A DNA stretch of 64,000 nt from an uncultured Bacillota bacterium (GTDB taxonomy: Bacteria; Bacillota_I; Bacilli_A; RFN20; CAG-826), in assembly GCA_949289845.1 (NCBI GenBank), contig CASEPN010000002.1, forward strand, positions 62,001-126,000. The letters run 5' to 3'. Below are positions 1 to 64,000 of this stretch, in pieces. A model generated the notes under the pieces. The model was not told the origin of the DNA and ran no database searches. It saw nothing but the letters and a program-made list of their open reading frames with translations. How positions within the stretch are numbered: position 1 is the first letter of the stretch; every line of letters begins with the position of its first letter. Made by a program: the position numbers and the translations under genes.

Positions 1-230
1 CTTTTGCTACCGCCTATGTAACGGAACTCCACTACCTCTCGGAATGTGGGGTCTCTGGCATCCTTTCCTCGATATAGACCATAGGCTACTCGGACGACTT
101 CTCCTTCCTGAACCAGGCGCTTGATATATGCCTGCCGATCAATAGCGCCTGAAGGGAATTCATTTGTGGAAATGAGTGGCTTGATAGCGAATTCACTACC
201 TTTAGGCTTTCTAGAAATACTCGCTTTCAT
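1..230 (-). CDS. AbiEi-antitoxin-like N-terminal fragment (cut by window edge)
   Basis: An open frame of 76 codons starts at ATG 230-228 on the minus strand and leaves the window without a stop. The visible part reads as a short basic N-terminus, then a winged-helix-like stretch with the motif RLVQEGEVVRVAYGLYR, which resembles the 'L..G.l.rva.GvY' helix-wing signature of AbiEi-type antitoxins. In that family the N-terminal domain binds DNA and autoregulates a type IV toxin-antitoxin or phage-defence operon; the AbiEii partner would be transcribed after it, outside this window. The fragment is clearly AT-richer than its neighbours, which fits horizontal acquisition. A -35/-10 pair lies just upstream. 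The family call rests on one motif and could be wrong. Confidence 0.4.
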   Translation of the reverse strand, partial: MKASISRKPKGSEFAIKPLISTNEFPSGAIDRQAYIKRLVQEGEVVRVAYGLYRGKDARDPTFREVVEFRYIGGSK

Positions 231-239
231 CGATGTATA

Positions 240-268
240 TTTATAACTAATTATTAGTCCAAAAACAA
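240..268 (-). promoter_or_regulatory. Promoter of the AbiEi-like gene
   Basis: On the minus strand TTGTTT (268-263) and TATAAA (245-240) are separated by exactly 17 nt. The -10 box ends 9 nt before the ATG, so the transcript would have a leader of only a few bases. Confidence 0.5.
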
Positions 269-282
269 GAATTGGTCATAAA

Positions 283-307
283 GAAAACCCGTCCAGGAAG
301 GACGGGC
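283..307 (-). terminator. Rho-independent terminator after tldE
   Basis: The 7-bp arms CCCGTCC and GGACGGG enclose AGGAA. Read on the minus strand the hairpin is followed by TTTTC, just past the tldE stop codon. Confidence 0.85.
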
Positions 308-315
308 TTTGGTCG

Positions 316-1635
316 CTATTCCCCGGCGATCGACATGCCCTTGATAAGGATGTCGGGGCACTCCACCTTCCTTGTGGTAAGGACCATGTTCGCGTCGAGG
401 GCGGCGCAGTCCTTCAGCATCTTGAAGAGGTTGCCGCTTAAGGTGATGAGGGTCAGGGGACGGCCGATCTTTCCGTCCACGATCTCGAAGCCCTGGGCCT
501 GGCAGGAGAAGTCCCCGTTATAAGGGTTCAGTCCCGTGCCCAGTCCCGCGATGCTGGTGATGTAGACCCCATGGGAGACCTTCGATGCGAGGTCCTCCAG
601 GGTCCCCTTCCCTTTCCGGAGCCTGATGAGGCCGGCGCCGATTCCGATGGACCCTCCGCCATAGCCGGCGTTCCCCGTGGTCGTCACCCCGTCCTTCTTT
701 GCCGTTTCGCGGTTATGGAGGTATGTGAGGAGGGTGCCCTTTTCGATGAGCTTCCGGTTCTCTTTGGCGACGCCTTCGTCATCGAACCCGGAGAAGAACA
801 CCGTCTTGTCCAAGGGCCTTTCCTCGATTGTGACTTTGGAGGAGAGGATTCTCTCGCCAAGCTTCCCGGCCAGAGGGCTCGTCTTCTTCTGGACGGACTC
901 CGCGCTGAGGGCGCCGATGAAGGCGCGGATGAAGGAGGGAAGCACCTTGTTCTGGATGATGGTCGGATAGACGCCGCTCTTCATGCTGGAGGCGCCCATG
1001 CGCTTTCGAAGGTCGTCCCCGACCTTCCTTGCAAGGTCCGCGGGGTCGAATGCCCTGAGGTCGTTCCCGAAGAAGGAGTCGCCCGTGTCGATGGTCTTCT
1101 CCCCGTCCTTGCCGGTCACGTAGCCCCCGATGATGAAGCTGTTCCCTGCGCTCCTAAGCCTGAGCCCGTGGGAGTTCATGAAGAGCACCGTGTCGTCGCT
1201 TTCGGAATAGAACACCTCGGCGACGTCGGCCACTCCCTCTTCCTGGAAGAGAAGCTCCTCCAGCTTCTTCGCGAGGGCGATCTTCTCCTCGGGCGCGGTC
1301 TTCGCCAGGGCAGGATTCCTGACCTTCTTGGACACGTAGTGATCGCTCCCCTCGAAGAGGCCGACTTCGTCGGGCTTCTCGAGAAGGGCGGTGGAACGGA
1401 CGATCGCGTCCACCATCTCGCGATAGCCTTCCTCGTCGTCCTTCTCGGACGTGGAAAAGGCGATGTGGCCGTCCTTCACTCCGGAAGCCCAGAGGGAGAT
1501 GGAGGTCGAGACGCTATAGGAGTCGAGCTCCTTGTGGAACAAGGCGAACTCGAAGGTCTCCGAGCGGCTGACGTAGAGCTGGGCTTCCTCGAGCCCCGCC
1601 TCCTTCGCGTATTCAAAGAAGCGATCGTACTTCAT
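316..1635 (-). CDS. tldE: TldE/PmbA-family metalloprotease partner subunit
   Basis: 439 aa, about the usual length of TldE/PmbA (peptidase family U62/M103). In characterised systems TldD and TldE form a heterodimeric zinc protease that trims small modified peptides; TldE lacks the metal-binding motif and completes the active-site cavity. The N-terminus from MKYDRFFEYAKEAGLEEAQL and the C-terminal region around NPYNGDFSCQAQG are family-typical. I chose the ATG at 1635 because it forms a 4-bp ATGA overlap with the tldD stop codon; a longer frame upstream lies inside tldD and has no ribosome site. The natural substrate here is unknown, and no RiPP precursor was recognised nearby. A terminator follows directly. 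Confidence 0.92.
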   Translation of the reverse strand: MKYDRFFEYAKEAGLEEAQLYVSRSETFEFALFHKELDSYSVSTSISLWASGVKDGHIAFSTSEKDDEEGYREMVDAIVRSTALLEKPDEVGLFEGSDHYVSKKVRNPALAKTAPEEKIALAKKLEELLFQEEGVADVAEVFYSESDDTVLFMNSHGLRLRSAGNSFIIGGYVTGKDGEKTIDTGDSFFGNDLRAFDPADLARKVGDDLRKRMGASSMKSGVYPTIIQNKVLPSFIRAFIGALSAESVQKKTSPLAGKLGERILSSKVTIEERPLDKTVFFSGFDDEGVAKENRKLIEKGTLLTYLHNRETAKKDGVTTTGNAGYGGGSIGIGAGLIRLRKGKGTLEDLASKVSHGVYITSIAGLGTGLNPYNGDFSCQAQGFEIVDGKIGRPLTLITLSGNLFKMLKDCAALDANMVLTTRKVECPDILIKGMSIAGE

Positions 1636-3035
1636 TCCAGTTTTCCTCCCCGTCCGCCGACGGTGATCTCCTTCACGCGGATCGTCGGCTGCCCCACGGT
1701 GACGGGCACGGAGCCCGACACGGATCCGCAGTAGCCACATCCGAGGTCAAGGTCGTTCCCGACCCGGTCGATGTTCATGAGCACTTCCTTCCCCGAGCCG
1801 ATGAGGATGCAGCCCTTCACCATCTCGGCGATCTTCCCGTGCCGGACGATGTAGGCCTCCGAGGCGGCGAAGTTGAACTCGCCGGTCGTCGTGTCGACGG
1901 AGCCTCCGCCGAAGTTGGCGACATATAGCCCTAGCTCCGTGTCCCTGATGATGTCCTCGGGCTTGTCCTTTCCCGGGGCGATGTAGGTGTTGCTCATCCT
2001 CGAGGTCGGCTCGTAGCAGTAGCTTTCCCTCCTGGAGCAGCCGTTGGGCTCCATGTGGAGGCGCCTCCCGTTGAACTTGTCCACAAGGAAGCCGGTGCAG
2101 ACCCCGTCCTTGATGAGAAGGTTCTTCTTGGTCGGGGTTCCTTCCGAATCGGCGTTGTTGCTGCCCCAGGCGTTCTTGATGGTCCCGTCGTCATAGGCGG
2201 TGACAAGCGGGGAGGCGATGACCTTACCGATGGAGTCGGAGAAGACGGAGAGCCCCTTGGCGGTCGCGGTGGCCTCAAGGCTATGCCCGCATGCCTCGTG
2301 GAAGATGACCCCGCCCCAGCCGTTGGCGATGATGACCGGGAAGCGCCCGGAGGGGCATTCCTTCGCCGAAAGGAGGGCGATGGCGACCTCCCGCGCCTTC
2401 CTCGCGACGGCGGTCCTGTTGACCTTTTCGAGGAAGAAGGACCAGCCTCCATGGGTGCCGGGGGAGTGGGAGGCGGTCTCGATCTTCCCGTCCTCGGAGG
2501 CGGTGGCCACCGCGGTGATCCGGGCATGGCTCTCCCCGTTCTTCATGAGGAAGCCTTCCTCTCCTTCGGCGGCGAAGATCTCGATGGATTTCTTCTCGGC
2601 GAAGATTTCCGAGCGGGCGCGCACGATGCGCGGGTCCTTCCTCATCTCCTCGTCCATGTCCCTGAGGTAGCGGATCCTCTCTTCGGAGGGAACATCGATG
2701 ACGGGGTCCTTGACCGGGCAGATGGAAGGGGTCCTCCTCCTGGCGAAGGACTTAACCTCGAAGAGGCGCTCCCCCTCGTAGGCGAGGGACAGTTTCCTCG
2801 CAAGGGAGAGAAGCCCCCTCTTGGAAAGGTCCGCGGTGTACCCGTAGATCGAGCGAAGGCCCTTGAGGATGCGGAGTCCCGCCCCTCGCGTCCTTGCATT
2901 GGAGATCGACTCCACGCGCCCGTTCTCGACCTTGATCGTCTCCCGGGCCGTGTCTTCTACATAAAGCTCAGCGTAGTCCCCGCCTGTGGCGAGCGCCTCG
3001 TTGAGCGTCAGCATTGCCAGTTTCTTGGCTAGCAT
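1632..3035 (-). CDS. tldD: TldD-family zinc metalloprotease catalytic subunit
   Basis: 467 aa. The protein carries the family's metal-binding signature in FHEACGHSLEATA (HExxxH), preceded by a conserved glycine-rich stretch, and ends in the typical MVKGCILIGSGKEVL region. TldD supplies the zinc site of the TldD/TldE heterodimer, which degrades or matures short peptides in the cytoplasm. The start at 3035 is supported by AAAGGAGG on the minus strand seven nucleotides upstream. The gene is the first of a two-gene operon with tldE (ATGA overlap, so translational coupling is likely). It is divergent from the small gene at 3127. Confidence 0.93.
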   Translation of the reverse strand: MLAKKLAMLTLNEALATGGDYAELYVEDTARETIKVENGRVESISNARTRGAGLRILKGLRSIYGYTADLSKRGLLSLARKLSLAYEGERLFEVKSFARRRTPSICPVKDPVIDVPSEERIRYLRDMDEEMRKDPRIVRARSEIFAEKKSIEIFAAEGEEGFLMKNGESHARITAVATASEDGKIETASHSPGTHGGWSFFLEKVNRTAVARKAREVAIALLSAKECPSGRFPVIIANGWGGVIFHEACGHSLEATATAKGLSVFSDSIGKVIASPLVTAYDDGTIKNAWGSNNADSEGTPTKKNLLIKDGVCTGFLVDKFNGRRLHMEPNGCSRRESYCYEPTSRMSNTYIAPGKDKPEDIIRDTELGLYVANFGGGSVDTTTGEFNFAASEAYIVRHGKIAEMVKGCILIGSGKEVLMNIDRVGNDLDLGCGYCGSVSGSVPVTVGQPTIRVKEITVGGRGGKLE

Positions 3036-3114
3036 AGGCTCCTCCTTTCATATCGCGATTCGAGCGCACGGTATCACCTTTAAGGGAAACCTTCACCAAA
3101 AACCGACGGATAGG

Positions 3115-3120
3115 GATAAT
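3115..3120 (+). promoter_or_regulatory. -10 box, leaderless start of the gene at 3127
   Basis: GATAAT ends exactly 6 nt before ATG 3127, so transcription is expected to begin at the A of the start codon. No Shine-Dalgarno is present and no clear -35 is visible. Confidence 0.5.
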
Positions 3121-3126
3121 CTCCCT

Positions 3127-3726
3127 ATGGATTGGAAAGCCCTTTGCGAGGAGGCGGAACGGAACTACGTGAAGGAGGCCCCTCTTGCCTCGGGTCGTCT
3201 CCTTTCCTTCCTCTTGAATAGGGACAGCCTCCGGACAAGGCTCCTGGGGTTCATGACAAGGGCCTATTGGTCGAGGAAGAAGCTACTTAAGCAAGGGAAG
3301 GTTATCTACGCCTACGCCTTCCGGGAATGGGGGTTCGGGGAAAGGAGCCTGGAGCATCCCGTCTGGATCCTCCATTCCCCGTCCATGAAGGCCATGGAGC
3401 ATCCGGAAATCCTCAAAAATGCAGCGGAATTGCTTATGAAAAAAGAGGAATGGCCTCCTATGGGCAAGAAGGAAGCCGATGCACTCGCCCATGCCTTCGA
3501 GCCTCTTGCTAGGCCCATGTTCCTTCCTCTTCCGGAAGGCTTTGGGGAGGTCCCCCTCTTCCTCAGCGTGCTCGACTGGATTCCCCAGCACCTCCAAGAG
3601 TTCCGGCTCGGGCTGAACCTAATCATCCAGAACCCCTCGGTCTCGAAAGAGAGCATTCTTCTCATGGAACGGTATTTCCCTCAGGAGTGGAGGGATGCAT
3701 ACTTCGGGCAGGGCATCGCCTTATAG
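3127..3726 (+). CDS. Hypothetical protein, 199 aa
   Basis: Not recognised. The product is a soluble-looking 199-residue protein rich in aromatic and charged residues (an RAYWSRKKLLKQGK segment, several Trp and Pro-Leu stretches), with no signal peptide, membrane helix, Cys pair or nucleotide-binding motif. The start was set at the ATG of MDWKALCEEAE because the preceding GATAAT box sits 6 nt upstream. An in-frame start farther upstream would lie inside the divergent tldD promoter region. The next gene, a metallo-hydrolase, starts 20 nt after the stop with its own ribosome site, so the two may share a transcript. Function unknown. Confidence 0.7.
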   Translation: MDWKALCEEAERNYVKEAPLASGRLLSFLLNRDSLRTRLLGFMTRAYWSRKKLLKQGKVIYAYAFREWGFGERSLEHPVWILHSPSMKAMEHPEILKNAAELLMKKEEWPPMGKKEADALAHAFEPLARPMFLPLPEGFGEVPLFLSVLDWIPQHLQEFRLGLNLIIQNPSVSKESILLMERYFPQEWRDAYFGQGIAL

Positions 3727-3746
3727 GCGAAGAAAGGAGTCCAAGG

Positions 3747-4340
3747 ATGGCTACGCTTTTCTACCAAGGCCATGCTTCCTTCCGCATCACCAGCGACGAG
3801 GGGAGGGTCCTCTTCATCGACCCGTACGCGGGCGTCGGCTACCAGACTCCCGCGGACATCTGTCTCGTCACCCACGAGCACTATGACCACAACGCGGTCG
3901 AGAAGATCGTGCGGAAGTCCCAGACGGTGTTCATCCGCGTCGCCCAGGCTCTTGACGGAGGCATCTACCGTTCCTTCGACTACTTCGGCTACCACATCGA
4001 GGCAGTCCCTGCCTATAACTCCCACCACAAGAAGGAGGAGACCGTGGGCTACCTTATCACCGTGGATGGGGTCACTCTCTATCACGCGGGGGATACGGAC
4101 CTCATTCCCGAGATGGCCGCCCTCAAGGAGAAGAAGATCGACTACGCGCTCCTGCCGATCGACGGCTTCTATACGATGGGTCCGGAGGACGCCGCGAAAG
4201 CCGCCGAGATCATCGGGTGCCGCACCCTCATCCCGATGCACATGCATGTTGGCACCGACTTCGACATCGCCCAGGCGATGAAGGTCCATAGCGACAAGGC
4301 CATCCTCGTGAGGGTAAACCAGAAGCTCGAGCTGAAATAA
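3747..4340 (+). CDS. Metallo-beta-lactamase-fold hydrolase (UPF0173-like)
   Basis: 197 aa. The fold is indicated by an N-terminal beta-rich region beginning MATLFYQGHASFRI, the dinuclear metal motif THEHYDHN (HxHxD, third His replaced by Asn), a later AYNSHHKK histidine cluster, YHAGDTD supplying the bridging Asp, and a C-terminal MHMHVG. This combination is typical of UPF0173/YtkL-like hydrolases, whose substrates are mostly unknown. The ATG at 3747 follows AAAGGAG at a good distance; 20 extra upstream residues in frame overlap the previous gene and look non-native. It is probably cotranscribed with the small gene before it. Confidence 0.85.
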   Translation: MATLFYQGHASFRITSDEGRVLFIDPYAGVGYQTPADICLVTHEHYDHNAVEKIVRKSQTVFIRVAQALDGGIYRSFDYFGYHIEAVPAYNSHHKKEETVGYLITVDGVTLYHAGDTDLIPEMAALKEKKIDYALLPIDGFYTMGPEDAAKAAEIIGCRTLIPMHMHVGTDFDIAQAMKVHSDKAILVRVNQKLELK

Positions 4341-4447
4341 CTGCAAATCAACCGTCAAATTATCATTAAATCGATTTCTTGCTGCGCTGGACAACTGAAA
4401 CAAGATGAGCAGACGGCACCAACTGAGATGCGAATTGCTTGCCTATG

Positions 4448-4467
4448 AGGCACCGTAAGGTGCCTTT
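4448..4467 (+). terminator. Terminator before gdpP
   Basis: AGGCACC and GGTGCCT form a 7-bp stem with a GTAA tetraloop followed by TTTCGT. The tail is short, so strength is uncertain. Confidence 0.65.
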
Positions 4468-4471
4468 CGTC

Positions 4472-4477
4472 TATAAT
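4472..4477 (+). promoter_or_regulatory. -10 box (TATAAT) of the gdpP operon
   Basis: A consensus TATAAT lies 8 nt before ATG 4486 with no ribosome-binding site between them, predicting a leaderless or 2-nt-leader mRNA. No good -35 is seen. Confidence 0.6.
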
Positions 4478-4485
4478 GGCGCGGC

Positions 4486-6540
4486 ATGATCGAAGCCATC
4501 CGCAAATATAGGGTCGCGACCCTGGTGCTCCTCGTGTTCGAGATCTGCGTGTCCGCGGTCGCGCTCATTTTCTACTACTTCGACATCTATGGCTTCCAGG
4601 GCGTCGAGCACTCCTTCATCTACATCCTCGCGGTGCTCGCCGTGTTCCTGGTCGTCGACTGCCTCCTCCTCTTCTTCGCCCTCGCTAGGCTCAACAAGCT
4701 CCGGAGCAAGGACGATTTCAACGCGGCGACCCTCATCGGCCCCGAATTCCAGGAGGCCTATGAGTTCGGCCAGGTCGGCATCATCATCGTCGACGAGGAC
4801 AACGTCGTCCTCTGGACCAACGGCTTCCTCCAGGGAAGGCAGATCGACCTCGTCGGGACGGAGCTCATCCATTCGGCCCCTGAGCTCGTGCCCCTCACCG
4901 CCTCTCCTTCCACTTCCAAGAGGCACATCGAGTTCGGCGAGAAGATTTACGACACCTGCTATCTCTCCGGGTCCCGGATGTTCATCCTCAGGGACATCAG
5001 CGAGTACGAGGAGGTGCTCGCCTATAACCGCGACCAGGCCCTCGCCCTCGGGATCGTCTCCATCGATAACCTGAACGAGGTGTCGGGAGAGACGGACGAG
5101 ACCGCGGACGTGGTCAACGACGTCCGGAGCGAGCTCATCTCCTACTTCCGTTCCTACGGGGTCGTCCTCCGGAGGATCCGGAACGACAGCTACTTCTGCG
5201 TGGCGAATGCCGCCGCGATCCGCAAGATGGAGGCCGAAGGCTTCTCCGTTCTGGAGAAGGTGCGCGCCCTCGTCGTCGACCAGCCGACGAAACTGACCCT
5301 TTCCTGCGGCTTCGCCTACGACATCCCGGACACCGCGAAGCTGAACGACATGGCGGGCAATGCCCTCGACGTCGCCCTTTCCCGCGGAGGCGACCAGGTC
5401 GTCGTCTCGCAGTTTGGCGCTGGCCTTCGCTTCTTCGGGGGGAAGTCCGTCGCCCAGGAAGCGACGAGCAAGGTCAAGATCCGTTCCACCGCCGACTCCA
5501 TCGTCTCCCTCGTGCGCGACTCCACGGACGTCTTCATCATGGGGCACGCGGACGCCGACATGGACGCCATCGGAAGCTGCCTCGGCATCAAGGCGATGGC
5601 CGATTGGGCGGGCGAGGGGAAGAAGCGCGTCCGCATCGTCTACTCGCCCAAGCTCTTCGAGCAGAAGGCGCGCCTTGCCTTCTGCGGCTCTTTCTCCAAG
5701 GAGGAGTTCGACAAGATGACGATTTCCCCCGAGGCGGCGGTCCGGGAGATGAAGTCGACTTCCCTCCTCATCGTCGTGGACGTGAGCAACCCCGACATGA
5801 CGATCTCCCCCCGCCTCCTTGAGAAGAGCAACAAGACCATCGTCATCGACCACCACCGGAGGGGGGAGAAGTACATCGACCACTACGTCCTCTCCCATGT
5901 CGACCCCTCGGCATCCTCCGCGTCCGAGCTCATCGCGATCCTCCTTCGCTACGCCACCGCGAACCCGCCGATCCCCCTCCCCGCTTCCTACGCGACGGTG
6001 ATGCTCGCGGGGATCTTCCTGGATTCCAACTATTTCAAGAGCAAGGCGACCGGGGCCAGGACCTTCGAGGCGGCCGAGATCCTCAAGGACCACGGGGCGG
6101 ACAACGCCCGGGCGGACGACTTCCTGAAGGACGGCTTCGAAGAGTTCGAGCTGACGACGAAGATCGTCTCCTCGATCCAGACCTTGGAGACGGGAGCGGT
6201 CTACTGCGCGGCCGAGGAGAGGCAGCTCCTTCCCAGGAGCACCCTCGCCAAGGTCGCCAACCAGGCGATGCAGATCAAGAGCATCAACGCGGTGTTCGTC
6301 ATCGGCAGGACCGCGCCGGACAAGGTCAACATTTCCTGCCGGAGCGATGGGACGGTGAACGTCCAGCTCATCGCGGAGAAGCTCGGGGGAGGCGGTCACT
6401 TCCAGATGGCCGCCGCGAGCTTCCCCAACGACATATGCAAGGCCCAGACGGTCCAAGGCGTCGTGGACGCCCTCAAGGGAATCGTCGAGCAGTACTGGGA
6501 TTCCGCCCAGGCGGGCGTCAGCGCCCCCACGGAGCCCTAG
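4486..6540 (+). CDS. gdpP: Cyclic-di-AMP phosphodiesterase GdpP
   Basis: 684 aa, membrane-anchored. Two transmembrane helices (about residues 10-31 and 42-64) are followed by a PAS-like region, a degenerate GGDEF domain, and the catalytic DHH/DHHA1 module: GHADADMDAIGS (about 352-363), VIDHHRRG (about 453) and GGGGHFQMA (about 634). GdpP hydrolyses c-di-AMP to pApA and so controls potassium and osmolyte balance and cell-wall stress. In Bacilli it usually sits just before rplI and dnaB, as here (rplI starts 14 nt after the stop). The start codon follows a TATAAT box by 8 nt with no Shine-Dalgarno. Confidence 0.95.
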   Translation: MIEAIRKYRVATLVLLVFEICVSAVALIFYYFDIYGFQGVEHSFIYILAVLAVFLVVDCLLLFFALARLNKLRSKDDFNAATLIGPEFQEAYEFGQVGIIIVDEDNVVLWTNGFLQGRQIDLVGTELIHSAPELVPLTASPSTSKRHIEFGEKIYDTCYLSGSRMFILRDISEYEEVLAYNRDQALALGIVSIDNLNEVSGETDETADVVNDVRSELISYFRSYGVVLRRIRNDSYFCVANAAAIRKMEAEGFSVLEKVRALVVDQPTKLTLSCGFAYDIPDTAKLNDMAGNALDVALSRGGDQVVVSQFGAGLRFFGGKSVAQEATSKVKIRSTADSIVSLVRDSTDVFIMGHADADMDAIGSCLGIKAMADWAGEGKKRVRIVYSPKLFEQKARLAFCGSFSKEEFDKMTISPEAAVREMKSTSLLIVVDVSNPDMTISPRLLEKSNKTIVIDHHRRGEKYIDHYVLSHVDPSASSASELIAILLRYATANPPIPLPASYATVMLAGIFLDSNYFKSKATGARTFEAAEILKDHGADNARADDFLKDGFEEFELTTKIVSSIQTLETGAVYCAAEERQLLPRSTLAKVANQAMQIKSINAVFVIGRTAPDKVNISCRSDGTVNVQLIAEKLGGGGHFQMAAASFPNDICKAQTVQGVVDALKGIVEQYWDSAQAGVSAPTEP

Positions 6541-6554
6541 GGAAAGGAGAAAAG

Positions 6555-7016
6555 ATGCGCATCATCATGCTGAAGGACGTCAAGGGCGTCGGGAAGAAGG
6601 GGGAGATCGTCACTGTCAGCGACGGCTACGGGGCGAACTACCTCATCCCCCGCGGGCTCGCCGCGCTTTCCTCCCCCGAGGCCCTCGGGCGCCTCAAGGC
6701 GGAAGAAAGGCAGGAGGCCATCCGCCAGAAGGAGCTTAAGAAGGAGGCGGAGGCCATCCGGGACCGCCTCGAGCACATCAACGTCGAGTTCACCGCCAAG
6801 GCCGGGAAGGACGGGCGTATGTTCGGCTCCATCTCCCCCAAGGAGATCGAGGAAGGGCTCCTCCGCCAGTGGGGCATCCAGATCGACAAGAGGAAGTTCC
6901 TCGACAAGTACCCGGCCAACGCCTTCGGCTACACGAGGCTCCGCATCGAGCTCTACAAGGGGCCAGAAGGGCAGGTCGTCGGCACCGTCAACGTCCACAT
7001 CACGGAGGCGAAGTAG
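6555..7016 (+). CDS. rplI: 50S ribosomal protein L9
   Basis: 153 aa. The N-terminal RNA-binding domain has the L9 signature MRIIMLKDVKGVGKKG...VSDGYGANYLIP, followed by the long charged connecting helix (about residues 40-75) and the C-terminal domain with GRMFGSIS. Length matches family members. Start chosen at ATG 6555, eight nucleotides after AAAGGAG. It lies between gdpP and dnaB, and its TAG stop overlaps the dnaB GTG start by one base, so the two are translationally coupled. Confidence 0.97.
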   Translation: MRIIMLKDVKGVGKKGEIVTVSDGYGANYLIPRGLAALSSPEALGRLKAEERQEAIRQKELKKEAEAIRDRLEHINVEFTAKAGKDGRMFGSISPKEIEEGLLRQWGIQIDKRKFLDKYPANAFGYTRLRIELYKGPEGQVVGTVNVHITEAK

Positions 7017-8503
7017 TGGCCGCCAGGGACTTCGAGACGCCCGCGAACATCTTCGCCGAGCAAGCCGTCCTCGGGATGATGCTCATCGACCAGGACGCCG
7101 CGGCCCTTGGGCTCGCCGCCCTTTCGGAGCAGTCTTTTTCCGGAAGGGACGAGAGGAACGTCCTTATCTTCCGGGCGATGAAGTCCGTCGAGGAGAAGCA
7201 TTCGCCCGTCGACCTCCAGACGGTGACCAATGAGCTCATCAACGCGAATTGCTTCGAGTCCGCCGGAGGGAACGAGTACCTCCGGCAGCTTCTCGACGTT
7301 CCCATGTCGCCGGAGAACATCGAGCATTACATCCGCATCGTCAACGACCAGGCCGTTCTCCGGGACTTTCTCCTGAAGATGCGAGAGGGCATCCTCGAGT
7401 ACCGGAAGGCCGGGGAGTTCAAGGACGTCGGGGAGTTCCTGGCCCGCTACACCGCGGACCTCACGAGGATCTCCGGGAAACGTTCCGTCGGAGAGTTCCG
7501 GACCGCCGAGGTCGTCGCAAGGGCCGTTCAGAAGATGCTCGAGGCCGAGGGCCAGCGTAGCGCAAACGGGATCACCGGGGTCGACACGGGCTACACGGAC
7601 ATGAACCGCCTCACCCACGGCTGGCAGAAGGGCGACCTCATCGTCATCGCCGCCCGTCCCTCGGTGGGGAAGACCGCCTTCGCGATTAACCTCGCGGTGA
7701 ACGCGGCGAGGAAGACGGGGAAGCCCGTCGCCTTCTTCTCCGCGGAAATGTCCGCCGACCAGATCATGAAGAGGATCATCTCCTCCGAGAGTCATGTCAC
7801 CGGGGATGACCTCCTCGCCCCCATGTACCTCGACGCGAGGAGGAGGGCCCAGGTCGCCAGCGCGATCGACCATATCGCCACCTACCCCATCTTCTTCGAC
7901 GACACCCCGAACATCCGCCTCGGAGACCTCCTCGCGAAGGCCAGGAAGCTCAAGGGCGCCCACGAGGACCTTTCCCTCATCGTCATCGACTACCTCAACC
8001 TCATCACCACCGAGCACCAGGAAAGCCGCGCCCTCGAGGTCCAGCAGATCTCGATGTCCCTCAAGGAGCTCGCCCGCTCCCTCAAGGTCCCGGTCATCGC
8101 CCTCGCCCAGCTGAACCGCGCGAGCGACATGAACCCCAAGGGAGTGCCGACCCTGGCTAACCTCCGCGAGTCCGGCTCGATCGAGAACGACGCCGACCTC
8201 GTCCTCCTCATGTACCGGAGCGACTACTACCAGAACCAGGCCCAGGGGAAGGGCGCCCAGAACGGGGAGAAGAACTACCGCGAGAGGCTCGAGGAGTCCG
8301 TCGAGCAAGGAAAGAAGGAGGCCGGGGACAAGGCCTCGATGTCCATCACCGAGGTAAGGGTCGCGAAGAACAGGAACGGCGCGCTCGGGACCTGCTACTA
8401 CCTCTTCAGCAAGGCGTATTCGCGCTTCGACATGCCGGACGACGAGACGAGGCGCGCGATCGCCCGCGAGAAGAACGAGCCCTTGGCAGACCCGGAGGAG
8501 TGA
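7016..8503 (+). CDS. dnaB: Replicative DNA helicase DnaB
   Basis: 495 aa from a GTG start preceded by GGAGG six nucleotides upstream; an upstream reading in the same frame lies inside rplI and is not native. The N-terminal primase-interacting domain begins near FETPANIFAEQAVLG. The RecA-like helicase core has Walker A ARPSVGKTAFAI (about 213-224), Walker B LSLIVIDYLNL, and the ALAQLNR and ESGSIENDAD motifs of the H3/H4 region. A low-complexity Gln/Lys/Glu-rich insertion precedes the C-terminal strand EVRVAKNRNG. DnaB unwinds DNA at the replication fork. Its TGA stop overlaps the ATG of the next gene by one base. Confidence 0.96.
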   Translation: MAARDFETPANIFAEQAVLGMMLIDQDAAALGLAALSEQSFSGRDERNVLIFRAMKSVEEKHSPVDLQTVTNELINANCFESAGGNEYLRQLLDVPMSPENIEHYIRIVNDQAVLRDFLLKMREGILEYRKAGEFKDVGEFLARYTADLTRISGKRSVGEFRTAEVVARAVQKMLEAEGQRSANGITGVDTGYTDMNRLTHGWQKGDLIVIAARPSVGKTAFAINLAVNAARKTGKPVAFFSAEMSADQIMKRIISSESHVTGDDLLAPMYLDARRRAQVASAIDHIATYPIFFDDTPNIRLGDLLAKARKLKGAHEDLSLIVIDYLNLITTEHQESRALEVQQISMSLKELARSLKVPVIALAQLNRASDMNPKGVPTLANLRESGSIENDADLVLLMYRSDYYQNQAQGKGAQNGEKNYRERLEESVEQGKKEAGDKASMSITEVRVAKNRNGALGTCYYLFSKAYSRFDMPDDETRRAIAREKNEPLADPEE

Positions 8504-9267
8504 TGCTCTCCTTCTCCTCCCTCGGGTCCGGAAGCAAAGGGAACGCCTTCCTTGTCTATGACGGGAAGACCCTCCTTCTCATCGACATGGGACGCCCCAA
8601 AGGGGTCCTTGTCGATTTTCTGAAGAAAAAGGGGCTTTCTGTGGGCGATATCTCCGCGATCCTTGTTACCCACACGCACATCGACCATGTGGGGACGCTT
8701 CCGCTTGTCGCCGGTAGAGGGAAGGGAGGGAAGCCTCCCGTCTATATGGGGAACCGGACCTATAAGGGAGTGCATTTCCCCTTGGTGCCCTTCGAGACCC
8801 TGACGTTCGGGGATATGAGGGTCACCCCTCTTCCCACCTCGCACGATTCCCCGGATTCCTGCGGGTTCCGGATCGAGGGAGGGGGGAAAGTCCTCGTCTA
8901 CATGACGGACACGGGCTACGTGCCCATCGAGGACTACGAGAGGATGGAAGATGCCGACTACCTCGTCCTCGAGAGCAACCACGATCCCGTGATGCTGAGC
9001 GGCTCCTCCCGTCCCCTCGCCCTTAAGAAAAGGATCCGCGGGGACAAGGGCCACCTTTCCAACGATGAATGCGCCTCCCTCGTGGGGAACGTCCTTTGCG
9101 AACGGACTAAGGAAGTGCTCCTCGCCCATCTATCCGAGGAGTGCAACACTCCCGAGATCGCCTTGGAATGCACTAGGCGCGTCCTTGAGGAAAAGGGAAG
9201 GGAGGACGTCCTCCTCCGCGTCCTGCCTCAGTGGGCAATCCTTGAGGGAGGGGATCCTTGGCTATGA
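8503..9267 (+). CDS. walJ: WalJ/YycJ-family MBL-fold phosphohydrolase
   Basis: 254 aa. The metallo-beta-lactamase motif is THTHIDHVG (HxHxDH), preceded by SLGSGSKGNAFLV and LIDMG. Later motifs are SHDSPDSCGF, YMTDTGYV (bridging Asp) and HLS. These are hallmarks of WalJ/YycJ, a protein usually encoded near the WalRK genes in Bacilli, with a proposed nuclease-like role in coordinating replication and cell division. Here no walRK genes are present; the gene follows dnaB with a TGATG junction and overlaps rlmH by 4 bp, as part of one operon. Confidence 0.88.
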   Translation: MLSFSSLGSGSKGNAFLVYDGKTLLLIDMGRPKGVLVDFLKKKGLSVGDISAILVTHTHIDHVGTLPLVAGRGKGGKPPVYMGNRTYKGVHFPLVPFETLTFGDMRVTPLPTSHDSPDSCGFRIEGGGKVLVYMTDTGYVPIEDYERMEDADYLVLESNHDPVMLSGSSRPLALKKRIRGDKGHLSNDECASLVGNVLCERTKEVLLAHLSEECNTPEIALECTRRVLEEKGREDVLLRVLPQWAILEGGDPWL

Positions 9268-9743
9268 GGATTCGCATCCTCGCGGTGGGGCGCCTTCACG
9301 AGTCTTTCTGGAAGGAAGCGGAGAAGGAGTACCGGAAGCGCCTTTCCTCCTACGCGGACGTCGAAATCGTCGAGCTGGAGGACGAGAAGGTCCCTGCAGG
9401 GGCTTCCTTATCCCTCCAGCGCTCCATCAAGGAGAAGGAAGGGGAGAGGATCCTCCAGAGGGTGAGGCCCCGCGACTTCCTCATCCTCCTCGACCTCGGG
9501 AGGAAGGAGCCGACTTCCGAGGAGTTCTCCTCCTTCCTGATGGACGCCCTCAGGATGGGGGAAGGGACCGTGGACTTCGCGATCGGAGGGACGCTCGGGC
9601 TCGGGGACAACGTAAGGAAAAGAGGGAACGCGTCCCTCTCCTTCGGGAGGATGACGCTCCCCCACCAGCTATGCCGGGTGCTCCTTCTCGAGCAGGTCTA
9701 CCGGGCCTTCCGGATCGCCCGGGGCGAGCCTTATCACCGCTAG
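9264..9743 (+). CDS. rlmH: 23S rRNA pseudouridine-1915 N3-methyltransferase RlmH
   Basis: 159 aa, the normal size. SPOUT-family features are visible: the N-terminus MRIRILAVGRLHESFW, the SAM-binding trefoil-knot region LILLDLGRKEPTSEEFS, FAIGGTLGLGDNV, and the C-terminal MTLPHQLCRVLLLEQVYRAF and GEPYHR. It methylates the N3 of pseudouridine 1915 in helix 69 of 23S rRNA. The ATG at 9264 makes an ATGA overlap with the walJ stop. Its own stop lies in the tetranucleotide CTAG that also encodes the stop of the convergent HAD gene, leaving no space for a terminator. Confidence 0.96.
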   Translation: MRIRILAVGRLHESFWKEAEKEYRKRLSSYADVEIVELEDEKVPAGASLSLQRSIKEKEGERILQRVRPRDFLILLDLGRKEPTSEEFSSFLMDALRMGEGTVDFAIGGTLGLGDNVRKRGNASLSFGRMTLPHQLCRVLLLEQVYRAFRIARGEPYHR

Positions 9744-10546
9744 GGCTTCGGGAAGGCCTCTTCCTCGGAAATGATCCCGAAATGGACGAGGGCCTTGGCC
9801 CAGCCATCCTTGTCGATGTCATCGGTCACGTAGCCGGCGATCTTCTTCACCTCGTCGGAGGCGTTCCCCATCGCGACGGATAGCTCCGTGTACTCCAGCA
9901 TCTCCCGGTCGTTCATCCCGTCCCCGATGGAAAGGGTCTCTTCCCTCTTCCCTCCAGTGTACTCGAGCGCGGCGGCGATCCCTTTCGCCTTGTCGCTGTC
10001 CATGGGCATGATGTCGACGGCGAACTCATCCCATCTCGCCGCCTTGCAGTTATGGAGGTGGGGAAGGAAGAGGGCCTCGTCGAAGGAGTCGCAGAAGGCG
10101 ATCATCTGGTAGACGGTCCTGTCGTAGGGGATCGGGAACTTCCGGGGCTGGGGGAAGCGCGTCCCGTACTTCGCGTGCGCGTCGATGACGCGGTCGTCGA
10201 TGAAGTTGATGTGCCCTTCCTTCTCCTCGATGAGGGTGAGGCCGAACTTCAGCCGGTAGGAGAACATGATCATCGCGTCGACGACGTCCTGGGGGATCGG
10301 GTACTTGTAGATGAGAAGGTCCCCGATGGCCACCGCGGCCCCGTTCATCATCACGAGGCCGTCCGGGTGGACGAGGTCGAGGATCCCCGTCTTGCGGATG
10401 AGGTAGAAGTTCCGTCCGCTGGAAAGGAAGAGGCGGATCCCCCTCCTTTTCAAAGCCTTGATTGCGTTGATCGCGCTTTGGGGGACCTCCCTCCTGGTAT
10501 GCGAGTAGAGGGTCCCGTCGATGTCGGTGAAGACGTACTTGATCAT
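9740..10546 (-). CDS. Cof-type HAD-superfamily phosphatase
   Basis: 268 aa. HAD motif I FTDIDGTLYSH at the N-terminus, motif II LFLSSGRN, a C2-type cap domain in the middle, Lys in DSDKAKGIA, and motif IV SIGDGMNDREMLEYTELSVAMGNASDEVK are the standard Cof/YwpJ signature. Members dephosphorylate sugar phosphates, flavin or cofactor phosphates; the substrate cannot be read from sequence. The gene is transcribed divergently from the small unknown gene at 10589 and convergently with rlmH. An extended -10-like TGCTACCAT lies upstream on the minus strand. Confidence 0.9.
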   Translation of the reverse strand: MIKYVFTDIDGTLYSHTRREVPQSAINAIKALKRRGIRLFLSSGRNFYLIRKTGILDLVHPDGLVMMNGAAVAIGDLLIYKYPIPQDVVDAMIMFSYRLKFGLTLIEEKEGHINFIDDRVIDAHAKYGTRFPQPRKFPIPYDRTVYQMIAFCDSFDEALFLPHLHNCKAARWDEFAVDIMPMDSDKAKGIAAALEYTGGKREETLSIGDGMNDREMLEYTELSVAMGNASDEVKKIAGYVTDDIDKDGWAKALVHFGIISEEEAFPKP

Positions 10547-10588
10547 GGTTTCGGCCTAAATGGTAGCATGCGTATTAAACTAACGCGC

Positions 10589-10927
10589 ATGGACTTCAAG
10601 GATTTCCCGCATCTTACCCCGCTCGAGGACAAGGAGAACCCCCTCGTCCTCCTTTTCCGGAACGAGGAAGGGGACCTTCTCTACCTCGAGCCCGGCTTCC
10701 TTTACGCCCTCGAGGGGATGAAGGAGAAAAGAGGGGAGGACTACCCGCGGATCCTTCTCCGCATCGAGGAGGAGCTTAGAAGCGAGCACCGCCTCATCCT
10801 CACGGGGAACTACGAGACCCCTTTCTTCTCGAAGGAGGGCTTCGTCTATCGCGAGATCACCGACATCACCGACCCCCTCGGGATCTTCGTCGAGGACAAG
10901 AGCCGCGGGAGCGACTACGGGGACTAG
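10589..10927 (+). CDS. Hypothetical protein, 112 aa
   Basis: Not recognised. A small acidic, soluble protein from MDFKDFPHLTPLEDKENP to SRGSDYGD, without signal peptide or Cys motifs; the run LLFRNEEGDLLYLEPGF suggests beta strands. The start was chosen at ATG 10589 because TAAACT sits 7 nt upstream, matching the leaderless pattern of the neighbourhood; an ATG at 10570 is possible. The next gene starts one base after the stop (TAGGATGG), so the two are an operon. The partner is the degenerate UDP-glucose-dehydrogenase-like protein, and a shared role in envelope-sugar metabolism is only a guess. Confidence 0.65.
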   Translation: MDFKDFPHLTPLEDKENPLVLLFRNEEGDLLYLEPGFLYALEGMKEKRGEDYPRILLRIEEELRSEHRLILTGNYETPFFSKEGFVYREITDITDPLGIFVEDKSRGSDYGD

Positions 10928-10928
10928 G

Positions 10929-12005
10929 ATGGAACGCACGCTGCTCCTGGGGGGAGGGACGCTTCTCCTCCGCTCCATCGCCTTCGCGCGGAAGGCCTTC
11001 GGGGGAGAAATCCTCCTGGGCGTCGCCGACCCCGAGAGGGAGTCCCTCTACCGGAAGGGCGTCTTCCCAGGAACAAGGGACCCCCTGCTTCTTAAGGAAT
11101 CCAGGAAAAGGAATGTCTCCTTCTCCTCAGACTGGAGGAAGGACGTCCTTTCCGCGGACCGCATTGTCCTTGCCGAAAGGATCTTCCTGAAGGACCCCTT
11201 GCTCGAGGAGCTCCCTTCCCTTGTCGCAGGGAGGGAAGTCGAGATCATCGTCCGCGGCCTTTCCCGTCCCGGGACGGTCCGTTTCTTCAAGGACCTTCTG
11301 GGGAACGGGCCGAAAGTGCTCTACGTGCCTTCCTTCTCCCGACTCGGCTTCGAGGTGGTGGAGGAGAAGGACCCCTCCCTCCTCCTGATCGGGACTTCGG
11401 AAGGGAAGGACGAGCGCGCGGAGTCCCTTGCCCATCCTTACGCAAGGAGGGGGACGAACGTCCTCATCTATTCCTACGAGGACGCGGAAGGATACCGGCT
11501 TGCATACGAGGACTCCTTCCTGAAGAAAAGCGAGCATGCCCTCTTCCTCCATGAGAAAGGGAAGGAGCTGGGCTTCGACGGGGACCTCGCCATCTCCACC
11601 CTGCCCTTCGCTCCTTCGATGAACCGGACGGGGCTTTCCCTCGCTCCCTTCCCGAGGGGCGAGGAAGGCCATTTCGCCTCGCTTGTCCTTCATGGAGAGG
11701 AAAAAACGGAAGAAATCCTTGAGAAGCGCATGGATATCGCTTTCCATGACGCGCTTGAGGAAGCGAGAAGGCGTAACCTTTCCTCCCTCGCCCTCCTTCA
11801 TCTGGGCGGGAAGGATATGCCTTGCCTCAGGAAGTCCGCCCTTTCCCTGGCGAAGCGCATCGACGAAGCGGGGCTCGAGGTGCGCGCATGGGACGAGGAG
11901 GAATCCCTCTGCCGCTCGTTCAAGAAGGAATGCCCTTCCTCCCGCGTCTTCCTCAAGAAGGCAGAAGCCTTGGAAGGCGCCGTCCCGCTCGCCCTTACGG
12001 AATAG
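10929..12005 (+). CDS. UDP-glucose/GDP-mannose dehydrogenase-like protein, probably catalytically dead
   Basis: 358 aa, shorter than active UGDs (about 390-450). The order of conserved blocks is kept: Rossmann-like LLLGGGTLLLRSIAF, 'GVFPGTRDPLLL' where UGDs have 'G.~PI.EPGL', GLSRPGTV where they have 'STVP.GT', the central dimerisation helix YEDAEGYRLAYEDSFLKKSE (UGD 'EAE..K...N.fla.k.~'), and a C-terminal half resembling the UDP-binding Rossmann domain (RKSALSLAKRIDEAG). The catalytic GFGGxCFPKD block with its Cys is missing; the corresponding region reads TLPFAPSMNRTGLSL. The glycine motif is also non-canonical. I infer a regulatory or structural pseudoenzyme; the alternative is a much-diverged dehydrogenase. 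It follows the 112-aa gene by one base. Confidence 0.5.
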   Translation: MERTLLLGGGTLLLRSIAFARKAFGGEILLGVADPERESLYRKGVFPGTRDPLLLKESRKRNVSFSSDWRKDVLSADRIVLAERIFLKDPLLEELPSLVAGREVEIIVRGLSRPGTVRFFKDLLGNGPKVLYVPSFSRLGFEVVEEKDPSLLLIGTSEGKDERAESLAHPYARRGTNVLIYSYEDAEGYRLAYEDSFLKKSEHALFLHEKGKELGFDGDLAISTLPFAPSMNRTGLSLAPFPRGEEGHFASLVLHGEEKTEEILEKRMDIAFHDALEEARRRNLSSLALLHLGGKDMPCLRKSALSLAKRIDEAGLEVRAWDEEESLCRSFKKECPSSRVFLKKAEALEGAVPLALTE

Positions 12006-12015
12006 GAGAAGCCCA

Positions 12016-13041
12016 ATGAACCTGAAACTTGCCATCCCCTTCGCCCTGTCTCTCCTCCTCGCCTCCTGCGGAGGTCCCTCTTCCATCGCCTCATCTTCGA
12101 ACGGCGACGGCTCCTCGTCTGAAGAGCCTTCGTCCCTTTCCTCCTCTTCCTCCAGCGCGGAATCTTCCTCTTCCCCGAGCCAGTCCTCCTCTTCCTCCGC
12201 CTCCGTCCCTGTGGAGGGGATCCCTGGGGCAATGGAAGGAACCTGGGTTGGCGCGAGCGGGACCCGCCGCTTCGAGCTCCTCGTAACCGATGAATCCCTC
12301 TTTCTCAATGGGGCGGAAGGAGAGGTCGTCTCTCCCTTCAAGGCGATAACGGGCGGCTATCGGGGAACCGTGGATTTCGGGGAAGGCGCCCTCATCGTCG
12401 ACTATTACTCCTCTCCCACCAGCGGAGAAATCTGCGTCGAACTTTCCGACGGAAAGGAAAACATCCGCCTCTACAAGGACGGGAACGCCATGCCTCCCCT
12501 CCCTTCCCGCATGGAAGGGACATGGGAGGGGGTGGACCTCTTTGCCCCGGAAGACCCTGAGATGCACGAACTTGTCCTCGGGGACGGGGCCCCTCGCCTC
12601 GACGGGATCTCCGGGATCCTCTGGGAAGTCGATCCCATCTCCTATGAGGCCCTCCTTTCCTTCGGGGACCTCCAGTACGAGGTTTCCTACGTCGAAAGCG
12701 GAAGCGAGGCCCTCCTCGACGTCTACTGCGAGGCGACAGGCTTCCAGGCCCTGATGGAGAAGACCGCGGAAGGCGAGGAGGAAGGGAACCTATTGACCGC
12801 CCCCGAGGAAATGTGGGGAACCTGGGAAGGGGACGGCCACGTCGCGATCATCGGGGAGAAGGGGCTCTGGACCTTCGATGGGGCGACTCCCAGGGAAGTG
12901 GCCCTCAAGGAAGACGGGTCCTACTACCTCCTCCTCGACCGCGCCTCCTGCTATTTGAAGCTCCGGGAGGACGAGGAAGGCCCCTGCCTCGAACTCACCT
13001 CCCTCCAGGAGGCTCTCAACGGGATTCTCCGCAAGGCGTAG
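12016..13041 (+). CDS. Lipoprotein with three GTW repeats
   Basis: 341 aa. The signal sequence ends in the lipobox LLLASC (Cys18), followed by about 45 residues of Ser-rich linker typical of lipoproteins in this genome. The rest is three tandem domains of about 80-110 residues, each opening with a similar motif: MEGTWVGA, MEGTWEGV and MWGTWEGD. The repeats look all-beta and may be lipocalin- or calycin-like ('G.W' start), but sequence alone cannot prove this. The start at 12016 follows AGGAGAA. It is the last gene of the run with the UGD-like protein (10-nt gap). Function unknown; it is anchored outside the membrane. Confidence 0.75.
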   Translation: MNLKLAIPFALSLLLASCGGPSSIASSSNGDGSSSEEPSSLSSSSSSAESSSSPSQSSSSSASVPVEGIPGAMEGTWVGASGTRRFELLVTDESLFLNGAEGEVVSPFKAITGGYRGTVDFGEGALIVDYYSSPTSGEICVELSDGKENIRLYKDGNAMPPLPSRMEGTWEGVDLFAPEDPEMHELVLGDGAPRLDGISGILWEVDPISYEALLSFGDLQYEVSYVESGSEALLDVYCEATGFQALMEKTAEGEEEGNLLTAPEEMWGTWEGDGHVAIIGEKGLWTFDGATPREVALKEDGSYYLLLDRASCYLKLREDEEGPCLELTSLQEALNGILRKA

Positions 13042-13059
13042 GCCGAATATCCGGGAATG

Positions 13060-13089
13060 TTGGTAAAGGACGCTTCTTTAGCGTATCTT
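13060..13089 (+). promoter_or_regulatory. Promoter of the gene at 13147
   Basis: TTGGTA and TATCTT are separated by 18 nt in the 105-nt gap between the two genes. The leader then contains AAGGAAAGAAGA as a ribosome site before ATG 13147. Confidence 0.45.
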
Positions 13090-13146
13090 TTCCAAAGCAG
13101 GCTTCGCGCGTGCTCGCGTGTGCCTCCAAGGAAAGAAGACTGACAT

Positions 13147-14316
13147 ATGGCGAACAAGAAGAACGGCAAGAAGGCCCCGAAGAAAGCGCACCCCTTCTGG
13201 GCCAGGCTCTGGAGCGGGTTCCGCTACTGGCTCCAGACCCTCTGGAGCAACGGCGCCTGCCTTTTGGCAAGGGGGAAGCCCTGGTGGGCCTCTCTCCCCG
13301 TGGTGATCCTTTCGATCATCATCGCGATCATCCCGACCGCGGTGGCGATGGGCAACGTCAGCGCCTCGAGCTTCATCACCGGCCAGGACCTCGGGCTCGT
13401 CGCCCCGACGGCCGCCTTCGTCCGCGACATGGAGGAGAAGGGGATCCTCCTTTCGATCGACAAGGACGGGATCCTTTCCGACGAGAACGACTCCTGGGAG
13501 AAGGCCTACGGGGCGAACGACCTCGGGGCCTACTACCATACGGTCGTGCGCGAAGTGCCCAAGCTCCCGGTGGAGACCGACTCCTCCTCGAGCCAGGTCA
13601 TCGGATCCAAGCCCGAGCTCGTCGAGGAGACGATCGTCGACTTCGCCGTCTACTATGACTACGACGGACTCTACCCCTCCGTCACCGACTTCTATGAGTT
13701 CGTCGTCACCGACGAGAACAGCAAGGATCCCAACGGGGAGGACGCCTACTCGGTGAACTCCCTCTTCCTTGATTCCGATGGTTTCATCCTCACCATCATG
13801 CCGAACCTCGTCGATTCCGACGGGCAGAAGGCGGAGACCAGCATCCGCTACTACTGGGACAGCGAGGAGTTCAAGGGCAAGACCCTCGTGAGCCTCCTCA
13901 CGCCGACCTTCGAAGGGGAAGCCCCTCTCCCGGACTCCTACGAGTACCGCGAGGCCTCGCGCCAGGCGTGGGGTCGTTTCCTCGACCTCGCCTATGCCTC
14001 GACGAAGTGGAACGCAGGCTGGACGAACGTCGGCATCATCGCCGCGATCGTCACGGGCACCATCTTCATCATGGGCCTCATCGTCTTCCTTGCCACGAGA
14101 GGGAAGAACAACCCCTACCGCCCCCTCAACTTCTGGGACGCCCAGCAGGCCGTCTACTTCGAGTCTTTCACCTGCGCGGTGATCGCGATGATCCTCGGCT
14201 TCGTCTTCGGCGGCTCCAACTACGTGATGGGGATGACCATCTTCATGATGGTGCTCGCCGTCCGCGTCATCTACACCATCTTCAAGACGATGCGGGGGCC
14301 GATCGCCCAGGGCTAG
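13147..14316 (+). CDS. Integral membrane protein with large external loop (DUF1189-like?)
   Basis: 389 aa. A basic N-terminus (about 45 residues) is followed by one transmembrane helix (about 48-68), an extracytoplasmic domain of about 220 residues, and three closely spaced C-terminal helices (about 295-316, 339-356, 358-380). The connecting motif NPYRPLNFWDAQQAVYFESF is distinctive. The plan of one N-terminal helix, an outside domain and a C-terminal helix bundle recalls DUF1189/MalA-type membrane proteins, but this one is longer and the match is uncertain. It is followed by a strong terminator and has its own promoter, so it is monocistronic. Confidence 0.7.
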   Translation: MANKKNGKKAPKKAHPFWARLWSGFRYWLQTLWSNGACLLARGKPWWASLPVVILSIIIAIIPTAVAMGNVSASSFITGQDLGLVAPTAAFVRDMEEKGILLSIDKDGILSDENDSWEKAYGANDLGAYYHTVVREVPKLPVETDSSSSQVIGSKPELVEETIVDFAVYYDYDGLYPSVTDFYEFVVTDENSKDPNGEDAYSVNSLFLDSDGFILTIMPNLVDSDGQKAETSIRYYWDSEEFKGKTLVSLLTPTFEGEAPLPDSYEYREASRQAWGRFLDLAYASTKWNAGWTNVGIIAAIVTGTIFIMGLIVFLATRGKNNPYRPLNFWDAQQAVYFESFTCAVIAMILGFVFGGSNYVMGMTIFMMVLAVRVIYTIFKTMRGPIAQG

Positions 14317-14339
14317 TCTCCCCAAGGGGACAAGGGAAG

Positions 14340-14366
14340 GCGCTTCCGGGAGGGAGCGCTTTTCCT
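14340..14366 (+). terminator. Rho-independent terminator
   Basis: GCGCTTCC and GGGAGCGC form an 8-bp stem (one G-U) with loop GGGA, followed by TTTTCC, 23 nt after the membrane-protein stop. Confidence 0.85.
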
Positions 14367-14532
14367 TTGGGAATCCATCCTAGGCGACCATGCTTGAGTC
14401 CGTTACATCCTAGGGCTGGATGGCAAATCACTTGTTTACAAAGCCTTTGTGGAATTGGTGTGGAACATAGGTGGCCTGTGATACTTTCATTTTAAGAAAT
14501 CCCGATGGCATCGCATGTTTGTTTTCAGAAGT

Positions 14533-14552
14533 CCGTGAAACACATTAGAAAT
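14533..14552 (+). repeat. Direct repeat copy 1 (CCGTGAAACACATtAGAAAT)
   Basis: Matches the copy at 14818-14837 at 19 of 20 positions. The core TGAAACAC also occurs inverted at 25019-25029 in another gene-free region. Confidence 0.7.
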
Positions 14553-14585
14553 CTTGGAGAAACACCCATGACTTTGAAAAGGAGC

Positions 14586-14620
14586 CGGCAAGAGAAGATT
14601 CGTTATTTCTCTTCTTGCCG
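14586..14620. other. Hairpin in gene-free region
   Basis: CGGCAAG and CTTGCCG form a 7-bp stem that extends by about five further pairs with one mismatch. There is no following T-run on either strand, so it is not an ordinary terminator. Confidence 0.5.
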
Positions 14621-14817
14621 AGCACAGAGGATCCCGTAGCTTCTGAGATTGGATGGGCTTGATTGCAAGAAGGCGTCCGGAGATAGACGGGGCACAGCGG
14701 GCCATGCCTGATGTCCTTTTTTATTGGACTCCATGAAACAGGGACCACCTATTGGGGATTAGTTAAATATCTGATTCACAGAAGTTCCGACTACATGGGC
14801 ATTTCCATGAGCCAAGC

Positions 14818-14837
14818 CCGTGAAACACATGAGAAAT
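14818..14837 (+). repeat. Direct repeat copy 2 (CCGTGAAACACATgAGAAAT)
   Basis: Second copy of the 20-bp repeat, 285 nt from the first, with one mismatch. Confidence 0.7.
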
Positions 14838-14995
14838 GGGGTTCCATATGGATAGAGTTCGCTAAGAAACAGGGGCCTATCAAAAAGGCCCTGGCCATCG
14901 TTGTGGTGTTTCCGGTGAATGAGGGGCAAGCTACGGGATTCCGTGTAGTGCCGAATAGGCAAACCACACTGACCACAGAATATTGTGGAGCATCG

Positions 14996-15016
14996 AAAAA
15001 ACCCCTTCGCGGGGCT
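14996..15016 (-). terminator. Rho-independent terminator after the signal peptidase gene
   Basis: On the minus strand GCCCC and GGGGT close a GCGAA loop followed by a run of six T, about 17 nt past the stop of the peptidase gene. Confidence 0.85.
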
Positions 15017-15032
15017 TGGGGGTCAGGAGGCC

Positions 15033-16025
15033 TTATTCCTTGGGCTCCTCGATGGGGGCCTTCTCTTCGCTCAGGAGCCGTTTCACGAGCTGGCGGTGCC
15101 CTTCCATGACGTGGTGCTTCGTCTCTCCGTCGATGATGGGGTAGAGGACCTTCTTCCTCGCCTCGATCCTTTTCCCAAGCGAGATCTCGAAGATGTCGTA
15201 GCATCCCACCAGCACGAGCCCGAAGCAGACGGCGATGATGCCGATGTCGCTCTGGAGGTAGCCGATCGTCATGCCGAGGCCGACGTTCTGGAAGCCGTTA
15301 TATACCCCGACGATCTTCTCGAAGGGGACGTCCACCTCTTCGACGAGGCTCGCGGAGTTCGCGTCCCCGCGGAAGGTGTAGAGGTCGCCCTTCTCGGTCT
15401 CCTGGATGGAGATGAGCCGGTGGACGAGGATCCTGTCCTCGCCCTGGAAGGCGTAGATTCCGTATAGCTCCATGTCCTCGGGGGAGCTCACCTTGTCGAG
15501 CCCGACGAGCGCCATCGCGGGGATGTCCTCGGTCAGGTTGTTCTCGACGAGGTAGGAGTTGCTCTTGTTGTCCTCCTCCATCGACCCGGTGCGGATGATG
15601 AGGCAGGTCGTGTCCCCGAAGAGGAAGGTCTCGCCCGAGGCGCGGGAATAGGCGGCGAAGGCAAGGACGGAGAGGCAGAGGAGGTAGACGATCACGAGGA
15701 CCGTGTTGGCGAGGACCTTGAGGCCGTTCTTGCGCTTCATGACGCCTTTGACGTGCTCCTCGAGGGAGGGGATGGCCTGGTACTTCTCCTCAAGCGTCAT
15801 GTTCTGGTCCTGGACGACCTCGTCCACGTGCTTGAAGTAGCGGGGGTTCTCCTTGATGACTTCCTTCTTGATGTAGGAGTCCTCGAGGGAGCCGTCCACG
15901 CACTTCCTGTAGTAGCGGTAATACAGGTAGAAGAGGATCCCGAAGGCAACGGTCAGGAAGAAGATGACGACGATGGAGACGACCATCGAGGTCGCTTCGA
16001 TGCGGTTCATCGCGAGTGTGAGCAT
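15033..16025 (-). CDS. sipW: SipW-type (S26B) signal peptidase I
   Basis: 330 aa. An N-terminal membrane helix (about 15-36) and an about 65-residue charged cytosolic segment precede the peptidase: a second helix (about 103-126), then the catalytic blocks IIRTGSME (Ser148), RILVHRLIS (His202) and FRGDANSASL (Asp221). The Ser/His/Asp arrangement, with His in place of the Lys of ordinary bacterial SPase I, is characteristic of the archaeal/ER/SipW class S26B. A C-terminal helix follows (about 252-275). SipW processes the secreted TasA-type matrix proteins in Bacillus. Here it follows three genes with SipW-type signal sequences, so those are the likely substrates. The start was chosen at ATG 16025 with AGGAGG eight nucleotides upstream. 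Confidence 0.88.
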   Translation of the reverse strand: MLTLAMNRIEATSMVVSIVVIFFLTVAFGILFYLYYRYYRKCVDGSLEDSYIKKEVIKENPRYFKHVDEVVQDQNMTLEEKYQAIPSLEEHVKGVMKRKNGLKVLANTVLVIVYLLCLSVLAFAAYSRASGETFLFGDTTCLIIRTGSMEEDNKSNSYLVENNLTEDIPAMALVGLDKVSSPEDMELYGIYAFQGEDRILVHRLISIQETEKGDLYTFRGDANSASLVEEVDVPFEKIVGVYNGFQNVGLGMTIGYLQSDIGIIAVCFGLVLVGCYDIFEISLGKRIEARKKVLYPIIDGETKHHVMEGHRQLVKRLLSEEKAPIEEPKE

Positions 16026-16047
16026 CCTTGTCTTCCTCCTGTTCCCT

Positions 16048-18381
16048 TTAGTTTCCTGGCTTCCATAGGTAAAGGGCCATGCTGCCCTGGGGCTCGTAGG
16101 TCGCTCCCGAGCCCTCGTAGAACTCCATCGGGGTGAAGATCCTCCCCGTGGTGATGTCTTGGAGGTAGGAGCCCGTCGACCGGTATACCTCATCGAGGAT
16201 ATCCGCGAACGTCTTCGCCGAGGTCCCGTCCTTGGAGGCGAACGAGGTCTCCGGGGTCAGGGCCTCGCTTTGCCGGAAGGCCTCGAAGCGGTAGTTGTAG
16301 ATGCTGGTGTCCACGAACCCCTTGAGGCTTCCGGAGGCGTGGGTGGGGGCGTTCTCGATGGCGATGGACGTGCTGACGTTCACGTAGTAGACCGCCCTCC
16401 GCCTGCCGTAGATCTTGACGGCGGACGGGACGTTCACGCCGTCGGTTGTCTCCGCCATCTCCACTGTGATGAGGAGGTCGTAAGAACCTTCCGAACCCTC
16501 ATTCGGCCGCACAAGCATTACCGAACCGTCCTGCCACGTATACGTGAACGTTTCGAAATAGGTGCCACTGAAGTCCCCATAGTCATACCCTCCAGAGGAA
16601 TTAGAAGGCCCCGCTTCTCCCGGTTTCATTTGGTAGGTTGTGAAGGATTCCTGGTTGGCGAGCTGGATGGCGAAGATGTCGTTCGAAAACTGCGCGTTAC
16701 CGACGTTGTAGGTTGTTTCCCCGTCGAGGTTCACGTTCATCAGGGTGTAGGTGTGCTGGGTGGGGCCGGCGACCTGAGTGAACGCCTTCCCGTTGCTGAA
16801 GCTAGCAGAACCTGTATCCCCAAGGACCAGGCGAGGCTCGTACACCCTCTCCAGGACGATTGCCAGGGCGCGCGTCTGGGCGTAGTAGGTGTAGTTTCCC
16901 CAACTGGACGTGTACCTAGCAGTCGTAACGAGTTTCGTGTGATTGATGATGCGGATCTGATAAGGGGTGATCCCGCGTCCTTCTAAGGCGTTCTTGATGT
17001 TGCCTTCTTTTGAGGCAAGGCCGTTGTTTGCCGTGAACTGGTCAGGCCAATCGCGCCAGTCAGAAGTCTCATTTAATGCCTGGTCATCATTGATGAGGTC
17101 GACAAAATAAATGTTGTAGCGACCGCTTAGGCCAGTGATGCTACCTGTTGCAGCGCCGTCTTTTGAGTCCGCCTCTGCGATATAGAACCTCAGGCTTTCG
17201 TCATGGTCAATCGTGCCATCTCCGGAGCTTCCGCTAGCGTGCGATTTTTGAATCCGGCTATCTCCGTCCCAACGCCCTGAATCTTCAGTTCCGGGCCAAC
17301 CCGCGCCTACTCCATACTTATTTCCACTAGACCGGTTCGGATCCAAGGTGAAGCCAAGGGACGATCCGCTGCCTTCTTCAAAGAGGACGTTCTCGTATCG
17401 GAACACCTCAATCCTCGTCCCGCCTGAGACTTGTCTTCTAACCGCTTGGCTCAGCTGGGGGTCATACGTCGCGTTCGATCCCTGCCCGCCCATGTCGGAA
17501 CCTTCCCCGGGGAAGAGGTCCACCCCGATCGCGTCCGTTAGGGTCTCGCCCTGGTCCGCCGCATGGTTGTTTTTTCCGGTGCTGAGGATGGGATAGAGGA
17601 CGAGGTCGTCCCGCCCGTTGCCGTCGATATCGCGCACGTAGTTGCTATAGCTTTCTGCAAGAAGCGTGTTCGCGGAAAAAAGGACGAGGGTGGAATCGTT
17701 TGGGTAGTACCCATCCACGCGGATGTAGTCATTGTTAACGCTGCCGGTCCACCTATTGTCCTTGAGGTTATCTAGGGTTGGCCAATGGAGATGCACTTCC
17801 CCGGTCGTCTCGTTCCCTAGGGCGAAGTTGCACACCAGCATCGGGGTCCACCCGATAAGGGAGAGGGGGAAGGTCTCCCCGTTCTGGCCGGTGGTCCTGT
17901 CGATAACCTCCGAACGGAAGGCGCTGTTGATTTCCTCCAGCTCCGCGTGGGTGATGGACGTCTTCTGGGAGAAGACCCGGTAATACTGGGTTCCCGCGCT
18001 TACGTGGGTCTCGGCCATCTCGAAACGCCCGAGCTTGGGCTCCGCTCCGCTCTCGCCTTCTCCTCTGTAGTAGGCGTGGTCTGTCGAGAAAGAGGATTGG
18101 TTCCAGTCGAGAATCTGAGGACCCTGGCTGTCGTCCTTAACCAGGCTTGTTTGAGGCGTCACCTGCGCAGCGAAGTAGACGTCGTAGAACGTCTGTCCCG
18201 CGTAGTCGGGGTCGTTGTCGTCCCCGAGGACGTGGTTGTCGCGGATGGGGTCGCCCTGGACGAGGACGTTAGCGCTGTCGGAGGCCTCCTCAAAAGCGAA
18301 CATCCACGCGGCGGATCCCGCGGGGACGAGGGTCGCCAGGAGGGCGATCCCCCCGAAGAGGGCGAAGAGGTGCCTACGCAT
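16048..18381 (-). CDS. Large secreted protein with SipW-type signal sequence
   Basis: 777 aa. The N-terminus MRRHLFALFGGIALLATL ends near GSAAWMFAFEE, a SipW-dependent signal pattern (Gly-Ser/Ala-x-W-x-F) that resembles its two upstream neighbours. The mature part is rich in Asn, Gly, Thr and Tyr, as in extracellular adhesins. It contains DIDGNGRDDLVLYP (about residue 253), a calcium-binding-like motif as in FG-GAP/VCBS repeats. No C-terminal anchor or LPxTG is seen. Its ATG overlaps the end of the upstream gene by 8 nt; sipW begins 22 nt downstream. Part of the gene (about 16550-17900) is AT-richer than the flanks. Possible role: filament cap, adhesin or matrix protein. No family recognised. 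Confidence 0.7.
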   Translation of the reverse strand: MRRHLFALFGGIALLATLVPAGSAAWMFAFEEASDSANVLVQGDPIRDNHVLGDDNDPDYAGQTFYDVYFAAQVTPQTSLVKDDSQGPQILDWNQSSFSTDHAYYRGEGESGAEPKLGRFEMAETHVSAGTQYYRVFSQKTSITHAELEEINSAFRSEVIDRTTGQNGETFPLSLIGWTPMLVCNFALGNETTGEVHLHWPTLDNLKDNRWTGSVNNDYIRVDGYYPNDSTLVLFSANTLLAESYSNYVRDIDGNGRDDLVLYPILSTGKNNHAADQGETLTDAIGVDLFPGEGSDMGGQGSNATYDPQLSQAVRRQVSGGTRIEVFRYENVLFEEGSGSSLGFTLDPNRSSGNKYGVGAGWPGTEDSGRWDGDSRIQKSHASGSSGDGTIDHDESLRFYIAEADSKDGAATGSITGLSGRYNIYFVDLINDDQALNETSDWRDWPDQFTANNGLASKEGNIKNALEGRGITPYQIRIINHTKLVTTARYTSSWGNYTYYAQTRALAIVLERVYEPRLVLGDTGSASFSNGKAFTQVAGPTQHTYTLMNVNLDGETTYNVGNAQFSNDIFAIQLANQESFTTYQMKPGEAGPSNSSGGYDYGDFSGTYFETFTYTWQDGSVMLVRPNEGSEGSYDLLITVEMAETTDGVNVPSAVKIYGRRRAVYYVNVSTSIAIENAPTHASGSLKGFVDTSIYNYRFEAFRQSEALTPETSFASKDGTSAKTFADILDEVYRSTGSYLQDITTGRIFTPMEFYEGSGATYEPQGSMALYLWKPGN

Positions 18382-19042
18382 CGGGGTAGTCCTCCCCCGC
18401 GTAGCGGATCGTCGCGGTCAGCGAGAACTGGCTCGCGTTCAGGAGGTCGCTCAGCGCCCAGTACTCGTAGGTGCTGGTCGGCTCCTGCCCGTCCTTCCAT
18501 TCGAAGACGGGAGAAAAGGTGATGACGCTCTCCTTGTCCTCGTCCAGGATGGCCGAGGGGATGATCGCCTTCGTCGCGGAAAAGGAGAGGGAGGAGACGG
18601 TTTCCTCGCTTTCCTGGAGCTGGATCCTCTGGAGGAACTCCGACTCCGCGGCTTCCCCGCCTTCGCCGGCCTGGAAGCCTTCTATCGACCAGCTGAGCTC
18701 GTAGGAGAGCGTCTCGTCGATCGCATATCCCTTGAAGGTAAGGCCGATGCTCCTTGGGGCGAACTCCAGCCTCATCTCGTCCTCCCCGTTCATGAGGAGG
18801 CGGTAGTGCTCGTAGAGCTGGATCGAGGCCGAGGACCCGTTCGAGCCGTAGACGACATGAGGGATGTCGTTGACGACGAGCTCGCCGATTTCCGCGCGGG
18901 CGCGTACCTTGATGGAACCGCCTAGCCCGAGAGAAGGATTGCCGCTATCGAAGGTCCACGTCGAAAACCCGGTGCCCACGACCGCCCCGAAGGACAAAAG
19001 GGGCACCACGACGGACGCGACGATTCTCGAGAGCTTGGGCAA
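18374..19042 (-). CDS. TasA/camelysin-like exported protein 2
   Basis: 222 aa from a TTG start with AGGAGG eight nucleotides upstream; no in-frame ATG fits. The signal sequence runs to VVGTGFSTWTFDSG, closely matching the GSGFSAWTF motif of the next gene upstream, the pattern cleaved by SipW in TasA, TapA and camelysin. The mature part is predicted beta-rich with alternating charged residues and no Cys. It lies between two other proteins with such signals and shares their transcript. A 9-bp hairpin lies between it and the upstream gene. I infer a secreted, possibly fibre-forming subunit; the mature part was not matched to a known family. Confidence 0.68.
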   Translation of the reverse strand: MPKLSRIVASVVVPLLSFGAVVGTGFSTWTFDSGNPSLGLGGSIKVRARAEIGELVVNDIPHVVYGSNGSSASIQLYEHYRLLMNGEDEMRLEFAPRSIGLTFKGYAIDETLSYELSWSIEGFQAGEGGEAAESEFLQRIQLQESEETVSSLSFSATKAIIPSAILDEDKESVITFSPVFEWKDGQEPTSTYEYWALSDLLNASQFSLTATIRYAGEDYPDA

Positions 19043-19066
19043 AACGCACCCCTCCTGGAATGAGCA

Positions 19067-19098
19067 AGCGACGGGACGGGAGAGCCCACCCCGTCGCT
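19067..19098 (-). other. Intergenic hairpin between the two TasA-like genes
   Basis: AGCGACGGG and CCCGTCGCT form a perfect 9-bp stem with a 14-nt loop and no T-run. It sits between the stop of the first gene and the ribosome site of the second, where an mRNA-processing or stabilising hairpin could set different protein amounts. Confidence 0.5.
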
Positions 19099-19128
19099 CA
19101 GGCTGACGGTTGTCGAAGAGAAGAGAGG

Positions 19129-19767
19129 CTATGCGGTCTTCGCGGTGATCGTGGCGTCGACGTAGACGTTCAGGCTGAAGGACTTGCCGTCGAGGTCGGC
19201 CTTCATCGAGTTGTACGATTCCGCGGTCGAGGGCTTGGCGGCGTAGATGATGCTCTTGAGCGAGCCGATCTCGATCGTCCAGGTGCCGTAGGTGTCGGTG
19301 CCGCTGGTGCTGGTGGCGTAGCTGCCGCCGATGTTGGAGATGGTCCCGGCGCTGCTCTCCCCATTGTAGTTGCCGTTCCAGGTGATCCAGTTGGTGAGAT
19401 TCGTGGCGTCCTTGGTCTCGAGCACGACCCAGTACTCAATGGCGACGTTGTTGGTCTCGAGGAGAGTGGGGTAGTCCTTCCAAGTGATGGTGGCGGTGAG
19501 GGTGTCGCCCGTGTTGTAGCTGATGTTGTAGGAGATGCCCTCGGAAACGTTGGTGTTGCCGATGCCGTCCTGGTCGAGGGTGAGGGTGAAGGTCTCGGCG
19601 TTCAGGGCGACGCTCATTCCCTCGACGAGCGGGGTGACGCTGATGGTGCCAGTGATGCCGTCCGCGACGCGGGCGGAGCTGGTGAACGTCCAGGCGGAGA
19701 AGCCGGATCCGACGATGGCCGCGGCCCCGAGGACGGGAAGCGCGAAGGTGAGGAATTTCTTGTGCAT
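19129..19767 (-). CDS. TasA/camelysin-like exported protein 1
   Basis: 212 aa. The signal MHKKFLTFALPVLGAAAIVG is followed by SGFSAWTFTSSA, the SipW-type pattern, so cleavage is expected near Ser-Ala-Trp. The mature protein starts with VADGITGTISVTPLVEGMS and is rich in Thr, Ser, Asn and Gly with strong beta propensity and no Cys, like TasA-family subunits. It is the first gene of the four-gene minus-strand operon ending in sipW, has AGGAGG before the ATG, and a promoter candidate in the 60-90 nt upstream. As first gene, followed by an intergenic hairpin, it may be the most abundant product, as expected for a major fibre subunit (inference). Confidence 0.72.
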   Translation of the reverse strand: MHKKFLTFALPVLGAAAIVGSGFSAWTFTSSARVADGITGTISVTPLVEGMSVALNAETFTLTLDQDGIGNTNVSEGISYNISYNTGDTLTATITWKDYPTLLETNNVAIEYWVVLETKDATNLTNWITWNGNYNGESSAGTISNIGGSYATSTSGTDTYGTWTIEIGSLKSIIYAAKPSTAESYNSMKADLDGKSFSLNVYVDATITAKTA

Positions 19768-19828
19768 GCGTTACCTCCTGAAATCCCAAGCGCGGAGCCT
19801 GCTTGCGAGTGCCCCGCTTACGGGCGCG

Positions 19829-19856
19829 ATTATTGCTTTCTTGTCGTTTCAATCAA
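19829..19856 (-). promoter_or_regulatory. Candidate promoter of the SipW operon
   Basis: On the minus strand TTGATT (19856-19851) and AATAAT (19834-19829) are 16 nt apart, about 60 nt before the ATG at 19767. The leader carries an AGGAGG site. Confidence 0.4.
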
Positions 19857-19991
19857 TCCGTGCGAAGCCTACGTTTCGTAGACTAATTTCACCCCCCCCT
19901 TTTGCTTGGAAAAGATAGGAAACCAATAGATTTTGTCGAACGTTTTTGTCCCCTTTCCTGGACATTTCCCATTCGGGCGAAAAGCGAGAAT

Positions 19992-20023
19992 TTGCAGTTT
20001 CCGCGATATGGATGGCGTATCAT
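19992..20023 (+). promoter_or_regulatory. Candidate promoter of ssrA
   Basis: TTGCAG and TATCAT lie upstream of the tmRNA 5' end. The 20-nt spacing is longer than ideal; the 5' end at 20061 would be made by RNase P trimming. Confidence 0.3.
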
Positions 20024-20060
20024 GCCCACGTATTTCCGGCGCGATGGAAATACGCCCCAT

Positions 20061-20465
20061 GGGGTCGTTCTGGCTTTGACGGGGGATCATCCGGACTTCG
20101 ATCGCAGTGGCGTGACGAGCCCTAACGTCGACACAAAGATAACTGCCAACAGCTATCCTGTTTGGAGGCAGGGCTCTGCCCGCGTCTCCTACGCCGCGGC
20201 CTAACTAGGTAATCCACGGATTCCCTCCTCATGATGAAGGAGGGCCGGCTCGTCCTCCTCCCCTCGCGTCCCGGGGGAGGGCAGGGCGTCATCAGGGGCG
20301 ATAAGAGCCTGCCTCCGGCCCGGGGCGGGCTACGAAAACCCTCAGGGCCTGGGCTCCCCGGGAAATGGTTCTGCCTTACCGGGGGCGACACCTGCAGGAC
20401 CTAAACTGTAGAAGTCGTCGCCTGGAATCCTTCGGACAGGGGTTCGAATCCCCTCGACTCCACCA
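20061..20465 (+). ncRNA. ssrA: tmRNA (ssrA)
   Basis: 405 nt. The 5' end GGGGTCG pairs with CGACTCC at the 3' end to form the 7-bp acceptor stem, with the CCA encoded at 20463-20465. The tRNA-like part also shows TTCTGGCTTTGACGGG at the 5' end and a T-arm with GGGTTCGAATCCC. The tag frame ends TAC GCC GCG GCC TAA (stop 20202-20204). Its most likely start is GAC at 20130, giving a 24-residue tag that ends RQGSARVSYAAA. tmRNA rescues stalled ribosomes and marks the products for proteolysis. The final -SYAAA resembles the -NYAFA end of mycoplasma tags, and the tag is longer than the usual 10-14 residues. The resume codon is inferred, not proven. Confidence 0.95.
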
Positions 20466-20476
20466 CTCGCGCGGAG

Positions 20477-20502
20477 AGCCTTCCCGAGAGGGGAGGCTTT
20501 TT
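20477..20502 (+). terminator. Terminator of ssrA
   Basis: AGCCTTCCC and GGGGAGGCT form a 9-bp stem with loop GAGA, followed by TTTT, starting 12 nt after the CCA end. Confidence 0.9.
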
Positions 20503-20581
20503 CAGATATTTCTTTTACATGCGCTCCTTATTGCCTTGGCAGGCAACCCATGTAAAGTAAAGCGGTTGCAAGGAGGCGACT

Positions 20582-23563
20582 ATGGCCACCAAGAAAAGAT
20601 TCAAGGCGACGCTTCTCGCCTTGGGCGCGGCGCTAGCGCTCGCCGGATGCACCACCCCTGTCGATAGCGGCTCGGCATCCGTCTCCGAGGGCTCGTCCGT
20701 CCAAAGCGGTTCTTCGACCGGCTCTTCCCAAGCTGAAGAGCTCTATGCCCCGACTGTCGAAGAGGGGATTCTTCACGGGAAGGTCCACCTTTCCCGCACC
20801 GGGGCGCTCCCGGTGGGGACGGAGGTGAGGATTCTCGCTGAGCCGGACGAAGGCTACGAGGTCGAGGGCTATACCTTGAACGGGGAGCCCCTTTCCTCCG
20901 ATACCTTCCTCATCCAGGCAGGGCTTAACGTCGCCGGGGCGACCTTCAAGGAGAAGGCCCCGATCACCGAGTACGGCTCCGTCGTCGTGACTTCCGAGGA
21001 TCCCAACGGGACGATCGCCGCCTACGCGGGGGACACCCTGATCGAAAGGGATAACCGCAGGCAGATAGTGGGGACCAAGATCAAGGTCGTCTCCACCCCG
21101 ATCGACGAGACTTACCAGCTTTCCTCTCTCACTCTGAACGGGGAGGAGGTTCCCTTCGATTCCGCGACAGGCACCTACGAGTTCGAGGTCGTCAAGGGCA
21201 AGAACTATATCGGCGGCGCCTTTTCCATCGCCCGTCCGGGAGAGGGGCTCATCCGCCTCTCCGGCGGGGAGCACGCGGAAGTGACCCTCTCCCATGAGGG
21301 GGAGTACGTTCCCGTAGGGACGGAAATCCAGCTTTCCATCGTCCCGGACTCCGGCTTCACGGTGAAGGGAGTCACCCTCAACGGGACCGCCCTCGAGGGG
21401 GCAGACGGAGAGTATCTCTTCCCCGCGATCGAGGGCATGAACCTCGTCCATGTCGAGGTCGTCCCCTCCGCGGAAGCGATCAGCATCCTTCCCGCGGAAG
21501 AACTTGTCCTCGACGAGGATTACACCTACTACGACCGCTACCTCGCGGTGGTCGGCGAGAGCTACCAGCTTTCCGTCTCCTACGATCCGGAAGGGTCCTT
21601 CGCCCCTGTCCGCTGGGAAGTCCCCTCCTATGACCAAGAGTACGTCACCATCGACGAGAACGGCCTCCTCACCGTCCTGGCCCCCTATGGGTCGGGGGTG
21701 ACGGTCACCGCCTCCGTCGAAGGGAACGACTCGGTCTACGATACGATCTCCATCGTCCCCATCAGCGAGAGCGAGTCGCTTCTCCGCGAGGTGTACTCCG
21801 CGATGAGGACGGCGATCGAGGTCGAGCCGGAGGTCAGCCCCCGCTCGGAGATCCGCATCGAAAGCAAGGGCACAGACGAGGAGAAGGCGAGCGGCACCAC
21901 CTATTCCTTTGAATCCTATGAGGACGGCCACTCCATCACCACGGCGAAAAGCGACGGCGGCGCGGTCGAGTACTTCTACCGCGGCATCCTCGATGGCACC
22001 TACTACACCCTCCATAAGGACGGGACGGGCGCCCTCTCGGTGATCGACGACCCCGAGGCGGTCCCCTCCTCCTCGCGCGAGGAATACGAGAGGAAGGTCA
22101 ACGCCTGGGGCGCGATCGAGATCGAAGGCGACTACGGCATGCGCGAGACCTACGAAGGCGTCTCCGGCTACATCATGGAGAAGGCCCTGGCGATCTTCGA
22201 CTACACGGACTACCAGAAGGACGAGTACGTCGAGTCCGCCGAGGTCGAGAAGACCTGGGACGGCTATTTCATCCACCTCGAGTTCGGGGACGACTCCATC
22301 TGGGAGAGCTACACGGTGATCGACGTGGAGCTTCACTTCTACACCGACGGGCGCCTCTACGAGGCCAGCTACTCGCGCTATGACTACGAGGACGTCTCCA
22401 CGGCGGAGGCGATCACTGAGGAGACCCCCTATTCCTACGAAGGGGCGACGGTGTCTACCGAAAGCGGCGAGCGGGGCGTGGACGAAAGCGGACTCTTCTC
22501 CATCGACGATTGCTTCTACGACTCCTTCTCCGTCGGTCTCTTCCGGGACGACGAGGATCTTGAGGGCTCGCGGATCGCCCTTGGGGAGGATGGCTACTAC
22601 GAGGTGTATAACTCGGAGACCATCTACCTCTTCCTCGAGGACGGGAAGCCCGAGACCGCGCTTCCCGGGATCGACGTCCCGGAGTTCTCCCTCGAGTCCG
22701 AGGATTTGAGCTTCACCGTGTCGGAGGCCTATGGGACGGATGGCTACTACTTCCGTTCCTACCAGTCCGGGGAAGGGACTATCACGGTCAAGACGAAGGA
22801 TGCGGAGCCCGTCTCGATCAAGATCCGCGTCGTCGACCGCCCGGTCGAGTCCGTCTACTGGTACGACGAGCTTCCCGCCTCCCTCTACGTCGGGGAGGAG
22901 GTCGAGATCGACGCGAGGATCACCCCGACGGAAGGGATCGCCGACACGGGCGTGACCTACTCCATCGACAAGGGGGTTACGGAGGCCTCTCTCTACGAGA
23001 AGACAGACTCCTGGGGCTATAGCGACGGCTGGTTCCTGAAGGCCGGGAACGCCCCGGGCACCGTCACGATCACCGCGACCGCGAACGCCGACCCCTCCAA
23101 GAGCATCACCCATACGATCGAGATCAAGGCCGTCCCAGACATGTCCTCCGAGCTTTCCGGAGCGACTCTTAAGGGCACCTTCAGCGAGAGCGACTGGGGC
23201 TCCGGGATTACCTTTGATATCGCCTATGAGATCACCTTCGGCGAGTTCGCCGAGGGGGTCGCCGACTTTACCCTCACCCTCAAGGGGACGGAGACCTACG
23301 AGGACCCCTATGGCTGGGGCGCTGAGCCTGAGGTCACTGAGATTGACCTCACCTACTCGGGGAAGGCCACTCTTTCAGGCCTTGTCCTTTCCCTCGGCGA
23401 GGTCACTGAGGCTGGCGATGGAGACCTCTCCCTTTGCCCGGAGACGATGTCCGTCCTGCTCGGGGAAGGGGAATCCTTCGGAGGCCTTTCCTTCGTCCGC
23501 GTCGTGGACGGCGGCTACTTCTCCGAGGAATACGAGATCGTCTTGACCAAGGAGGCTCTCTGA
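20582..23563 (+). CDS. Large surface lipoprotein with tandem beta repeats and Ig-like domains
   Basis: 993 aa. The signal ends in the lipobox LALAGC (Cys23), followed by a Ser/Gly linker. The N-terminal third contains three tandem repeats of about 80 residues with a shared pattern: PVGTEVRILAEPDEGYEV...TLNGEPL, IVGTKIKVV...LTLNGEEV and PVGTEIQLSIVPDSGFTV...TLNGTAL. These resemble bacterial surface repeats of the InlB-B/'Listeria-Bacteroides' type. Ig-like (BIG2-type) stretches follow (about 300-395 and 755-845), and the region between and after them is unassigned. The ribosome site AAGGAGG precedes ATG 20582. The next gene starts two bases after the stop, so the pair is an operon. Likely role is adhesion or binding of surface polymers; not proven. 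Confidence 0.72.
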   Translation: MATKKRFKATLLALGAALALAGCTTPVDSGSASVSEGSSVQSGSSTGSSQAEELYAPTVEEGILHGKVHLSRTGALPVGTEVRILAEPDEGYEVEGYTLNGEPLSSDTFLIQAGLNVAGATFKEKAPITEYGSVVVTSEDPNGTIAAYAGDTLIERDNRRQIVGTKIKVVSTPIDETYQLSSLTLNGEEVPFDSATGTYEFEVVKGKNYIGGAFSIARPGEGLIRLSGGEHAEVTLSHEGEYVPVGTEIQLSIVPDSGFTVKGVTLNGTALEGADGEYLFPAIEGMNLVHVEVVPSAEAISILPAEELVLDEDYTYYDRYLAVVGESYQLSVSYDPEGSFAPVRWEVPSYDQEYVTIDENGLLTVLAPYGSGVTVTASVEGNDSVYDTISIVPISESESLLREVYSAMRTAIEVEPEVSPRSEIRIESKGTDEEKASGTTYSFESYEDGHSITTAKSDGGAVEYFYRGILDGTYYTLHKDGTGALSVIDDPEAVPSSSREEYERKVNAWGAIEIEGDYGMRETYEGVSGYIMEKALAIFDYTDYQKDEYVESAEVEKTWDGYFIHLEFGDDSIWESYTVIDVELHFYTDGRLYEASYSRYDYEDVSTAEAITEETPYSYEGATVSTESGERGVDESGLFSIDDCFYDSFSVGLFRDDEDLEGSRIALGEDGYYEVYNSETIYLFLEDGKPETALPGIDVPEFSLESEDLSFTVSEAYGTDGYYFRSYQSGEGTITVKTKDAEPVSIKIRVVDRPVESVYWYDELPASLYVGEEVEIDARITPTEGIADTGVTYSIDKGVTEASLYEKTDSWGYSDGWFLKAGNAPGTVTITATANADPSKSITHTIEIKAVPDMSSELSGATLKGTFSESDWGSGITFDIAYEITFGEFAEGVADFTLTLKGTETYEDPYGWGAEPEVTEIDLTYSGKATLSGLVLSLGEVTEAGDGDLSLCPETMSVLLGEGESFGGLSFVRVVDGGYFSEEYEIVLTKEAL

Positions 23564-23564
23564 T

Positions 23565-24683
23565 ATGAGCAAGAAATGCGCGCCCGCCATCATGGGCTCA
23601 TTGCTTCTTCTTTCCGCCCTGCCCCTTACGGGCGTGAAGGCGGTGCTCGCCCTCGCCCCCTCCTTTCCCGACCTCGGGGACGTCGTCGGCCCGGAAGGAC
23701 CTCTATTCCAAGGACAGGTAGTGACCCTTTCCCTGGACGGGACGGCGGAGGACTACTCCTGGTCGGTGACGGGGGACGCCTCGATCACGGAGGAGGGCGT
23801 CCTCACCGTTGGGGACACGGACGGCTGGATCCTCGTGACCGCGACCTCGGACGAGGACCCTTCCTATAAGTCCCAGGCCCTTTATGAAGTCCATACGCCT
23901 AGCGCGGTCGAACTCCAGGACCTCGTCTACCTCTGGGCTACGGGTGCGAACTACACGGTCGAGCTCAAGGGGGCCTTCCTGGACGACGTGGGCAAGGTTC
24001 TCACCCTCGCCGACCTCCTCGCCTTCACGGACTACCCGACCGACGTCCAGATCGCCTACGAGGACCTGGTCACGAAGGGGAACCTCGCCAAGTACACCGA
24101 GGAGGCCTACTACATCCAGTACGGGGCGACCGCCGACGGGCTCGTCTACGAAGGCGGGAGCTACAACTCTCCGGACGGGATCGTCTATGACTACGACATG
24201 GTGAACGGGGCTCCTGTGAAGGGGGCGCCGGACTACTACTCCTACTACACCGGGATCGGCGACTACAAGGAGCTATACACGAACGACCTCCGCTACATGA
24301 CGGAGGACGAGTTCAAGATCGAGGACAGCAACCTCGAGCTGAGCGAGGAGGGGACGCTCCTCTACGACGCGAAGAAGGATGGGAACGACATCGCCTCCGA
24401 CTCCTCCTATGGGAACGACTACTCCTTCCCGATGTGCGTCCTGGACACGGTCGAGGGCTTCTATGCGGGCCAGTTCCTCGAAAGCGGGGTATACCTTTCC
24501 TCCTACGGGGAGATTTCCTACGACGAGGAGGGGATGGTCCTGGAGATCGTCTTCCCTGACGTGTGGGTCACCTACGACCTCTCCGTCGACTATCGCGCGA
24601 CGATGACCGTCAAGGACATCGGGACGACTGAGATTCCCGGGATCGATGACCTCATCGCCGCGGACGAGGCGCTTCTTTCCTAA
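23565..24683 (+). CDS. Secreted protein with Ig-like N-terminal domain
   Basis: 372 aa. A Sec signal peptide (MSKKCAPAIMG...LPLTGVKAVLALA) without lipobox is followed by an Ig-like segment (VTLSLDGTAEDYSWSVTGDASI...GVLTV), then a Tyr- and Asp-rich region resembling parts of the preceding lipoprotein in composition. No anchor is seen, so it is either released or held by its partner. AAGGAGG, overlapping the end of the upstream gene, sets the start. A strong terminator follows 23 nt after the stop. Function not recognised. Confidence 0.68.
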   Translation: MSKKCAPAIMGSLLLLSALPLTGVKAVLALAPSFPDLGDVVGPEGPLFQGQVVTLSLDGTAEDYSWSVTGDASITEEGVLTVGDTDGWILVTATSDEDPSYKSQALYEVHTPSAVELQDLVYLWATGANYTVELKGAFLDDVGKVLTLADLLAFTDYPTDVQIAYEDLVTKGNLAKYTEEAYYIQYGATADGLVYEGGSYNSPDGIVYDYDMVNGAPVKGAPDYYSYYTGIGDYKELYTNDLRYMTEDEFKIEDSNLELSEEGTLLYDAKKDGNDIASDSSYGNDYSFPMCVLDTVEGFYAGQFLESGVYLSSYGEISYDEEGMVLEIVFPDVWVTYDLSVDYRATMTVKDIGTTEIPGIDDLIAADEALLS

Positions 24684-24705
24684 AGAGAGGCCAAAGGCTT
24701 ACCAA

Positions 24706-24729
24706 GGCTCCCTTAGCGGGGGCCTTTTT
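24706..24729 (+). terminator. Rho-independent terminator
   Basis: GGCTCCC and GGGGGCC form a 7-bp stem (one G-U) with loop TTAGC, followed by five T. Confidence 0.88.
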
Positions 24730-25045
24730 CCGATTTCCGAGAAAGGGAAGGGGATTGGAAAGGTTTTCAGAGGCTCTTTGTTCTTTAGGGAGGCCGAACG
24801 GCATCTTGAGATCGGTCAAAAGGCATTCGTTGGCCTTGGGGCAGGAGGTAAGTCCCTAGAGACTCGTAAAATACCTTTACTTTTCATTTTGAAACGCCAG
24901 TGAATTCCGTCGAGCTTCCTTGAGTTGTAAAGACAAAAACTTGGACATATCCATGAAAACCCATGGATAGTTCTATTTCCTTTACGAACAACCAAAGGAA
25001 CCCTTTGGAAAACCCTGGTGTTTCACAGGTATGCCTCAGGTGTTC
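24730..25045. other. 316-nt gene-free, AT-richer stretch
   Basis: I see no gene here. The stretch contains two perfect inverted repeats: TATCCATG/CATGGATA (24948-24969, 6-nt loop) and CCAAAGG/CCTTTGG (24992-25008, 3-nt loop). It also holds TGTTTCACAGG (25019-25029), the inverted form of the TGAAACAC repeat core found near 14.5-14.8 kb. No clear terminator for pgmB was found. Confidence 0.5.
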
Positions 25046-25696
25046 CTAGCGGTTTTCCTCTTCTAGAAGGGGGACGATGTCCCCGGCGTTCTCTCCCTCG
25101 TAGTCCTTGAGAGGGCACTTCCTCGCGTCCTTGATGGCGAAGGCGAGGCATCCGGCGGAGCGGGCGCTTTCGATGCCTGCGACGGCGTCCTCGACGACCA
25201 GGCATTCCCCATGGGGGAGCCCCAGGCGGTCCGCGGCAAGCGCGAACACCTCGGGATCGGGCTTGCTCCTCTTGATGTCGTTCCCATCGACAATGACGTC
25301 GAACTCATCGGCGATCCCCAGCCTTCCGAGAATCCTTTTCGTGTTCTTGCTGGAGCTGCCGATGGCCTTGAGTATTCCTCGCTCTTTTAGGTAGTCGAGC
25401 GCCTTCCTCGCCCCGGGATCGATGTCGGAGGGCCCGATTGAGGAAAGTCCCTCGACATAGATCTGGTTCTTCTTCTCCGCGAGAGTCTCCTTCTCCTCTG
25501 GGGAGTAGGGCCTTTTCGCCTTCTCGAGGATGATTTCGAGGGATGCCATCCGGGAGACGCCCCGGAGGCGCTCGTTGTCCTTTCTGGAGAAGGGGATCCC
25601 TTCCTCATCGGCGATTGCCCTCCACGCCTTGTAGTGGATCTCGTCCGTCGAGCAGATGACCCCGTCGAGATCGAAGATGACTGCCCTGATGCCCAT
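25046..25696 (-). CDS. pgmB: Beta-phosphoglucomutase
   Basis: 216 aa. Class-I HAD with motif I VIFDLDGVICSTDEIHYKAW (nucleophile and acid/base Asp), cap residues around RLRGVSRMASLEIIL, motif II AIGSSSKN, motif III Lys in KRSKPDPEVF and motif IV VVEDAVAGIESA. These are the diagnostic residues of beta-phosphoglucomutase, which converts beta-glucose-1-phosphate to glucose-6-phosphate through beta-glucose-1,6-bisphosphate. It is encoded directly after two GH65 phosphorylases that make beta-glucose-1-phosphate, the usual arrangement. It starts 2 nt after the GH65 stop region, probably cotranscribed. Confidence 0.94.
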   Translation of the reverse strand: MGIRAVIFDLDGVICSTDEIHYKAWRAIADEEGIPFSRKDNERLRGVSRMASLEIILEKAKRPYSPEEKETLAEKKNQIYVEGLSSIGPSDIDPGARKALDYLKERGILKAIGSSSKNTKRILGRLGIADEFDVIVDGNDIKRSKPDPEVFALAADRLGLPHGECLVVEDAVAGIESARSAGCLAFAIKDARKCPLKDYEGENAGDIVPLLEEENR

Positions 25697-25698
25697 CG

Positions 25699-27759
25699 CT
25701 AGAACTTCCTTTCCTTGGGGATGCCCCCTTCCTTGTAGCGGTATCTCAGCCCCTTCATCTCCTTCGGGAGATTGGGGGAGAAGCGGACCTTGTTCTCCTC
25801 GATCCTCGCTCCAAGGAATCCCCTGGCGAGGTCAAGGTACGCCCCGCCCATCGCGGCCGGGTGGCTTCCGCCGATGTAGATGCCCCCGGCGAACATCTTC
25901 TTGCTCCCCCTGATGTCGGTGAGGGCGCTTTCCCTCATGTAGCGGACCGCCTTCCCGAGATCCCCGCACCAGGCGGAAAGAAGGCCGTACATGGAGTTCG
26001 AGAGGGAGCTCCCGCCTTCCGTGTAGGGTTCGTAGAAGCGGAGGTTCTTCTTCAGGACCTCAAGGGAATATCGTTCCGGATGGAGTGCCAGAAGGGCGAC
26101 GACGTCCGCCTGCTTGATGACCCTCGTCGAAGTGGCCTTCCCCTCCTTTCCCCCAAGGTACTCCTTCGGATCCTCGATCCTCTTCCTGAACTCCTCGTAC
26201 CTGACGTCCTCGAGGCCGAGGTAGCCCGCGAACTGCTCGATGACCCCGTCCTTCCCTGGCTTCTGGAGATAGATGGCCCTTGCGAAACGAAGCCATTCCC
26301 CGAGCTCCTCCCCGGGAATGCCCCCGTAGCCCTTCTTCCTCAGATAGGAGACGGCGTCCTCGATCTCGAAGCGCACCATCGCGTTCGTGTAGGCGTTGTC
26401 GTCTACGAGCTCGTGGTACTCGTCCGGGCCGATGACTCCCTTGAAGTGGAAGAGCCCGTCCTCCCCGAGGGAGGCCCTGCTCCTGTAGAAGCGAACGACC
26501 TCGCGGAGGACCTCCTTCCCGCCTTCCTCGAGGATTCGGAGGTCGCCGCTCGCCTTCACGTACTCCATGAGGCCGTGGAAGACGTCGATCGAGATATGGA
26601 TCTGGCAGTCGGCGAAATAGGTCCTTATGGGTTCCCCTGTCCTCGGGTCGGTGACGTTATATAGGGAGCACCTCTCCCTTCCGTCCTCCTGGGACTCCCA
26701 CGCGTAGAAGGCCCCCTCGAAGCCGAACTCCCGCGCCTTGAGGAGCGCGCCCGGGAGGGTATTGATCCGATATTGGACGAGGAGGCGCGCCGCCTCCATG
26801 TCCGTGAGGAGGTAGAAGGGGAGGAGGAACATCTCCGTGTCCCAGAAGACCGCGCCCTTGTAGACCTGCCCCGAGAGGCCCCGCGCGGGGATCGACGTCG
26901 CCTTCCTATGGTTCCCGAGGATGAGGAGGGAGTAGACCGCGTGGTCGAGGCCCTTCTGGAGGAGCCCGTCCCTCGGGAGGATGGCCCTCGCCTCCTCGAA
27001 GGCTTTCTCAAAGAGGAGGGAGTGCCTTCTTTTCGCCTCCTCGTAGTCCCGAGGGGCCTCTTCCTCGATCTCGCCGTCGATCCGCGCCTCGGCGATCTTC
27101 CGGAGAAGGATCCTTTCGCCTTTACGGAGGGAACTCTCATGGAGATATCCGGCCTTCTCGCCTTCGAGGAAAGGGGTCCCTCCGGCGTTCCCCTCCTCCC
27201 GGAGGAACACCTCGGCCTTTCTTCCCTCGTTCGTGACGCCCGAGGCAAGGACGCGCCCGTCCTCGAGGAAGGACAGGGACTTCTCGGGGAAATGGGGCCC
27301 GTTGATCTCGTGGATGTCGGTTGTGAGGAAGGAGGAAAGAAGGACGCAAACGCCCTTTCTCGCCCTGACCTCGATCTTCTGGAGGAGATGGAGCCCGCCC
27401 CCATAGGGGCAGAAGCGTTCCGTCCTTACCTCAATATCTTCGTATACGTCTCTTCGATATACGATCCCGTGCCTCATGTCGAGGCGGAATTCCCTGTGGA
27501 TCGCCTCTCTTTCTTCGATTTTTCCCCTAGGAGTCCGGATGGAGAAGCCAAGAGGGTCGAAGAGGTTGATGGGCTCCCTCCATTTGTCCCCCCGCTGGTC
27601 GTATGTGCCGATGAGGGAGAAGGTCGCCCTCTCCTCCTTCCCGAATTCCTCCCGCGTCCCCTTGTAGCCGACCCTGCCGTTCCCGACGAGGAAGGCGTTG
27701 GCGATCCGCTCGAGGTCCTCGGGGGAGTAGTTAAGCGCGAGGAGGGATCGGGGCCTCAT
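25699..27759 (-). CDS. GH65 glycoside phosphorylase (kojibiose/maltose/nigerose type), copy 2
   Basis: 686 aa. The N-terminal beta-sandwich begins at MRPRSLLALNYSPEDLERIA with FLVGNGRVGYKGTREEF. The (alpha/alpha)6 barrel carries VFWDTEMFLLPFY, the general acid in GVIGPDEYHELVDDNAYTN (Glu near residue 445) and KQADVVALL with phosphate-loop residues (S/T)RVIKQAD. GH65 enzymes phosphorolyse alpha-glucosidic disaccharides with inversion, releasing beta-glucose-1-phosphate. Which linkage is cleaved cannot be read reliably; kojibiose-like specificity is plausible. Start set at ATG 27759 because GGAAGG lies just upstream and the long N-terminal extension in the same frame is low-complexity antisense-like sequence. 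The first 29 nt overlap the upstream GH65 gene. Confidence 0.9.
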   Translation of the reverse strand: MRPRSLLALNYSPEDLERIANAFLVGNGRVGYKGTREEFGKEERATFSLIGTYDQRGDKWREPINLFDPLGFSIRTPRGKIEEREAIHREFRLDMRHGIVYRRDVYEDIEVRTERFCPYGGGLHLLQKIEVRARKGVCVLLSSFLTTDIHEINGPHFPEKSLSFLEDGRVLASGVTNEGRKAEVFLREEGNAGGTPFLEGEKAGYLHESSLRKGERILLRKIAEARIDGEIEEEAPRDYEEAKRRHSLLFEKAFEEARAILPRDGLLQKGLDHAVYSLLILGNHRKATSIPARGLSGQVYKGAVFWDTEMFLLPFYLLTDMEAARLLVQYRINTLPGALLKAREFGFEGAFYAWESQEDGRERCSLYNVTDPRTGEPIRTYFADCQIHISIDVFHGLMEYVKASGDLRILEEGGKEVLREVVRFYRSRASLGEDGLFHFKGVIGPDEYHELVDDNAYTNAMVRFEIEDAVSYLRKKGYGGIPGEELGEWLRFARAIYLQKPGKDGVIEQFAGYLGLEDVRYEEFRKRIEDPKEYLGGKEGKATSTRVIKQADVVALLALHPERYSLEVLKKNLRFYEPYTEGGSSLSNSMYGLLSAWCGDLGKAVRYMRESALTDIRGSKKMFAGGIYIGGSHPAAMGGAYLDLARGFLGARIEENKVRFSPNLPKEMKGLRYRYKEGGIPKERKF

Positions 27760-30001
27760 AGGAGCCTTCCACGTGCCTCTTCTCACCGTATAGGACGATG
27801 TCCACGGGCCCGTCGAGGGCGAGGAGGTTGACCTTGCCTTCCTCCACCCTCGTCTCGAGCCTCTTCCCGTCGAGAAGGAGGCGGAAGCCATAGGACTTCC
27901 ATTTCCTCGGGAGATAGGGGGCGAGGGAAAGCTCGGGCCCGTCGCTTCGGAAGCCCCCGAAGCCATAGACGATCGTGTTCCACGCGGCGGCGATGGAGGT
28001 CAGGTGCAGGCCTTCCCCCGTGTTGCCGTTCCAGTCGTCGAGGTCGAGCCTGGAGGCGAAGCCATAGAGGCGGAGCGCCTCCTCCTCCCTTCCCAGGGCG
28101 GAGGCGAGGATCGAATGGACGCTCGGGGAAAGGGAGCTCTCGTGGATGCAGCGGGGCTCGTAGTAGTCGTAGTTCTTCTCAAGCACTTCCTTCCTCGTCG
28201 TGCTGAGGAAGAGGAAGAGATGCATGAGGACCGCCGGCTGCTTGATCATGTCCCCGCGGTAGATGCGGTCGTAGGACCAGTGGGAGTAGAGGGGGAAGTC
28301 CGTCTCGGGGATGCTCTTGACGTCGATGTGGGGGAGATTGAAGAAGCCTTCGTTCTGCTCGTAGAGAAGGCTCTCCGGGTCGAAGGGGACAAGCATATGG
28401 TCCGCGGCCTCGCGGAGCTCGTCGAGGAACTTTTGGCCGAAGCCTTCCCTTTTGATAAGCCTTTGGAGCGAGCGATGCTTTTTCCTCATCATCTCGAACA
28501 TGTCGAGGGTGAGCTCGAAGGTGAACTTCGCCATGAGGTTCGTGTAGGAATCGTGGTTCACCATCATCTTGAACTCGTCCGGGCCCATGACCGCGTAGTA
28601 GCCGAACTTCTTCCTTTCCTGGTCCCACTGCCCCCGGTCTAGGAGGAAGCGCGAGATCTCGAGAAGCACCTCCATCCCTCCCTTGAGGAGGAGGGAGTCG
28701 TCATGAGTGACGTTATAGTGGTGGAAGAGCGCGTAGGCCGTCCCGGTGGACGCCTGGAACTGGAGGGAGGCATGCTGCCAGAGGGCGCACCCCTCCTCGC
28801 CGTTCAGGGTGGCGACGGGATAGCAGGCCCCGCGGCAGTCGAGCATCCGGGCCCGCTTCCTCGCCTCCTCGAGGGTGTGGATGCGGAAGAGGATGAGGGA
28901 TTCCGCCGCCTTGGGGTTGGTGAAGAGGAAGTAGGGAAGGCAGAAGGTCTCCGAGTCCCAGAAGGTATGGCCGCTATAGGCCTCGCCGGTGAGCCCCTTT
29001 GCCGGGACGTTGTCACGCTCGCTATAGCCGCTATAGGTCGTGTTCAGCATGAACATGCAGTAGCGGATTCCCTGCAAATCCTCCTCGTCCCCTTCGATAT
29101 CGATCCTGCCCCGTTCCTCGAGGCGAGCGAGGAAGAGGCGGTTTCCTTCCCGGACTTCCTCGAAAGTCCTACCCTTCCTCGAGAGAAGCTCGGCGAAGGC
29201 CTTGGCGAGGAGGTCCCTTTTCCCGGACTCCCTGCTATGGAGGCAGCATGTCCTTCTTTCGAAGGAGGCCTTTCCTTCCAGGCGGAAGCGGAAGCGGGCG
29301 CCGACCTCCTTCTTCCCCTCCTCCCGTGCCCCTTCGAGGGGGAGGGAGGGGACGACGTCCATCGCCCCGGCGACGGATAGGTCGGTGAAGAGGGTCTTCG
29401 CCCGGATGCCGGGATGCCCGGGGTCCTTCTTCCAGCCGTGGAACTGGCTTTCCTTCCCCCACTGGGGGAGGTCGAAGTCGAGAAGGAAGGAAAGGTCGAT
29501 CTCGACGGGGGAGTCGCTTTCCAGCCTCACCCTCTGCCTCGCCTCGTGGGGGTTCTCGTAGTCGAGGATCCTCTCGATATGGACATGGACCTTCTTCCCG
29601 TTCCCGAGCAGCCAGAGGAAGGAGCGGGAATAGAGGCCGTCCTCGAAGGAAAGGGAGCGCTCGAACCCTTCGAAGCGGACCTTCCCGAGGTCGAGCCTTT
29701 CCCCGTCGGCAAGGAGACGGATCTTCCAGTAGTCGAGGGCGTTCACCATGTAATGGGTCCTCTCGACGATGCCCTTGTAGGCGTTCGCGGTCTTTTCCCG
29801 CGCGTAGTCGTAGATCCCGTTGAAGTAGGAGCCGCGGAGGCTCTTCCCGGAGTAGCCCTCCTCGAAGTAGCCGCGGGAGCCCATGAACTCGTCGCTCAGG
29901 CTGAAGAGGCTTTCGGCGGCGAGCGCCCTTTCCTCATGGAACCCTTTCTCGCGGATGGCGTTCCTCTCCACCTCGAGGAACCGATGCGCTTCCTTGCCCA
30001 T
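27731..30001 (-). CDS. GH65 glycoside phosphorylase (maltose phosphorylase type), copy 1
   Basis: 756 aa, the usual size of maltose or trehalose phosphorylases. The N-terminal domain has SLSDEFMGSRGYFEEGYSG, typical of the maltose-phosphorylase branch. The barrel has HTFWDSETFCLPYF, the catalytic acid in VMGPDEFKMMVNHDSYTN (Glu near 475) and MIKQPAVLM. It differs from copy 2 at the acid loop (DEFKMM against DEYHEL), so the two enzymes probably act on different alpha-glucosides, giving a broader diet. It sits just after the sugar permease genes (6-nt gap) and overlaps copy 2, so importer and phosphorylases are one operon. Confidence 0.9.
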   Translation of the reverse strand: MGKEAHRFLEVERNAIREKGFHEERALAAESLFSLSDEFMGSRGYFEEGYSGKSLRGSYFNGIYDYAREKTANAYKGIVERTHYMVNALDYWKIRLLADGERLDLGKVRFEGFERSLSFEDGLYSRSFLWLLGNGKKVHVHIERILDYENPHEARQRVRLESDSPVEIDLSFLLDFDLPQWGKESQFHGWKKDPGHPGIRAKTLFTDLSVAGAMDVVPSLPLEGAREEGKKEVGARFRFRLEGKASFERRTCCLHSRESGKRDLLAKAFAELLSRKGRTFEEVREGNRLFLARLEERGRIDIEGDEEDLQGIRYCMFMLNTTYSGYSERDNVPAKGLTGEAYSGHTFWDSETFCLPYFLFTNPKAAESLILFRIHTLEEARKRARMLDCRGACYPVATLNGEEGCALWQHASLQFQASTGTAYALFHHYNVTHDDSLLLKGGMEVLLEISRFLLDRGQWDQERKKFGYYAVMGPDEFKMMVNHDSYTNLMAKFTFELTLDMFEMMRKKHRSLQRLIKREGFGQKFLDELREAADHMLVPFDPESLLYEQNEGFFNLPHIDVKSIPETDFPLYSHWSYDRIYRGDMIKQPAVLMHLFLFLSTTRKEVLEKNYDYYEPRCIHESSLSPSVHSILASALGREEEALRLYGFASRLDLDDWNGNTGEGLHLTSIAAAWNTIVYGFGGFRSDGPELSLAPYLPRKWKSYGFRLLLDGKRLETRVEEGKVNLLALDGPVDIVLYGEKRHVEGSYEAPIPPRA

Positions 30002-30007
30002 TTCTAA

Positions 30008-30925
30008 CTATCCTTTCACGCCTCCGTCGAGGCTTCCCCCGGTGATCTTCCTCTGGAAGATGAGGAGGATTGCGATCTGCGGGATGACGCTGATGAGGAG
30101 CGCCATCAGGAGCATGTCCGGGGTGATGCCCTGGACGGTGCCCATCGTCGCGTTGATGGAGAAGATCTTCACCATCAGGGTGAACATCGAGTCGTCCTTG
30201 AGGACGAGGTTGGGGAGGAGGAAGTCGCTCCAGGCGGCGGTTACGGAGAAGATGGCGACCACCCCGACGATCGCCGAGCTGAGGGGCAGGGCGAGGCGGA
30301 AGAAGATCGTGAGGTCGCCGGCCCCGTCCACGCGCATCGCCTCGACGAGCTCCGCGGGGATCTTGTCGAAGAAGTTCTTGAAGAGGATGAAGTAGTAGGC
30401 GTTCGCCCCGAAGGAGAACCAGAGGGGGATATAGGTGTTCACCAGCCCGATGTCGCTGATCATCTTGAAGAGGGGCACGATCGAGAGGATGGTCGGGATC
30501 ATGTAGCTGCCCATGATGAGGCCGTGGATGATCTTCGCCCCCCGGGGGCGGAGGATCGACACCCCGTAGGCGAGGAGCCCGTTGAAGACGATCGCGCAGA
30601 CGGCGCACCCGATGATCACGAGGACCGTGTTCGTCAGGTAGGTCCCCATCCCGATCTTGGTCCAGACGTCGACGATCTTCCCGAGGTCGAAGGCTTCCGG
30701 CCAGAAGGAGAAGTGGCTCGAGGTCAGCTCGGAGTTCGACTTGAACGCCTGGACGAAGAGGAAGAAGAGGGGGAAGAGGGCGCATAGGAGCATGAGGACG
30801 AGGATGGCCACCATGACCCCGTAGAGGACCTTGAAGCGGGTCTTCCGGTAGTCGCTCTGGACGATGACCCCGTCCTGCTTGTAGCGAAGGCGCGGCATAT
30901 GGAAGGAGCGGAACGGATTCCTCAT
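30008..30925 (-). CDS. Sugar ABC transporter permease, MalG type
   Basis: 305 aa with six predicted membrane helices and a basic N-terminal tail. The cytoplasmic EAA loop reads ELVEAMRVDGAGDL followed by FRLALPLSS, the signature by which permeases of the CUT1 family contact the ATPase. It overlaps the MalF-type permease gene by 4 bp. CUT1 systems import oligosaccharides; the downstream GH65 genes suggest alpha-glucosides. No ATPase is encoded in this operon, so it must use a shared one, probably the UgpC/MsmK-type protein at 44.6-46.2 kb. Confidence 0.92.
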   Translation of the reverse strand: MRNPFRSFHMPRLRYKQDGVIVQSDYRKTRFKVLYGVMVAILVLMLLCALFPLFFLFVQAFKSNSELTSSHFSFWPEAFDLGKIVDVWTKIGMGTYLTNTVLVIIGCAVCAIVFNGLLAYGVSILRPRGAKIIHGLIMGSYMIPTILSIVPLFKMISDIGLVNTYIPLWFSFGANAYYFILFKNFFDKIPAELVEAMRVDGAGDLTIFFRLALPLSSAIVGVVAIFSVTAAWSDFLLPNLVLKDDSMFTLMVKIFSINATMGTVQGITPDMLLMALLISVIPQIAILLIFQRKITGGSLDGGVKG

Positions 30926-31860
30926 ACGCGGTATCCCCTTTTCTTCAAGAGGCGGACCGCCAGGTAGTAGACGGCGGATAGCGCCAGGATGATGAGGAAG
31001 AGGACGACCGTGCAGGCGCTGGAAAGGTCGACCCTCCCGTCCCGGAAGCCGAAGTTATAGGCAAGGAGCAGGAGCGAGAGCGAGGAGCGGTCCCCGCCTC
31101 CCCCGTTGGTCATGACGAAGGGCTCGTAGAACACCTGCATGACGGAGATTACCTGAAGGACGAAGAGGGTGGTCATGCTCGGGACGATCTGGGGGAGGGT
31201 GATGTGGACGATCCTGCTCCAGACGCCCGCCCCGTCGATCTGGGCCGCCTCGTAGTAGCTCCTGTCGATCCCTGCGAAGGCGGAAAGGTAGATGAGGGCG
31301 GTCGATCCCGCGCCCCTCCACGTCATGGTGACGACGATGAGGGGAATCACGAGGTTCGGGTCGTCGAGCCAGAGGATCGGCTCCATCCCGAGACCCTCGA
31401 GGATGGTGTTGAGGAAGCCGGCGCTCGAGGGGTCGAAGAGATAGGTGAAGAGGATCGAGGCGGTGAGCCCGGCGATCGCCGCGGGGAGGTAGATGCCGAT
31501 GCGGAAGAGCGCTCGGCAGTGGATGACCTCCGAAAGGAGAAGCCCGATGATGATTGGGAGGATGAATCCGATCAGAAGCGACCACCCGAGATAGGTGAAG
31601 GTGTTCCCGAAGGCGGTCAGGAAGTCGGGATGCTCGAAGAGCTCCTGGTAGGTGCCCAGGCCCACGAACTCCTCCGCTCTGAACCCTTTCGTGCTGAAGA
31701 AGCTCAGGTAGATGTTCATCAGGAGAGGCACCCACACGAAGAAGGAGAAGAGGAGCACGCCCGGGGCCATGACCCCCCAGCCGGCGAATTGGCGGAGGAT
31801 CGCTCCGCGCCTTCTTCTCTTTTCCTCGCTGGTGAGGAAGGCTTCCCCTCTCCTAGGCAT
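30922..31860 (-). CDS. Sugar ABC transporter permease, MalF type
   Basis: 312 aa. Six membrane helices, with the first after a short basic N-terminus. The EAA loop is YYEAAQIDGAGVWSRIVHIT. It is the CUT1 partner of the MalG-type permease downstream (4-bp overlap), and its start overlaps the end of the solute-binding protein gene by 8 bp. The heterodimer forms the membrane pore of the oligosaccharide importer. Confidence 0.92.
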   Translation of the reverse strand: MPRRGEAFLTSEEKRRRRGAILRQFAGWGVMAPGVLLFSFFVWVPLLMNIYLSFFSTKGFRAEEFVGLGTYQELFEHPDFLTAFGNTFTYLGWSLLIGFILPIIIGLLLSEVIHCRALFRIGIYLPAAIAGLTASILFTYLFDPSSAGFLNTILEGLGMEPILWLDDPNLVIPLIVVTMTWRGAGSTALIYLSAFAGIDRSYYEAAQIDGAGVWSRIVHITLPQIVPSMTTLFVLQVISVMQVFYEPFVMTNGGGGDRSSLSLLLLAYNFGFRDGRVDLSSACTVVLFLIILALSAVYYLAVRLLKKRGYRV

Positions 31861-33277
31861 ATTTCGCGAGGTCCCGCTCGAACTGCTGGTTGAGAGTGGT
31901 CAGCTGGTTCTTGATCTCCTCCCTGCTCATGTTCGGGTTGGTGAGGACGGCGGAGACGGCCTGGTCGAGGTAGTCGTACATCTTCTGCGCCTCGTAGGGG
32001 GCCTCTTCCTTCCTCATCGTGTCGATCGATTCGAAGAAGTCGTTGAAGTAGTCCTGGTTGACGTTGACGTATTGCTCGTCGAGCTCGTCCGCGTACTTGT
32101 TGTATTCCTCGTTCGTCCATGGGCGGATGGAGGGGAGGATCGGCTCGTTCTTGGATAGCGAGGTTTGCTTCCCTTCCACCATCGCGGTCTTCTGGGCCTC
32201 GCTCATGACCGGGCTCCTGCCCATGTACTCGAGGAAGAGGAGGGCGCCCCTGACTTCCTCGTCGGTGGCGTTCGCGGCGAAGACGAAGGGGGTTCCGCCG
32301 TAGAGGCTGTAGCGATCCCCGCTCGGCCCGGCGGGCATCGGGACGAAGGCGATGTCGTTCCGGTCCACGGACCCCTGGGTCACCGCGTTCTGGATGACGT
32401 CGGAGCCGCAGAAGGCGATCGCCATCCTCTCGTTGATGTTGGAGTACCAGTCGTTGTAGACGAAGCTCGTCCCCTCGACGAGATAGCCGTTGCTCCGGAG
32501 CCCGGCGATGTACTGGAGGGCGTCCACCACGGCATCCTCGTTGAGCGAGGCGTGGGGCGCGCCCCCGGTGTCGATCGTCATGAGCTCAGCCCCGAAGTTC
32601 CAGGCGATGTTGGAGAAGAGCCAGCCTCCCTGGCGGTTCGCGCTATAGAACATGGTCCCGCGGCAGTCGCCCCCGGAGTTCGTGGTGATGAGCTCGGCCC
32701 AGTCGGCGAGCTCGGCGAAGGTCGTCGGGTAGAGGGGGTCGCCCGCTTCGTCGTAGAGGACGTACTCATGCTCGTCGATGTCGCCTTCGATGAGGCCGTA
32801 GTAGGTCAGGGAGCGGAGGTTGAGGAGCATCCCGAAGCCATACCCGTCCCGCGGGACTCCGTAGAGGTTTCCCTCTTCGTCCTCGAGGGTCTCCCGCATG
32901 AAGGGGTCCATGTCGTCGTAGTAGCCGACCTCCTTCACGAGGTCGGTGACGTCGCGGATGTAGCCTTGCTCGATCAGCATGCTCGGCTCGGTGAACCAAG
33001 TCTGGAAGACGGTGGGGAGGGTCCCCGACATCGCGCCGACGGCGACGGTGTCCTGGGCGTACTCGTAGTTGGCGGGCTCGATGACGTATTCGGGATGGTC
33101 CGCCTCGAAGCGCTGCTTCCAGATGTTGAACATGGCGACGTCCGATGTCTGCTGGGCCGCCGGCCACATGCCAAGCTCGACGTGGATCTTCCCGTCCTCC
33201 TTCTGGCATCCGTTCAGGGAAACAAGGGCGATGGCCGCCCCGGCTAGAATCGTGGCTTTCTTAAGGAATCCAGGCAT
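31853..33277 (-). CDS. Sugar ABC transporter substrate-binding lipoprotein
   Basis: 474 aa. The signal peptide ends at the lipobox SLNGC (Cys24). The mature protein has the family-1 extracellular solute-binding fold: IHVELGMWPA at the start, FNIWKQRFEADHPEY, PTVFQTWF, GVPRDGYGFGMLLN and C-terminal helices around SREEIKNQL. It captures oligosaccharides at the membrane and delivers them to the two permeases. The start at 33277 has AGGAGG eight nucleotides upstream; the open frame continues further upstream but that part lacks a signal peptide and overlaps the divergent gene. First gene of the operon SBP-malF-malG-GH65-GH65-pgmB. Confidence 0.93.
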   Translation of the reverse strand: MPGFLKKATILAGAAIALVSLNGCQKEDGKIHVELGMWPAAQQTSDVAMFNIWKQRFEADHPEYVIEPANYEYAQDTVAVGAMSGTLPTVFQTWFTEPSMLIEQGYIRDVTDLVKEVGYYDDMDPFMRETLEDEEGNLYGVPRDGYGFGMLLNLRSLTYYGLIEGDIDEHEYVLYDEAGDPLYPTTFAELADWAELITTNSGGDCRGTMFYSANRQGGWLFSNIAWNFGAELMTIDTGGAPHASLNEDAVVDALQYIAGLRSNGYLVEGTSFVYNDWYSNINERMAIAFCGSDVIQNAVTQGSVDRNDIAFVPMPAGPSGDRYSLYGGTPFVFAANATDEEVRGALLFLEYMGRSPVMSEAQKTAMVEGKQTSLSKNEPILPSIRPWTNEEYNKYADELDEQYVNVNQDYFNDFFESIDTMRKEEAPYEAQKMYDYLDQAVSAVLTNPNMSREEIKNQLTTLNQQFERDLAKYA

Positions 33278-33340
33278 GAATTGGCCTCCTCTCTGACGGA
33301 ATGCTAAAGCGAGCCTCTTTGCGCATGTAGCAGGGGGATT

Positions 33341-33350
33341 TGCAAGATAG
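33341..33350 (+). promoter_or_regulatory. Candidate operator TGCAAGATAG
   Basis: This motif lies in the divergent region between the binding-protein operon and the sensor gene. Similar GCAAGAT elements occur at 42885-42892 and, inverted, at 46226-46238 and about 46289-46298, each ahead of another gene of the carbohydrate island. The regulator is unknown. Confidence 0.3.
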
Positions 33351-33367
33351 GCCCCCTTTCCTGCTCG

Positions 33368-33373
33368 TATAAT
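33368..33373 (+). promoter_or_regulatory. -10 box (TATAAT), leaderless start of the sensor gene
   Basis: TATAAT ends exactly 6 nt before ATG 33380 and no ribosome site is present. Confidence 0.6.
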
Positions 33374-33379
33374 CCGCTT

Positions 33380-34327
33380 ATGTTCGAGAAGACGAGGCGG
33401 CGCTTCTTCCTGGCGGCGTTCCTGCCGACGCTCCTTGGCGTGCTCCTTTCGCTTTCCTCGATCCTCGGGGCGGTCTTCTATTTGAACGAGCGCGACTTCC
33501 TGATGAGCGCCCAGGAGTCCTTGGAAAGGCTTGCCAGCGATTTCCGCTTCTCGGTGTCCCTGGTAAGGAGCTCCGTGTCTTCCTTGGAAAGAAACTCCGA
33601 CATTCTCGGCTATCTTTCCGGAAATTTGAATTTCCTGTCCGGCGCCCAGAACGCGCTCAGCCAGAAGCAGGGGAGCGCCCGCCACCTGATGGGGGTGGCG
33701 CTATACCCCGCCAAGGAGGGACTCTCGCCCATCAGCAGCTATTCCTTGAGCGGCATCGCCTCCCAGGAGGAGATGCTTTCCCTTCCCGAGGTCTCTTCCC
33801 TCGCCCCCGGGGAAAGCATCCTCTTCATCCGGACGGAGGCGGGGCATGCCTCCTACTACTTCAGCTCCTACAGGGAGGAGGACGGGATCCTCACCCTCGC
33901 CGAGAGGATGGACCGGGGCGACGCCTATCTCGTCTCCGACTTCAAGACGGAAAGCGTCTACGAGGACTTCCTTTCCCTTTCCGGACTCTCGGACATGGGG
34001 GAGTGCGAGCTTTACCTCCACGACGGGGACCGTCTCCTCCAGTTCCTCGGGGGGAAGGAAAGGATCGAGGAGGAAGGGCTTGGGGCGGAACTTTCCTCGC
34101 GGGATGGGACGCTCGCCCTCTCGATGCCCCTCATGGACGGGGTGGATATGGTTTCTCGTATCGGGAAGGGGCCTCTTGTCGGGGAGAACCTCTGGATGCT
34201 CGCCGCCTATGTCCCGATCTCCCTTCTGTTCCTTCTCTTCGGGTTCTTGCTCGCGCGCGGTCTTTCCCGGAGGATCAGTGTCCCTCTGGGGGAGCTGAGC
34301 CGCCGGATGGCGGGGTTCGGGGAATAA
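33380..34327 (+). CDS. Kinase-less membrane sensor (YesM-like sensor module ending in HAMP)
   Basis: 315 aa. An N-terminal helix (about 9-32), an extracytoplasmic domain of about 235 residues, and a second helix (about 272-294) are followed by only about 20 residues, RGLSRRISVPLGELSRRMAG, which look like the first half of a HAMP domain. The protein then stops. No histidine-kinase, cyclase or methyl-accepting domain follows. The same plan forms the N-terminal half of the convergent kinase at 34275-35996, so this looks like a truncated paralogue or a dedicated receptor that works with it. Its 3' end overlaps the kinase gene by 53 bp. It is divergent from the binding-protein operon, which suggests a role in sugar sensing. 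Confidence 0.7.
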   Translation: MFEKTRRRFFLAAFLPTLLGVLLSLSSILGAVFYLNERDFLMSAQESLERLASDFRFSVSLVRSSVSSLERNSDILGYLSGNLNFLSGAQNALSQKQGSARHLMGVALYPAKEGLSPISSYSLSGIASQEEMLSLPEVSSLAPGESILFIRTEAGHASYYFSSYREEDGILTLAERMDRGDAYLVSDFKTESVYEDFLSLSGLSDMGECELYLHDGDRLLQFLGGKERIEEEGLGAELSSRDGTLALSMPLMDGVDMVSRIGKGPLVGENLWMLAAYVPISLLFLLFGFLLARGLSRRISVPLGELSRRMAGFGE

Positions 34328-35996
34328 GGATCCTGACCTTGGTGCCCTTCCCGGGCTCGCTTTCCACGGCGAGCTCGACCTCCTCCTTGTATTCGAGGTG
34401 GAGCCGTTCCTCGACGTTCTTGATCCCGAAGCCCCGGCGGGAGCCTTCGTTCCTCTTCCTTGCCTCCGCGGGGGAGAAGCCCGCCCCGTTGTCCTCGACC
34501 TCGAAGAGGATCCTCCCTTCGCCATAGGGAAGCGCCCGCACCTCGATCCGCCCCGCCGCCTCCTCGTTGGGGAAGGCGTACTTGACCGCGTTCTCGACGA
34601 AGGGCTGGAGGATGAGCTTGAGGGTGCGGCAACCCTCGACCGAAGGGTCCAGGCGCATCCCGTAGGTGAAGAGCCCTGGGTAGCGGCGGAGCTGGATCTC
34701 GAGGAAGTAGTGGACGATTTCCATCTCCTCCTTCACGGAGACGTACTTCGCCCCCTTGTGGAGGGAGAGGCGGTAGAAGTTGGCAAGGGCGATCGCGAAC
34801 TCCTCGATGTTCTTGTTGCCCCCGAGCTTGGCCATCCACGTGATGGTGTCCAGGACGTTATATAGGAAGTGGGGGTTGATCTGCATCTGGAGGGCGTCCA
34901 GCTCCAGCTGCCTCTGGCGGCTATAGTCCTGCTCCTGCTTCTCCATGAGCATCTGGATGCGCCCGATCATGTCGTAGTAGGAGTCGCTGAGGATGTCGAT
35001 CTCATCCTTCGGGCCTTTCCTTCTTTTCTTCGAAAGGTCGACCTTGCGGAGGTCGTCCTCCTTCAGTTCCTCGGCGATTTCCGCGGAAAGGTCGCGGATT
35101 GGCTTGGATATCTTGCGGAAGAGGTAGATAAGGACCCCGCCCATCGCGAGGGTGGCGAGAAGAAGCGCGGAGAGGACGCTGGCCTCGATCGGAAGGAAGA
35201 CGCCGTAGAGATACCCCCACGGGACGTAGCGCACGAGCTCCAGGACCTTGCCGTAACGGCTGACGAGGTCGAGCTCCGTCCGGACGAGGAAGAAGGTGCC
35301 TTCCTCCTCGCTCATCCTTTCGCCGCTTTCCGCCTCGGGGATGACCATGGGTGCGCTATCCCCCGCCCCGGCTTCCGCAAGGACAAACCCGTTCCGGTCG
35401 ACGAGGTAGTTCCTCGCGCCCTCCACCTCGTCCATCAGGAAGGAGGAGACGACCTCGTCCTTCACGAAGTAGAAGCCGGAGGTGCCTCCGCTATGGATCC
35501 CGAGGACGAGGGACGCGCCGCCCGGGGTGCCGTAGTTTCCAAGGACGATGAGCTTCCTCGCGTTCTCTTCAAGGAGGGAGATTTCCTCGCTCCCGAAGGA
35601 GAAGGCGCTCCCGTCGGGGGAGAGGAACTCGTCGTCGAGGGCGAGGGACATCCCCTGGTAGAGCTCCTCGTTTGGCCCGGCGGCGTTCCATAGGGAAAGA
35701 AGGCCCGCGTCCTTGTCCTCGCATCTCCTGAGGTATTCGGCGTTTTCCTCCGACTGGATGTTCTGCGAGAGGGAGGCGACGTCGAAGAAGACGTTCGAGA
35801 GGGAGCGGTCGATCGCCGAGGCCCTTTCCTCGCTTCTCGCGATTGTCTCCCGGGGAATGGTCAGGTTCCGGTATATCTCGAAGAAGCCGAGGGAAATGAG
35901 GAAGGATGCGCCGAAGAGGGCCAGGAGCGCCCACGAGGCGCTTCTGGCCAGGGTGGTGGTTTCCTTGCCCCTCTTAGTTCCCGTCCTTCCTTTCAT
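34275..35996 (-). CDS. YesM-family sensor histidine kinase
   Basis: 573 aa. TM1 (about 20-42), an external sensor of about 230 residues, TM2 (about 275-298), HAMP (YLFRKISKPIRDLSAEIA), a short coiled coil (EKQEQDYSRQRQLELDALQ), then the HisKA_7TM/His_kinase block QINPHFLYNVLDTI with the phosphorylated His near residue 376, and an HATPase domain with LILQPFVENAVKYAF (N box), VEDNGAGFS (G1) and GFGIKNVEERL (G2). YesM-type kinases act with AraC-type YesN regulators to control polysaccharide-utilisation genes. Its start lies inside the end of the response-regulator gene (23-bp overlap), so the pair is cotranscribed. Confidence 0.93.
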   Translation of the reverse strand: MKGRTGTKRGKETTTLARSASWALLALFGASFLISLGFFEIYRNLTIPRETIARSEERASAIDRSLSNVFFDVASLSQNIQSEENAEYLRRCEDKDAGLLSLWNAAGPNEELYQGMSLALDDEFLSPDGSAFSFGSEEISLLEENARKLIVLGNYGTPGGASLVLGIHSGGTSGFYFVKDEVVSSFLMDEVEGARNYLVDRNGFVLAEAGAGDSAPMVIPEAESGERMSEEEGTFFLVRTELDLVSRYGKVLELVRYVPWGYLYGVFLPIEASVLSALLLATLAMGGVLIYLFRKISKPIRDLSAEIAEELKEDDLRKVDLSKKRRKGPKDEIDILSDSYYDMIGRIQMLMEKQEQDYSRQRQLELDALQMQINPHFLYNVLDTITWMAKLGGNKNIEEFAIALANFYRLSLHKGAKYVSVKEEMEIVHYFLEIQLRRYPGLFTYGMRLDPSVEGCRTLKLILQPFVENAVKYAFPNEEAAGRIEVRALPYGEGRILFEVEDNGAGFSPAEARKRNEGSRRGFGIKNVEERLHLEYKEEVELAVESEPGKGTKVRILIPRTPPSGGSAPPEGH

Positions 35997-37221
35997 TTTC
36001 CCCCTTCATGTACTGGCTCGGAGTCTTCCCTGTCTGCTTCTTGAACACTTCCGTGAAGTACTTCTCGTCCCCATATCCTACCTTGTAGGCGACCTCGTTC
36101 ACCCGGTATTTGCCTGAGCGGAGGAGGGTCTCCGCCTCGCGGATCCTTGTCTTCGTGAGCAGGGAGTTGAACGTCGTCCTGAGCTCCCTCTGGATCAGGT
36201 GCATGAGATAGCTCGGGGAGACGTTCAGCCTTTCCGCGACGAGGGAGACGGAAAGGGGCTTCATGTATTCCTTGTCGATGATCTCGACCGCGCGGATGAG
36301 GTTGGGGGTGTAGCGCGAGCTGGCCTCGTTATGGATCTGCACGCTGTTGACGAACTTCATGAGGCCGTTGGTGGCGACGCTTTTCGCCTCCTCGTACGCC
36401 TCATGGACGTGGAGGGCGCCTTCGAAGGGGGCGCTGATGCCGATGGAGCAGGTGAGCTTCGTCCTTTTCTCGTACCTTTCGAGCGTCCGCTGGATCGCCT
36501 TCTCGAGGCGCTCGATGTCCTTGGTTCCCGCGATGAGCGCAAGTTTCTGATGATAGATGCCGGATGTGCAGGGGATTTCCGAAACACGGAAGGAATCCTC
36601 GATCTCTTCCTCGAGGTAGCTGAGCTCCTCCTGGTCCTCCTTGGTAGGCTCGTCGAGGATGCCGATGAGGAAGCGTCCTTCCTGGACGGCGGGAAGGCCA
36701 AGGGCGTGGGCCTGGCGCTCGATCTCAGGGAGGGCGTCCAGGGACTCGAGCCGGATGAGCGAGCGGACGAGCTTCCTCTTCATCTCCTCCCTCGAGGTCT
36801 GGAGGACGCCCCTGGCGAGGAGGGACCTTTCCTTCTCCTCGAGGCGGGAGCAGGACTTCAGCACCGCGTCGATGAGCTGTTCGTTGGAGACGGGCTTGAG
36901 GAGGTAGGAGGCGACGTTCGCCTCGATCGCCGTGCGGGCGTATTCGAACTCCCCGTAGCCGGAAAGGATGATGATCTCGCTCTCGTTGCCCCTTTCGCGA
37001 AGCGCCTTGATCATCTCCGCCCCGTCCATCCGGGGCATCTTGAGGTCGCTCAGGATGATGTCGGGCTTAAGCTCGAGGGCCTTCTGGAAGCCTTCCTCGC
37101 CGTTCCTGGCCTCGCCGACGATGGAGATGCCGTGCTTGTCCCAGGGTATCGTCGTCTTCAGGCCAAGCCGCGCGAGCGGCTCGTCTTCCACGATGAGCAT
37201 GGTCCTTTTCATCTCTTCCAT
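35974..37221 (-). CDS. YesN-type response regulator with AraC-family DNA-binding domain
   Basis: 415 aa. Receiver domain: acidic pair in LIVEDEP, phospho-acceptor Asp59 in IILSDLKMPRMDG, Thr/Ser in LSGYGEF and Lys109 in LLKPVS. A middle region of about 180 residues follows, and the C-terminal double helix-turn-helix has SVSLVAERLNVSPSYL and VNEVAYKVGYGDEKYF...TGKTPSQYM. I chose ATG 37221 with GGGAGG six nucleotides upstream instead of a TTG 15 nt earlier. Together with the YesM-like kinase it should activate the surrounding sugar genes when the substrate is present; likely targets are the binding-protein operon and the beta-helix lipoproteins. Confidence 0.94.
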   Translation of the reverse strand: MEEMKRTMLIVEDEPLARLGLKTTIPWDKHGISIVGEARNGEEGFQKALELKPDIILSDLKMPRMDGAEMIKALRERGNESEIIILSGYGEFEYARTAIEANVASYLLKPVSNEQLIDAVLKSCSRLEEKERSLLARGVLQTSREEMKRKLVRSLIRLESLDALPEIERQAHALGLPAVQEGRFLIGILDEPTKEDQEELSYLEEEIEDSFRVSEIPCTSGIYHQKLALIAGTKDIERLEKAIQRTLERYEKRTKLTCSIGISAPFEGALHVHEAYEEAKSVATNGLMKFVNSVQIHNEASSRYTPNLIRAVEIIDKEYMKPLSVSLVAERLNVSPSYLMHLIQRELRTTFNSLLTKTRIREAETLLRSGKYRVNEVAYKVGYGDEKYFTEVFKKQTGKTPSQYMKGENERKDGN

Positions 37222-37240
37222 GATAGCCTCCCTCAACGGA

Positions 37241-37267
37241 GAAAGCCGGCCCCACGAGGGGGCCGGC
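37241..37267 (-). terminator. Terminator between the surface protein and the regulator genes
   Basis: On the minus strand GCCGGCCCC and GGGGCCGGC form a 9-bp stem with a 5-nt loop, followed by TTTC. It ends the upstream surface-protein transcript; the regulator pair must have its own promoter or depend on read-through. Confidence 0.85.
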
Positions 37268-37284
37268 AGGTAGTCGCAGTTCGT

Positions 37285-40245
37285 CTACTTCTTCTTGCGG
37301 AGCAGGAAGAACCAGACAAGGAAGCCGATGACGGCGACGCCGGCGATGGCGCCGATGACGATGCCGGCGATGGCGCCAGGCTCAAGGCCGGCAGGCTCGT
37401 CGACCGGGTCGCTGGGCCCGGGCTCGCTCGCGCTGGCGCCGGGCTCGCTGGTGCTCGGTGTGGACGCGGACCCGCTATCGTCAGGGTCCACGGGCGAGGA
37501 AGCCTCGCTGACGGTGATGGTGATGGACTCGATGGTCTCGTTCCCGAACTCGTCCGTCGCAGTGACGGTGACCGTGTAGTCGCCCGCCTTCTCCGCGACG
37601 AAGGAATTATTCTCAGCCTCAATCACCTCGAAGGTGTCGCCGGAGCCGTAGGTTACCTCGATGTCGAGGAGGATATCCTCGGAGGCGGTCGTCTCGTCCT
37701 CGGCGAGGACGGTGAAGGAGACGGTGTCCCCGACCTCGTAGTTGCTGGCCTCAGGAGCGATCGTGACGGTCGGGCCGGTGAAGTCGGTCACCATGCCGGA
37801 GAGCTCGCCGACATAGCGCCCGCTGAGCCCGTCGGTGCGGACGAGGCTCATCTCCTCGATGGTGAAGGCGCAGGGGGAGGAGGCATAGGCCGCATCCCCG
37901 CCGTGGAGGTGGATGTTGGTGAGCTTGCCGTAGGCGATGCCGCTCTTGGCGAGGTCGATCTCGAGGACGTTCTCGCCTTCCTCAAGGCCCATGCCGATCG
38001 CGGAGCCGTCCGTGCCTTTGAGCTGGCCGGCGTTGAAGTAGAGGGTCTGGGCGGCCTCGCCCTTGGCCTGGAACTCGATCCGGAAGCCGACGAGCGCGTT
38101 CTCGCGGGCGGTGTCGCTATGGATCTTCAGGCGGAGAATGTCGCCCTGGTTCTTCACGTCGTAGCCGGAGATATAGGCGTAATCGCCGCCCATGCTGACC
38201 GAGAGGGGCTCGCTGAGGAGCGACTGGGTTTCCGTAGAGGCCAGGCGCGTCTCATAGGCGGCAAGGGAGATGTTCCCGGTGGTCGGCAGACCCTCGATAT
38301 CGTTGAAATGACCATGGTAATGCGCGGCTTTCGTGATATCGAATCCGGACTTCTCAAGGTCGATCTCCAGGGTGATGGTCTCGCCCTCGGCGATGGCCTG
38401 GGGCTCGAGCGCGGTCCCGTCCTTCCCGATGAGGGCGCCGTCCTTGAGGTACTTGCTCGTAAGGCCTTCCTGCTCGATGGCGACGTTGGAGGTGTCGCCG
38501 CCCCCGGCCCCGCCGGTGATCTCGAGGGTGAGGATCCTGGCCTTCTCGGAGACGTAGCCGATGTAGAGGTAGCCTCCGGCAGGAGAGCCGGGCGCTCCGA
38601 TCGAGGACTTCTCGCCAAGCTCAGGGGCGGCCGCGTCGGCGAAGAAGATGGAGTCGATGAGGATCTGGCCTTTGGTGTGGCTCCAGTAGAGGTTAATCTC
38701 TCCGTTGACGTTCTCTTTCTTGAGGCTGTCGTTCTCGTTGGTGGAGAACACCATCCAGGTGTAGTCGTTCTCATCGACCGTGCTGAAGTCCGCGGTCGGA
38801 TAGCCGTAGTCGGCGATGCCGCTCTTGTAGTAGGTCTCTCCGGTGTTGCCGCCGACCCTGAAGCGGAAATTATTGAAGTCCGCCCCGTCCTCGGCCTTCG
38901 CGACCACGACCATGTAGTCCTTGGGCTCGGGGTTCTTGGCGCCGATGAAGAAGTTGGAATAGGAGCCGTTCGTCGCGGGGAGCACCATGTTATGGCCGTC
39001 GAAGCTCACCCCTTCCGCGTCGTTCCAGTTGACGACATAGTCGATGCCGTGGGCTACGAGCTCATCGGGGGCGTTGTTATAGGCGGTCGGCCATCCGCCC
39101 TTCGAGTAGCTGAACTCGAAGTCGTTCAGATAGCTCGCGGTGGAGAGGTCGATCGAAGGGGCGTAGGGGTAGGCGACCCTGCTCTGCAGGTTGGAGGCGT
39201 ACCAGGTCCGGATGTCCATCTCGGTCGTGCTGGTGAGAAGGATGCCAGCGTACTCGCCCGTGATGCCGGAGAGCTCGTGGTCAATCGCTACGTCCACGTA
39301 GTCGGTGGAGGAGGTGGGGACGGGCTCGCCGTTTTGGTCCTTGAGGCTCGCCCAGGGGACTGCGGTCCCGGCGGTTCCGTCCGCGGCGACGAGAGCGAGG
39401 GAAGCCCCGCTGAAGTCCCCGCGGATCCTAAGGACCGTGGAGTCGAAGCCGAGAGCCTCGCCATAGGCGTACTTGTAGCTGGCCCCGTCCTTGAGGGTGA
39501 CGTAGCGCTGGACGGCCTCCGTCCCGTCGCCAGGACCGCCCCAGTAGGCGCCCGCGGGAGTGCCGGCCTCGTGCTTGAAGTCGTCGAGGAGGGTGCTCGA
39601 TCCGCCGGCGTCGACGTACTCGACCTTGCGGATGCGGAGGGATCCCGTCGTGGACTCGGTCGTCCAGAGGGCGAAGCCGCCGGCCCCGTTCCTGACAAGC
39701 ATCTCGGGGTGGCCGGCGTAGGCCATCTCGCCGAAGGAGTTCGCGTAGTTGATGGTCACGCTCGTCCAGGTTTCGCGCTCGATGGTGTCGTTAGCGGTTC
39801 CGAAGTCGTCCTGGGTCTCGTTCAAGGGGACCCCGGACTCGCTCCAGGCGTCGACGCTCGTGGCGGCCGCGAACCCGCGGGCGCTGAAGGCCACCTTCGA
39901 GAGGTCGACCTCCTCGCTCAGCCAGATCTCGAAGCGGATCGCCCCGTTTTGCTTCTCGGGCTGAGAGCTGTAGCGGTAGATGGCTCCGTCCGGGCTATGC
40001 GAGGTGAGCGCGAGGCTGGCCTCGATGTAGCTGAACTCGCTGTCGATGGCGCCTCCTTCGAGCGTGCGCCTCTCGTCGTCATCGTAGAGCTCGTCGACCA
40101 TCTGGTCCTGGTCCTCGTCGTAGGTCCAGGACGGGGCGGGGTCGCCGGTTGCGGCCTTGGCCGCGAGAGGGGTTTCGGCGGCGCTTCCGACAAGGCCTAT
40201 GAAGGCCATGGCGGTCACGAGGCCGAAGATGAACTTCTTCTCCAT
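37285..40245 (-). CDS. Large membrane-anchored surface protein with carbohydrate-binding-like domains
   Basis: 986 aa. An N-terminal signal peptide (cleavage near AKAATG) is followed by several jelly-roll-like segments rich in Gly, Thr and Tyr (for example GSLRIRKVEYVDAGG and GAIRFEIWLSEEVDLSKV), then an Ig/PKD-like domain (about 840-935, ending DYTVTVTATDEFGNE). A Ser/Pro/Gly/Glu spacer and a C-terminal membrane helix with a KKK tail (GAIAGVAVIGFLVWFFLLRKKK region, about 963-986) follow. There is no catalytic motif and no LPxTG. AAAGGAGG precedes the ATG. It lies between the beta-helix lipoproteins and the regulator, so I infer that it binds the glucan at the cell surface. Calling the domains CBM-like is based on pattern only. 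Confidence 0.65.
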   Translation of the reverse strand: MEKKFIFGLVTAMAFIGLVGSAAETPLAAKAATGDPAPSWTYDEDQDQMVDELYDDDERRTLEGGAIDSEFSYIEASLALTSHSPDGAIYRYSSQPEKQNGAIRFEIWLSEEVDLSKVAFSARGFAAATSVDAWSESGVPLNETQDDFGTANDTIERETWTSVTINYANSFGEMAYAGHPEMLVRNGAGGFALWTTESTTGSLRIRKVEYVDAGGSSTLLDDFKHEAGTPAGAYWGGPGDGTEAVQRYVTLKDGASYKYAYGEALGFDSTVLRIRGDFSGASLALVAADGTAGTAVPWASLKDQNGEPVPTSSTDYVDVAIDHELSGITGEYAGILLTSTTEMDIRTWYASNLQSRVAYPYAPSIDLSTASYLNDFEFSYSKGGWPTAYNNAPDELVAHGIDYVVNWNDAEGVSFDGHNMVLPATNGSYSNFFIGAKNPEPKDYMVVVAKAEDGADFNNFRFRVGGNTGETYYKSGIADYGYPTADFSTVDENDYTWMVFSTNENDSLKKENVNGEINLYWSHTKGQILIDSIFFADAAAPELGEKSSIGAPGSPAGGYLYIGYVSEKARILTLEITGGAGGGDTSNVAIEQEGLTSKYLKDGALIGKDGTALEPQAIAEGETITLEIDLEKSGFDITKAAHYHGHFNDIEGLPTTGNISLAAYETRLASTETQSLLSEPLSVSMGGDYAYISGYDVKNQGDILRLKIHSDTARENALVGFRIEFQAKGEAAQTLYFNAGQLKGTDGSAIGMGLEEGENVLEIDLAKSGIAYGKLTNIHLHGGDAAYASSPCAFTIEEMSLVRTDGLSGRYVGELSGMVTDFTGPTVTIAPEASNYEVGDTVSFTVLAEDETTASEDILLDIEVTYGSGDTFEVIEAENNSFVAEKAGDYTVTVTATDEFGNETIESITITVSEASSPVDPDDSGSASTPSTSEPGASASEPGPSDPVDEPAGLEPGAIAGIVIGAIAGVAVIGFLVWFFLLRKKK

Positions 40246-40264
40246 GGGGTCCTCCTTTCCAGAA

Positions 40265-42838
40265 TCAATTGGAGCCGAACACGTAGATCTCGCTCAGCTG
40301 GGCGCCATACCCGCCGGCGATGTCGTTCGCGGAGATGTCCAGGCGCAAGTAGCGCATCCGGACGGGCTCCGCGAGCTCGATGGTGACTTTGTTCCCCTGC
40401 TGGGGGTCGAAGAGGTAGTCCTGTTCCTCGAGGAAGGTGTCGAACTTGACGTCGTTCCCGTAGGGGATGTCCTGGGCGGAGCCGCTGAAGGCGATCTTCT
40501 GGGTCCTTGCGTTCCACATGAGGGAGTTGGGGAGGTTGAGGGCGATGACGCGGACCTCGTACACCGTCCCGAGGTCAAGGACGATGTGCGCGGGGAAGCC
40601 GTCCGATTCATAGTAGGAGGTGCCGTTGGGATCCCCGTCGGTGAGACGGTTGGGGGTGTAGACGTCGGAGTAGGGGGTGCTGTCGACGATCGGCTTGTTG
40701 TAGGAGAGGGAGGGTCCGTAGAGCTCGAGGGACCCGAAGGAGAGGCGATCGATCTGGAAGTACTCGTCCTCGACCATGTAGATGCGGAACTGGAGGGCCT
40801 CCACGGTCATCGCGGAGATGGCGATCTCGATGGCGTTCCCTTGCTTGGGGGAGAGGGCGTAGGTGGTGAGGTTCTGGGCGTTCCTGAAGCCGGGGTCGCC
40901 TTCCCTCCTCGCCCTCGTGTTGATCTGGTACTGGTAGCTGTAGTCGTTGTCGGCGGAACCCATGAGGCGGATGTTCCCGACGTAGACGGGCTCGGTGAAC
41001 TCGATGGTGAGGGCGAGGAACTCGTCCTCCTCGTCCTGGTCGTAGGCAAGGGAGGTGAAGACGGTCGCCTGGTCGCCGTCGAAGAGGTTGCTTATCGGGG
41101 CGTTTGGATCTTCGTAGGAGCCGGAGCCATCGTCGGCAGGGTCGTTGAAGAGCTTCCCGGTGCCGTGGGTGAGGGCGGCGGAGCTCACTTCGTAGTCGAT
41201 CGGCGTCCCGAGATACTGGAGGTCGCCCTTGAGCACGGCGAAGTCCGGGACGAGAACCGCTTCCTGGTCGATGCCCTCGACATGGGTCTTCTCGACCTCG
41301 TCCCCGAGCTCGCCCAGGTCGTAGGGATAGGGGAGGTTCGCCCCGGTGGCCGTTCCTCCCTTGATGGAGACGTTCTCGACGTTCGAGCCTTCCTGGAGGC
41401 GGAGGGAGGAGGCGTCCTTCGCCTCGACGTCCCCGATCTGGATGTTCTCGAACGTGACGTTCCTCATGACGGCCCCGGTGGCGAGGTCGCCCCTCACGCG
41501 CGTGATCGCGGTGTCCGGGACGTCTTGGAAGAGGACGTTCCTGACGGTGACCCCGTCCACGTCCCCGAGGTCCTCGTTCACGGACCAGTCGGCGTTGTAC
41601 TCGATCGAAAGGTCGATGAGGTAGTCGTTTATCCCGTCGTTCCGGTTGTCCCCGAGCATCTCGCCGTGCTCGACGGTGATGTTCTCGTAGAGGACGTTGG
41701 AAACCTGCGCCCTGTCGGCGTTATGGAGGGAGACGACGGCCTTGTGGTAGTTGTGGACCACGGTGATGTCGCGGAACGTGATGTTCCTCATGACGTCGCC
41801 GTTGGCCTCGTAGCCGACTTCCATCGACTGGGCGAGGTCGGTCCAGACGTTCACCTGGGAGAAAGAGACCCTTTCGGAGCTATGGCCGTCGTTGTCCTTG
41901 ACGACGAGGGAGTCGTCCCAGGTGCGGACGTAGCCGCCCGTCACCTCGACGTCGCGGGAGCCTTGGACGGAAATGCCGTCCCCGTTGGGCCGCGCGGTGA
42001 TGATCTTGACGTTCTCCATCGTCACGTGGTCGCAGTTATAGAGGGTGACCGCCCAGCCGGCCGGGTCGGCGAGGATGATGCCCTCGATCCGGAGGTTCTT
42101 CCCAGCGCGGAACTCGATGGGGCAGGTGTTGTCGCCCTCCCCGTCCCTGCTGTAGGTCTCGCCGGAAAGGACGCCCCGCCCGCGGATGGTGATGTCGTCG
42201 AGAAGCTCGGTCCGGATGTTTCCGAAGACGTAGGCGCCGCCGGAAAGATAGAGGGTGTCCCCTTCCTCGAGGGGGATGGCGCCCGCGTCATAGACGCCGG
42301 GGCCGATGTAGACGACTCCTTCGTCCCCTTCCTCAGGGACATCTTCCTCAAGGGGGTTGGCGAAGAGCTGGACGGCGGTCTTGGGATCGCCGTTGATCTC
42401 GATGACGTAGTTGTTGGGCTGCTCGAGGTCGAAGGAGACGACGTTCCCTTCGATCGTGGGCTCGATCCCATACGCTAGGGGGGAGACGCTCGCCGACTCG
42501 ACCGCCTCGGGGAAGGTCATCGACACGTGCGCCCGCCCCTCGAAGTCGAAGTAGCTATAGGGGGACATCCGGTAGTCGTTGGACCAGCTGAACGTCCGCC
42601 CGTCGTTGACCCTCGTCTCGTAGACGAAGAGCTCCTGGCCCTCCACCTCGATCGCCACCTGCTCGGAGGTGTGCATGATGGAGGGGCCTTCGTAGGTGAC
42701 GATCCTCGTCTTCTGGATCTTCTCGGACACAGGCGGTTCCGAGGAACTGGAAGAAGTGGTGACGGCCTCCTCCGGCCCGCAGGAGGCGAGGAGGAGTGCG
42801 CCGGCAAGAAGCCCGGCGGCTAATATGCGCTTCATCAT
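40265..42838 (-). CDS. Beta-helix lipoprotein with discoidin-like C-terminus (GH28/GH49-like)
   Basis: 857 aa. Lipobox LLLASC (Cys20) and a short Ser linker. A beta-sandwich region (about 50-160) is followed by a right-handed parallel beta-helix (about 165-470) whose turns are visible as repeated 'ITI.G.G', 'NVKII', 'NITFRDI' motifs. Candidate catalytic acids lie in ARPNGDGISV and RTWDDSLVV; this NGDGI...DDS spacing is shared with the next protein and recalls GH28 and GH49 enzymes. Two F5/8-type (discoidin, CBM32-like) modules follow, marked by SNLFDGDQATVFT and NRLTDGDPNGTSYYES. Start taken at ATG 42838: CATAAT lies 7 nt upstream. The substrate is not certain; the GH65 genes nearby suggest an alpha-glucan such as dextran. 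Confidence 0.7.
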   Translation of the reverse strand: MMKRILAAGLLAGALLLASCGPEEAVTTSSSSSEPPVSEKIQKTRIVTYEGPSIMHTSEQVAIEVEGQELFVYETRVNDGRTFSWSNDYRMSPYSYFDFEGRAHVSMTFPEAVESASVSPLAYGIEPTIEGNVVSFDLEQPNNYVIEINGDPKTAVQLFANPLEEDVPEEGDEGVVYIGPGVYDAGAIPLEEGDTLYLSGGAYVFGNIRTELLDDITIRGRGVLSGETYSRDGEGDNTCPIEFRAGKNLRIEGIILADPAGWAVTLYNCDHVTMENVKIITARPNGDGISVQGSRDVEVTGGYVRTWDDSLVVKDNDGHSSERVSFSQVNVWTDLAQSMEVGYEANGDVMRNITFRDITVVHNYHKAVVSLHNADRAQVSNVLYENITVEHGEMLGDNRNDGINDYLIDLSIEYNADWSVNEDLGDVDGVTVRNVLFQDVPDTAITRVRGDLATGAVMRNVTFENIQIGDVEAKDASSLRLQEGSNVENVSIKGGTATGANLPYPYDLGELGDEVEKTHVEGIDQEAVLVPDFAVLKGDLQYLGTPIDYEVSSAALTHGTGKLFNDPADDGSGSYEDPNAPISNLFDGDQATVFTSLAYDQDEEDEFLALTIEFTEPVYVGNIRLMGSADNDYSYQYQINTRARREGDPGFRNAQNLTTYALSPKQGNAIEIAISAMTVEALQFRIYMVEDEYFQIDRLSFGSLELYGPSLSYNKPIVDSTPYSDVYTPNRLTDGDPNGTSYYESDGFPAHIVLDLGTVYEVRVIALNLPNSLMWNARTQKIAFSGSAQDIPYGNDVKFDTFLEEQDYLFDPQQGNKVTIELAEPVRMRYLRLDISANDIAGGYGAQLSEIYVFGSN

Positions 42839-42845
42839 GCTTCCG

Positions 42846-42851
42846 ATTATG
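42846..42851 (-). promoter_or_regulatory. -10 box (CATAAT) of the beta-helix/surface-protein unit
   Basis: On the minus strand CATAAT ends 7 nt before ATG 42838, directly after a terminator hairpin. It matches the leaderless arrangement seen elsewhere in the window. Confidence 0.4.
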
Positions 42852-42882
42852 GAAAGGCCCCCTTCCCGGCCTAGAAGGGGGC
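42851..42882 (-). terminator. Terminator between the two beta-helix lipoprotein genes
   Basis: GCCCCCTTC and GAAGGGGGC form a 9-bp stem on the minus strand, followed by CTTTCC. The poor T-run suggests partial read-through. Confidence 0.65.
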
Positions 42883-42908
42883 ACTGCAAGATGAGGGGGT
42901 GAACCTGC

Positions 42909-44639
42909 TTATTCGATGAGAAGGGGCCCTTCGAGGGCGTCCAGCTCCTCCGAGGACATGCTCCGGCGGAGGGTCGCCCCGGTCACTTTCTCCCCCGTTT
43001 CCGCGAAGGAGATGTTCTCCGTGTACTCGTTCTTGCGGATGCGGGAATCTCCTTCCAGCACCATCTCGCCCTCGAGCTCGATGTCCTCCATGAGGACGTC
43101 GGACACCATGGCGATCTGTCCTTTGAACTCTGGATCGAGCCGCTGGTCCTTGCTGCCGGCGAAGTTGAAGGTGGGGCTGAGGCCGGAGCGGACGGAACGC
43201 ACGAGGAGGTTCCTTACCTCGATGTCATGGACGTCGCCGATCTCGGTGCCCCCGGACGCGGGGTTCTCGCTCCATGTGGCGGAGTATTCGGCGGTCATCT
43301 CCACAAGGTGGCTCTTGCCCGCGTCCCCGAGCCCGACGGAGCAGTCGTCGACGGTGATGTTCTCCCAGGAGATGTCGTGGATGTCGGCGTAGTTGCCGTT
43401 ATGGATGCTCACCACCGGCTTGTGGTAGGCGTGGACCACGGTGAGGTCCTTGAAGGTGATGTTCTCCATTTCCTCCCCGACGGTCTCGAAGCCGATCTCG
43501 GTGGACTGCGCGAGGTCGGTCCAGATGACGATGTCGTGGAAATGGATGTTCCTCGAGGAGCCGTGGCTGTCGCGGTCGGGGTTCCCGTAGGGAAGAGCGT
43601 AGTTCTTGCAGACGAGGGAGTCGTCGTAGGAGCGGACGAAGCAGTCCTTCACCTCGACGTTCTCGCAGGACTGGAGGGTGATGCCGTCCCCGTTGCTGCG
43701 GCTGCTCACGATCGCGACCCCGTCCACGATCGCGTCCTTCGTGAAATAGAGGTTCACCACCCATGCGGAGGGATCGAGGAAGGTGACGTCCTTGATGATC
43801 ACTCCCTCGCAGGATGAGAAGTCAAGGGGGACGAGCGCGTCCTTCTGGCGGTCGAAGGTCGACCCGTCGATGATGCCCGGGCCTACGACGGCGATGTTCT
43901 TCGCCTCGTTCGCGGTGAGGGCGCCTTGGAGGACCGCCCCTTCCTCCAGCTTCAGGAGCGTGTTGCTTTCAAGGACGATCTTATTGTTGTCCCCGATGAG
44001 GTCGTTGTTTTCCTTCGTGTGGACGCCCGGCCCGAGGGTGATGACGTTCTCGTACTTGCTTTCGTCGATGGGCTCCTCGCCGTATTCGTCCGCGACGATC
44101 ATGATGGCCTTGAGCGGGTCGCGGCCCGGCTCGAGGGAATAGGCTCCCGCGGAATAGAGGGTGAAGTCGATGACTTTCCCGCCATCCCGCACCGAGGGCA
44201 TGATGTTCCATCCGGACGGGAGGACGCGGGCGCTATCCCCCGAGGCCTCGTCGAAGCGGAGGCGGAAGGTGATCCGCCCGCGGATCTTGACCCTGGCGAA
44301 GGCGGAGGGGACGCGCGAGGACTGGGGCATCGCCCAGGAATGGCTGTCGTTCACCATGACCTTGAGGAGAGGGACTTCCGTCTCCTTCTCCCCGTCGAGG
44401 ACGTAGAGCCTCGCCCCTTCGTAGCGCTCCATTTCCGCGGGTACGTCCAGGATGTCCACCGCGGGAGGAACGGCTTGCTCCTCCTGGGAGGAGGAAGAGC
44501 TCCCTGACTCTTCCACCGAAGAACTGCCGGACTCTTCCGCTGGAGAGGTTGAAGAGGGCATGGACGAAACGTCTCCTGCGCAGGAAATCATAAGAAAAGG
44601 GGCGATTAGAAGCAGTTTTCCAAAGAATCGCTTTTTCAT
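42909..44639 (-). CDS. Beta-helix lipoprotein (GH28/GH49-like)
   Basis: 576 aa. Lipobox FLMISC (Cys20), Ser/Glu linker, an N-terminal beta domain, then a right-handed beta-helix with GPGIIDG, VIIKDVTF, and the putative active-site stretch SSRSNGDGITLQS...RSYDDSLVC, the same layout as the 857-residue neighbour. It lacks the discoidin modules. The shared DLAQS.E.G and VVHAYHK.VVS motifs show that the two are paralogues. Right-handed beta-helix enzymes with this layout include polygalacturonases (GH28) and dextranases/isopullulanases (GH49); the context favours an alpha-glucan. It starts 6 nt after the transporter-ATPase stop without a ribosome site, so it relies on coupling. Confidence 0.7.
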   Translation of the reverse strand: MKKRFFGKLLLIAPFLMISCAGDVSSMPSSTSPAEESGSSSVEESGSSSSSQEEQAVPPAVDILDVPAEMERYEGARLYVLDGEKETEVPLLKVMVNDSHSWAMPQSSRVPSAFARVKIRGRITFRLRFDEASGDSARVLPSGWNIMPSVRDGGKVIDFTLYSAGAYSLEPGRDPLKAIMIVADEYGEEPIDESKYENVITLGPGVHTKENNDLIGDNNKIVLESNTLLKLEEGAVLQGALTANEAKNIAVVGPGIIDGSTFDRQKDALVPLDFSSCEGVIIKDVTFLDPSAWVVNLYFTKDAIVDGVAIVSSRSNGDGITLQSCENVEVKDCFVRSYDDSLVCKNYALPYGNPDRDSHGSSRNIHFHDIVIWTDLAQSTEIGFETVGEEMENITFKDLTVVHAYHKPVVSIHNGNYADIHDISWENITVDDCSVGLGDAGKSHLVEMTAEYSATWSENPASGGTEIGDVHDIEVRNLLVRSVRSGLSPTFNFAGSKDQRLDPEFKGQIAMVSDVLMEDIELEGEMVLEGDSRIRKNEYTENISFAETGEKVTGATLRRSMSSEELDALEGPLLIE

Positions 44640-44645
44640 ATGGAT

Positions 44646-46220
44646 CTAGGCAAGCCCGTTGCCGTCCTCCTTATCAAAGAAATGCAAGGCGTCCGTGTCG
44701 AAGAGGACAGGGATCTTGTCGCCCTCCTTGACCTCGCCCTTGGTGTCGTATTCGAAGACGAACGGGGTGTCGCCTACGGTCCCGTGGATGTAGTAACGGT
44801 TCCCAAGAAGCTCGGGGATGTGGCTTTCCACAGTCATCATCGGCGTTTTCTCGCACGCGACATGGATGTCCTCGGGACGAATGCCGATCTTCACGCGGCG
44901 GTCCTTTCCATCGAGGTAGTCCTTTGCGCGTCCTAGTGCGACAAGGGCCTCTTCCTTCCTTTCGGAGAGTTCCTTGAGACGGGACTCCAGCTTCCTCTTG
45001 CGCGACCTTCTCGTCTTTTCGTCCGCCAGTTCTTCCTGATAACCTTTGAATTCCCTGTCCAATTCTTGGATTTCTCGTTCAAGACGCTCGACCTTGGCCT
45101 GGTAGGAGAGGAGGATTTCATCCGTCTTCCCCTCGGGGAGGGGGAGCGAAAGAGAGCCATCGACGAGGACGGTCCCGTCTTCCTTGATTTCCGCCGGGAA
45201 TATGTTCATCGCGGGAGAACCGACGAAGGTGGCCACGAAAAGGTTCGCGGGGTGGTTGTAGATTTCCTTCGGGGTGCCGATCTGCTGGATGAGGCCGTCT
45301 TTCATGACAACGATCCGGTCGGCCATCGTCATCGCCTCGGTCTGGTCATGCGTGACATAGATGGTGGTGGTTCCGATCTTCCTGTGGAGGTCGACGATCT
45401 CGCTTCTCATCTGGACGCGGAGCTTCGCGTCGAGGTTCGAGAGCGGCTCGTCCATGAGGAAGATTCCTACGCTTCTTACGAGCGCGCGGCCGAGCGCGAC
45501 CCTCTGTCTCTGACCGCCTGACATTTCGCGCGGCTTTGCGTTCAGGTAGGGCTCGATTTCGAGGATTTTCGCCGCGGCAGTCACCCTTTCCTTGATTTCC
45601 TCCTTCGTGTAGCGGACGTGCTTCATGAGGGGGACTGGATGCTCGAGGAGTTGCTCTCGCTTCCTTTCCTTGGCGAGCCGTTCCTCCCTGAGGCGGCTTT
45701 CCGTGGCGAGGAGGTCGTCCACGAACTCCCTTTCCTCGGGGTCGCGGATTCCTTCCTCGGGGTGTTTCGCCAGGAGGGATTCGATTTTCCTTAGGTCCTT
45801 GGCGATGTCCCTGAGGTCGCGGTCGAGGAGGCGGATTGCCTTATGGTCGATCGCTTCGACCTGCTTCCCTTCCTTGTCCAGGAGAGGGACGTGCTTGCCC
45901 CGCATCCTGAGCCCGAAGGCGAGATTGTTGTAGACGGACATATGGGGATAAAGGGCGTAGCTTTGGAACACCATCGCGATGTCCCTGTCCTTGGGGGTGA
46001 GGTTGTTGGCGAACCTGCCGTTCATGTAAAGCTCGCCCGCGGTGATTTCCTCAAGCCCCGCGATCATGCGGAGGGTGGTTGACTTCCCGCATCCGGAAGG
46101 ACCGACGAGGACGATGAACTCATGTTCCTTCACGTCGAGGCTGAAGTCGTGGACGGCGAGAAGGCCGTTCGGATACCTCTTCCTTACCTTGCGAAGGGTG
46201 ATGACGCTTTTCTCTTCCAT
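44646..46220 (-). CDS. UgpC/MsmK/MalK-type sugar ABC transporter ATPase with two coiled-coil insertions
   Basis: 524 aa, against about 370 for ordinary MsmK/UgpC. Walker [10 protein letters not shown] (40-48), Q-loop VFQS (Gln86), signature MSGGQ (233-237), Walker B IFLMDEP (253-259) and H-loop His291 are all present, so it should be active. About 95 extra residues (about 112-205, strongly charged helix) lie between the Q-loop and signature, and a second helical insertion (about 372-432, [11 protein letters not shown]...[11 protein letters not shown]) interrupts the C-terminal regulatory OB-fold domain. This ATPase probably energises the MalF/MalG permeases encoded 15 kb away, which lack their own. 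An inverted repeat GGCAAG-N5-CTTGCC lies right before the start codon. Confidence 0.9.
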
Positions 46221-46237
46221 GGCAAGGCTATCTTGCC
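46221..46237 (-). promoter_or_regulatory. Inverted repeat GGCAAG-N5-CTTGCC before the ATPase gene
   Basis: A perfect 6-bp palindrome directly abuts the start codon at 46220. It could be an operator or an mRNA hairpin masking the start. No Shine-Dalgarno is present. Confidence 0.4.
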
Positions 46238-46320
46238 CTTCCGGGGGTTTCTTTTTAACTTTCGCGCACGTTCCCCCGTTAGGAATGCAGTCTTGCCCAC
46301 CTTATGGCCTTGGAGGGACA

Positions 46321-46347
46321 AGAAAAGGCCCGCCTCGGAGGCGGGCC
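46321..46347 (-). terminator. Terminator after enolase
   Basis: On the minus strand GGCCCGCCTCCGAGGCGGGCC folds into a strong stem of nine pairs and is followed by TTTTCT. Confidence 0.9.
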
Positions 46348-46366
46348 CTCCCTGCTCCTTCCGGAA

Positions 46367-47689
<1,323 letters not shown>

Positions 47690-47721
47690 TTATCTGTCGC
47701 CTACGTCCAGTAAGCGGTTGC

Positions 47722-47727
47722 ATTATA
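47722..47727 (-). promoter_or_regulatory. -10 box (TATAAT) of eno
   Basis: A consensus TATAAT on the minus strand lies 56 nt before the eno start codon, giving a normal leader with AAAGGAG. Confidence 0.5.
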
Positions 47728-47769
47728 AGGCGTGGGAAGCGCTTGGGGGCCTCCTCTTCCCGCGCGGGA

Positions 47770-47775
47770 TAAGAT
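47770..47775 (+). promoter_or_regulatory. -10 box (TAAGAT) of the polysaccharide cluster
   Basis: TAAGAT ends 7 nt before ATG 47783; there is no ribosome site between them. Confidence 0.4.
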
Positions 47776-47782
47776 TACCGAT

Positions 47783-48727
47783 ATGGCGGATTTGCTCTCC
47801 TACCTCCTCGCCGAGGCGAAATCGATCCCTGAGGTCTTCCGGGAGAGGGTTTTCCATCGGTGGAGGCCGCCTCTCCGGCTGGGAGGGACGCCAGCCCTTC
47901 CCTTGGAAGGGACGGGGGAGTGGCTGAGGAGAAGAATCCTTTCCCTCAAGGAAGGCGGGTTCCCTTTCCTCATGGCGAGGTTCGCCGGGAGCGAGCTCGG
48001 AGTCCTCAACGGGGCGGAGCAGATGCGTCTCGGGCTTAGGAAGGACTTCAAGGAGTCTGCGAGATGGGCCATATCCGTCCGGGCGGGGATTCGTCCCACG
48101 GACAGGGAGACTCTCCTTGGCTGGGCCTCCCTTTACGAGAGGACGCTGCGGCAGGCCGACGGGGTAGCTTCCTATGGCGTCCATATGGAGGACTACTTCT
48201 ACCGGAAGCTTTGCCAAGGGAAGGCTGTCCTAACAGGGGAAGGGACGGAGCCTCTCCAGACCTTCTGGAGCAACGCCCTCAAGGGAATGAGGGTCATGGT
48301 CGTTTCTCCTTTCGCAGAGGAGATGAAGTCCCAGTACGGGAGGAAGGAGCTGCTCTTCCCTGAGGGAACGGAAGTCCTTCCCGAGATGGAGCTTCTCTTC
48401 GTGAAGCCTCCCGTTACTCTCGGGGACGTCGACCCGGGCAGGTCCTATATCGAGATGGCGAGGGACTCCCTCCAGGAGTTCGGCAGGGCGGACTTCGACA
48501 TCGCCCTGGTAAGCGCAGGAGGGTACGCGCCCTTGTATCTCCTCAAGGCCAGGGAGATGGGGAAGTCTGCCGTCCATGTAGGAGGCGCCCTCCAGACCAT
48601 GTTCGGGATCCTCGGGAAACGATGGGATGGCAGGCCCCACGTGGCAAGGTTCGTTAACGAGCATTGGATTCGCCCTGCCGAAAAGCCCTTGGGATGCGAA
48701 TATATAGATGGAGGTGCCTACTGGTGA
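47783..48727 (+). CDS. GT-D-fold glycosyltransferase domain protein
   Basis: 314 aa, soluble. The stretch GFPFLMARFAGSELGVLNG matches the 'R.G.gE' signature of the GT-D (formerly DUF1792) glycosyltransferase domain, and ALVSAGGYAPLYLL with VHVGGALQTMFGILGKRW matches the C-terminal half of that fold. GT-D enzymes add a hexose to protein-linked or lipid-linked glycans in streptococci. It begins the forward half of a polysaccharide cluster, and its stop overlaps the GTG of the Wzy-like gene by 4 bp. Confidence 0.78.
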   Translation: MADLLSYLLAEAKSIPEVFRERVFHRWRPPLRLGGTPALPLEGTGEWLRRRILSLKEGGFPFLMARFAGSELGVLNGAEQMRLGLRKDFKESARWAISVRAGIRPTDRETLLGWASLYERTLRQADGVASYGVHMEDYFYRKLCQGKAVLTGEGTEPLQTFWSNALKGMRVMVVSPFAEEMKSQYGRKELLFPEGTEVLPEMELLFVKPPVTLGDVDPGRSYIEMARDSLQEFGRADFDIALVSAGGYAPLYLLKAREMGKSAVHVGGALQTMFGILGKRWDGRPHVARFVNEHWIRPAEKPLGCEYIDGGAYW

Positions 48728-50127
48728 TCGAGAAGGCCAAGGCGTTCGTTCTTTCCTATTGGAAGGAGATCCTGTCCTTCCTTAGCTTCTTTCTCCTTGG
48801 GCTTGCTTTTTCCTCGCCGACCTTCGGGCCGGTACTAGTCGCATTGGAGGGGGCTTTCGCATTGCTGCTCTATAAGAAAGGCGCCCTCTCTAAGAGGGAT
48901 GTTCTAAGGCACCTGTACTGGTTTCTTCCCTTATGTCTCCTCGCGTTCCTTCCGGTGATCTTCCAAGTGAAAATCAGCGGTGTTCTCGCGGTATTTCTTT
49001 GGATTTTCAATATCATAGGGATTCTTGGCGCCGTTCTGGTCGGGCTTATGGCGGCCAGGGAGGAGAGCAGGGTAAGGGAGGGGATGATCGCCTCCGGGGC
49101 CTTGGGCCTCGCCCTCCTGGTCCTTATATCGCTCATCGCGACGCTTAGCCTTTATGGACCCCTTCATGTGGCCCTCCATGCGAACGAGGTCTACTACTGG
49201 GAAGGGATGGCCTTCCAGGTTTCGGAAGAGGCCTCCTTGTTCACCACATCGGGGATCGTCTCGGTATCCGTCCTCGAGTATTCCTTCCTTCCGTTCCTTC
49301 TTGCCGCCTCGGGGATCGGCCTCCTGTTCCTTGACCCAAGGGGGAGGAAGGTTCTCTTCGGCATACTCCTCTCTTGCTCCTTCCTCGGGCTTCTTGCCCT
49401 TGCCCTCCTTCCGAACGTCCTTGCCCTCATCCTCCTCCTAGCCTTCTATCTTGCGGGGATCGCCCTGCGGCTCATCCCCTGGGCGGAAAAGACCCAGGGA
49501 TGGCTGGGTATCCTGATGCTCGTCTTCCTTTCCCTCGCGGTAGCCTTCTCCCTCCTCATCCTTTTCCTCGCCTTTACCGGGACGGATGTCTATGGGAGCG
49601 GCTTCCTCAGGAAGCTCTTGGACAACCAGCGCTTCATGGAGCCGGTCAACCGTTCAATCCAGGCGGTCTCTTCCACGGGGATCCTCGGGTTCCTCTTCGG
49701 GCTTGATCCATTCACCTCGTCCGGGGGACTCGCTTTCTCCACTTGGAACGGGGGATACACCTACTGGAACGAGATTCCCCTCACGAACCTTCAGACTTCC
49801 TCCTTCGAGGAAGGGGGAATCCTGGGCTTCCTATCCTCCGTTTGGCTCTTCCTCGTCGCAATCGGCGTTTGCTACTGGGCGGCGCGGGACTGCAGGGCCG
49901 GAAAGGGGGCATGGGACAGGGTTCTTATCTCCCTCTTCGCGATGGCGTGGATCCTATATGCCTCCCTCCAGATGGACCGCTTCCCTTTCGTGAGGCAGCC
50001 TACGGCGTATCTGTCCCCGACGTTCGGGAACGGAGGGTTCGCCCTCTTCGCCCTGTCTCTTGGCTACGCGGCCCCTCGATTCGAGAAGGGGCTCCTAGGA
50101 TTCTCCAAGAAAGGAGAGGCGGCATGA
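48724..50127 (+). CDS. Wzy/O-antigen-ligase-like polytopic membrane protein
   Basis: 467 aa from a GTG that overlaps the upstream stop (GTGA), with GGAGG nearby. About eleven hydrophobic helices are interrupted by one longer loop (about 300-365, with SGGLAFSTWNGGYTYWNE), the usual layout of Wzy polymerases and O-antigen ligases. No sharp sequence motif confirms the enzyme. Its place between a glycosyltransferase and other polysaccharide genes supports polymerisation or ligation of a surface glycan. It overlaps the following lipoprotein gene by 4 bp. Confidence 0.7.
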   Translation: MIEKAKAFVLSYWKEILSFLSFFLLGLAFSSPTFGPVLVALEGAFALLLYKKGALSKRDVLRHLYWFLPLCLLAFLPVIFQVKISGVLAVFLWIFNIIGILGAVLVGLMAAREESRVREGMIASGALGLALLVLISLIATLSLYGPLHVALHANEVYYWEGMAFQVSEEASLFTTSGIVSVSVLEYSFLPFLLAASGIGLLFLDPRGRKVLFGILLSCSFLGLLALALLPNVLALILLLAFYLAGIALRLIPWAEKTQGWLGILMLVFLSLAVAFSLLILFLAFTGTDVYGSGFLRKLLDNQRFMEPVNRSIQAVSSTGILGFLFGLDPFTSSGGLAFSTWNGGYTYWNEIPLTNLQTSSFEEGGILGFLSSVWLFLVAIGVCYWAARDCRAGKGAWDRVLISLFAMAWILYASLQMDRFPFVRQPTAYLSPTFGNGGFALFALSLGYAAPRFEKGLLGFSKKGEAA

Positions 50128-51032
50128 GAAAAAGAAGCGCGTTCCTCGTCCTGAGCCTCCTTATGCCCGCCGCCCTTTCCCTTAGCTCCTGCATGGACCG
50201 GGTGAAGGAACTATACGGCGAGGACGAGTATCTCCGGGGAAGCCTGGTCGACTACTACTTCACGGGAAGGAATGACTTCGAGGACAAGGTCGTCATGGCA
50301 AATGACGTCCTGCCTCCTGTCGTCGATAAGGATGGCTATGCCCTCGGGGATCTCGACAAGGAAGTCGCAGGAAGGCCCTCCCCGAGGAAAATGTTCCCTG
50401 AATGGTTCTCCTGGATGCCGGAGGGAGGAACAATCAGCGCCTACCATGCGGAAGCGCACCCCATGGAGCAGAGCTATCTCGGGAGGGATTTCGGAAGAAC
50501 TGCCTCCATGAGCGCGAGGGACCCCTCCTTCGCGGACGGGATTGCCTCCAGGATCTATGACGGCCAGCTCTCCTGCCACACTTACCATTCGAAGGCTTTC
50601 CTGAACCTTGACGAAAGCGGGATGGCCCTCATGTTCCCTCACGAGATCGAAGATCCGGGGGATGGGATCCTTCTTTCCCTTAGGGGAGGCTCCGACGTCG
50701 GAGGGGCGAGGGACGTATCTCTCCGGATTGCCTTGACCCTCTATTTCGGGTTCGGGGATATGGATAACTATTTCGCGGAGACGGTCGTCCTGGACGATGT
50801 ATCCCTCCATACGAACGACGGAGGGGAGAACGTAGCCTTCCTAGGGGTGCCCCTCGACCAATTCTCCAAGACTGGGTCGATCGCGGGTTTCGGGATTTCC
50901 TATGAGTATCTGGAGGATCCCGCATCCTCGGAATACGAAATCAGCGCGAACGCGGAGGAGGACACCGAAGGGCACTTCGGGCTTCTTCTCTACGAGTTCA
51001 CTCTTCCGGGGTGGACGTTGGAGATTTTTTAA
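50124..51032 (+). CDS. Lipoprotein of the polysaccharide cluster
   Basis: 302 aa. Lipobox LSLSSC (Cys23). The mature part is beta-rich and acidic, with SYLGRDFGRTASMSARDPSFADG and a C-terminal NVAFLGVPLDQFS...YEYLEDP region; no known domain recognised. AAGGAGA precedes ATG 50124, which overlaps the Wzy-like stop (ATGA). It may serve as a polymer-binding or assembly factor, judged only by position. Its last 35 nt overlap the convergent ATP-grasp gene. Confidence 0.7.
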   Translation: MRKRSAFLVLSLLMPAALSLSSCMDRVKELYGEDEYLRGSLVDYYFTGRNDFEDKVVMANDVLPPVVDKDGYALGDLDKEVAGRPSPRKMFPEWFSWMPEGGTISAYHAEAHPMEQSYLGRDFGRTASMSARDPSFADGIASRIYDGQLSCHTYHSKAFLNLDESGMALMFPHEIEDPGDGILLSLRGGSDVGGARDVSLRIALTLYFGFGDMDNYFAETVVLDDVSLHTNDGGENVAFLGVPLDQFSKTGSIAGFGISYEYLEDPASSEYEISANAEEDTEGHFGLLLYEFTLPGWTLEIF

Positions 51033-51939
51033 GCGAATCCTCTATCTTTTTCCGGTAATCGGAGATATCGAGCCATCCGGACTGGATGTAGTCCGCGACA
51101 TCCTTGTCGAACCGGAGGGTCCCCTTGGCGGGCGTGAAGGTCATCTCGTTGAGATAGATCTTCCCCTTCGCGAGGAAGAAGTCGACGCGGACGAAGGGGA
51201 AGGGCTTCGCGAGAAGTTCCGCGAGCTGGACCATTTCGTCCATCTCCTTTGGGCGGGGTGGGACCTTGTCGCTTCCTTTCCAGCCGTTGAACTGGCTTTC
51301 CGGGAACGGGGTCCAGTCGACGAGGAGCTGGTTGTAGCGGATGTCCTTTCCTCTACCTGTCACGAGGTATAGGTTCCTTGCCTTCCCGTTGAAGACATGG
51401 ATCTTGTACTCAGGAGGGAGCTCGTCCCCGTCCCCTAGATATTCCTCGGCGATGATCTCGGGGAGGATGGGGGAGTAATGGGGCTCGAGGGTGAGCTTCC
51501 CATAGTCGGTCTTTAGATACTTGGCGAAGAGCCTTCTTCCTTCCTCGATGGCCTCTGCCTTGTCCTTCCCAGGGAAGACGACTTGGTTGAAGCCGGAGGC
51601 GTGCGTCGCCTTGAGGACATAGGCTTCCGGAAGATTGTCGAAAGGAATCGCCTCGTAGTCGGAGAATATTCCCATCGAGGGGACGAGGTAGTCGGCTAGC
51701 CCCAGCTCTTCCGCGTATTCCCGGAGGCCTCTTCTCCCGGAAAGCTTCACGGCAAGGGGATCGTTCGGGTAGCCGTAGAGGCGGAGCCACTGGAGCTTCT
51801 CCGTGTAGCGGACAGGCTTCTTCAGGTGAAGGAAGTGTCCGGTGAGATAAAGGTACTGGGCCTTCAGGAACAAAGAGGGGGAGACGCGTTTCAGCGCTCG
51901 CGCGAGAGGCTTGTCTGCTCGTGTCCCTAAGGCATCCAT
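50998..51939 (-). CDS. TupA-like ATP-grasp protein
   Basis: 313 aa. The motif set YPNDPLAVKLSGRRGLREY, AYVLKATHASGFNQVV (ATP-binding Lys), PEIIAEEYLGDG, EYKIHVFNGKARNLYLVT and VRVDFFLAKGKIYLNEMTFTP (metal-binding Asp/Glu/Asn) is that of the ATPgrasp_TupA family, named for TupA of teichuronopeptide synthesis. Members occur in capsule and exopolysaccharide clusters and probably attach amino acids to glycans. I set the start at ATG 51939, since TATAAT lies 10 nt upstream on the minus strand. It is divergent from the GT4 gene at 51979. Confidence 0.82.
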   Translation of the reverse strand: MDALGTRADKPLARALKRVSPSLFLKAQYLYLTGHFLHLKKPVRYTEKLQWLRLYGYPNDPLAVKLSGRRGLREYAEELGLADYLVPSMGIFSDYEAIPFDNLPEAYVLKATHASGFNQVVFPGKDKAEAIEEGRRLFAKYLKTDYGKLTLEPHYSPILPEIIAEEYLGDGDELPPEYKIHVFNGKARNLYLVTGRGKDIRYNQLLVDWTPFPESQFNGWKGSDKVPPRPKEMDEMVQLAELLAKPFPFVRVDFFLAKGKIYLNEMTFTPAKGTLRFDKDVADYIQSGWLDISDYRKKIEDSLKKSPTSTPEE

Positions 51940-51949
51940 GCGGTTGCCG

Positions 51950-51955
51950 ATTATA
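51950..51955 (-). promoter_or_regulatory. -10 box (TATAAT) of the ATP-grasp gene
   Basis: A consensus TATAAT ends 10 nt before ATG 51939 on the minus strand; a leader of about 4 nt is predicted. On the other strand TAAAGT (51967-51972) stands 6 nt before ATG 51979. Confidence 0.5.
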
Positions 51956-51978
51956 GAGGGATTCCCTAAAGTTAGGCG

Positions 51979-53175
51979 ATGCGCATCCTTTTTCTCTCCC
52001 AGTACTACCATCCCGAGAAGGTCCCGGGTTTCCGGATCGCGGAAGAGCTGGCGAGAAGAGGGCACGAGGTCACTGTCCTATGCGAGGTACCTCACTACGG
52101 CCTTGGGGAAGTTCCTCCTGAGTACAGGGAAGGAGGAATCTTCCTTGAGAACGGGGTGCGGGTCGCCCGGCTCAAGGTGTCCTTGAGGAAGAAGGGGTAT
52201 TTGTCCCTTGGGCTCAACTACCTTTCCTTCTACTTGGCCTCCCTTCGCTGGGCGAGGAAGTATCGCGGCGAGTTCGACGTCACCTACGCCTGGTCCTTGT
52301 CGCCGGTGATATACCTCGCCGCGGGAAGGCTTCTTCGGAAGAAGGCGGGGACGAAGATGCTCGTCCACGTGCTGGACTGCTGGCCGGCCTCTGTGTTCTC
52401 CGTCCTCCATCATGAGGAGAAGGGGTTCGCTTTCTCCCTTCTGAGGAAGTGGTCGGAACGCCTCTACTGCTCCGCGGACGAGATTCTCGTATCCTCCCCT
52501 TCCTTCATCCCCTATCTCCAGGATGTCTGCAGGATAGGGAACATCCCCATCTCCTACCTTCCCCAGCCGATGGACGAGGGAAAGACTGGGGAATGCCCCT
52601 CCTTCCCGAGGAAGAGGCATTCCTTCCTTTACGCGGGGAACGTGGGAAGGCTCCAGCTCGTCCCTCTCCTCATCAAGGCGATGGGCGAGATTGGAGAGGA
52701 GGATATCGACCTCCACGTGTTCGGGAACGGATCCTTGCTTTCGGAGTGTAAGTCCCTTGCCAAGGAGATGGGCCTTGGGGACAAGGTTGTCTTCCATGAG
52801 CCTATAGGGAGGGAGGCGCTCGTTGCGATCGCAAGGACGATGGACGCTTCCTTCGTTTCCTTGAGAGGAGACGGGACGGTCGTCTCCTCGACCATCCCCA
52901 ACAAGCTCATCAACTCCCTTTCCTATGGAATACCCGTGATCGGGGTAATAGGAGGGGACGGGGCTAGGGTGCTGAGAGAAGCTGGCGGAGCCTATCTCGT
53001 AGAGCCTGAGGAGAAGGCGATCGCCAAGGCGATCCGGGAGATCGCCTCCCTTAGCGAGGAAGAAAAGAAGCGGCTAGGCTCCTTGAACGAAGGCTACGCG
53101 AAGGTCCACTTCTCCTTGCAAGGATTTGTGGACGAGGTCGAACGGAAGCTTCTTTATTTGGCGGGCTGCTCCTAG
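51979..53175 (+). CDS. GT4 glycosyltransferase (WbuB/CapM-like)
   Basis: 398 aa, two Rossmann domains. N-terminus MRILFLSQYYHPEKVPGFRI with AEELARRGHEVTVL is typical of WbuB-type GT4 enzymes. The C-terminal domain has FLYAGNVGRLQ, VVFHEPIGREAL and the nucleotide-sugar motif region SSTIPNKLINSLSYGIPVIG. These enzymes transfer fucosamine or similar sugars in O-antigen or capsule synthesis; the donor here is unknown. TAAAGT lies 6 nt before the start with no ribosome site. Its stop shares the CTAG tetranucleotide with the convergent gene. Confidence 0.88.
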   Translation: MRILFLSQYYHPEKVPGFRIAEELARRGHEVTVLCEVPHYGLGEVPPEYREGGIFLENGVRVARLKVSLRKKGYLSLGLNYLSFYLASLRWARKYRGEFDVTYAWSLSPVIYLAAGRLLRKKAGTKMLVHVLDCWPASVFSVLHHEEKGFAFSLLRKWSERLYCSADEILVSSPSFIPYLQDVCRIGNIPISYLPQPMDEGKTGECPSFPRKRHSFLYAGNVGRLQLVPLLIKAMGEIGEEDIDLHVFGNGSLLSECKSLAKEMGLGDKVVFHEPIGREALVAIARTMDASFVSLRGDGTVVSSTIPNKLINSLSYGIPVIGVIGGDGARVLREAGGAYLVEPEEKAIAKAIREIASLSEEEKKRLGSLNEGYAKVHFSLQGFVDEVERKLLYLAGCS

Positions 53176-54266
53176 GCGTTCAGTGCCTCCGAGATTAGAC
53201 GTGCCGTCCTTTCGATCGAATATAGGTCACGAATCCTGAGGGAAGCGTCATTCCTATGGACATCGCGGAGGGAACCGTCGGGTTGGACGTGCTCCTCAAG
53301 CCAGGAAAGGATTCCCTCGGGGCTTCCGTCTACTAGGAAGTTGATGTCCTGAGAGACGTGCTCAAGGAAGAAGGGATGCCTTCCCGAAAGGACGGCCTTC
53401 CCGTAGGCAAGGTATTCGAACATCTTGCTGGGAATGCTCTCCGCATCGAGCTTTTCATTAGGTGTCCGCGGATTGATGAGAAGGGTCGCTTCTTTCATGA
53501 ACTCGATGTTTTCCTCCTCGGTCAGCTCGCCGAGGAATCGCACGTGCTCCTCATCTGGGCCGCGGAAAAGGATGTCCTGCCTGTGGCCGGCGAAGACAAG
53601 GTCCAGGGGAGGGTTCCCTCCATGCCTTTCGGACCAAAGGGCGTAGGCCTTCCTGAGGTTGGGGAATCCATAGGCAGGAAGAAGGACGCCTGAGTAGTAG
53701 AGATAGGGACGCTTAGGTGCAGCCTTGAAGGACGTGCCTCTCCTCTCCCGGAAGACGAATGGGATATTCAAGTGGTTTCGAAGCTCGAAGATCTCTGCCA
53801 GACGATCGTTCAAGGTGATCGCGAGCTCGCCTGTCTCCGCGTACTGTGCGATGTTCCTGCGGAACGCCCATAGGTAGGGCCCTGCCACCCCGGAAATGTT
53901 CTCCGGGTTGTCCGTGAGGATGAGAACAGGCTTCGCCTTGTGTTTGCGGCAGAGCGAAATCGCATCCTTGAACAAGGTCTGCGAAAGCCCATCGAAGAAG
54001 ATGATGTCCCCCTCTTCTGCGGGAAGGCGCGGCGTCCTTCCCGGGAGGTGACCGGAAGCGTCCAGGAATGTCCATCCAGGGACTTTCCCCATTCCTTTCG
54101 CGTACCTTGTCCTCGAGACGGCATGGAGCTCCATGAACGTGGAGATGCACTCCATCAGGCGCGAGTGGTAGTTCTGGTTGCTGGGGTTGTTGGGGGCTTC
54201 TCCCTCGTCCAGTAGACGCTTCCGTTCCTCCTCCGGGAGGGCGGTCGTCAGATAGAAGGCCTTCAT
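53172..54266 (-). CDS. Glycosyltransferase, GT4-like
   Basis: 364 aa. The N-terminal half has FYLTTALPEEERKRLLDEGE and GDIIFFDGLSQT. The C-terminal half has the donor-binding YLYYSGVLLPAYG, VRFLGELTEEENIEFM and the acid motif LDAESIPSKMFEYLAYGKAV, as in GT4 retaining enzymes. No signal peptide. It overlaps the upstream glycosyltransferase by 4 bp on the minus strand, so they are one operon. Specificity unknown. Confidence 0.85.
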   Translation of the reverse strand: MKAFYLTTALPEEERKRLLDEGEAPNNPSNQNYHSRLMECISTFMELHAVSRTRYAKGMGKVPGWTFLDASGHLPGRTPRLPAEEGDIIFFDGLSQTLFKDAISLCRKHKAKPVLILTDNPENISGVAGPYLWAFRRNIAQYAETGELAITLNDRLAEIFELRNHLNIPFVFRERRGTSFKAAPKRPYLYYSGVLLPAYGFPNLRKAYALWSERHGGNPPLDLVFAGHRQDILFRGPDEEHVRFLGELTEEENIEFMKEATLLINPRTPNEKLDAESIPSKMFEYLAYGKAVLSGRHPFFLEHVSQDINFLVDGSPEGILSWLEEHVQPDGSLRDVHRNDASLRIRDLYSIERTARLISEALNA

Positions 54267-55354
54267 TTCCTATGCTCCCTTTCCCATTCCTCAAGGATCA
54301 AGAGGAAGGAATCAAGCATCGCCTCATACGTGTTCTTGCGGGCGACCTTGAGGGCGTTTTCTCGAATTTCGTCTGCAAAACCGGCATTAAGTTGCCGAAT
54401 TATTGGTTCTTCATTCTCGAAGGAGACGACAAGCCCGTCGTTCTTCCCTTGGATGAGATGGAGCCCTGCGTTCGTGTTCGGAGAGCAGATGACCGGTGTC
54501 CCTTGCGACAGGGATTCGTTCACCGCGTGCCCGTAGATGTCCTCCTTCGTAGGGAAGAAGGAGCATTCCGAGGCGCGGAGGAGGGAAAGCGTCTCCTCGT
54601 GGGGACGGAAGCCCCCGAGGATTACGTTCGTCAGGTTGTTTTCCCTGATGAAGGTCTCGTACTCACTTTCCTGTTTTCCGTTCCCAAGGAGGAGGAGGGT
54701 GTCCTCTTTCCCCATCCGTCTCCAGAGGCGGAGGAGCGACATCAGGTTCTTCCTCGGGATGTAGTTCCCGATCGAGATGTAGAGCCTTTCCCCAGGGATG
54801 GAGAGGGAGCGCATCAAGGCGAGCCTTTCCTCCCTCGTCGCGGGGCGATTGGGAATTTCCCTCGCGTGGATCGTGCTATAGACATACTCCCGGATGGGGA
54901 TGTCCCTGCCCGCGTAGTGCCTCAGGTACTCCGAAGAGATGGGATCAGGCGAGAGGAAGGTTGCGTGGGGGCTCCGGATGAACTTCCTCTTCAAGGCCTT
55001 TCTCAGGCAGCTCTCCCTTTCCTTGATCCTGCCCCCGTTGATCAGGAAAAAATAGGGCGTCTTCGTCTTGTTCAGTTCGAGGATGCCCCGCATTTCCGCG
55101 GGCTGGGCCCAGCCGTTCATGACGACGAGGTCGTAGGAGCCTTCCCTCATCTCCTTCAGGAGGGCCTTCCCCTTCCCGCGCTTGGGAAGGAACTTCTCCA
55201 CGTAGTGCTCCCCCGTCGACTTGTAAAAGCACGGGTGCCTCCCGTCTTCCCTCTCGTTCTCGAAAACCGCAGTGAGTTCCACCTTCTGGCCTAGGAGGGA
55301 GAAGAACTGGCGCTTATAGGGCGCGGGGTGAGAGAAAACCCATAGAAGCCGCAT
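54263..55354 (-). CDS. Glycosyltransferase, GT4 family
   Basis: 363 aa. MRLLWVFSHPAPYKRQFF at the N-terminus, GERLYISIGNYIPRKN and LRLWRRMGKEDTLLLLGNG in the donor domain, NVILGGFRPHEE, and the acid motif FFPTKEDIYGHAVNESLSQG (E-x7-E type) place it in GT4. It starts the minus-strand glycosyltransferase pair. TATAAT lies 10 nt before the ATG with no ribosome site. It is divergent from ung. Confidence 0.9.
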   Translation of the reverse strand: MRLLWVFSHPAPYKRQFFSLLGQKVELTAVFENEREDGRHPCFYKSTGEHYVEKFLPKRGKGKALLKEMREGSYDLVVMNGWAQPAEMRGILELNKTKTPYFFLINGGRIKERESCLRKALKRKFIRSPHATFLSPDPISSEYLRHYAGRDIPIREYVYSTIHAREIPNRPATREERLALMRSLSIPGERLYISIGNYIPRKNLMSLLRLWRRMGKEDTLLLLGNGKQESEYETFIRENNLTNVILGGFRPHEETLSLLRASECSFFPTKEDIYGHAVNESLSQGTPVICSPNTNAGLHLIQGKNDGLVVSFENEEPIIRQLNAGFADEIRENALKVARKNTYEAMLDSFLLILEEWEREHRK

Positions 55355-55364
55355 GCAAGGAAGG

Positions 55365-55370
55365 ATTATA
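55365..55370 (-). promoter_or_regulatory. -10 box (TATAAT) of the glycosyltransferase pair
   Basis: TATAAT on the minus strand ends 10 nt before ATG 55354; a very short leader without Shine-Dalgarno is predicted. Confidence 0.5.
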
Positions 55371-55394
55371 GGGTTTTCGCCCCTTTCGGGGGAG

Positions 55395-55400
55395 TATAGT
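55395..55400 (+). promoter_or_regulatory. -10 box (TATAGT) of ung
   Basis: TATAGT ends exactly 6 nt before GTG 55407 and decides the choice of that start codon. Confidence 0.5.
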
Positions 55401-55406
55401 CAACGG

Positions 55407-56072
55407 GTGCTGAAGGATTGGGATGCGCTTTTCTCTAAGGTCCGGGAGAAAGAGTACGCGAGGACGCTCAAGGAGTTCCTGGACATGGAGTACGACCAGG
55501 AGACCGTTTATCCGCCCCGGGACATGGTGTTCCAGGCGTTTCGCTTCACCAGCCCCAAGGACCTAAAGGCGGTCATAATCGGCCAGGACCCCTACCACAA
55601 CTCCGGGGAGGCGATGGGCCTTGCCTTCTCCGTTCCTCCGGGCATCGACACCCCGCCTTCCCTCGTGAACATCTACAAGGAGATCGAAAGGGACTGCTCC
55701 GTGAAGATGGACTTCGGCAAGGGGGACCTATATTCCTGGGCGAGGCAGGGGGTGCTCCTCCTCAACGTTTACCTGACCGTGAGGGAAGGGCAGCCCCTCT
55801 CCCACAAGAGGGAGGAATACCTCCTCTTCGCAAAGGACGTTATCTCCTATATCGAGACCCTCGAGCAGCCGATCGTCTATTTCCTCTGGGGGAACTTCGC
55901 GAGGAAGTTCGCTCCCATGGTCCACCAAAAGGATAGGCTGGTCCTGGAGTCCGCCCACCCCTCGCCCCTTTCTGCCAACCGGGGCGGCTGGTTCGGACAG
56001 CATCAGTTCAGCCGGGCAAACGACTTTTTCATCGCCCATGGCGTTCCCCCGATTGATTGGCGGAACTCCTGA
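55407..56072 (+). CDS. ung: Uracil-DNA glycosylase, family 1
   Basis: 221 aa from the GTG. Motif A GQDPYHNSGEAMGLAFSVP (catalytic Asp and water-activating His), uracil-binding LLLNVYLTVREGQ and motif B HPSPLSANRG are all present. It removes uracil from DNA to start base-excision repair. An ATG 54 nt upstream is in frame, but it overlaps the -10 region; the GTG lies 6 nt after TATAGT, matching the window's leaderless pattern, and gives the normal protein length (VLKDWDALF start). Confidence 0.94.
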   Translation: MLKDWDALFSKVREKEYARTLKEFLDMEYDQETVYPPRDMVFQAFRFTSPKDLKAVIIGQDPYHNSGEAMGLAFSVPPGIDTPPSLVNIYKEIERDCSVKMDFGKGDLYSWARQGVLLLNVYLTVREGQPLSHKREEYLLFAKDVISYIETLEQPIVYFLWGNFARKFAPMVHQKDRLVLESAHPSPLSANRGGWFGQHQFSRANDFFIAHGVPPIDWRNS

Positions 56073-56075
56073 AAC

Positions 56076-56081
56076 TATAGT
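56076..56081 (+). promoter_or_regulatory. -10 box (TATAGT) for the riboswitch transcript
   Basis: TATAGT directly after the ung stop ends 6 nt before the predicted 5' end of the TPP aptamer. Confidence 0.45.
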
Positions 56082-56087
56082 CATCCC

Positions 56088-56178
56088 GTCCGGAGCTCAC
56101 CCCAGTGGGCTGAGAGGAGCCGATAGAGGCGGCTCGACGGTACCTGATCCGGGTAATGCCGGCGGAGGTAAGCGGCCC
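56088..56178 (+). promoter_or_regulatory. TPP riboswitch (THI element) with ribosome-site sequestering hairpin downstream
   Basis: The conserved aptamer cores are visible: GGGCTGAGA (56107-56115) and ACCTGATCCGGGTAATGCCG (56142-56161), with a GAGCC/GGCTC P3a hairpin between them. Fifteen nucleotides past the aptamer, GCGCCTCC (56193-56200) pairs perfectly with GGAGGCGC (56206-56213), which contains the Shine-Dalgarno of the next gene at the right distance from ATG 56219. So thiamine pyrophosphate binding is expected to block translation; only a weak T tail makes termination less likely. Confidence 0.94.
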
Positions 56179-56218
56179 CAAGGGCTATTCGCGCGCCTCC
56201 GGAAAGGAGGCGCTTTCC

Positions 56219-57328
56219 ATGGAAGCGAAATTCGAGAAGCTCGGGGCGTGGCTCCGGGAGCACCGCTGGGAGATGACCCTCGTCATCCTCGGCCTTGCAC
56301 TCCTGGGCTGGGCGATGCCCCTCTACCAAAGCGTGCCGGTCACGCTGTCCGTCCTTACGAGCGGCGAGGAGTACGCGGCCGAAGCATTGAGCGAGACACC
56401 CCTCCCCGTCTGGCTTTCCACCCTCTTCGACGGGGGGACGAACTGGACGATGGTGCTCCTGCTCATCATCATGCCGGTCCTCTCCATCCTCCTCGCCGTC
56501 GGCGGCAAGTTCCGGAAGGGCCTCATGGTAGCCTCCTCCCTCCTTTCCCTGGTGCTGGGGGTGCTTCTTCTTATCTCGCCCTCCCTTTATGACATCGGGG
56601 AATCGCTCACCCAGCTCGGGGGAGCGGAAGGCGGGCTGGCCTATTGGACGGCGACGGAGGCGATGGAGACGGAGCTCGACGCCGGGGCGATCGTCATGAT
56701 GGCCTTTAGCTTCTTCGGGGCGGCGATGTCCCTGGCCTCCGCGAGCGAAAGAGAGACCCTCTCGGTAAGGAACCTTGCCGAGATCGCCGTCATGAGCGCG
56801 CTCGCGATTGCTCTCCAGTTCATCCGCATTCCCATCGGGGAGACGGGCGGCTCGATCAACCTCGGGCTCGTGCCCCTCGCCTACCTCGCCCTCCGGCATG
56901 GCCCGGCAAAGGGCTTCGTCGCCGGCGCCTTCGTCTATGGGCTCGTCACCTGCCTGACGGACGGGTACGGGCTCTACACCTATCCTTACGACTACCTCGT
57001 CGGCTTCGGGTCGATCGCCGTCTTCGGATTCTTCCGCCCCCTCGTCTTCCCCAAGGACAAGGCTTGGACCCCGTGGGGCTTCCTCTGGATCTTGCTGGCG
57101 GCCTCCCTCCAAAGCTTCGTCCGTTTCGTCGGAGGCACCGTCTCTTCGATGGTGAACTACGGCTACGACCTATACGCCGCCTGCGCCTATAACGTCGTCT
57201 ATGTCTTCGTCACCGGCGCGGTCACCGCGGGAGTCATCCTCATCCTTTATCCCGCTCTCGGGAGGCTTGAGAAGATCCTTCCCGTGGAGAGAGGGAAAGG
57301 CGCGGAAGGAGGGCAGGCTTCCAACTAA
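56219..57328 (+). CDS. thiT: ThiT-type thiamine ECF transporter S component with extra N-terminal membrane domain
   Basis: 369 aa. The C-terminal half (about 180-355) is the ThiT-like S component: LAEIAVMSALAIALQFIRIP, GSINLGLVPLAYLALRHGP, GFVAGAFVYGLVT and DYLVGFGSIAVFGF. It should bind thiamine and work with an ECF module (not in this window). The N-terminal 170 residues add about four membrane helices in a domain not found in the usual ThiT of about 190 residues. The TPP riboswitch upstream supports the thiamine assignment. The start at ATG 56219 is eight nucleotides after GGAGG. The role of the extra domain is unknown. Confidence 0.82.
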   Translation: MEAKFEKLGAWLREHRWEMTLVILGLALLGWAMPLYQSVPVTLSVLTSGEEYAAEALSETPLPVWLSTLFDGGTNWTMVLLLIIMPVLSILLAVGGKFRKGLMVASSLLSLVLGVLLLISPSLYDIGESLTQLGGAEGGLAYWTATEAMETELDAGAIVMMAFSFFGAAMSLASASERETLSVRNLAEIAVMSALAIALQFIRIPIGETGGSINLGLVPLAYLALRHGPAKGFVAGAFVYGLVTCLTDGYGLYTYPYDYLVGFGSIAVFGFFRPLVFPKDKAWTPWGFLWILLAASLQSFVRFVGGTVSSMVNYGYDLYAACAYNVVYVFVTGAVTAGVILILYPALGRLEKILPVERGKGAEGGQASN

Positions 57329-57385
57329 ATAGGGAAGTGCGCCTCCTTTTGTGCTATCTTCCGCATAGTCGAGGAGTGTTTTCAG

Positions 57386-58603
57386 ATGATCGACGAAGAG
57401 AAGAAGGAAATTGTCTCCGCGGAGGAAGGTCCCGAACCCAAGGAAGAGGAATCCCCCATCGTGGAGGAAGTGAAGGAAGCCGCCCCGGTTTCGGAAGAAA
57501 CAGAAGGGAACGACGAAGATAAAGAGGAAAGCGAGTACACGGACGAGCACCCCTACCAGCCGACTCCCGCCCCTGCTCCGAAAGAGGAGGAAGGGGAGAA
57601 GGTCACTCTCCTGAAGGAAGGGGAGAAGAGTCCCGAGGAGCTCCGCAAGGAAATGGAGGAGAGGGAGAAGGCGGCGAGGTCCGCCCCGGCCCCGACCTTC
57701 GCCTACGAGGACGAGAGGCTCGCCCACATGGAGGAGGCGCGCGCCCTCTTCCAAAAGGAATACAAGAAAGCCAACCGTTGGAAGACCCCGATCACCATCA
57801 TCGGGATCGGCATCATCCTCGTGAGCTGGCTCGTGCCCTCCTTCATCGATTCCCTCAAGGACTATGCCTGGGTGTTCGGCCTTTGCTTCTGCGTCGTCGC
57901 GATCGCCGGGATCGCCGTCTACACCATCTTCGCGAACAAGGCCTCGAAGAAGGCGATGGACGCCTACTTCGATTCCTTCTTCAACGATTACAACGACTAC
58001 ACCTTCGGAAGCAGGGTGTCCGACCTCCGCCAGGACATCGACGCGAAGCTCGACCCCGAGGTGTTCAAGGGCGCGAACCTCTACAAGGACGTGAACCGGG
58101 TCACCTCGAGGAACTTCCTGACGTTCAACTACAAGGGAAGGTCCGTCTCCTATAGCGAGTGCGCCGCCCAGAGCGTCGACAACAAGATCGCCAAGACGGT
58201 CTTCATCGGGGACATCCTCGTCATCAACAACGGCTATACGGGGAAGGACGTCGCCATCTATCGGAAGGGGAACGCCCGCGCCCTTCCTCCTACCAACTTC
58301 AAGGCCTTCGGCGACCTTTTCGAGGACACGAGCGACATGGTCGTCTATGGCCCCAAGACGGCGAAGTCCATCCTCACCAAGCGCGTCAGGGACGCTCTCG
58401 CGAGCTTCGTCACGAACGCGACCTTCGTCGACTTCTCGATCGCCATCCTCCCCGGGAAAACCTACTTCCTCCTCGGCTACGAGGACGACCTCATGGTGCT
58501 CCCGATGAGGGATCCGATGGACCCGAAGCCCTACATGCAGCATCGGGCTGACATCCAGAAGGTGTTCGACTTCATCGACGTCCTCGACGAGACGCTGAAG
58601 TAG
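57386..58603 (+). CDS. Membrane protein with acidic N-terminus and DUF3137-like domain
   Basis: 405 aa. The first 110 residues are a highly charged, Glu- and Pro-rich disordered tail. Two helices (about 133-153 and 162-182) with a short loop follow, then a soluble cytosolic domain (about 190-405) with TFGSRVSDLRQDIDAKLDPE, FLTFNYKGRSVSYSECAAQ and FVTNATFVDFSIAIL. This two-helix plus C-terminal domain pattern matches DUF3137 proteins of Bacillota; their role is unknown. GAGGAGTG lies before ATG 57386, and TGCTATCTT upstream may be its -10. A terminator follows. Confidence 0.7.
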   Translation: MIDEEKKEIVSAEEGPEPKEEESPIVEEVKEAAPVSEETEGNDEDKEESEYTDEHPYQPTPAPAPKEEEGEKVTLLKEGEKSPEELRKEMEEREKAARSAPAPTFAYEDERLAHMEEARALFQKEYKKANRWKTPITIIGIGIILVSWLVPSFIDSLKDYAWVFGLCFCVVAIAGIAVYTIFANKASKKAMDAYFDSFFNDYNDYTFGSRVSDLRQDIDAKLDPEVFKGANLYKDVNRVTSRNFLTFNYKGRSVSYSECAAQSVDNKIAKTVFIGDILVINNGYTGKDVAIYRKGNARALPPTNFKAFGDLFEDTSDMVVYGPKTAKSILTKRVRDALASFVTNATFVDFSIAILPGKTYFLLGYEDDLMVLPMRDPMDPKPYMQHRADIQKVFDFIDVLDETLK

Positions 58604-58615
58604 AAGGAATCAGGG

Positions 58616-58641
58616 AACGCTCTCCTCCGGGGGAGCGTTTT
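58616..58641 (+). terminator. Rho-independent terminator
   Basis: AACGCTCTCC and GGGGAGCGTT form a 10-bp stem (one G-U) with loop TCCG and a TTTT tail, 13 nt after the stop codon. Confidence 0.92.
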
Positions 58642-58680
58642 CATATTCGTCTCCTATGGAGAAGTCCGCCCTCCCGTCCC

Positions 58681-58686
58681 TATAAT
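58681..58686 (+). promoter_or_regulatory. -10 box (TATAAT), leaderless start of the DUF47 gene
   Basis: A consensus TATAAT ends exactly 6 nt before ATG 58693, right after the terminator, with no ribosome site. Confidence 0.6.
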
Positions 58687-58692
58687 CAGGCC

Positions 58693-59334
58693 ATGGGTTT
58701 CCATTACGCGAGCAAGAGGAAGACCGAGTGGTACCTCCGGGGCTTCCGCGACCTCTTTTCCTTCGCCACGAAGGCGGCGAACGAAGTCGAGCTCTTCTTC
58801 AAGAGCTACCGCAAGGTGGAGCTAGGGGAGTTCCGCGCCCGGGTGCACCGCATCGAGCATGAGGCGGACGCAAGGAGGAAGGCCCTCGTCGAGAAGGCCA
58901 TGGAGGACCGCTTCCTCCCCTTCCGCAGGACGGACATCTATGAGATCGTGAACCTCATCGACGACGTTACCGACGCGATCGAGGAGATCTCGCTCCGGTG
59001 CTACCTATATGAGTTCGAGGCGCTCCCCCATGACTCCGTGGAATACATGGAGCTCAACATCGAGTGCCTGGAGAAATGCCGGGCGGTGCTCCGCCTCTTC
59101 GACAGGAAGCCCCGGAAGGAAGGGCTCCTGCCTCTCATCGAGGACGTCGCGAGGCTCGAGGAGCAGGGGGACGCGGAGTATTTGAACGACATGACGCTCC
59201 TCCACAGGAACTCGAAGGACCCTCTCTACATCATGGAGACAAGCGAGTTCTACTCGTGCCTTGAGAAGGTCTCGGACACGGCCAGGGAACTCGTCAGCTA
59301 CCTTGGCGCCATCATCTATCGGCGCGGCCGCTAG
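58693..59334 (+). CDS. DUF47 family (PhoU-like) protein
   Basis: 213 aa, all-helical. The pattern FFKSYRKVELGEFRARVHRIEHEAD followed by RTDIYEIVNLIDDVTDAIEE is the signature of DUF47/YkaA proteins, PhoU-like bundles with conserved acidic metal-binding residues (E..AD, DD..D). They are usually encoded beside a Pit-type phosphate transporter, but no such gene lies here. It may regulate phosphate or metal transport in trans. ATG 58693 directly follows a TATAAT box, so the message is probably leaderless. Confidence 0.85.
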   Translation: MGFHYASKRKTEWYLRGFRDLFSFATKAANEVELFFKSYRKVELGEFRARVHRIEHEADARRKALVEKAMEDRFLPFRRTDIYEIVNLIDDVTDAIEEISLRCYLYEFEALPHDSVEYMELNIECLEKCRAVLRLFDRKPRKEGLLPLIEDVARLEEQGDAEYLNDMTLLHRNSKDPLYIMETSEFYSCLEKVSDTARELVSYLGAIIYRRGR

Positions 59335-59341
59335 GTTGGTC

Positions 59342-59347
59342 TATAAT
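59342..59347 (+). promoter_or_regulatory. -10 box (TATAAT) before the DUF402 gene
   Basis: TATAAT lies 34 nt before ATG 59382, followed by GGAGGGAA, a conventional leadered gene in contrast to its neighbours. Confidence 0.5.
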
Positions 59348-59381
59348 CCAGGCGAGGTTCCGGAGGGAACTCGCTCTTTAT

Positions 59382-59939
59382 ATGGATGACAGGACCTATC
59401 TTTCGTTGCATCGCCCGCCCTGGCGCTGGACCAGGGTCCAGGCCTATAAGCACGACGGCAGCTTCCACCGCCAGTGGTCGCCGGCGTTCCTGACCTATGA
59501 GTGCCCTGAGTTCTGGGCCCTTTGCTCGAGGAATTCCCTCGTCACGGAAGGGGACGGGAGGAAGTGGATCACGAGGGAGAATGCGGTGTTCTACTTGTTC
59601 CGCCGTCGCTGGTTTAACGTCCTTTCCATGCGGAAGGAGGAAGGGATCGTCCACTACGTGAACATCGCCTCCCCCACCATCAAGGACGGAGGGTTCCTTC
59701 GCTACATCGACTACGACCTCGACGTGAAGCTTTACCCGGACGGGGGCATCCGCCTTCTGGACGGGAAGGAGTTTGACGTCCATATGCGCCAGTTCAACTA
59801 CCCTTCCTGGGTCGTCGAGAAGTGCCAGTCTGCGGTCAAGGAGATCGAAGAGATGATGAAGGCGGGCGATCCTCCCTTCTCCAAGGAATTCTGTGACCGG
59901 ATTTTCGAAGAGTTCGATCGGATGACGAAGGACTCATGA
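59382..59939 (+). CDS. DUF402 nucleoside tri/diphosphate phosphatase (Ntdp/UPF0374-like)
   Basis: 185 aa. The N-terminus LSLHRPPWRWTRVQAYKHDGSFHRQW is the well-conserved region of UPF0374 (Ntdp). The DUF402 core continues with ENAVFYLFRRRWFNVLSM, YVNIASPTIKDG, and the metal-binding YIDYDLDVKLYPDGG plus LLDGKEFDVH. The S. aureus and B. subtilis homologues hydrolyse nucleoside tri- and diphosphates. It ends overlapping the convergent reductase gene by 6 bp. Confidence 0.88.
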   Translation: MDDRTYLSLHRPPWRWTRVQAYKHDGSFHRQWSPAFLTYECPEFWALCSRNSLVTEGDGRKWITRENAVFYLFRRRWFNVLSMRKEEGIVHYVNIASPTIKDGGFLRYIDYDLDVKLYPDGGIRLLDGKEFDVHMRQFNYPSWVVEKCQSAVKEIEEMMKAGDPPFSKEFCDRIFEEFDRMTKDS

Positions 59940-60860
59940 GAGCCTTCTTTTGATCTCGCCTGCGACGATGGCTGCCTCTCGGAATCCCGGGAGCAGCCGT
60001 TTTTCCTCCCTGTCCTTAAGGGAGCAGTCCCCAATCACGAAGAGGTTACGAGAGGTCTCCTGGACATCGTCATGGAGGTAGCCCTGGAAGTCGATCGAGC
60101 GGGGCGAGGGCAAGGGGAAGGCGGGGTTCTCGCTGACGATCCCATAGAAGACGAGGAGATAGTCGATCCCGTAGATCGCTTGTTCGTTTGTTCCTTCCGT
60201 TTCCCTGAGATAAAGGGCGCGAACCTCTTTCCCTTCGAGCTCGATCCTCGTAGGGGCGTAAGGGGTCAGGATGGATATGGATTTCTCGTCCAGCCTATGG
60301 ATATCCCCGCGGAACTCCGTTCTTCTATGGGATAAAACGATATGGGAAGCGATGCTGGACAAGTCGCGGGCCCAGTCGATCGCCGCGTTTCCTCCTCCCA
60401 GGATCACCACCTTCTTCGCGCGGAACATCTCCGGGTCCTTGACCTTGTAGAGGATGTTCCTGGCCCATCCTTCTCCCTCTAGCCCAAGCTTCCTCGGACG
60501 GTAGATTCCTTTTCCGATTGCCATTATGAGGAAGTCCGCGTGTATTTCCTTCCCGTTGGAAAGGCTTACGGAATAACCACCCCCATCCGGCTCGAAGGAG
60601 ACGACCCTCGTCCCAAATAGGATCTCCTGTCCCTTCGCTTCCTTGACAAGCTGATCGACGGCCTCCTTCGCGCTCAGTCCAGAGAACTCTGGAGGATCTT
60701 CCATCGCCTTCGCCGGGTATAGGGCGCTCATCTGGCCGCCTGGAAAGGAAGAGGCCTCGACGAGGGTCGCGGGAATTCCTTCCTTCCCAAGGAGCCCGGC
60801 GAGCCTTAGTCCAACGGGACCCGCCCCGACGATGACGACCTTTCTTTCCATGCGCTGCAT
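59934..60860 (-). CDS. Ferredoxin/flavodoxin-NADP+ reductase type 2 (YumC-like)
   Basis: 308 aa. FAD-binding GAGPVGLRLAGLLGKEG (about 11-27), GGQMSALYPAKAM, NADPH-binding VVILGGGNAAIDWA (about 149-162), and the second FAD motif LFVIGDC match the thioredoxin-reductase-like fold. The CxxC pair of true thioredoxin reductases is absent between the FAD and NADPH regions, so it is most like YumC-type ferredoxin-NADP reductases. ATG 60860 was chosen; a second ATG nine bases later is possible. TGCTACCAT upstream is an extended -10 candidate (TACCAT 7 nt before the ATG). It is divergent from tsaE. Confidence 0.85.
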   Translation of the reverse strand: MQRMERKVVIVGAGPVGLRLAGLLGKEGIPATLVEASSFPGGQMSALYPAKAMEDPPEFSGLSAKEAVDQLVKEAKGQEILFGTRVVSFEPDGGGYSVSLSNGKEIHADFLIMAIGKGIYRPRKLGLEGEGWARNILYKVKDPEMFRAKKVVILGGGNAAIDWARDLSSIASHIVLSHRRTEFRGDIHRLDEKSISILTPYAPTRIELEGKEVRALYLRETEGTNEQAIYGIDYLLVFYGIVSENPAFPLPSPRSIDFQGYLHDDVQETSRNLFVIGDCSLKDREEKRLLPGFREAAIVAGEIKRRLS

Positions 60861-60889
60861 GGTAGCACGCTCCTGGGAAGCAGTATGTC

Positions 60890-60895
60890 TATAAT
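60890..60895 (+). promoter_or_regulatory. -10 box (TATAAT) of the t6A operon
   Basis: TATAAT ends 14 nt before ATG 60910, so the leader is about 8 nt and carries no Shine-Dalgarno. Confidence 0.55.
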
Positions 60896-60909
60896 TGCAT
60901 CGCTTTCCT

Positions 60910-61383
60910 ATGGAACTGTTGCTTGATGGCTATCTCTTGTTCTCGAGTGAGGAGACAAGGCGCGCGGGCTCGCTTCTCGCCCCTCTTCTCCTTCCCGGGG
61001 ACGTCATTGCCCTCCGCGGGGATCTCGGGGCGGGCAAGACGACCTTCGTCGGAGGGGTCGCCAAGGCCTTGGGGACGAGGGACGAGGTCATTTCCCCGAC
61101 CTTCAACATCATGAAGTGCTATTTCGACGCGAAGCCCGCCCTCTACCACATCGACGCCTATCGCCTGGAAGGACAGATGATCGACATCGGGCTCGACGAG
61201 GCGATCGAAGGGGACGGGGTCTCTTTCATCGAGTGGCCTGACTTCATCCGCCCCCTCATCCCGGAGGACCATCTTGAGATCGAGCTCCTGCACGAAGGGG
61301 ATGTCCGCAGGATGAACGTCCGTTTCGGAGGGAAGAGGTCCCATGAGGTCGCCCTTCGCTTCAAGGAGGCCCTCCATGCCTAG
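60910..61383 (+). CDS. tsaE: tRNA t6A biosynthesis ATPase TsaE
   Basis: 157 aa. Walker A GDLGAGKTTFVGGVA, SPTFNIMKCY, LYHIDAYRLEG and the Walker-B-like FIEWPDFI are the TsaE/YjeE signature. It is the ATPase that reactivates the TsaB-TsaD complex for N6-threonylcarbamoyladenosine synthesis at position 37 of ANN-decoding tRNAs. I chose ATG 60910 (MELLLDGYLLF); a TTG 15 nt earlier would overlap the -10 box. It overlaps tsaB by 8 bp, in the common order tsaE-tsaB-rimI-tsaD. Confidence 0.96.
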   Translation: MELLLDGYLLFSSEETRRAGSLLAPLLLPGDVIALRGDLGAGKTTFVGGVAKALGTRDEVISPTFNIMKCYFDAKPALYHIDAYRLEGQMIDIGLDEAIEGDGVSFIEWPDFIRPLIPEDHLEIELLHEGDVRRMNVRFGGKRSHEVALRFKEALHA

Positions 61384-61975
61384 CCTGCTTCTTGATACGA
61401 GCGACCGCCTTCTCGTCGTTGCCCTCGCGGGTGGTGGAACCATCCTCGACCAGACCGTCGAGGAGGCCTGGCAAAGGCAAAGCGAGCTTCTCGTCCCGAG
61501 GATTCACGAGCTTCTCGAGAGGAACGGAATCTATCCGAAGGAAATCGAATCGGTCGTCTGCTCCAAGGGGCCAGGAAGTTATACCGGGGTGCGGGTCGCG
61601 CTCACGGTGGCCAAGGTGCTCGCCTTCGACCTCTCCATCCCCCTCCATCTCGTCTCCAGCCTCGAGGTGCTGAGGAAGCCCGGGAAGACTTCCCTCTGCC
61701 TGATGAACGCGAGAGCGGGGAGGAGCTACCTCGGGGCCTATTCCCCCTCGGGCGAGAACCTGATTCCCGACCGGATCGTCCAGAACGAGGAAATCGAAGG
61801 AATCCGCGAAAGCCTTGGGAACCCGTCCTTATGCGGCGACCTTTCCTACCTGGGGATCGAAGGCCATCGGGCCGATATCCCCACGAACCTTCTCCTCGCC
61901 CTCCGCGAGGACACCTTGGAGAAGGAGGTTCTTTCCGCGAAGCCCGTCTACCTCAAGGAGACCTACCTCCGATGA
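61376..61975 (+). CDS. tsaB: tRNA t6A biosynthesis protein TsaB
   Basis: 199 aa. LLLDTSDRLLVVALAGGG at the N-terminus, HELLERNGIYPKEIESVVCSKGPGSYTGVRVALTVAK as the ASKHA-fold signature (KGPGSYTGVR), and C-terminal AKPVYLKETYLR. It dimerises with TsaD. AAGGAGG precedes ATG 61376; the stop overlaps rimI as ATGA. A longer in-frame start at 61343 lies within tsaE and is not needed. Confidence 0.95.
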   Translation: MPSLLLDTSDRLLVVALAGGGTILDQTVEEAWQRQSELLVPRIHELLERNGIYPKEIESVVCSKGPGSYTGVRVALTVAKVLAFDLSIPLHLVSSLEVLRKPGKTSLCLMNARAGRSYLGAYSPSGENLIPDRIVQNEEIEGIRESLGNPSLCGDLSYLGIEGHRADIPTNLLLALREDTLEKEVLSAKPVYLKETYLR

Positions 61976-62421
61976 TTACCATCAGGAAGGGGGAGAGGAA
62001 GGACGCCCCGGCGATCGCCCTCCTCGAGAAAGAGGTGATGAAGACCCCGTGGCCGCTCGAGGTGTTCGAGTCGGACCTTGGGGAAGATTCCCCGTGGGTC
62101 TTCCTTGTCGCGGAGGAGGAAGGCGAGCTCCTAGGCTACCTCGACTACATGGTGACCTTCGATAGCTCGACGATCGCCTCCCTCGCCGTCCGGAAGGACG
62201 CCCAGAGGAAGGGGGTCGCCACCCTTCTCCTCGACCGGATGGAGGAGGAACTCCGGAAGGAAGAGGAGGCGGTCCTCACCTCCACCCTCGAGGTCCGGGC
62301 CTCCAACGAGCCTGCCAAGGCGCTTTATCGGAAGAGGGGCTACCTCTTCGTCTGCCGGAAGAAGGGCTACTACGAGGACGGGGAGGACGCCGAGTACTAC
62401 GTGAAGGGGTTGATCTCATGA
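61972..62421 (+). CDS. rimI: Ribosomal-protein S18 alanine N-acetyltransferase RimI
   Basis: 149 aa, GNAT fold. MITIRKGERKDAPAIALLE, acetyl-CoA loop VRKDAQRKGVATLLLDRM (R/QxxGxA), LEVRASNEPAKALYRKRGY and YYEDGEDAEYYVKGL are the RimI pattern. It acetylates the N-terminus of S18, or another protein in Bacilli. Starts inside the tsaB stop (ATGA) and ends overlapping tsaD (ATGA). It is typically placed between tsaB and tsaD. Confidence 0.93.
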   Translation: MITIRKGERKDAPAIALLEKEVMKTPWPLEVFESDLGEDSPWVFLVAEEEGELLGYLDYMVTFDSSTIASLAVRKDAQRKGVATLLLDRMEEELRKEEEAVLTSTLEVRASNEPAKALYRKRGYLFVCRKKGYYEDGEDAEYYVKGLIS

Positions 62422-63431
62422 GCAAGATCCTTGCGATAGAAAGCAGCTGCGACGAGACAGCGGTCGCCATCCTCGCCGAGGGGAAGCTTCTGGCCAACGT
62501 CATCTCCTCCCAGGTGGACGTCCATCGGAAGTACGGAGGAGTGATGCCGGAAGTGGCCTCCAGGCTCCATGCGGAGAACATCGCCGTCTGCCTCAAGGAG
62601 GCCTACGAGAAAAGCGGCCTTTCCGCGAGGGACATGGACGCGGTCGCGGTGACGCGGGGACCGGGCCTCATCGGATGCCTCCATGTAGGTCTCCAGGCAG
62701 CGAAGACGCTCGCCCTCGCTCACGATCTTCCCCTTATTCCAGTTCATCATCTTGCGGGGCACATATACGCGAACGAGTACGTCGGGAAGTTGGAATTCCC
62801 TCTCCTCGCCGTCGTTGTCTCCGGCGGGAACACGGAGCTCGTCCTCATGGACGCGCCCATGTCCTTCCAAGTCATCGGGGAGACGAAGGACGACGCGGTC
62901 GGGGAGTGCTACGACAAGGTCGCGAGGATCCTCGGGCTTCCCTATCCGGGAGGTCTTCCCATCGACCAGCACGCTCAGAAAGGGAAGCATACCTACGACA
63001 TCAGTGAGCCTCTCAAAGGGCAGAAAGGCTATGACTTCTCCTATTCCGGTCTCAAGACCGCGGTGAGCAACCTCGTGAACAATCTCAGGATGAAGGGCGA
63101 GGAGATCCGGCTCGACGACATGTGCCGCTCCTTCCAGGACGTCGCGACGGGAATGATCGTCGACCGGGCGAAAAGGGCGGCCCGCGAGTTCGGGGTGCGC
63201 CAGGTCGTCCTTGCCGGAGGGGTGAGCGCGAACAGCGACCTTCGGAGAAGGATGGAAGAGGAAATCCGCGGGGAGGGGATCGACCTCATTATCCCGCCTC
63301 TCTGGTGCACGACGGATAACGCGGCGATGATCGCGAAGGTGGCGGAGCATCTTTACGAGGAAAGGCTGTTCGCTCCACTCTCCGTCGCCGTCGATCCGAA
63401 CTGGCGAATCGACAAGTTTAGGGAATTCTAG
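62418..63431 (+). CDS. tsaD: tRNA N6-adenosine threonylcarbamoyltransferase TsaD
   Basis: 337 aa, full length. LAIESSCDETAVAIL, GGVMPEVASRLHAENI, VTRGPGLIGCLHVG, metal-binding HHLAGHIYANE (His111, His115), VSGGNTELVLM, the phosphate-binding DDAVGECYDKVARILGLPYPGG and VLAGGVSANSDLR are present. It transfers the threonylcarbamoyl group to A37 of tRNA, with TsaB and TsaE from the same operon. TsaC/Sua5, which makes the donor, is not in this window. A terminator follows. Confidence 0.97.
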   Translation: MSKILAIESSCDETAVAILAEGKLLANVISSQVDVHRKYGGVMPEVASRLHAENIAVCLKEAYEKSGLSARDMDAVAVTRGPGLIGCLHVGLQAAKTLALAHDLPLIPVHHLAGHIYANEYVGKLEFPLLAVVVSGGNTELVLMDAPMSFQVIGETKDDAVGECYDKVARILGLPYPGGLPIDQHAQKGKHTYDISEPLKGQKGYDFSYSGLKTAVSNLVNNLRMKGEEIRLDDMCRSFQDVATGMIVDRAKRAAREFGVRQVVLAGGVSANSDLRRRMEEEIRGEGIDLIIPPLWCTTDNAAMIAKVAEHLYEERLFAPLSVAVDPNWRIDKFREF

Positions 63432-63432
63432 G

Positions 63433-63460
63433 AAAAACGCCGCAGGATTGCGGCGCTTTT
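63433..63460. terminator. Bidirectional terminator after tsaD
   Basis: CGCCGCA and TGCGGCG form a 7-bp stem with loop GGAT, flanked by AAAAA on one side and CTTTT on the other, so it can serve both tsaD and the convergent gene. Confidence 0.9.
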
Positions 63461-63470
63461 CACATATCAA

Positions 63471-64000
63471 TTACTCCAGGCTGATGTGGAGGGCGTGGAG
63501 GTAGATGGCTCTTCCGGCCTCCGGGTCCGGCGTCAGCTCGAAGCGGTATCCTGTCTCTTCGAGGGTCCATGTGCAGACGCAGACTTTCTTCTCGAAGATT
63601 CCGTATTCCTCGTTCGTGTAGGAGGGGATGGATTCCTTGCTTTCGCTCGCCTCGATGGAACCCTCTCCGCCCTTGCCTGACGCGGAGAGGAGGAGATGTC
63701 CCATCCCTACCCATTCGTTGGAATCGTCCTCCTGGACAAGGACGACCTTGTTGAACGCGTGGTCGCTTTCCAGACGGATGTAGGAGTCTTCCTTCTTGAT
63801 CTGGATTGTGCCGGCGTCATCGCCTCCGCCCTGCATGATGTTCCGGTAGGCAAGAGTCGCTCCGTCGACCTCCAGGGTGCTTGCCTCAGGGTAGGAGCCG
63901 GCGTTCGGGGCGGGGCAATCCTCCGGAAGAAAGAGGACGTCCGCGCTTTCGACCGGAGTGTCGTCAACGGACGAGGAGGACGAGGGATCTTCGAGGAGCG
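63471..64000 (-). CDS. Surface lipoprotein-like protein, C-terminal part (cut by window edge)
   Basis: The frame is open from the right edge of the window to TAA 63473-63471 (about 176 codons) and its start lies outside. It contains a five-serine linker (PSSSSSVDD), as in the other lipoproteins of this region, then an all-beta-like domain with TLEVDGATLAYRN, IKKEDSYIRLESDHAFNKVV and a C-terminal GYRFELTPDPEAGRAIYLHA. The N-terminal signal and lipobox are expected beyond the window. Function unknown. An internal ATG at 63836 would remove the linker and is not a convincing start. Confidence 0.65.
   Translation of the reverse strand, partial: LLEDPSSSSSVDDTPVESADVLFLPEDCPAPNAGSYPEASTLEVDGATLAYRNIMQGGGDDAGTIQIKKEDSYIRLESDHAFNKVVLVQEDDSNEWVGMGHLLLSASGKGGEGSIEASESKESIPSYTNEEYGIFEKKVCVCTWTLEETGYRFELTPDPEAGRAIYLHALHISLE

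Follow-up and report, generated by a model that had tools for sequence, protein, structure and literature searches.

A SipW-type export cassette with a candidate phase-variable promoter and diversifying exported proteins in probably wall-less Bacilli

What might three exported proteins do that are encoded together with a signal peptidase of their own? The question is raised by a 64-kb stretch of DNA (hereafter the window) from an uncultured, gut-type bacterium whose genome assembly amounts to 1.3 Mb at 98% completeness, and whose closest relative loci belong to uncultured Firmicutes/Bacilli assemblies. Open reading frames across the window confirm the arrangement described in an earlier sequence-only reading of this DNA, with three exported-protein genes and a peptidase forming a single minus-strand operon that has ribosome-binding sites ahead of its genes. 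Gene A (19129–19767; 212 aa) carries the SipW-type signal SGFS/AWTF and is the proposed major subunit; gene B (18374–19042; 222 aa), which has a TTG start, is a paralogue of A and the proposed minor or base subunit; gene C (16048–18381; 777 aa) encodes a large exported protein, proposed to be a rare and variable tip or adhesin. The SipW-type (S26B) signal peptidase follows (15033–16025; 330 aa), and an intrinsic terminator recognized by eye, AAGCCCC-GCGAA-GGGGTTTTTT (14996–15017, minus strand), closes the operon, although the promoter/terminator scan did not list this hairpin. A tmRNA gene lies divergent from the cassette, on the plus strand (20061–20465), and the gene for a 389-aa membrane protein (MANKKNGKKAPKKAHPFWARLW..., 13147–14316) also adjoins the cassette in several relatives (L030, L031, L032 and L033), with a similar gene near L037. 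The reading of the locus that we favour, at even odds, is a surface fibre or coat that is processed by SipW, phase-variable and diversifying, in a probably wall-less lineage.

The peptidase belongs to the SipW class, as had been claimed from the sequence alone. The open reading frame listing begins the gene at 16193, which gives 56 extra residues, but the coding sequence most likely starts at 16025, and with that start the gene does not overlap C. The numbering of the resulting 330-aa form yields exactly Ser148/His202/Asp221, a triad that is invariant in 19 peptidase homologues. The NCBIfam SipW model (NF046067) matches all 19 members of the peptidase family, with a best E value of 5e-18; the window peptidase itself is matched at E 1.3e-10, its 41 bits falling short of the 190 required for an equivalog, and is therefore a SipW relative rather than the Bacillus equivalog. 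A profile match to SEC11C in the PDB (1.8e-5) was also obtained, and the homology to SipW and SEC11, along with Ser-His-Asp in place of Ser-Lys, identifies the enzyme as a member of the ER-type S26B group. The host genome also encodes a separate LepB-type peptidase. The SipW of several relatives has a long acidic tail fused to it, with one to three copies of a domain (L..KY.EL...GLK.RIS...) that has no Pfam match and is possibly cytoplasmic and regulatory (L034:4627–7668, L035:9471–11120, L036:9186–11540, L037:9600–12293 and L076:9297–11255). Elsewhere in the host genome, a second SipW locus (L028:7400–10271) encodes two other exported proteins of 289 and 265 aa, with AGATW and AFSAW signals and their own SipW, with an AAA protein coming after them and without a G tract; a third SipW-like gene (L029:9754–12086) has a neighbour with an ASAWVIND signal that seems split between frames, through either a frameshift or an assembly error.

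The presumed substrates share a distinctive signal. The hydrophobic core is followed by the motif G-x-[SA]-x-[W/F]-x-[F/Y], in some cases slightly altered, in 124 of the 131 A, B and C proteins of the cassette family, in keeping with the SipW-type signals originally read on the three window proteins. G-x-[SA]-x-W-x-F is a variant of the SipW-cognate signal, for which the TIGR04088 model found no match in the host genome at E values up to 10. A signal profile built from A, B, C and their relatives, of which the three are thus members by construction, scores them at 3e-22 to 7e-15 and matches almost nothing else in the host genome. Reading cleavage as G-x-[SA]/x-W places an aromatic residue at P2′, one of the properties that disfavour processing of TasA by LepB (PMC10269814), and a general LepB-type peptidase would be expected to cut such a site poorly. 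Taken together, the conserved signal, the separate LepB-type enzyme and the few other matches to the signal profile give good support to a dedicated peptidase; we consider it very likely that this enzyme serves the export of A, B and C, with predicted cleavage at the signal motif. The features of sortase-assembled pili, an LPXTG motif and a C-terminal transmembrane segment, are lacking from the cassette proteins: LPXTG was found in none of the 131 A, B and C proteins, and a second transmembrane segment in none save one over-extended open reading frame. Away from any cassette, an orphan gene encodes a protein whose signal resembles that of A (LLGTGFAAWEL; L129:1423–2172, G000:C1:244231).

Conservation of the cassette was evaluated using 40 fetched loci, namely the two other SipW loci of the host genome (L028 and L029) and 38 C-bearing loci from relatives. 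Every one of these 38 loci has SipW beside C, together with one or more A/B-type genes transcribed in the same direction, and most of the genes are no more than tens of bases apart; the loci were picked by SipW or C match, and the counts are conditional on this. The A-B-C-SipW order of the window is only partly general: the cassette stays together, but that order is kept in 14 loci, with A-S-B-C in nine (S denoting the peptidase gene), A-C-S-B in six, and other or expanded orders in the rest. Across the 38 loci, each cassette holds two to six A/B-type copies and always a single C, the C family ranging from about 700 to 1000 aa. Within the order, 49 of 279 genomes contain a member of the C family, these genomes span three families or more, and C is rarely seen beyond the order; matches to the A profile over 392 genomes of the phylum are confined to the same order. 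The genes also differ in codon usage. With enolase and rpL9 as the reference, A has a codon adaptation index of 0.682, the highest in the window after enolase, versus 0.355 for C, which is among the lowest. Codon bias is stronger in A than in C at 31 of 38 loci, a count tilted slightly by taking the lowest ENC where A is multiple. This contrast in codon usage suggests an abundant small subunit A and a rare large C.

Comparisons between close relatives reveal that parts of the cassette diverge far more than their surroundings. Between the window and L026, C has a dS of 0.84 with indels, lower at both gene ends, compared to 0.09–0.32 for the flanking genes, 0.14 for SipW and 0.05 for B, which is 97% identical between the two. 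The dS of A is low, perhaps through codon bias. For L047 and L092, six flanking genes on the A side have dS values of 0.04–0.09 and SipW 0.18, against 0.68 for A, 0.96 for B and 1.14 for C. Between L088 and L041, most neighbours are 87–100% identical and C is 32% identical, the whole cassette having been replaced; between L076 and L078, the divergent genes are C and two of the four A copies; the hypervariable pattern is absent from the pair L044/L045. The divergence of A and C, and sometimes B, fits a history in which recombination would have acted together with selection on exposed proteins.

The probable absence of a cell wall bears on what such proteins could build. A PF00905 transpeptidase was not found in the host genome, at 98% completeness, and ten walled controls do match this family; the host is therefore probably peptidoglycan-deficient. 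Two RFN20 families are predicted to be peptidoglycan-deficient (PMC10868615), and the lineage of the window would be placed among them. Uncultured peptidoglycan-deficient Bacilli from animal guts have further been predicted to show few surface proteins, as they lack sortases (PMC10868615). Combined with the hypervariability and with the G tract described below, the probable lack of peptidoglycan favours a surface structure that can be switched over a simple biofilm matrix. In the mechanism that we propose, A, B and C would leave the cell via Sec and be trimmed at G-x-[SA]/x-W-x-F by their own ER/archaeal-type peptidase. The trimmed and abundant A, together with its paralogue B, would then polymerize or pack at the cell surface, the conserved hydrophobic N-terminal W-x-F tail most likely completing the beta-sandwich of a neighbouring subunit in the fashion of TasA. 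The rare, large and variable C would provide the tip or adhesive part, slippage of the promoter G tract would switch or tune the whole cassette, and recombination would swap its exposed parts. Polymerization of A and B and the tip role of C are inferred, and the choice of a fibre over a coat is finely balanced. The trimmed proteins may instead form a two-dimensional S-layer-like coat, or act as non-polymeric membrane-associated adhesins, under the same switch and the same diversification. Coats stand in for walls in other wall-less cells, and both the host genome without a peptidoglycan transpeptidase and the strong codon bias of A would suit this explanation. However, the sole hydrophobic segment is N-terminal and should be removed by the cognate peptidase, leaving A, B and C without a second anchor, and the multiple A/B paralogues with one C per cassette resemble a shaft and tip, such that we regard a coat or adhesin as possible, if somewhat unlikely. 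Sortase-built pili offer a parallel to the shaft-and-tip reading, with a major shaft, minor subunits, a large tip adhesin and a dedicated enzyme in one operon; the cassette differs from them in having no LPXTG, and the order RFN20 has been reported to be without sortases (PMC10868615).

The proposed switch lies upstream of A, where a G8 tract (19892–19899, minus strand; C8 on the plus strand) is the sole G/C run of at least seven in the 64-kb window. The tract is a candidate slipped-strand switch. Runs of at least seven were counted over 683 kb, comprising the window and relatives to a total of 39 loci with C, among which L030 and L031 come from the contigs of L026 and L027. Of 27 such runs, 22, of 7–13 G's and all reading G on the coding strand, are found no more than 400 bp ahead of the cassette's first gene (binomial 6e-32). 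Three further runs, at L084, L086 and L087, were called inside the cassette, where they fall within over-extended first open reading frames and have a TTGAC promoter around them. For 12 of the 27 runs, versus 0.10 expected, the tract is located between a TTGAC −35 element and a −10 element at 15–19 bp spacing; relatives thus present the hallmark of a phase-variable promoter, a homopolymer between −35 and −10. A tract of at least seven was not detected in 14 of the 39 loci, three of which are shortened by contig ends. In mycoplasmas, vlp, maa2 and vmm are switched by indels between −35 and −10 (PMC2268961). Where the flanks of relatives can be aligned, tract lengths differ by a single G (G8/G7, G8/G9 and G11/G10), including G7 in L026 where the window has G8 between similar flanks, these lengths being taken from assemblies instead of reads and the changes being between genomes only. 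A switchable promoter within the cassette family is, in our estimation, likely, and the G tract may be what actually switches it.

The arrangement in the window itself is less clear-cut. The best promoter candidate, the sigma-70-like TCGACA-16-TATCTT (19912–19939, minus strand), lies just upstream of G8, and the tract is not clearly within the −35/−10 spacer; in the host genome it may be either a spacer or part of the leader. The generic promoter scan of the window performed at chance level, and the candidate does not rise above chance by the scan alone; both of its hexamers occur in the stretch alignable with L026. Just past the G tract, the inverted repeat CTACG-AAA-CGTAG (19869–19881, minus strand) is a possible operator or leader hairpin, and similar dyads are present in L026, L027 and L032, with arms that are altered yet still paired in L027 and L032. 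The G tract may alternatively be an assembly artefact or a fixed promoter or leader element, such as a regulator site, a DNA-bending spacer or a start for reiterative transcription, in a cassette that is not phase-variable. A tract that may lie downstream of the best −10 in the genus of the window would agree with this, as would the precedent of the mycoplasma vpma tract, shown not to switch (PMC2268961). Nevertheless, the lengths of 7 to 13 across relatives, the one-base changes between alignable flanks, the placement of the tract in a 15–19 bp spacer and the surface-type hypervariability of the cassette make a fixed element or artefact unlikely.

The identity of the exported proteins was probed by comparisons of sequence and structure. 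Mature A and mature B are homologous (hhalign 99%, E about 6.6e-18, 168 columns). None of A, B and C has a Pfam or NCBIfam match beyond chance, confirming that the mature parts lack a known family, and scans of their relatives (Pfam and NCBIfam for all A and C members, Pfam for B) gave scattered chance matches. A sequence search of the PDB with A and C returned nothing convincing, no relatives were found in viral contigs, and a search of the available literature found no paper describing the cassette; none of the libraries searched contains a description of the three families of exported proteins. Calcium binding by C, proposed from a calcium-binding-like motif, was rejected as a family feature: DIDGNGRDD occurs only in close orthologues, and the aligned positions elsewhere read NVNGKKS, YINGTPT and similar. 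AlphaFold models of A reached a pLDDT of 41 from a single sequence and 51 from a six-row alignment, and are predominantly beta, with a helix preceding the final strand and an N-terminal part of low confidence. Structure searches with the low-pLDDT model gave Ig-like matches at noise level (Foldseek best E 0.025, VIA Z up to 6.9), and the lack of TasA among the listed matches of the model at pLDDT 51 excludes nothing. Given the low confidence of these models, the donor-strand fibre is an analogy with TasA and not a result. A TasA/TapA-like biofilm matrix operon, with subunits that are true but diverged camelysin relatives, is improbable: the enzyme class, the kind of signal and the small, apparently beta-rich subunits are shared, and the profiles of whole proteins can be aligned along the signal segment (71%, 31 columns) and nowhere else, but PF12389 (TasA/camelysin) is found in none of 21 relatives and is not among the A or B family scan matches, while the B. 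subtilis control does match, and no alignment was obtained between mature A or B and 16 TasA-type proteins from Bacilli (mature-part profile probability 0.1).

The cassette nonetheless has recognizable counterparts. Both B. subtilis tapA-sipW-tasA and B. cereus sipW-tasA-capP-calY likewise set an ER-type peptidase beside its own small exported subunits, with an aromatic residue after the cleavage site, and B. cereus has a tripartite set (PMC9674648, PMC10151520, PMC13082335). Unlike in these matrix operons, profiles show no relationship of mature A and B to TasA, C has no match and is about 700–1000 aa long, the promoter bears a G tract, the cassette is hypervariable and the host is apparently without penicillin-binding proteins. 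Archaeal bundling pili (Pyrobaculum, AbpA) are TasA-related filaments, mentioned alongside further donor-strand fibres in PMC9674648, and are likened here by filament type. The phase-variable mycoplasma lipoproteins vlp, maa2 and vmm, surface antigens of a wall-less relative that are switched by −35/−10 spacer indels (PMC2268961), are comparable to the cassette; the cassette differs in its poly-G tract, in substrates that are of SipW type and not lipoproteins, and in having one candidate switch for an entire export-plus-processing set.

Overall, the sequence-only reading stands with regard to a dedicated SipW-type export cassette of conserved, unmatched proteins and is unsupported in its equivalence to TasA; the G tract, the hypervariability of A and C, the contrast in codon bias and the probable lack of peptidoglycan were absent from it. 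We tentatively suggest that these sortase-less, wall-less Bacilli have a filament system not described before, phase-variable as well as antigenically variable, which would combine one poly-G promoter switching the complete cassette, novel donor-strand-type subunits, a large tip protein, its own peptidase and exposed parts swapped by recombination. If true, this would add new protein families, bring an entire module for export and assembly under the contingency-locus control seen in single lipoproteins, and explain how wall-less gut Bacilli meet their hosts, phages and neighbours.
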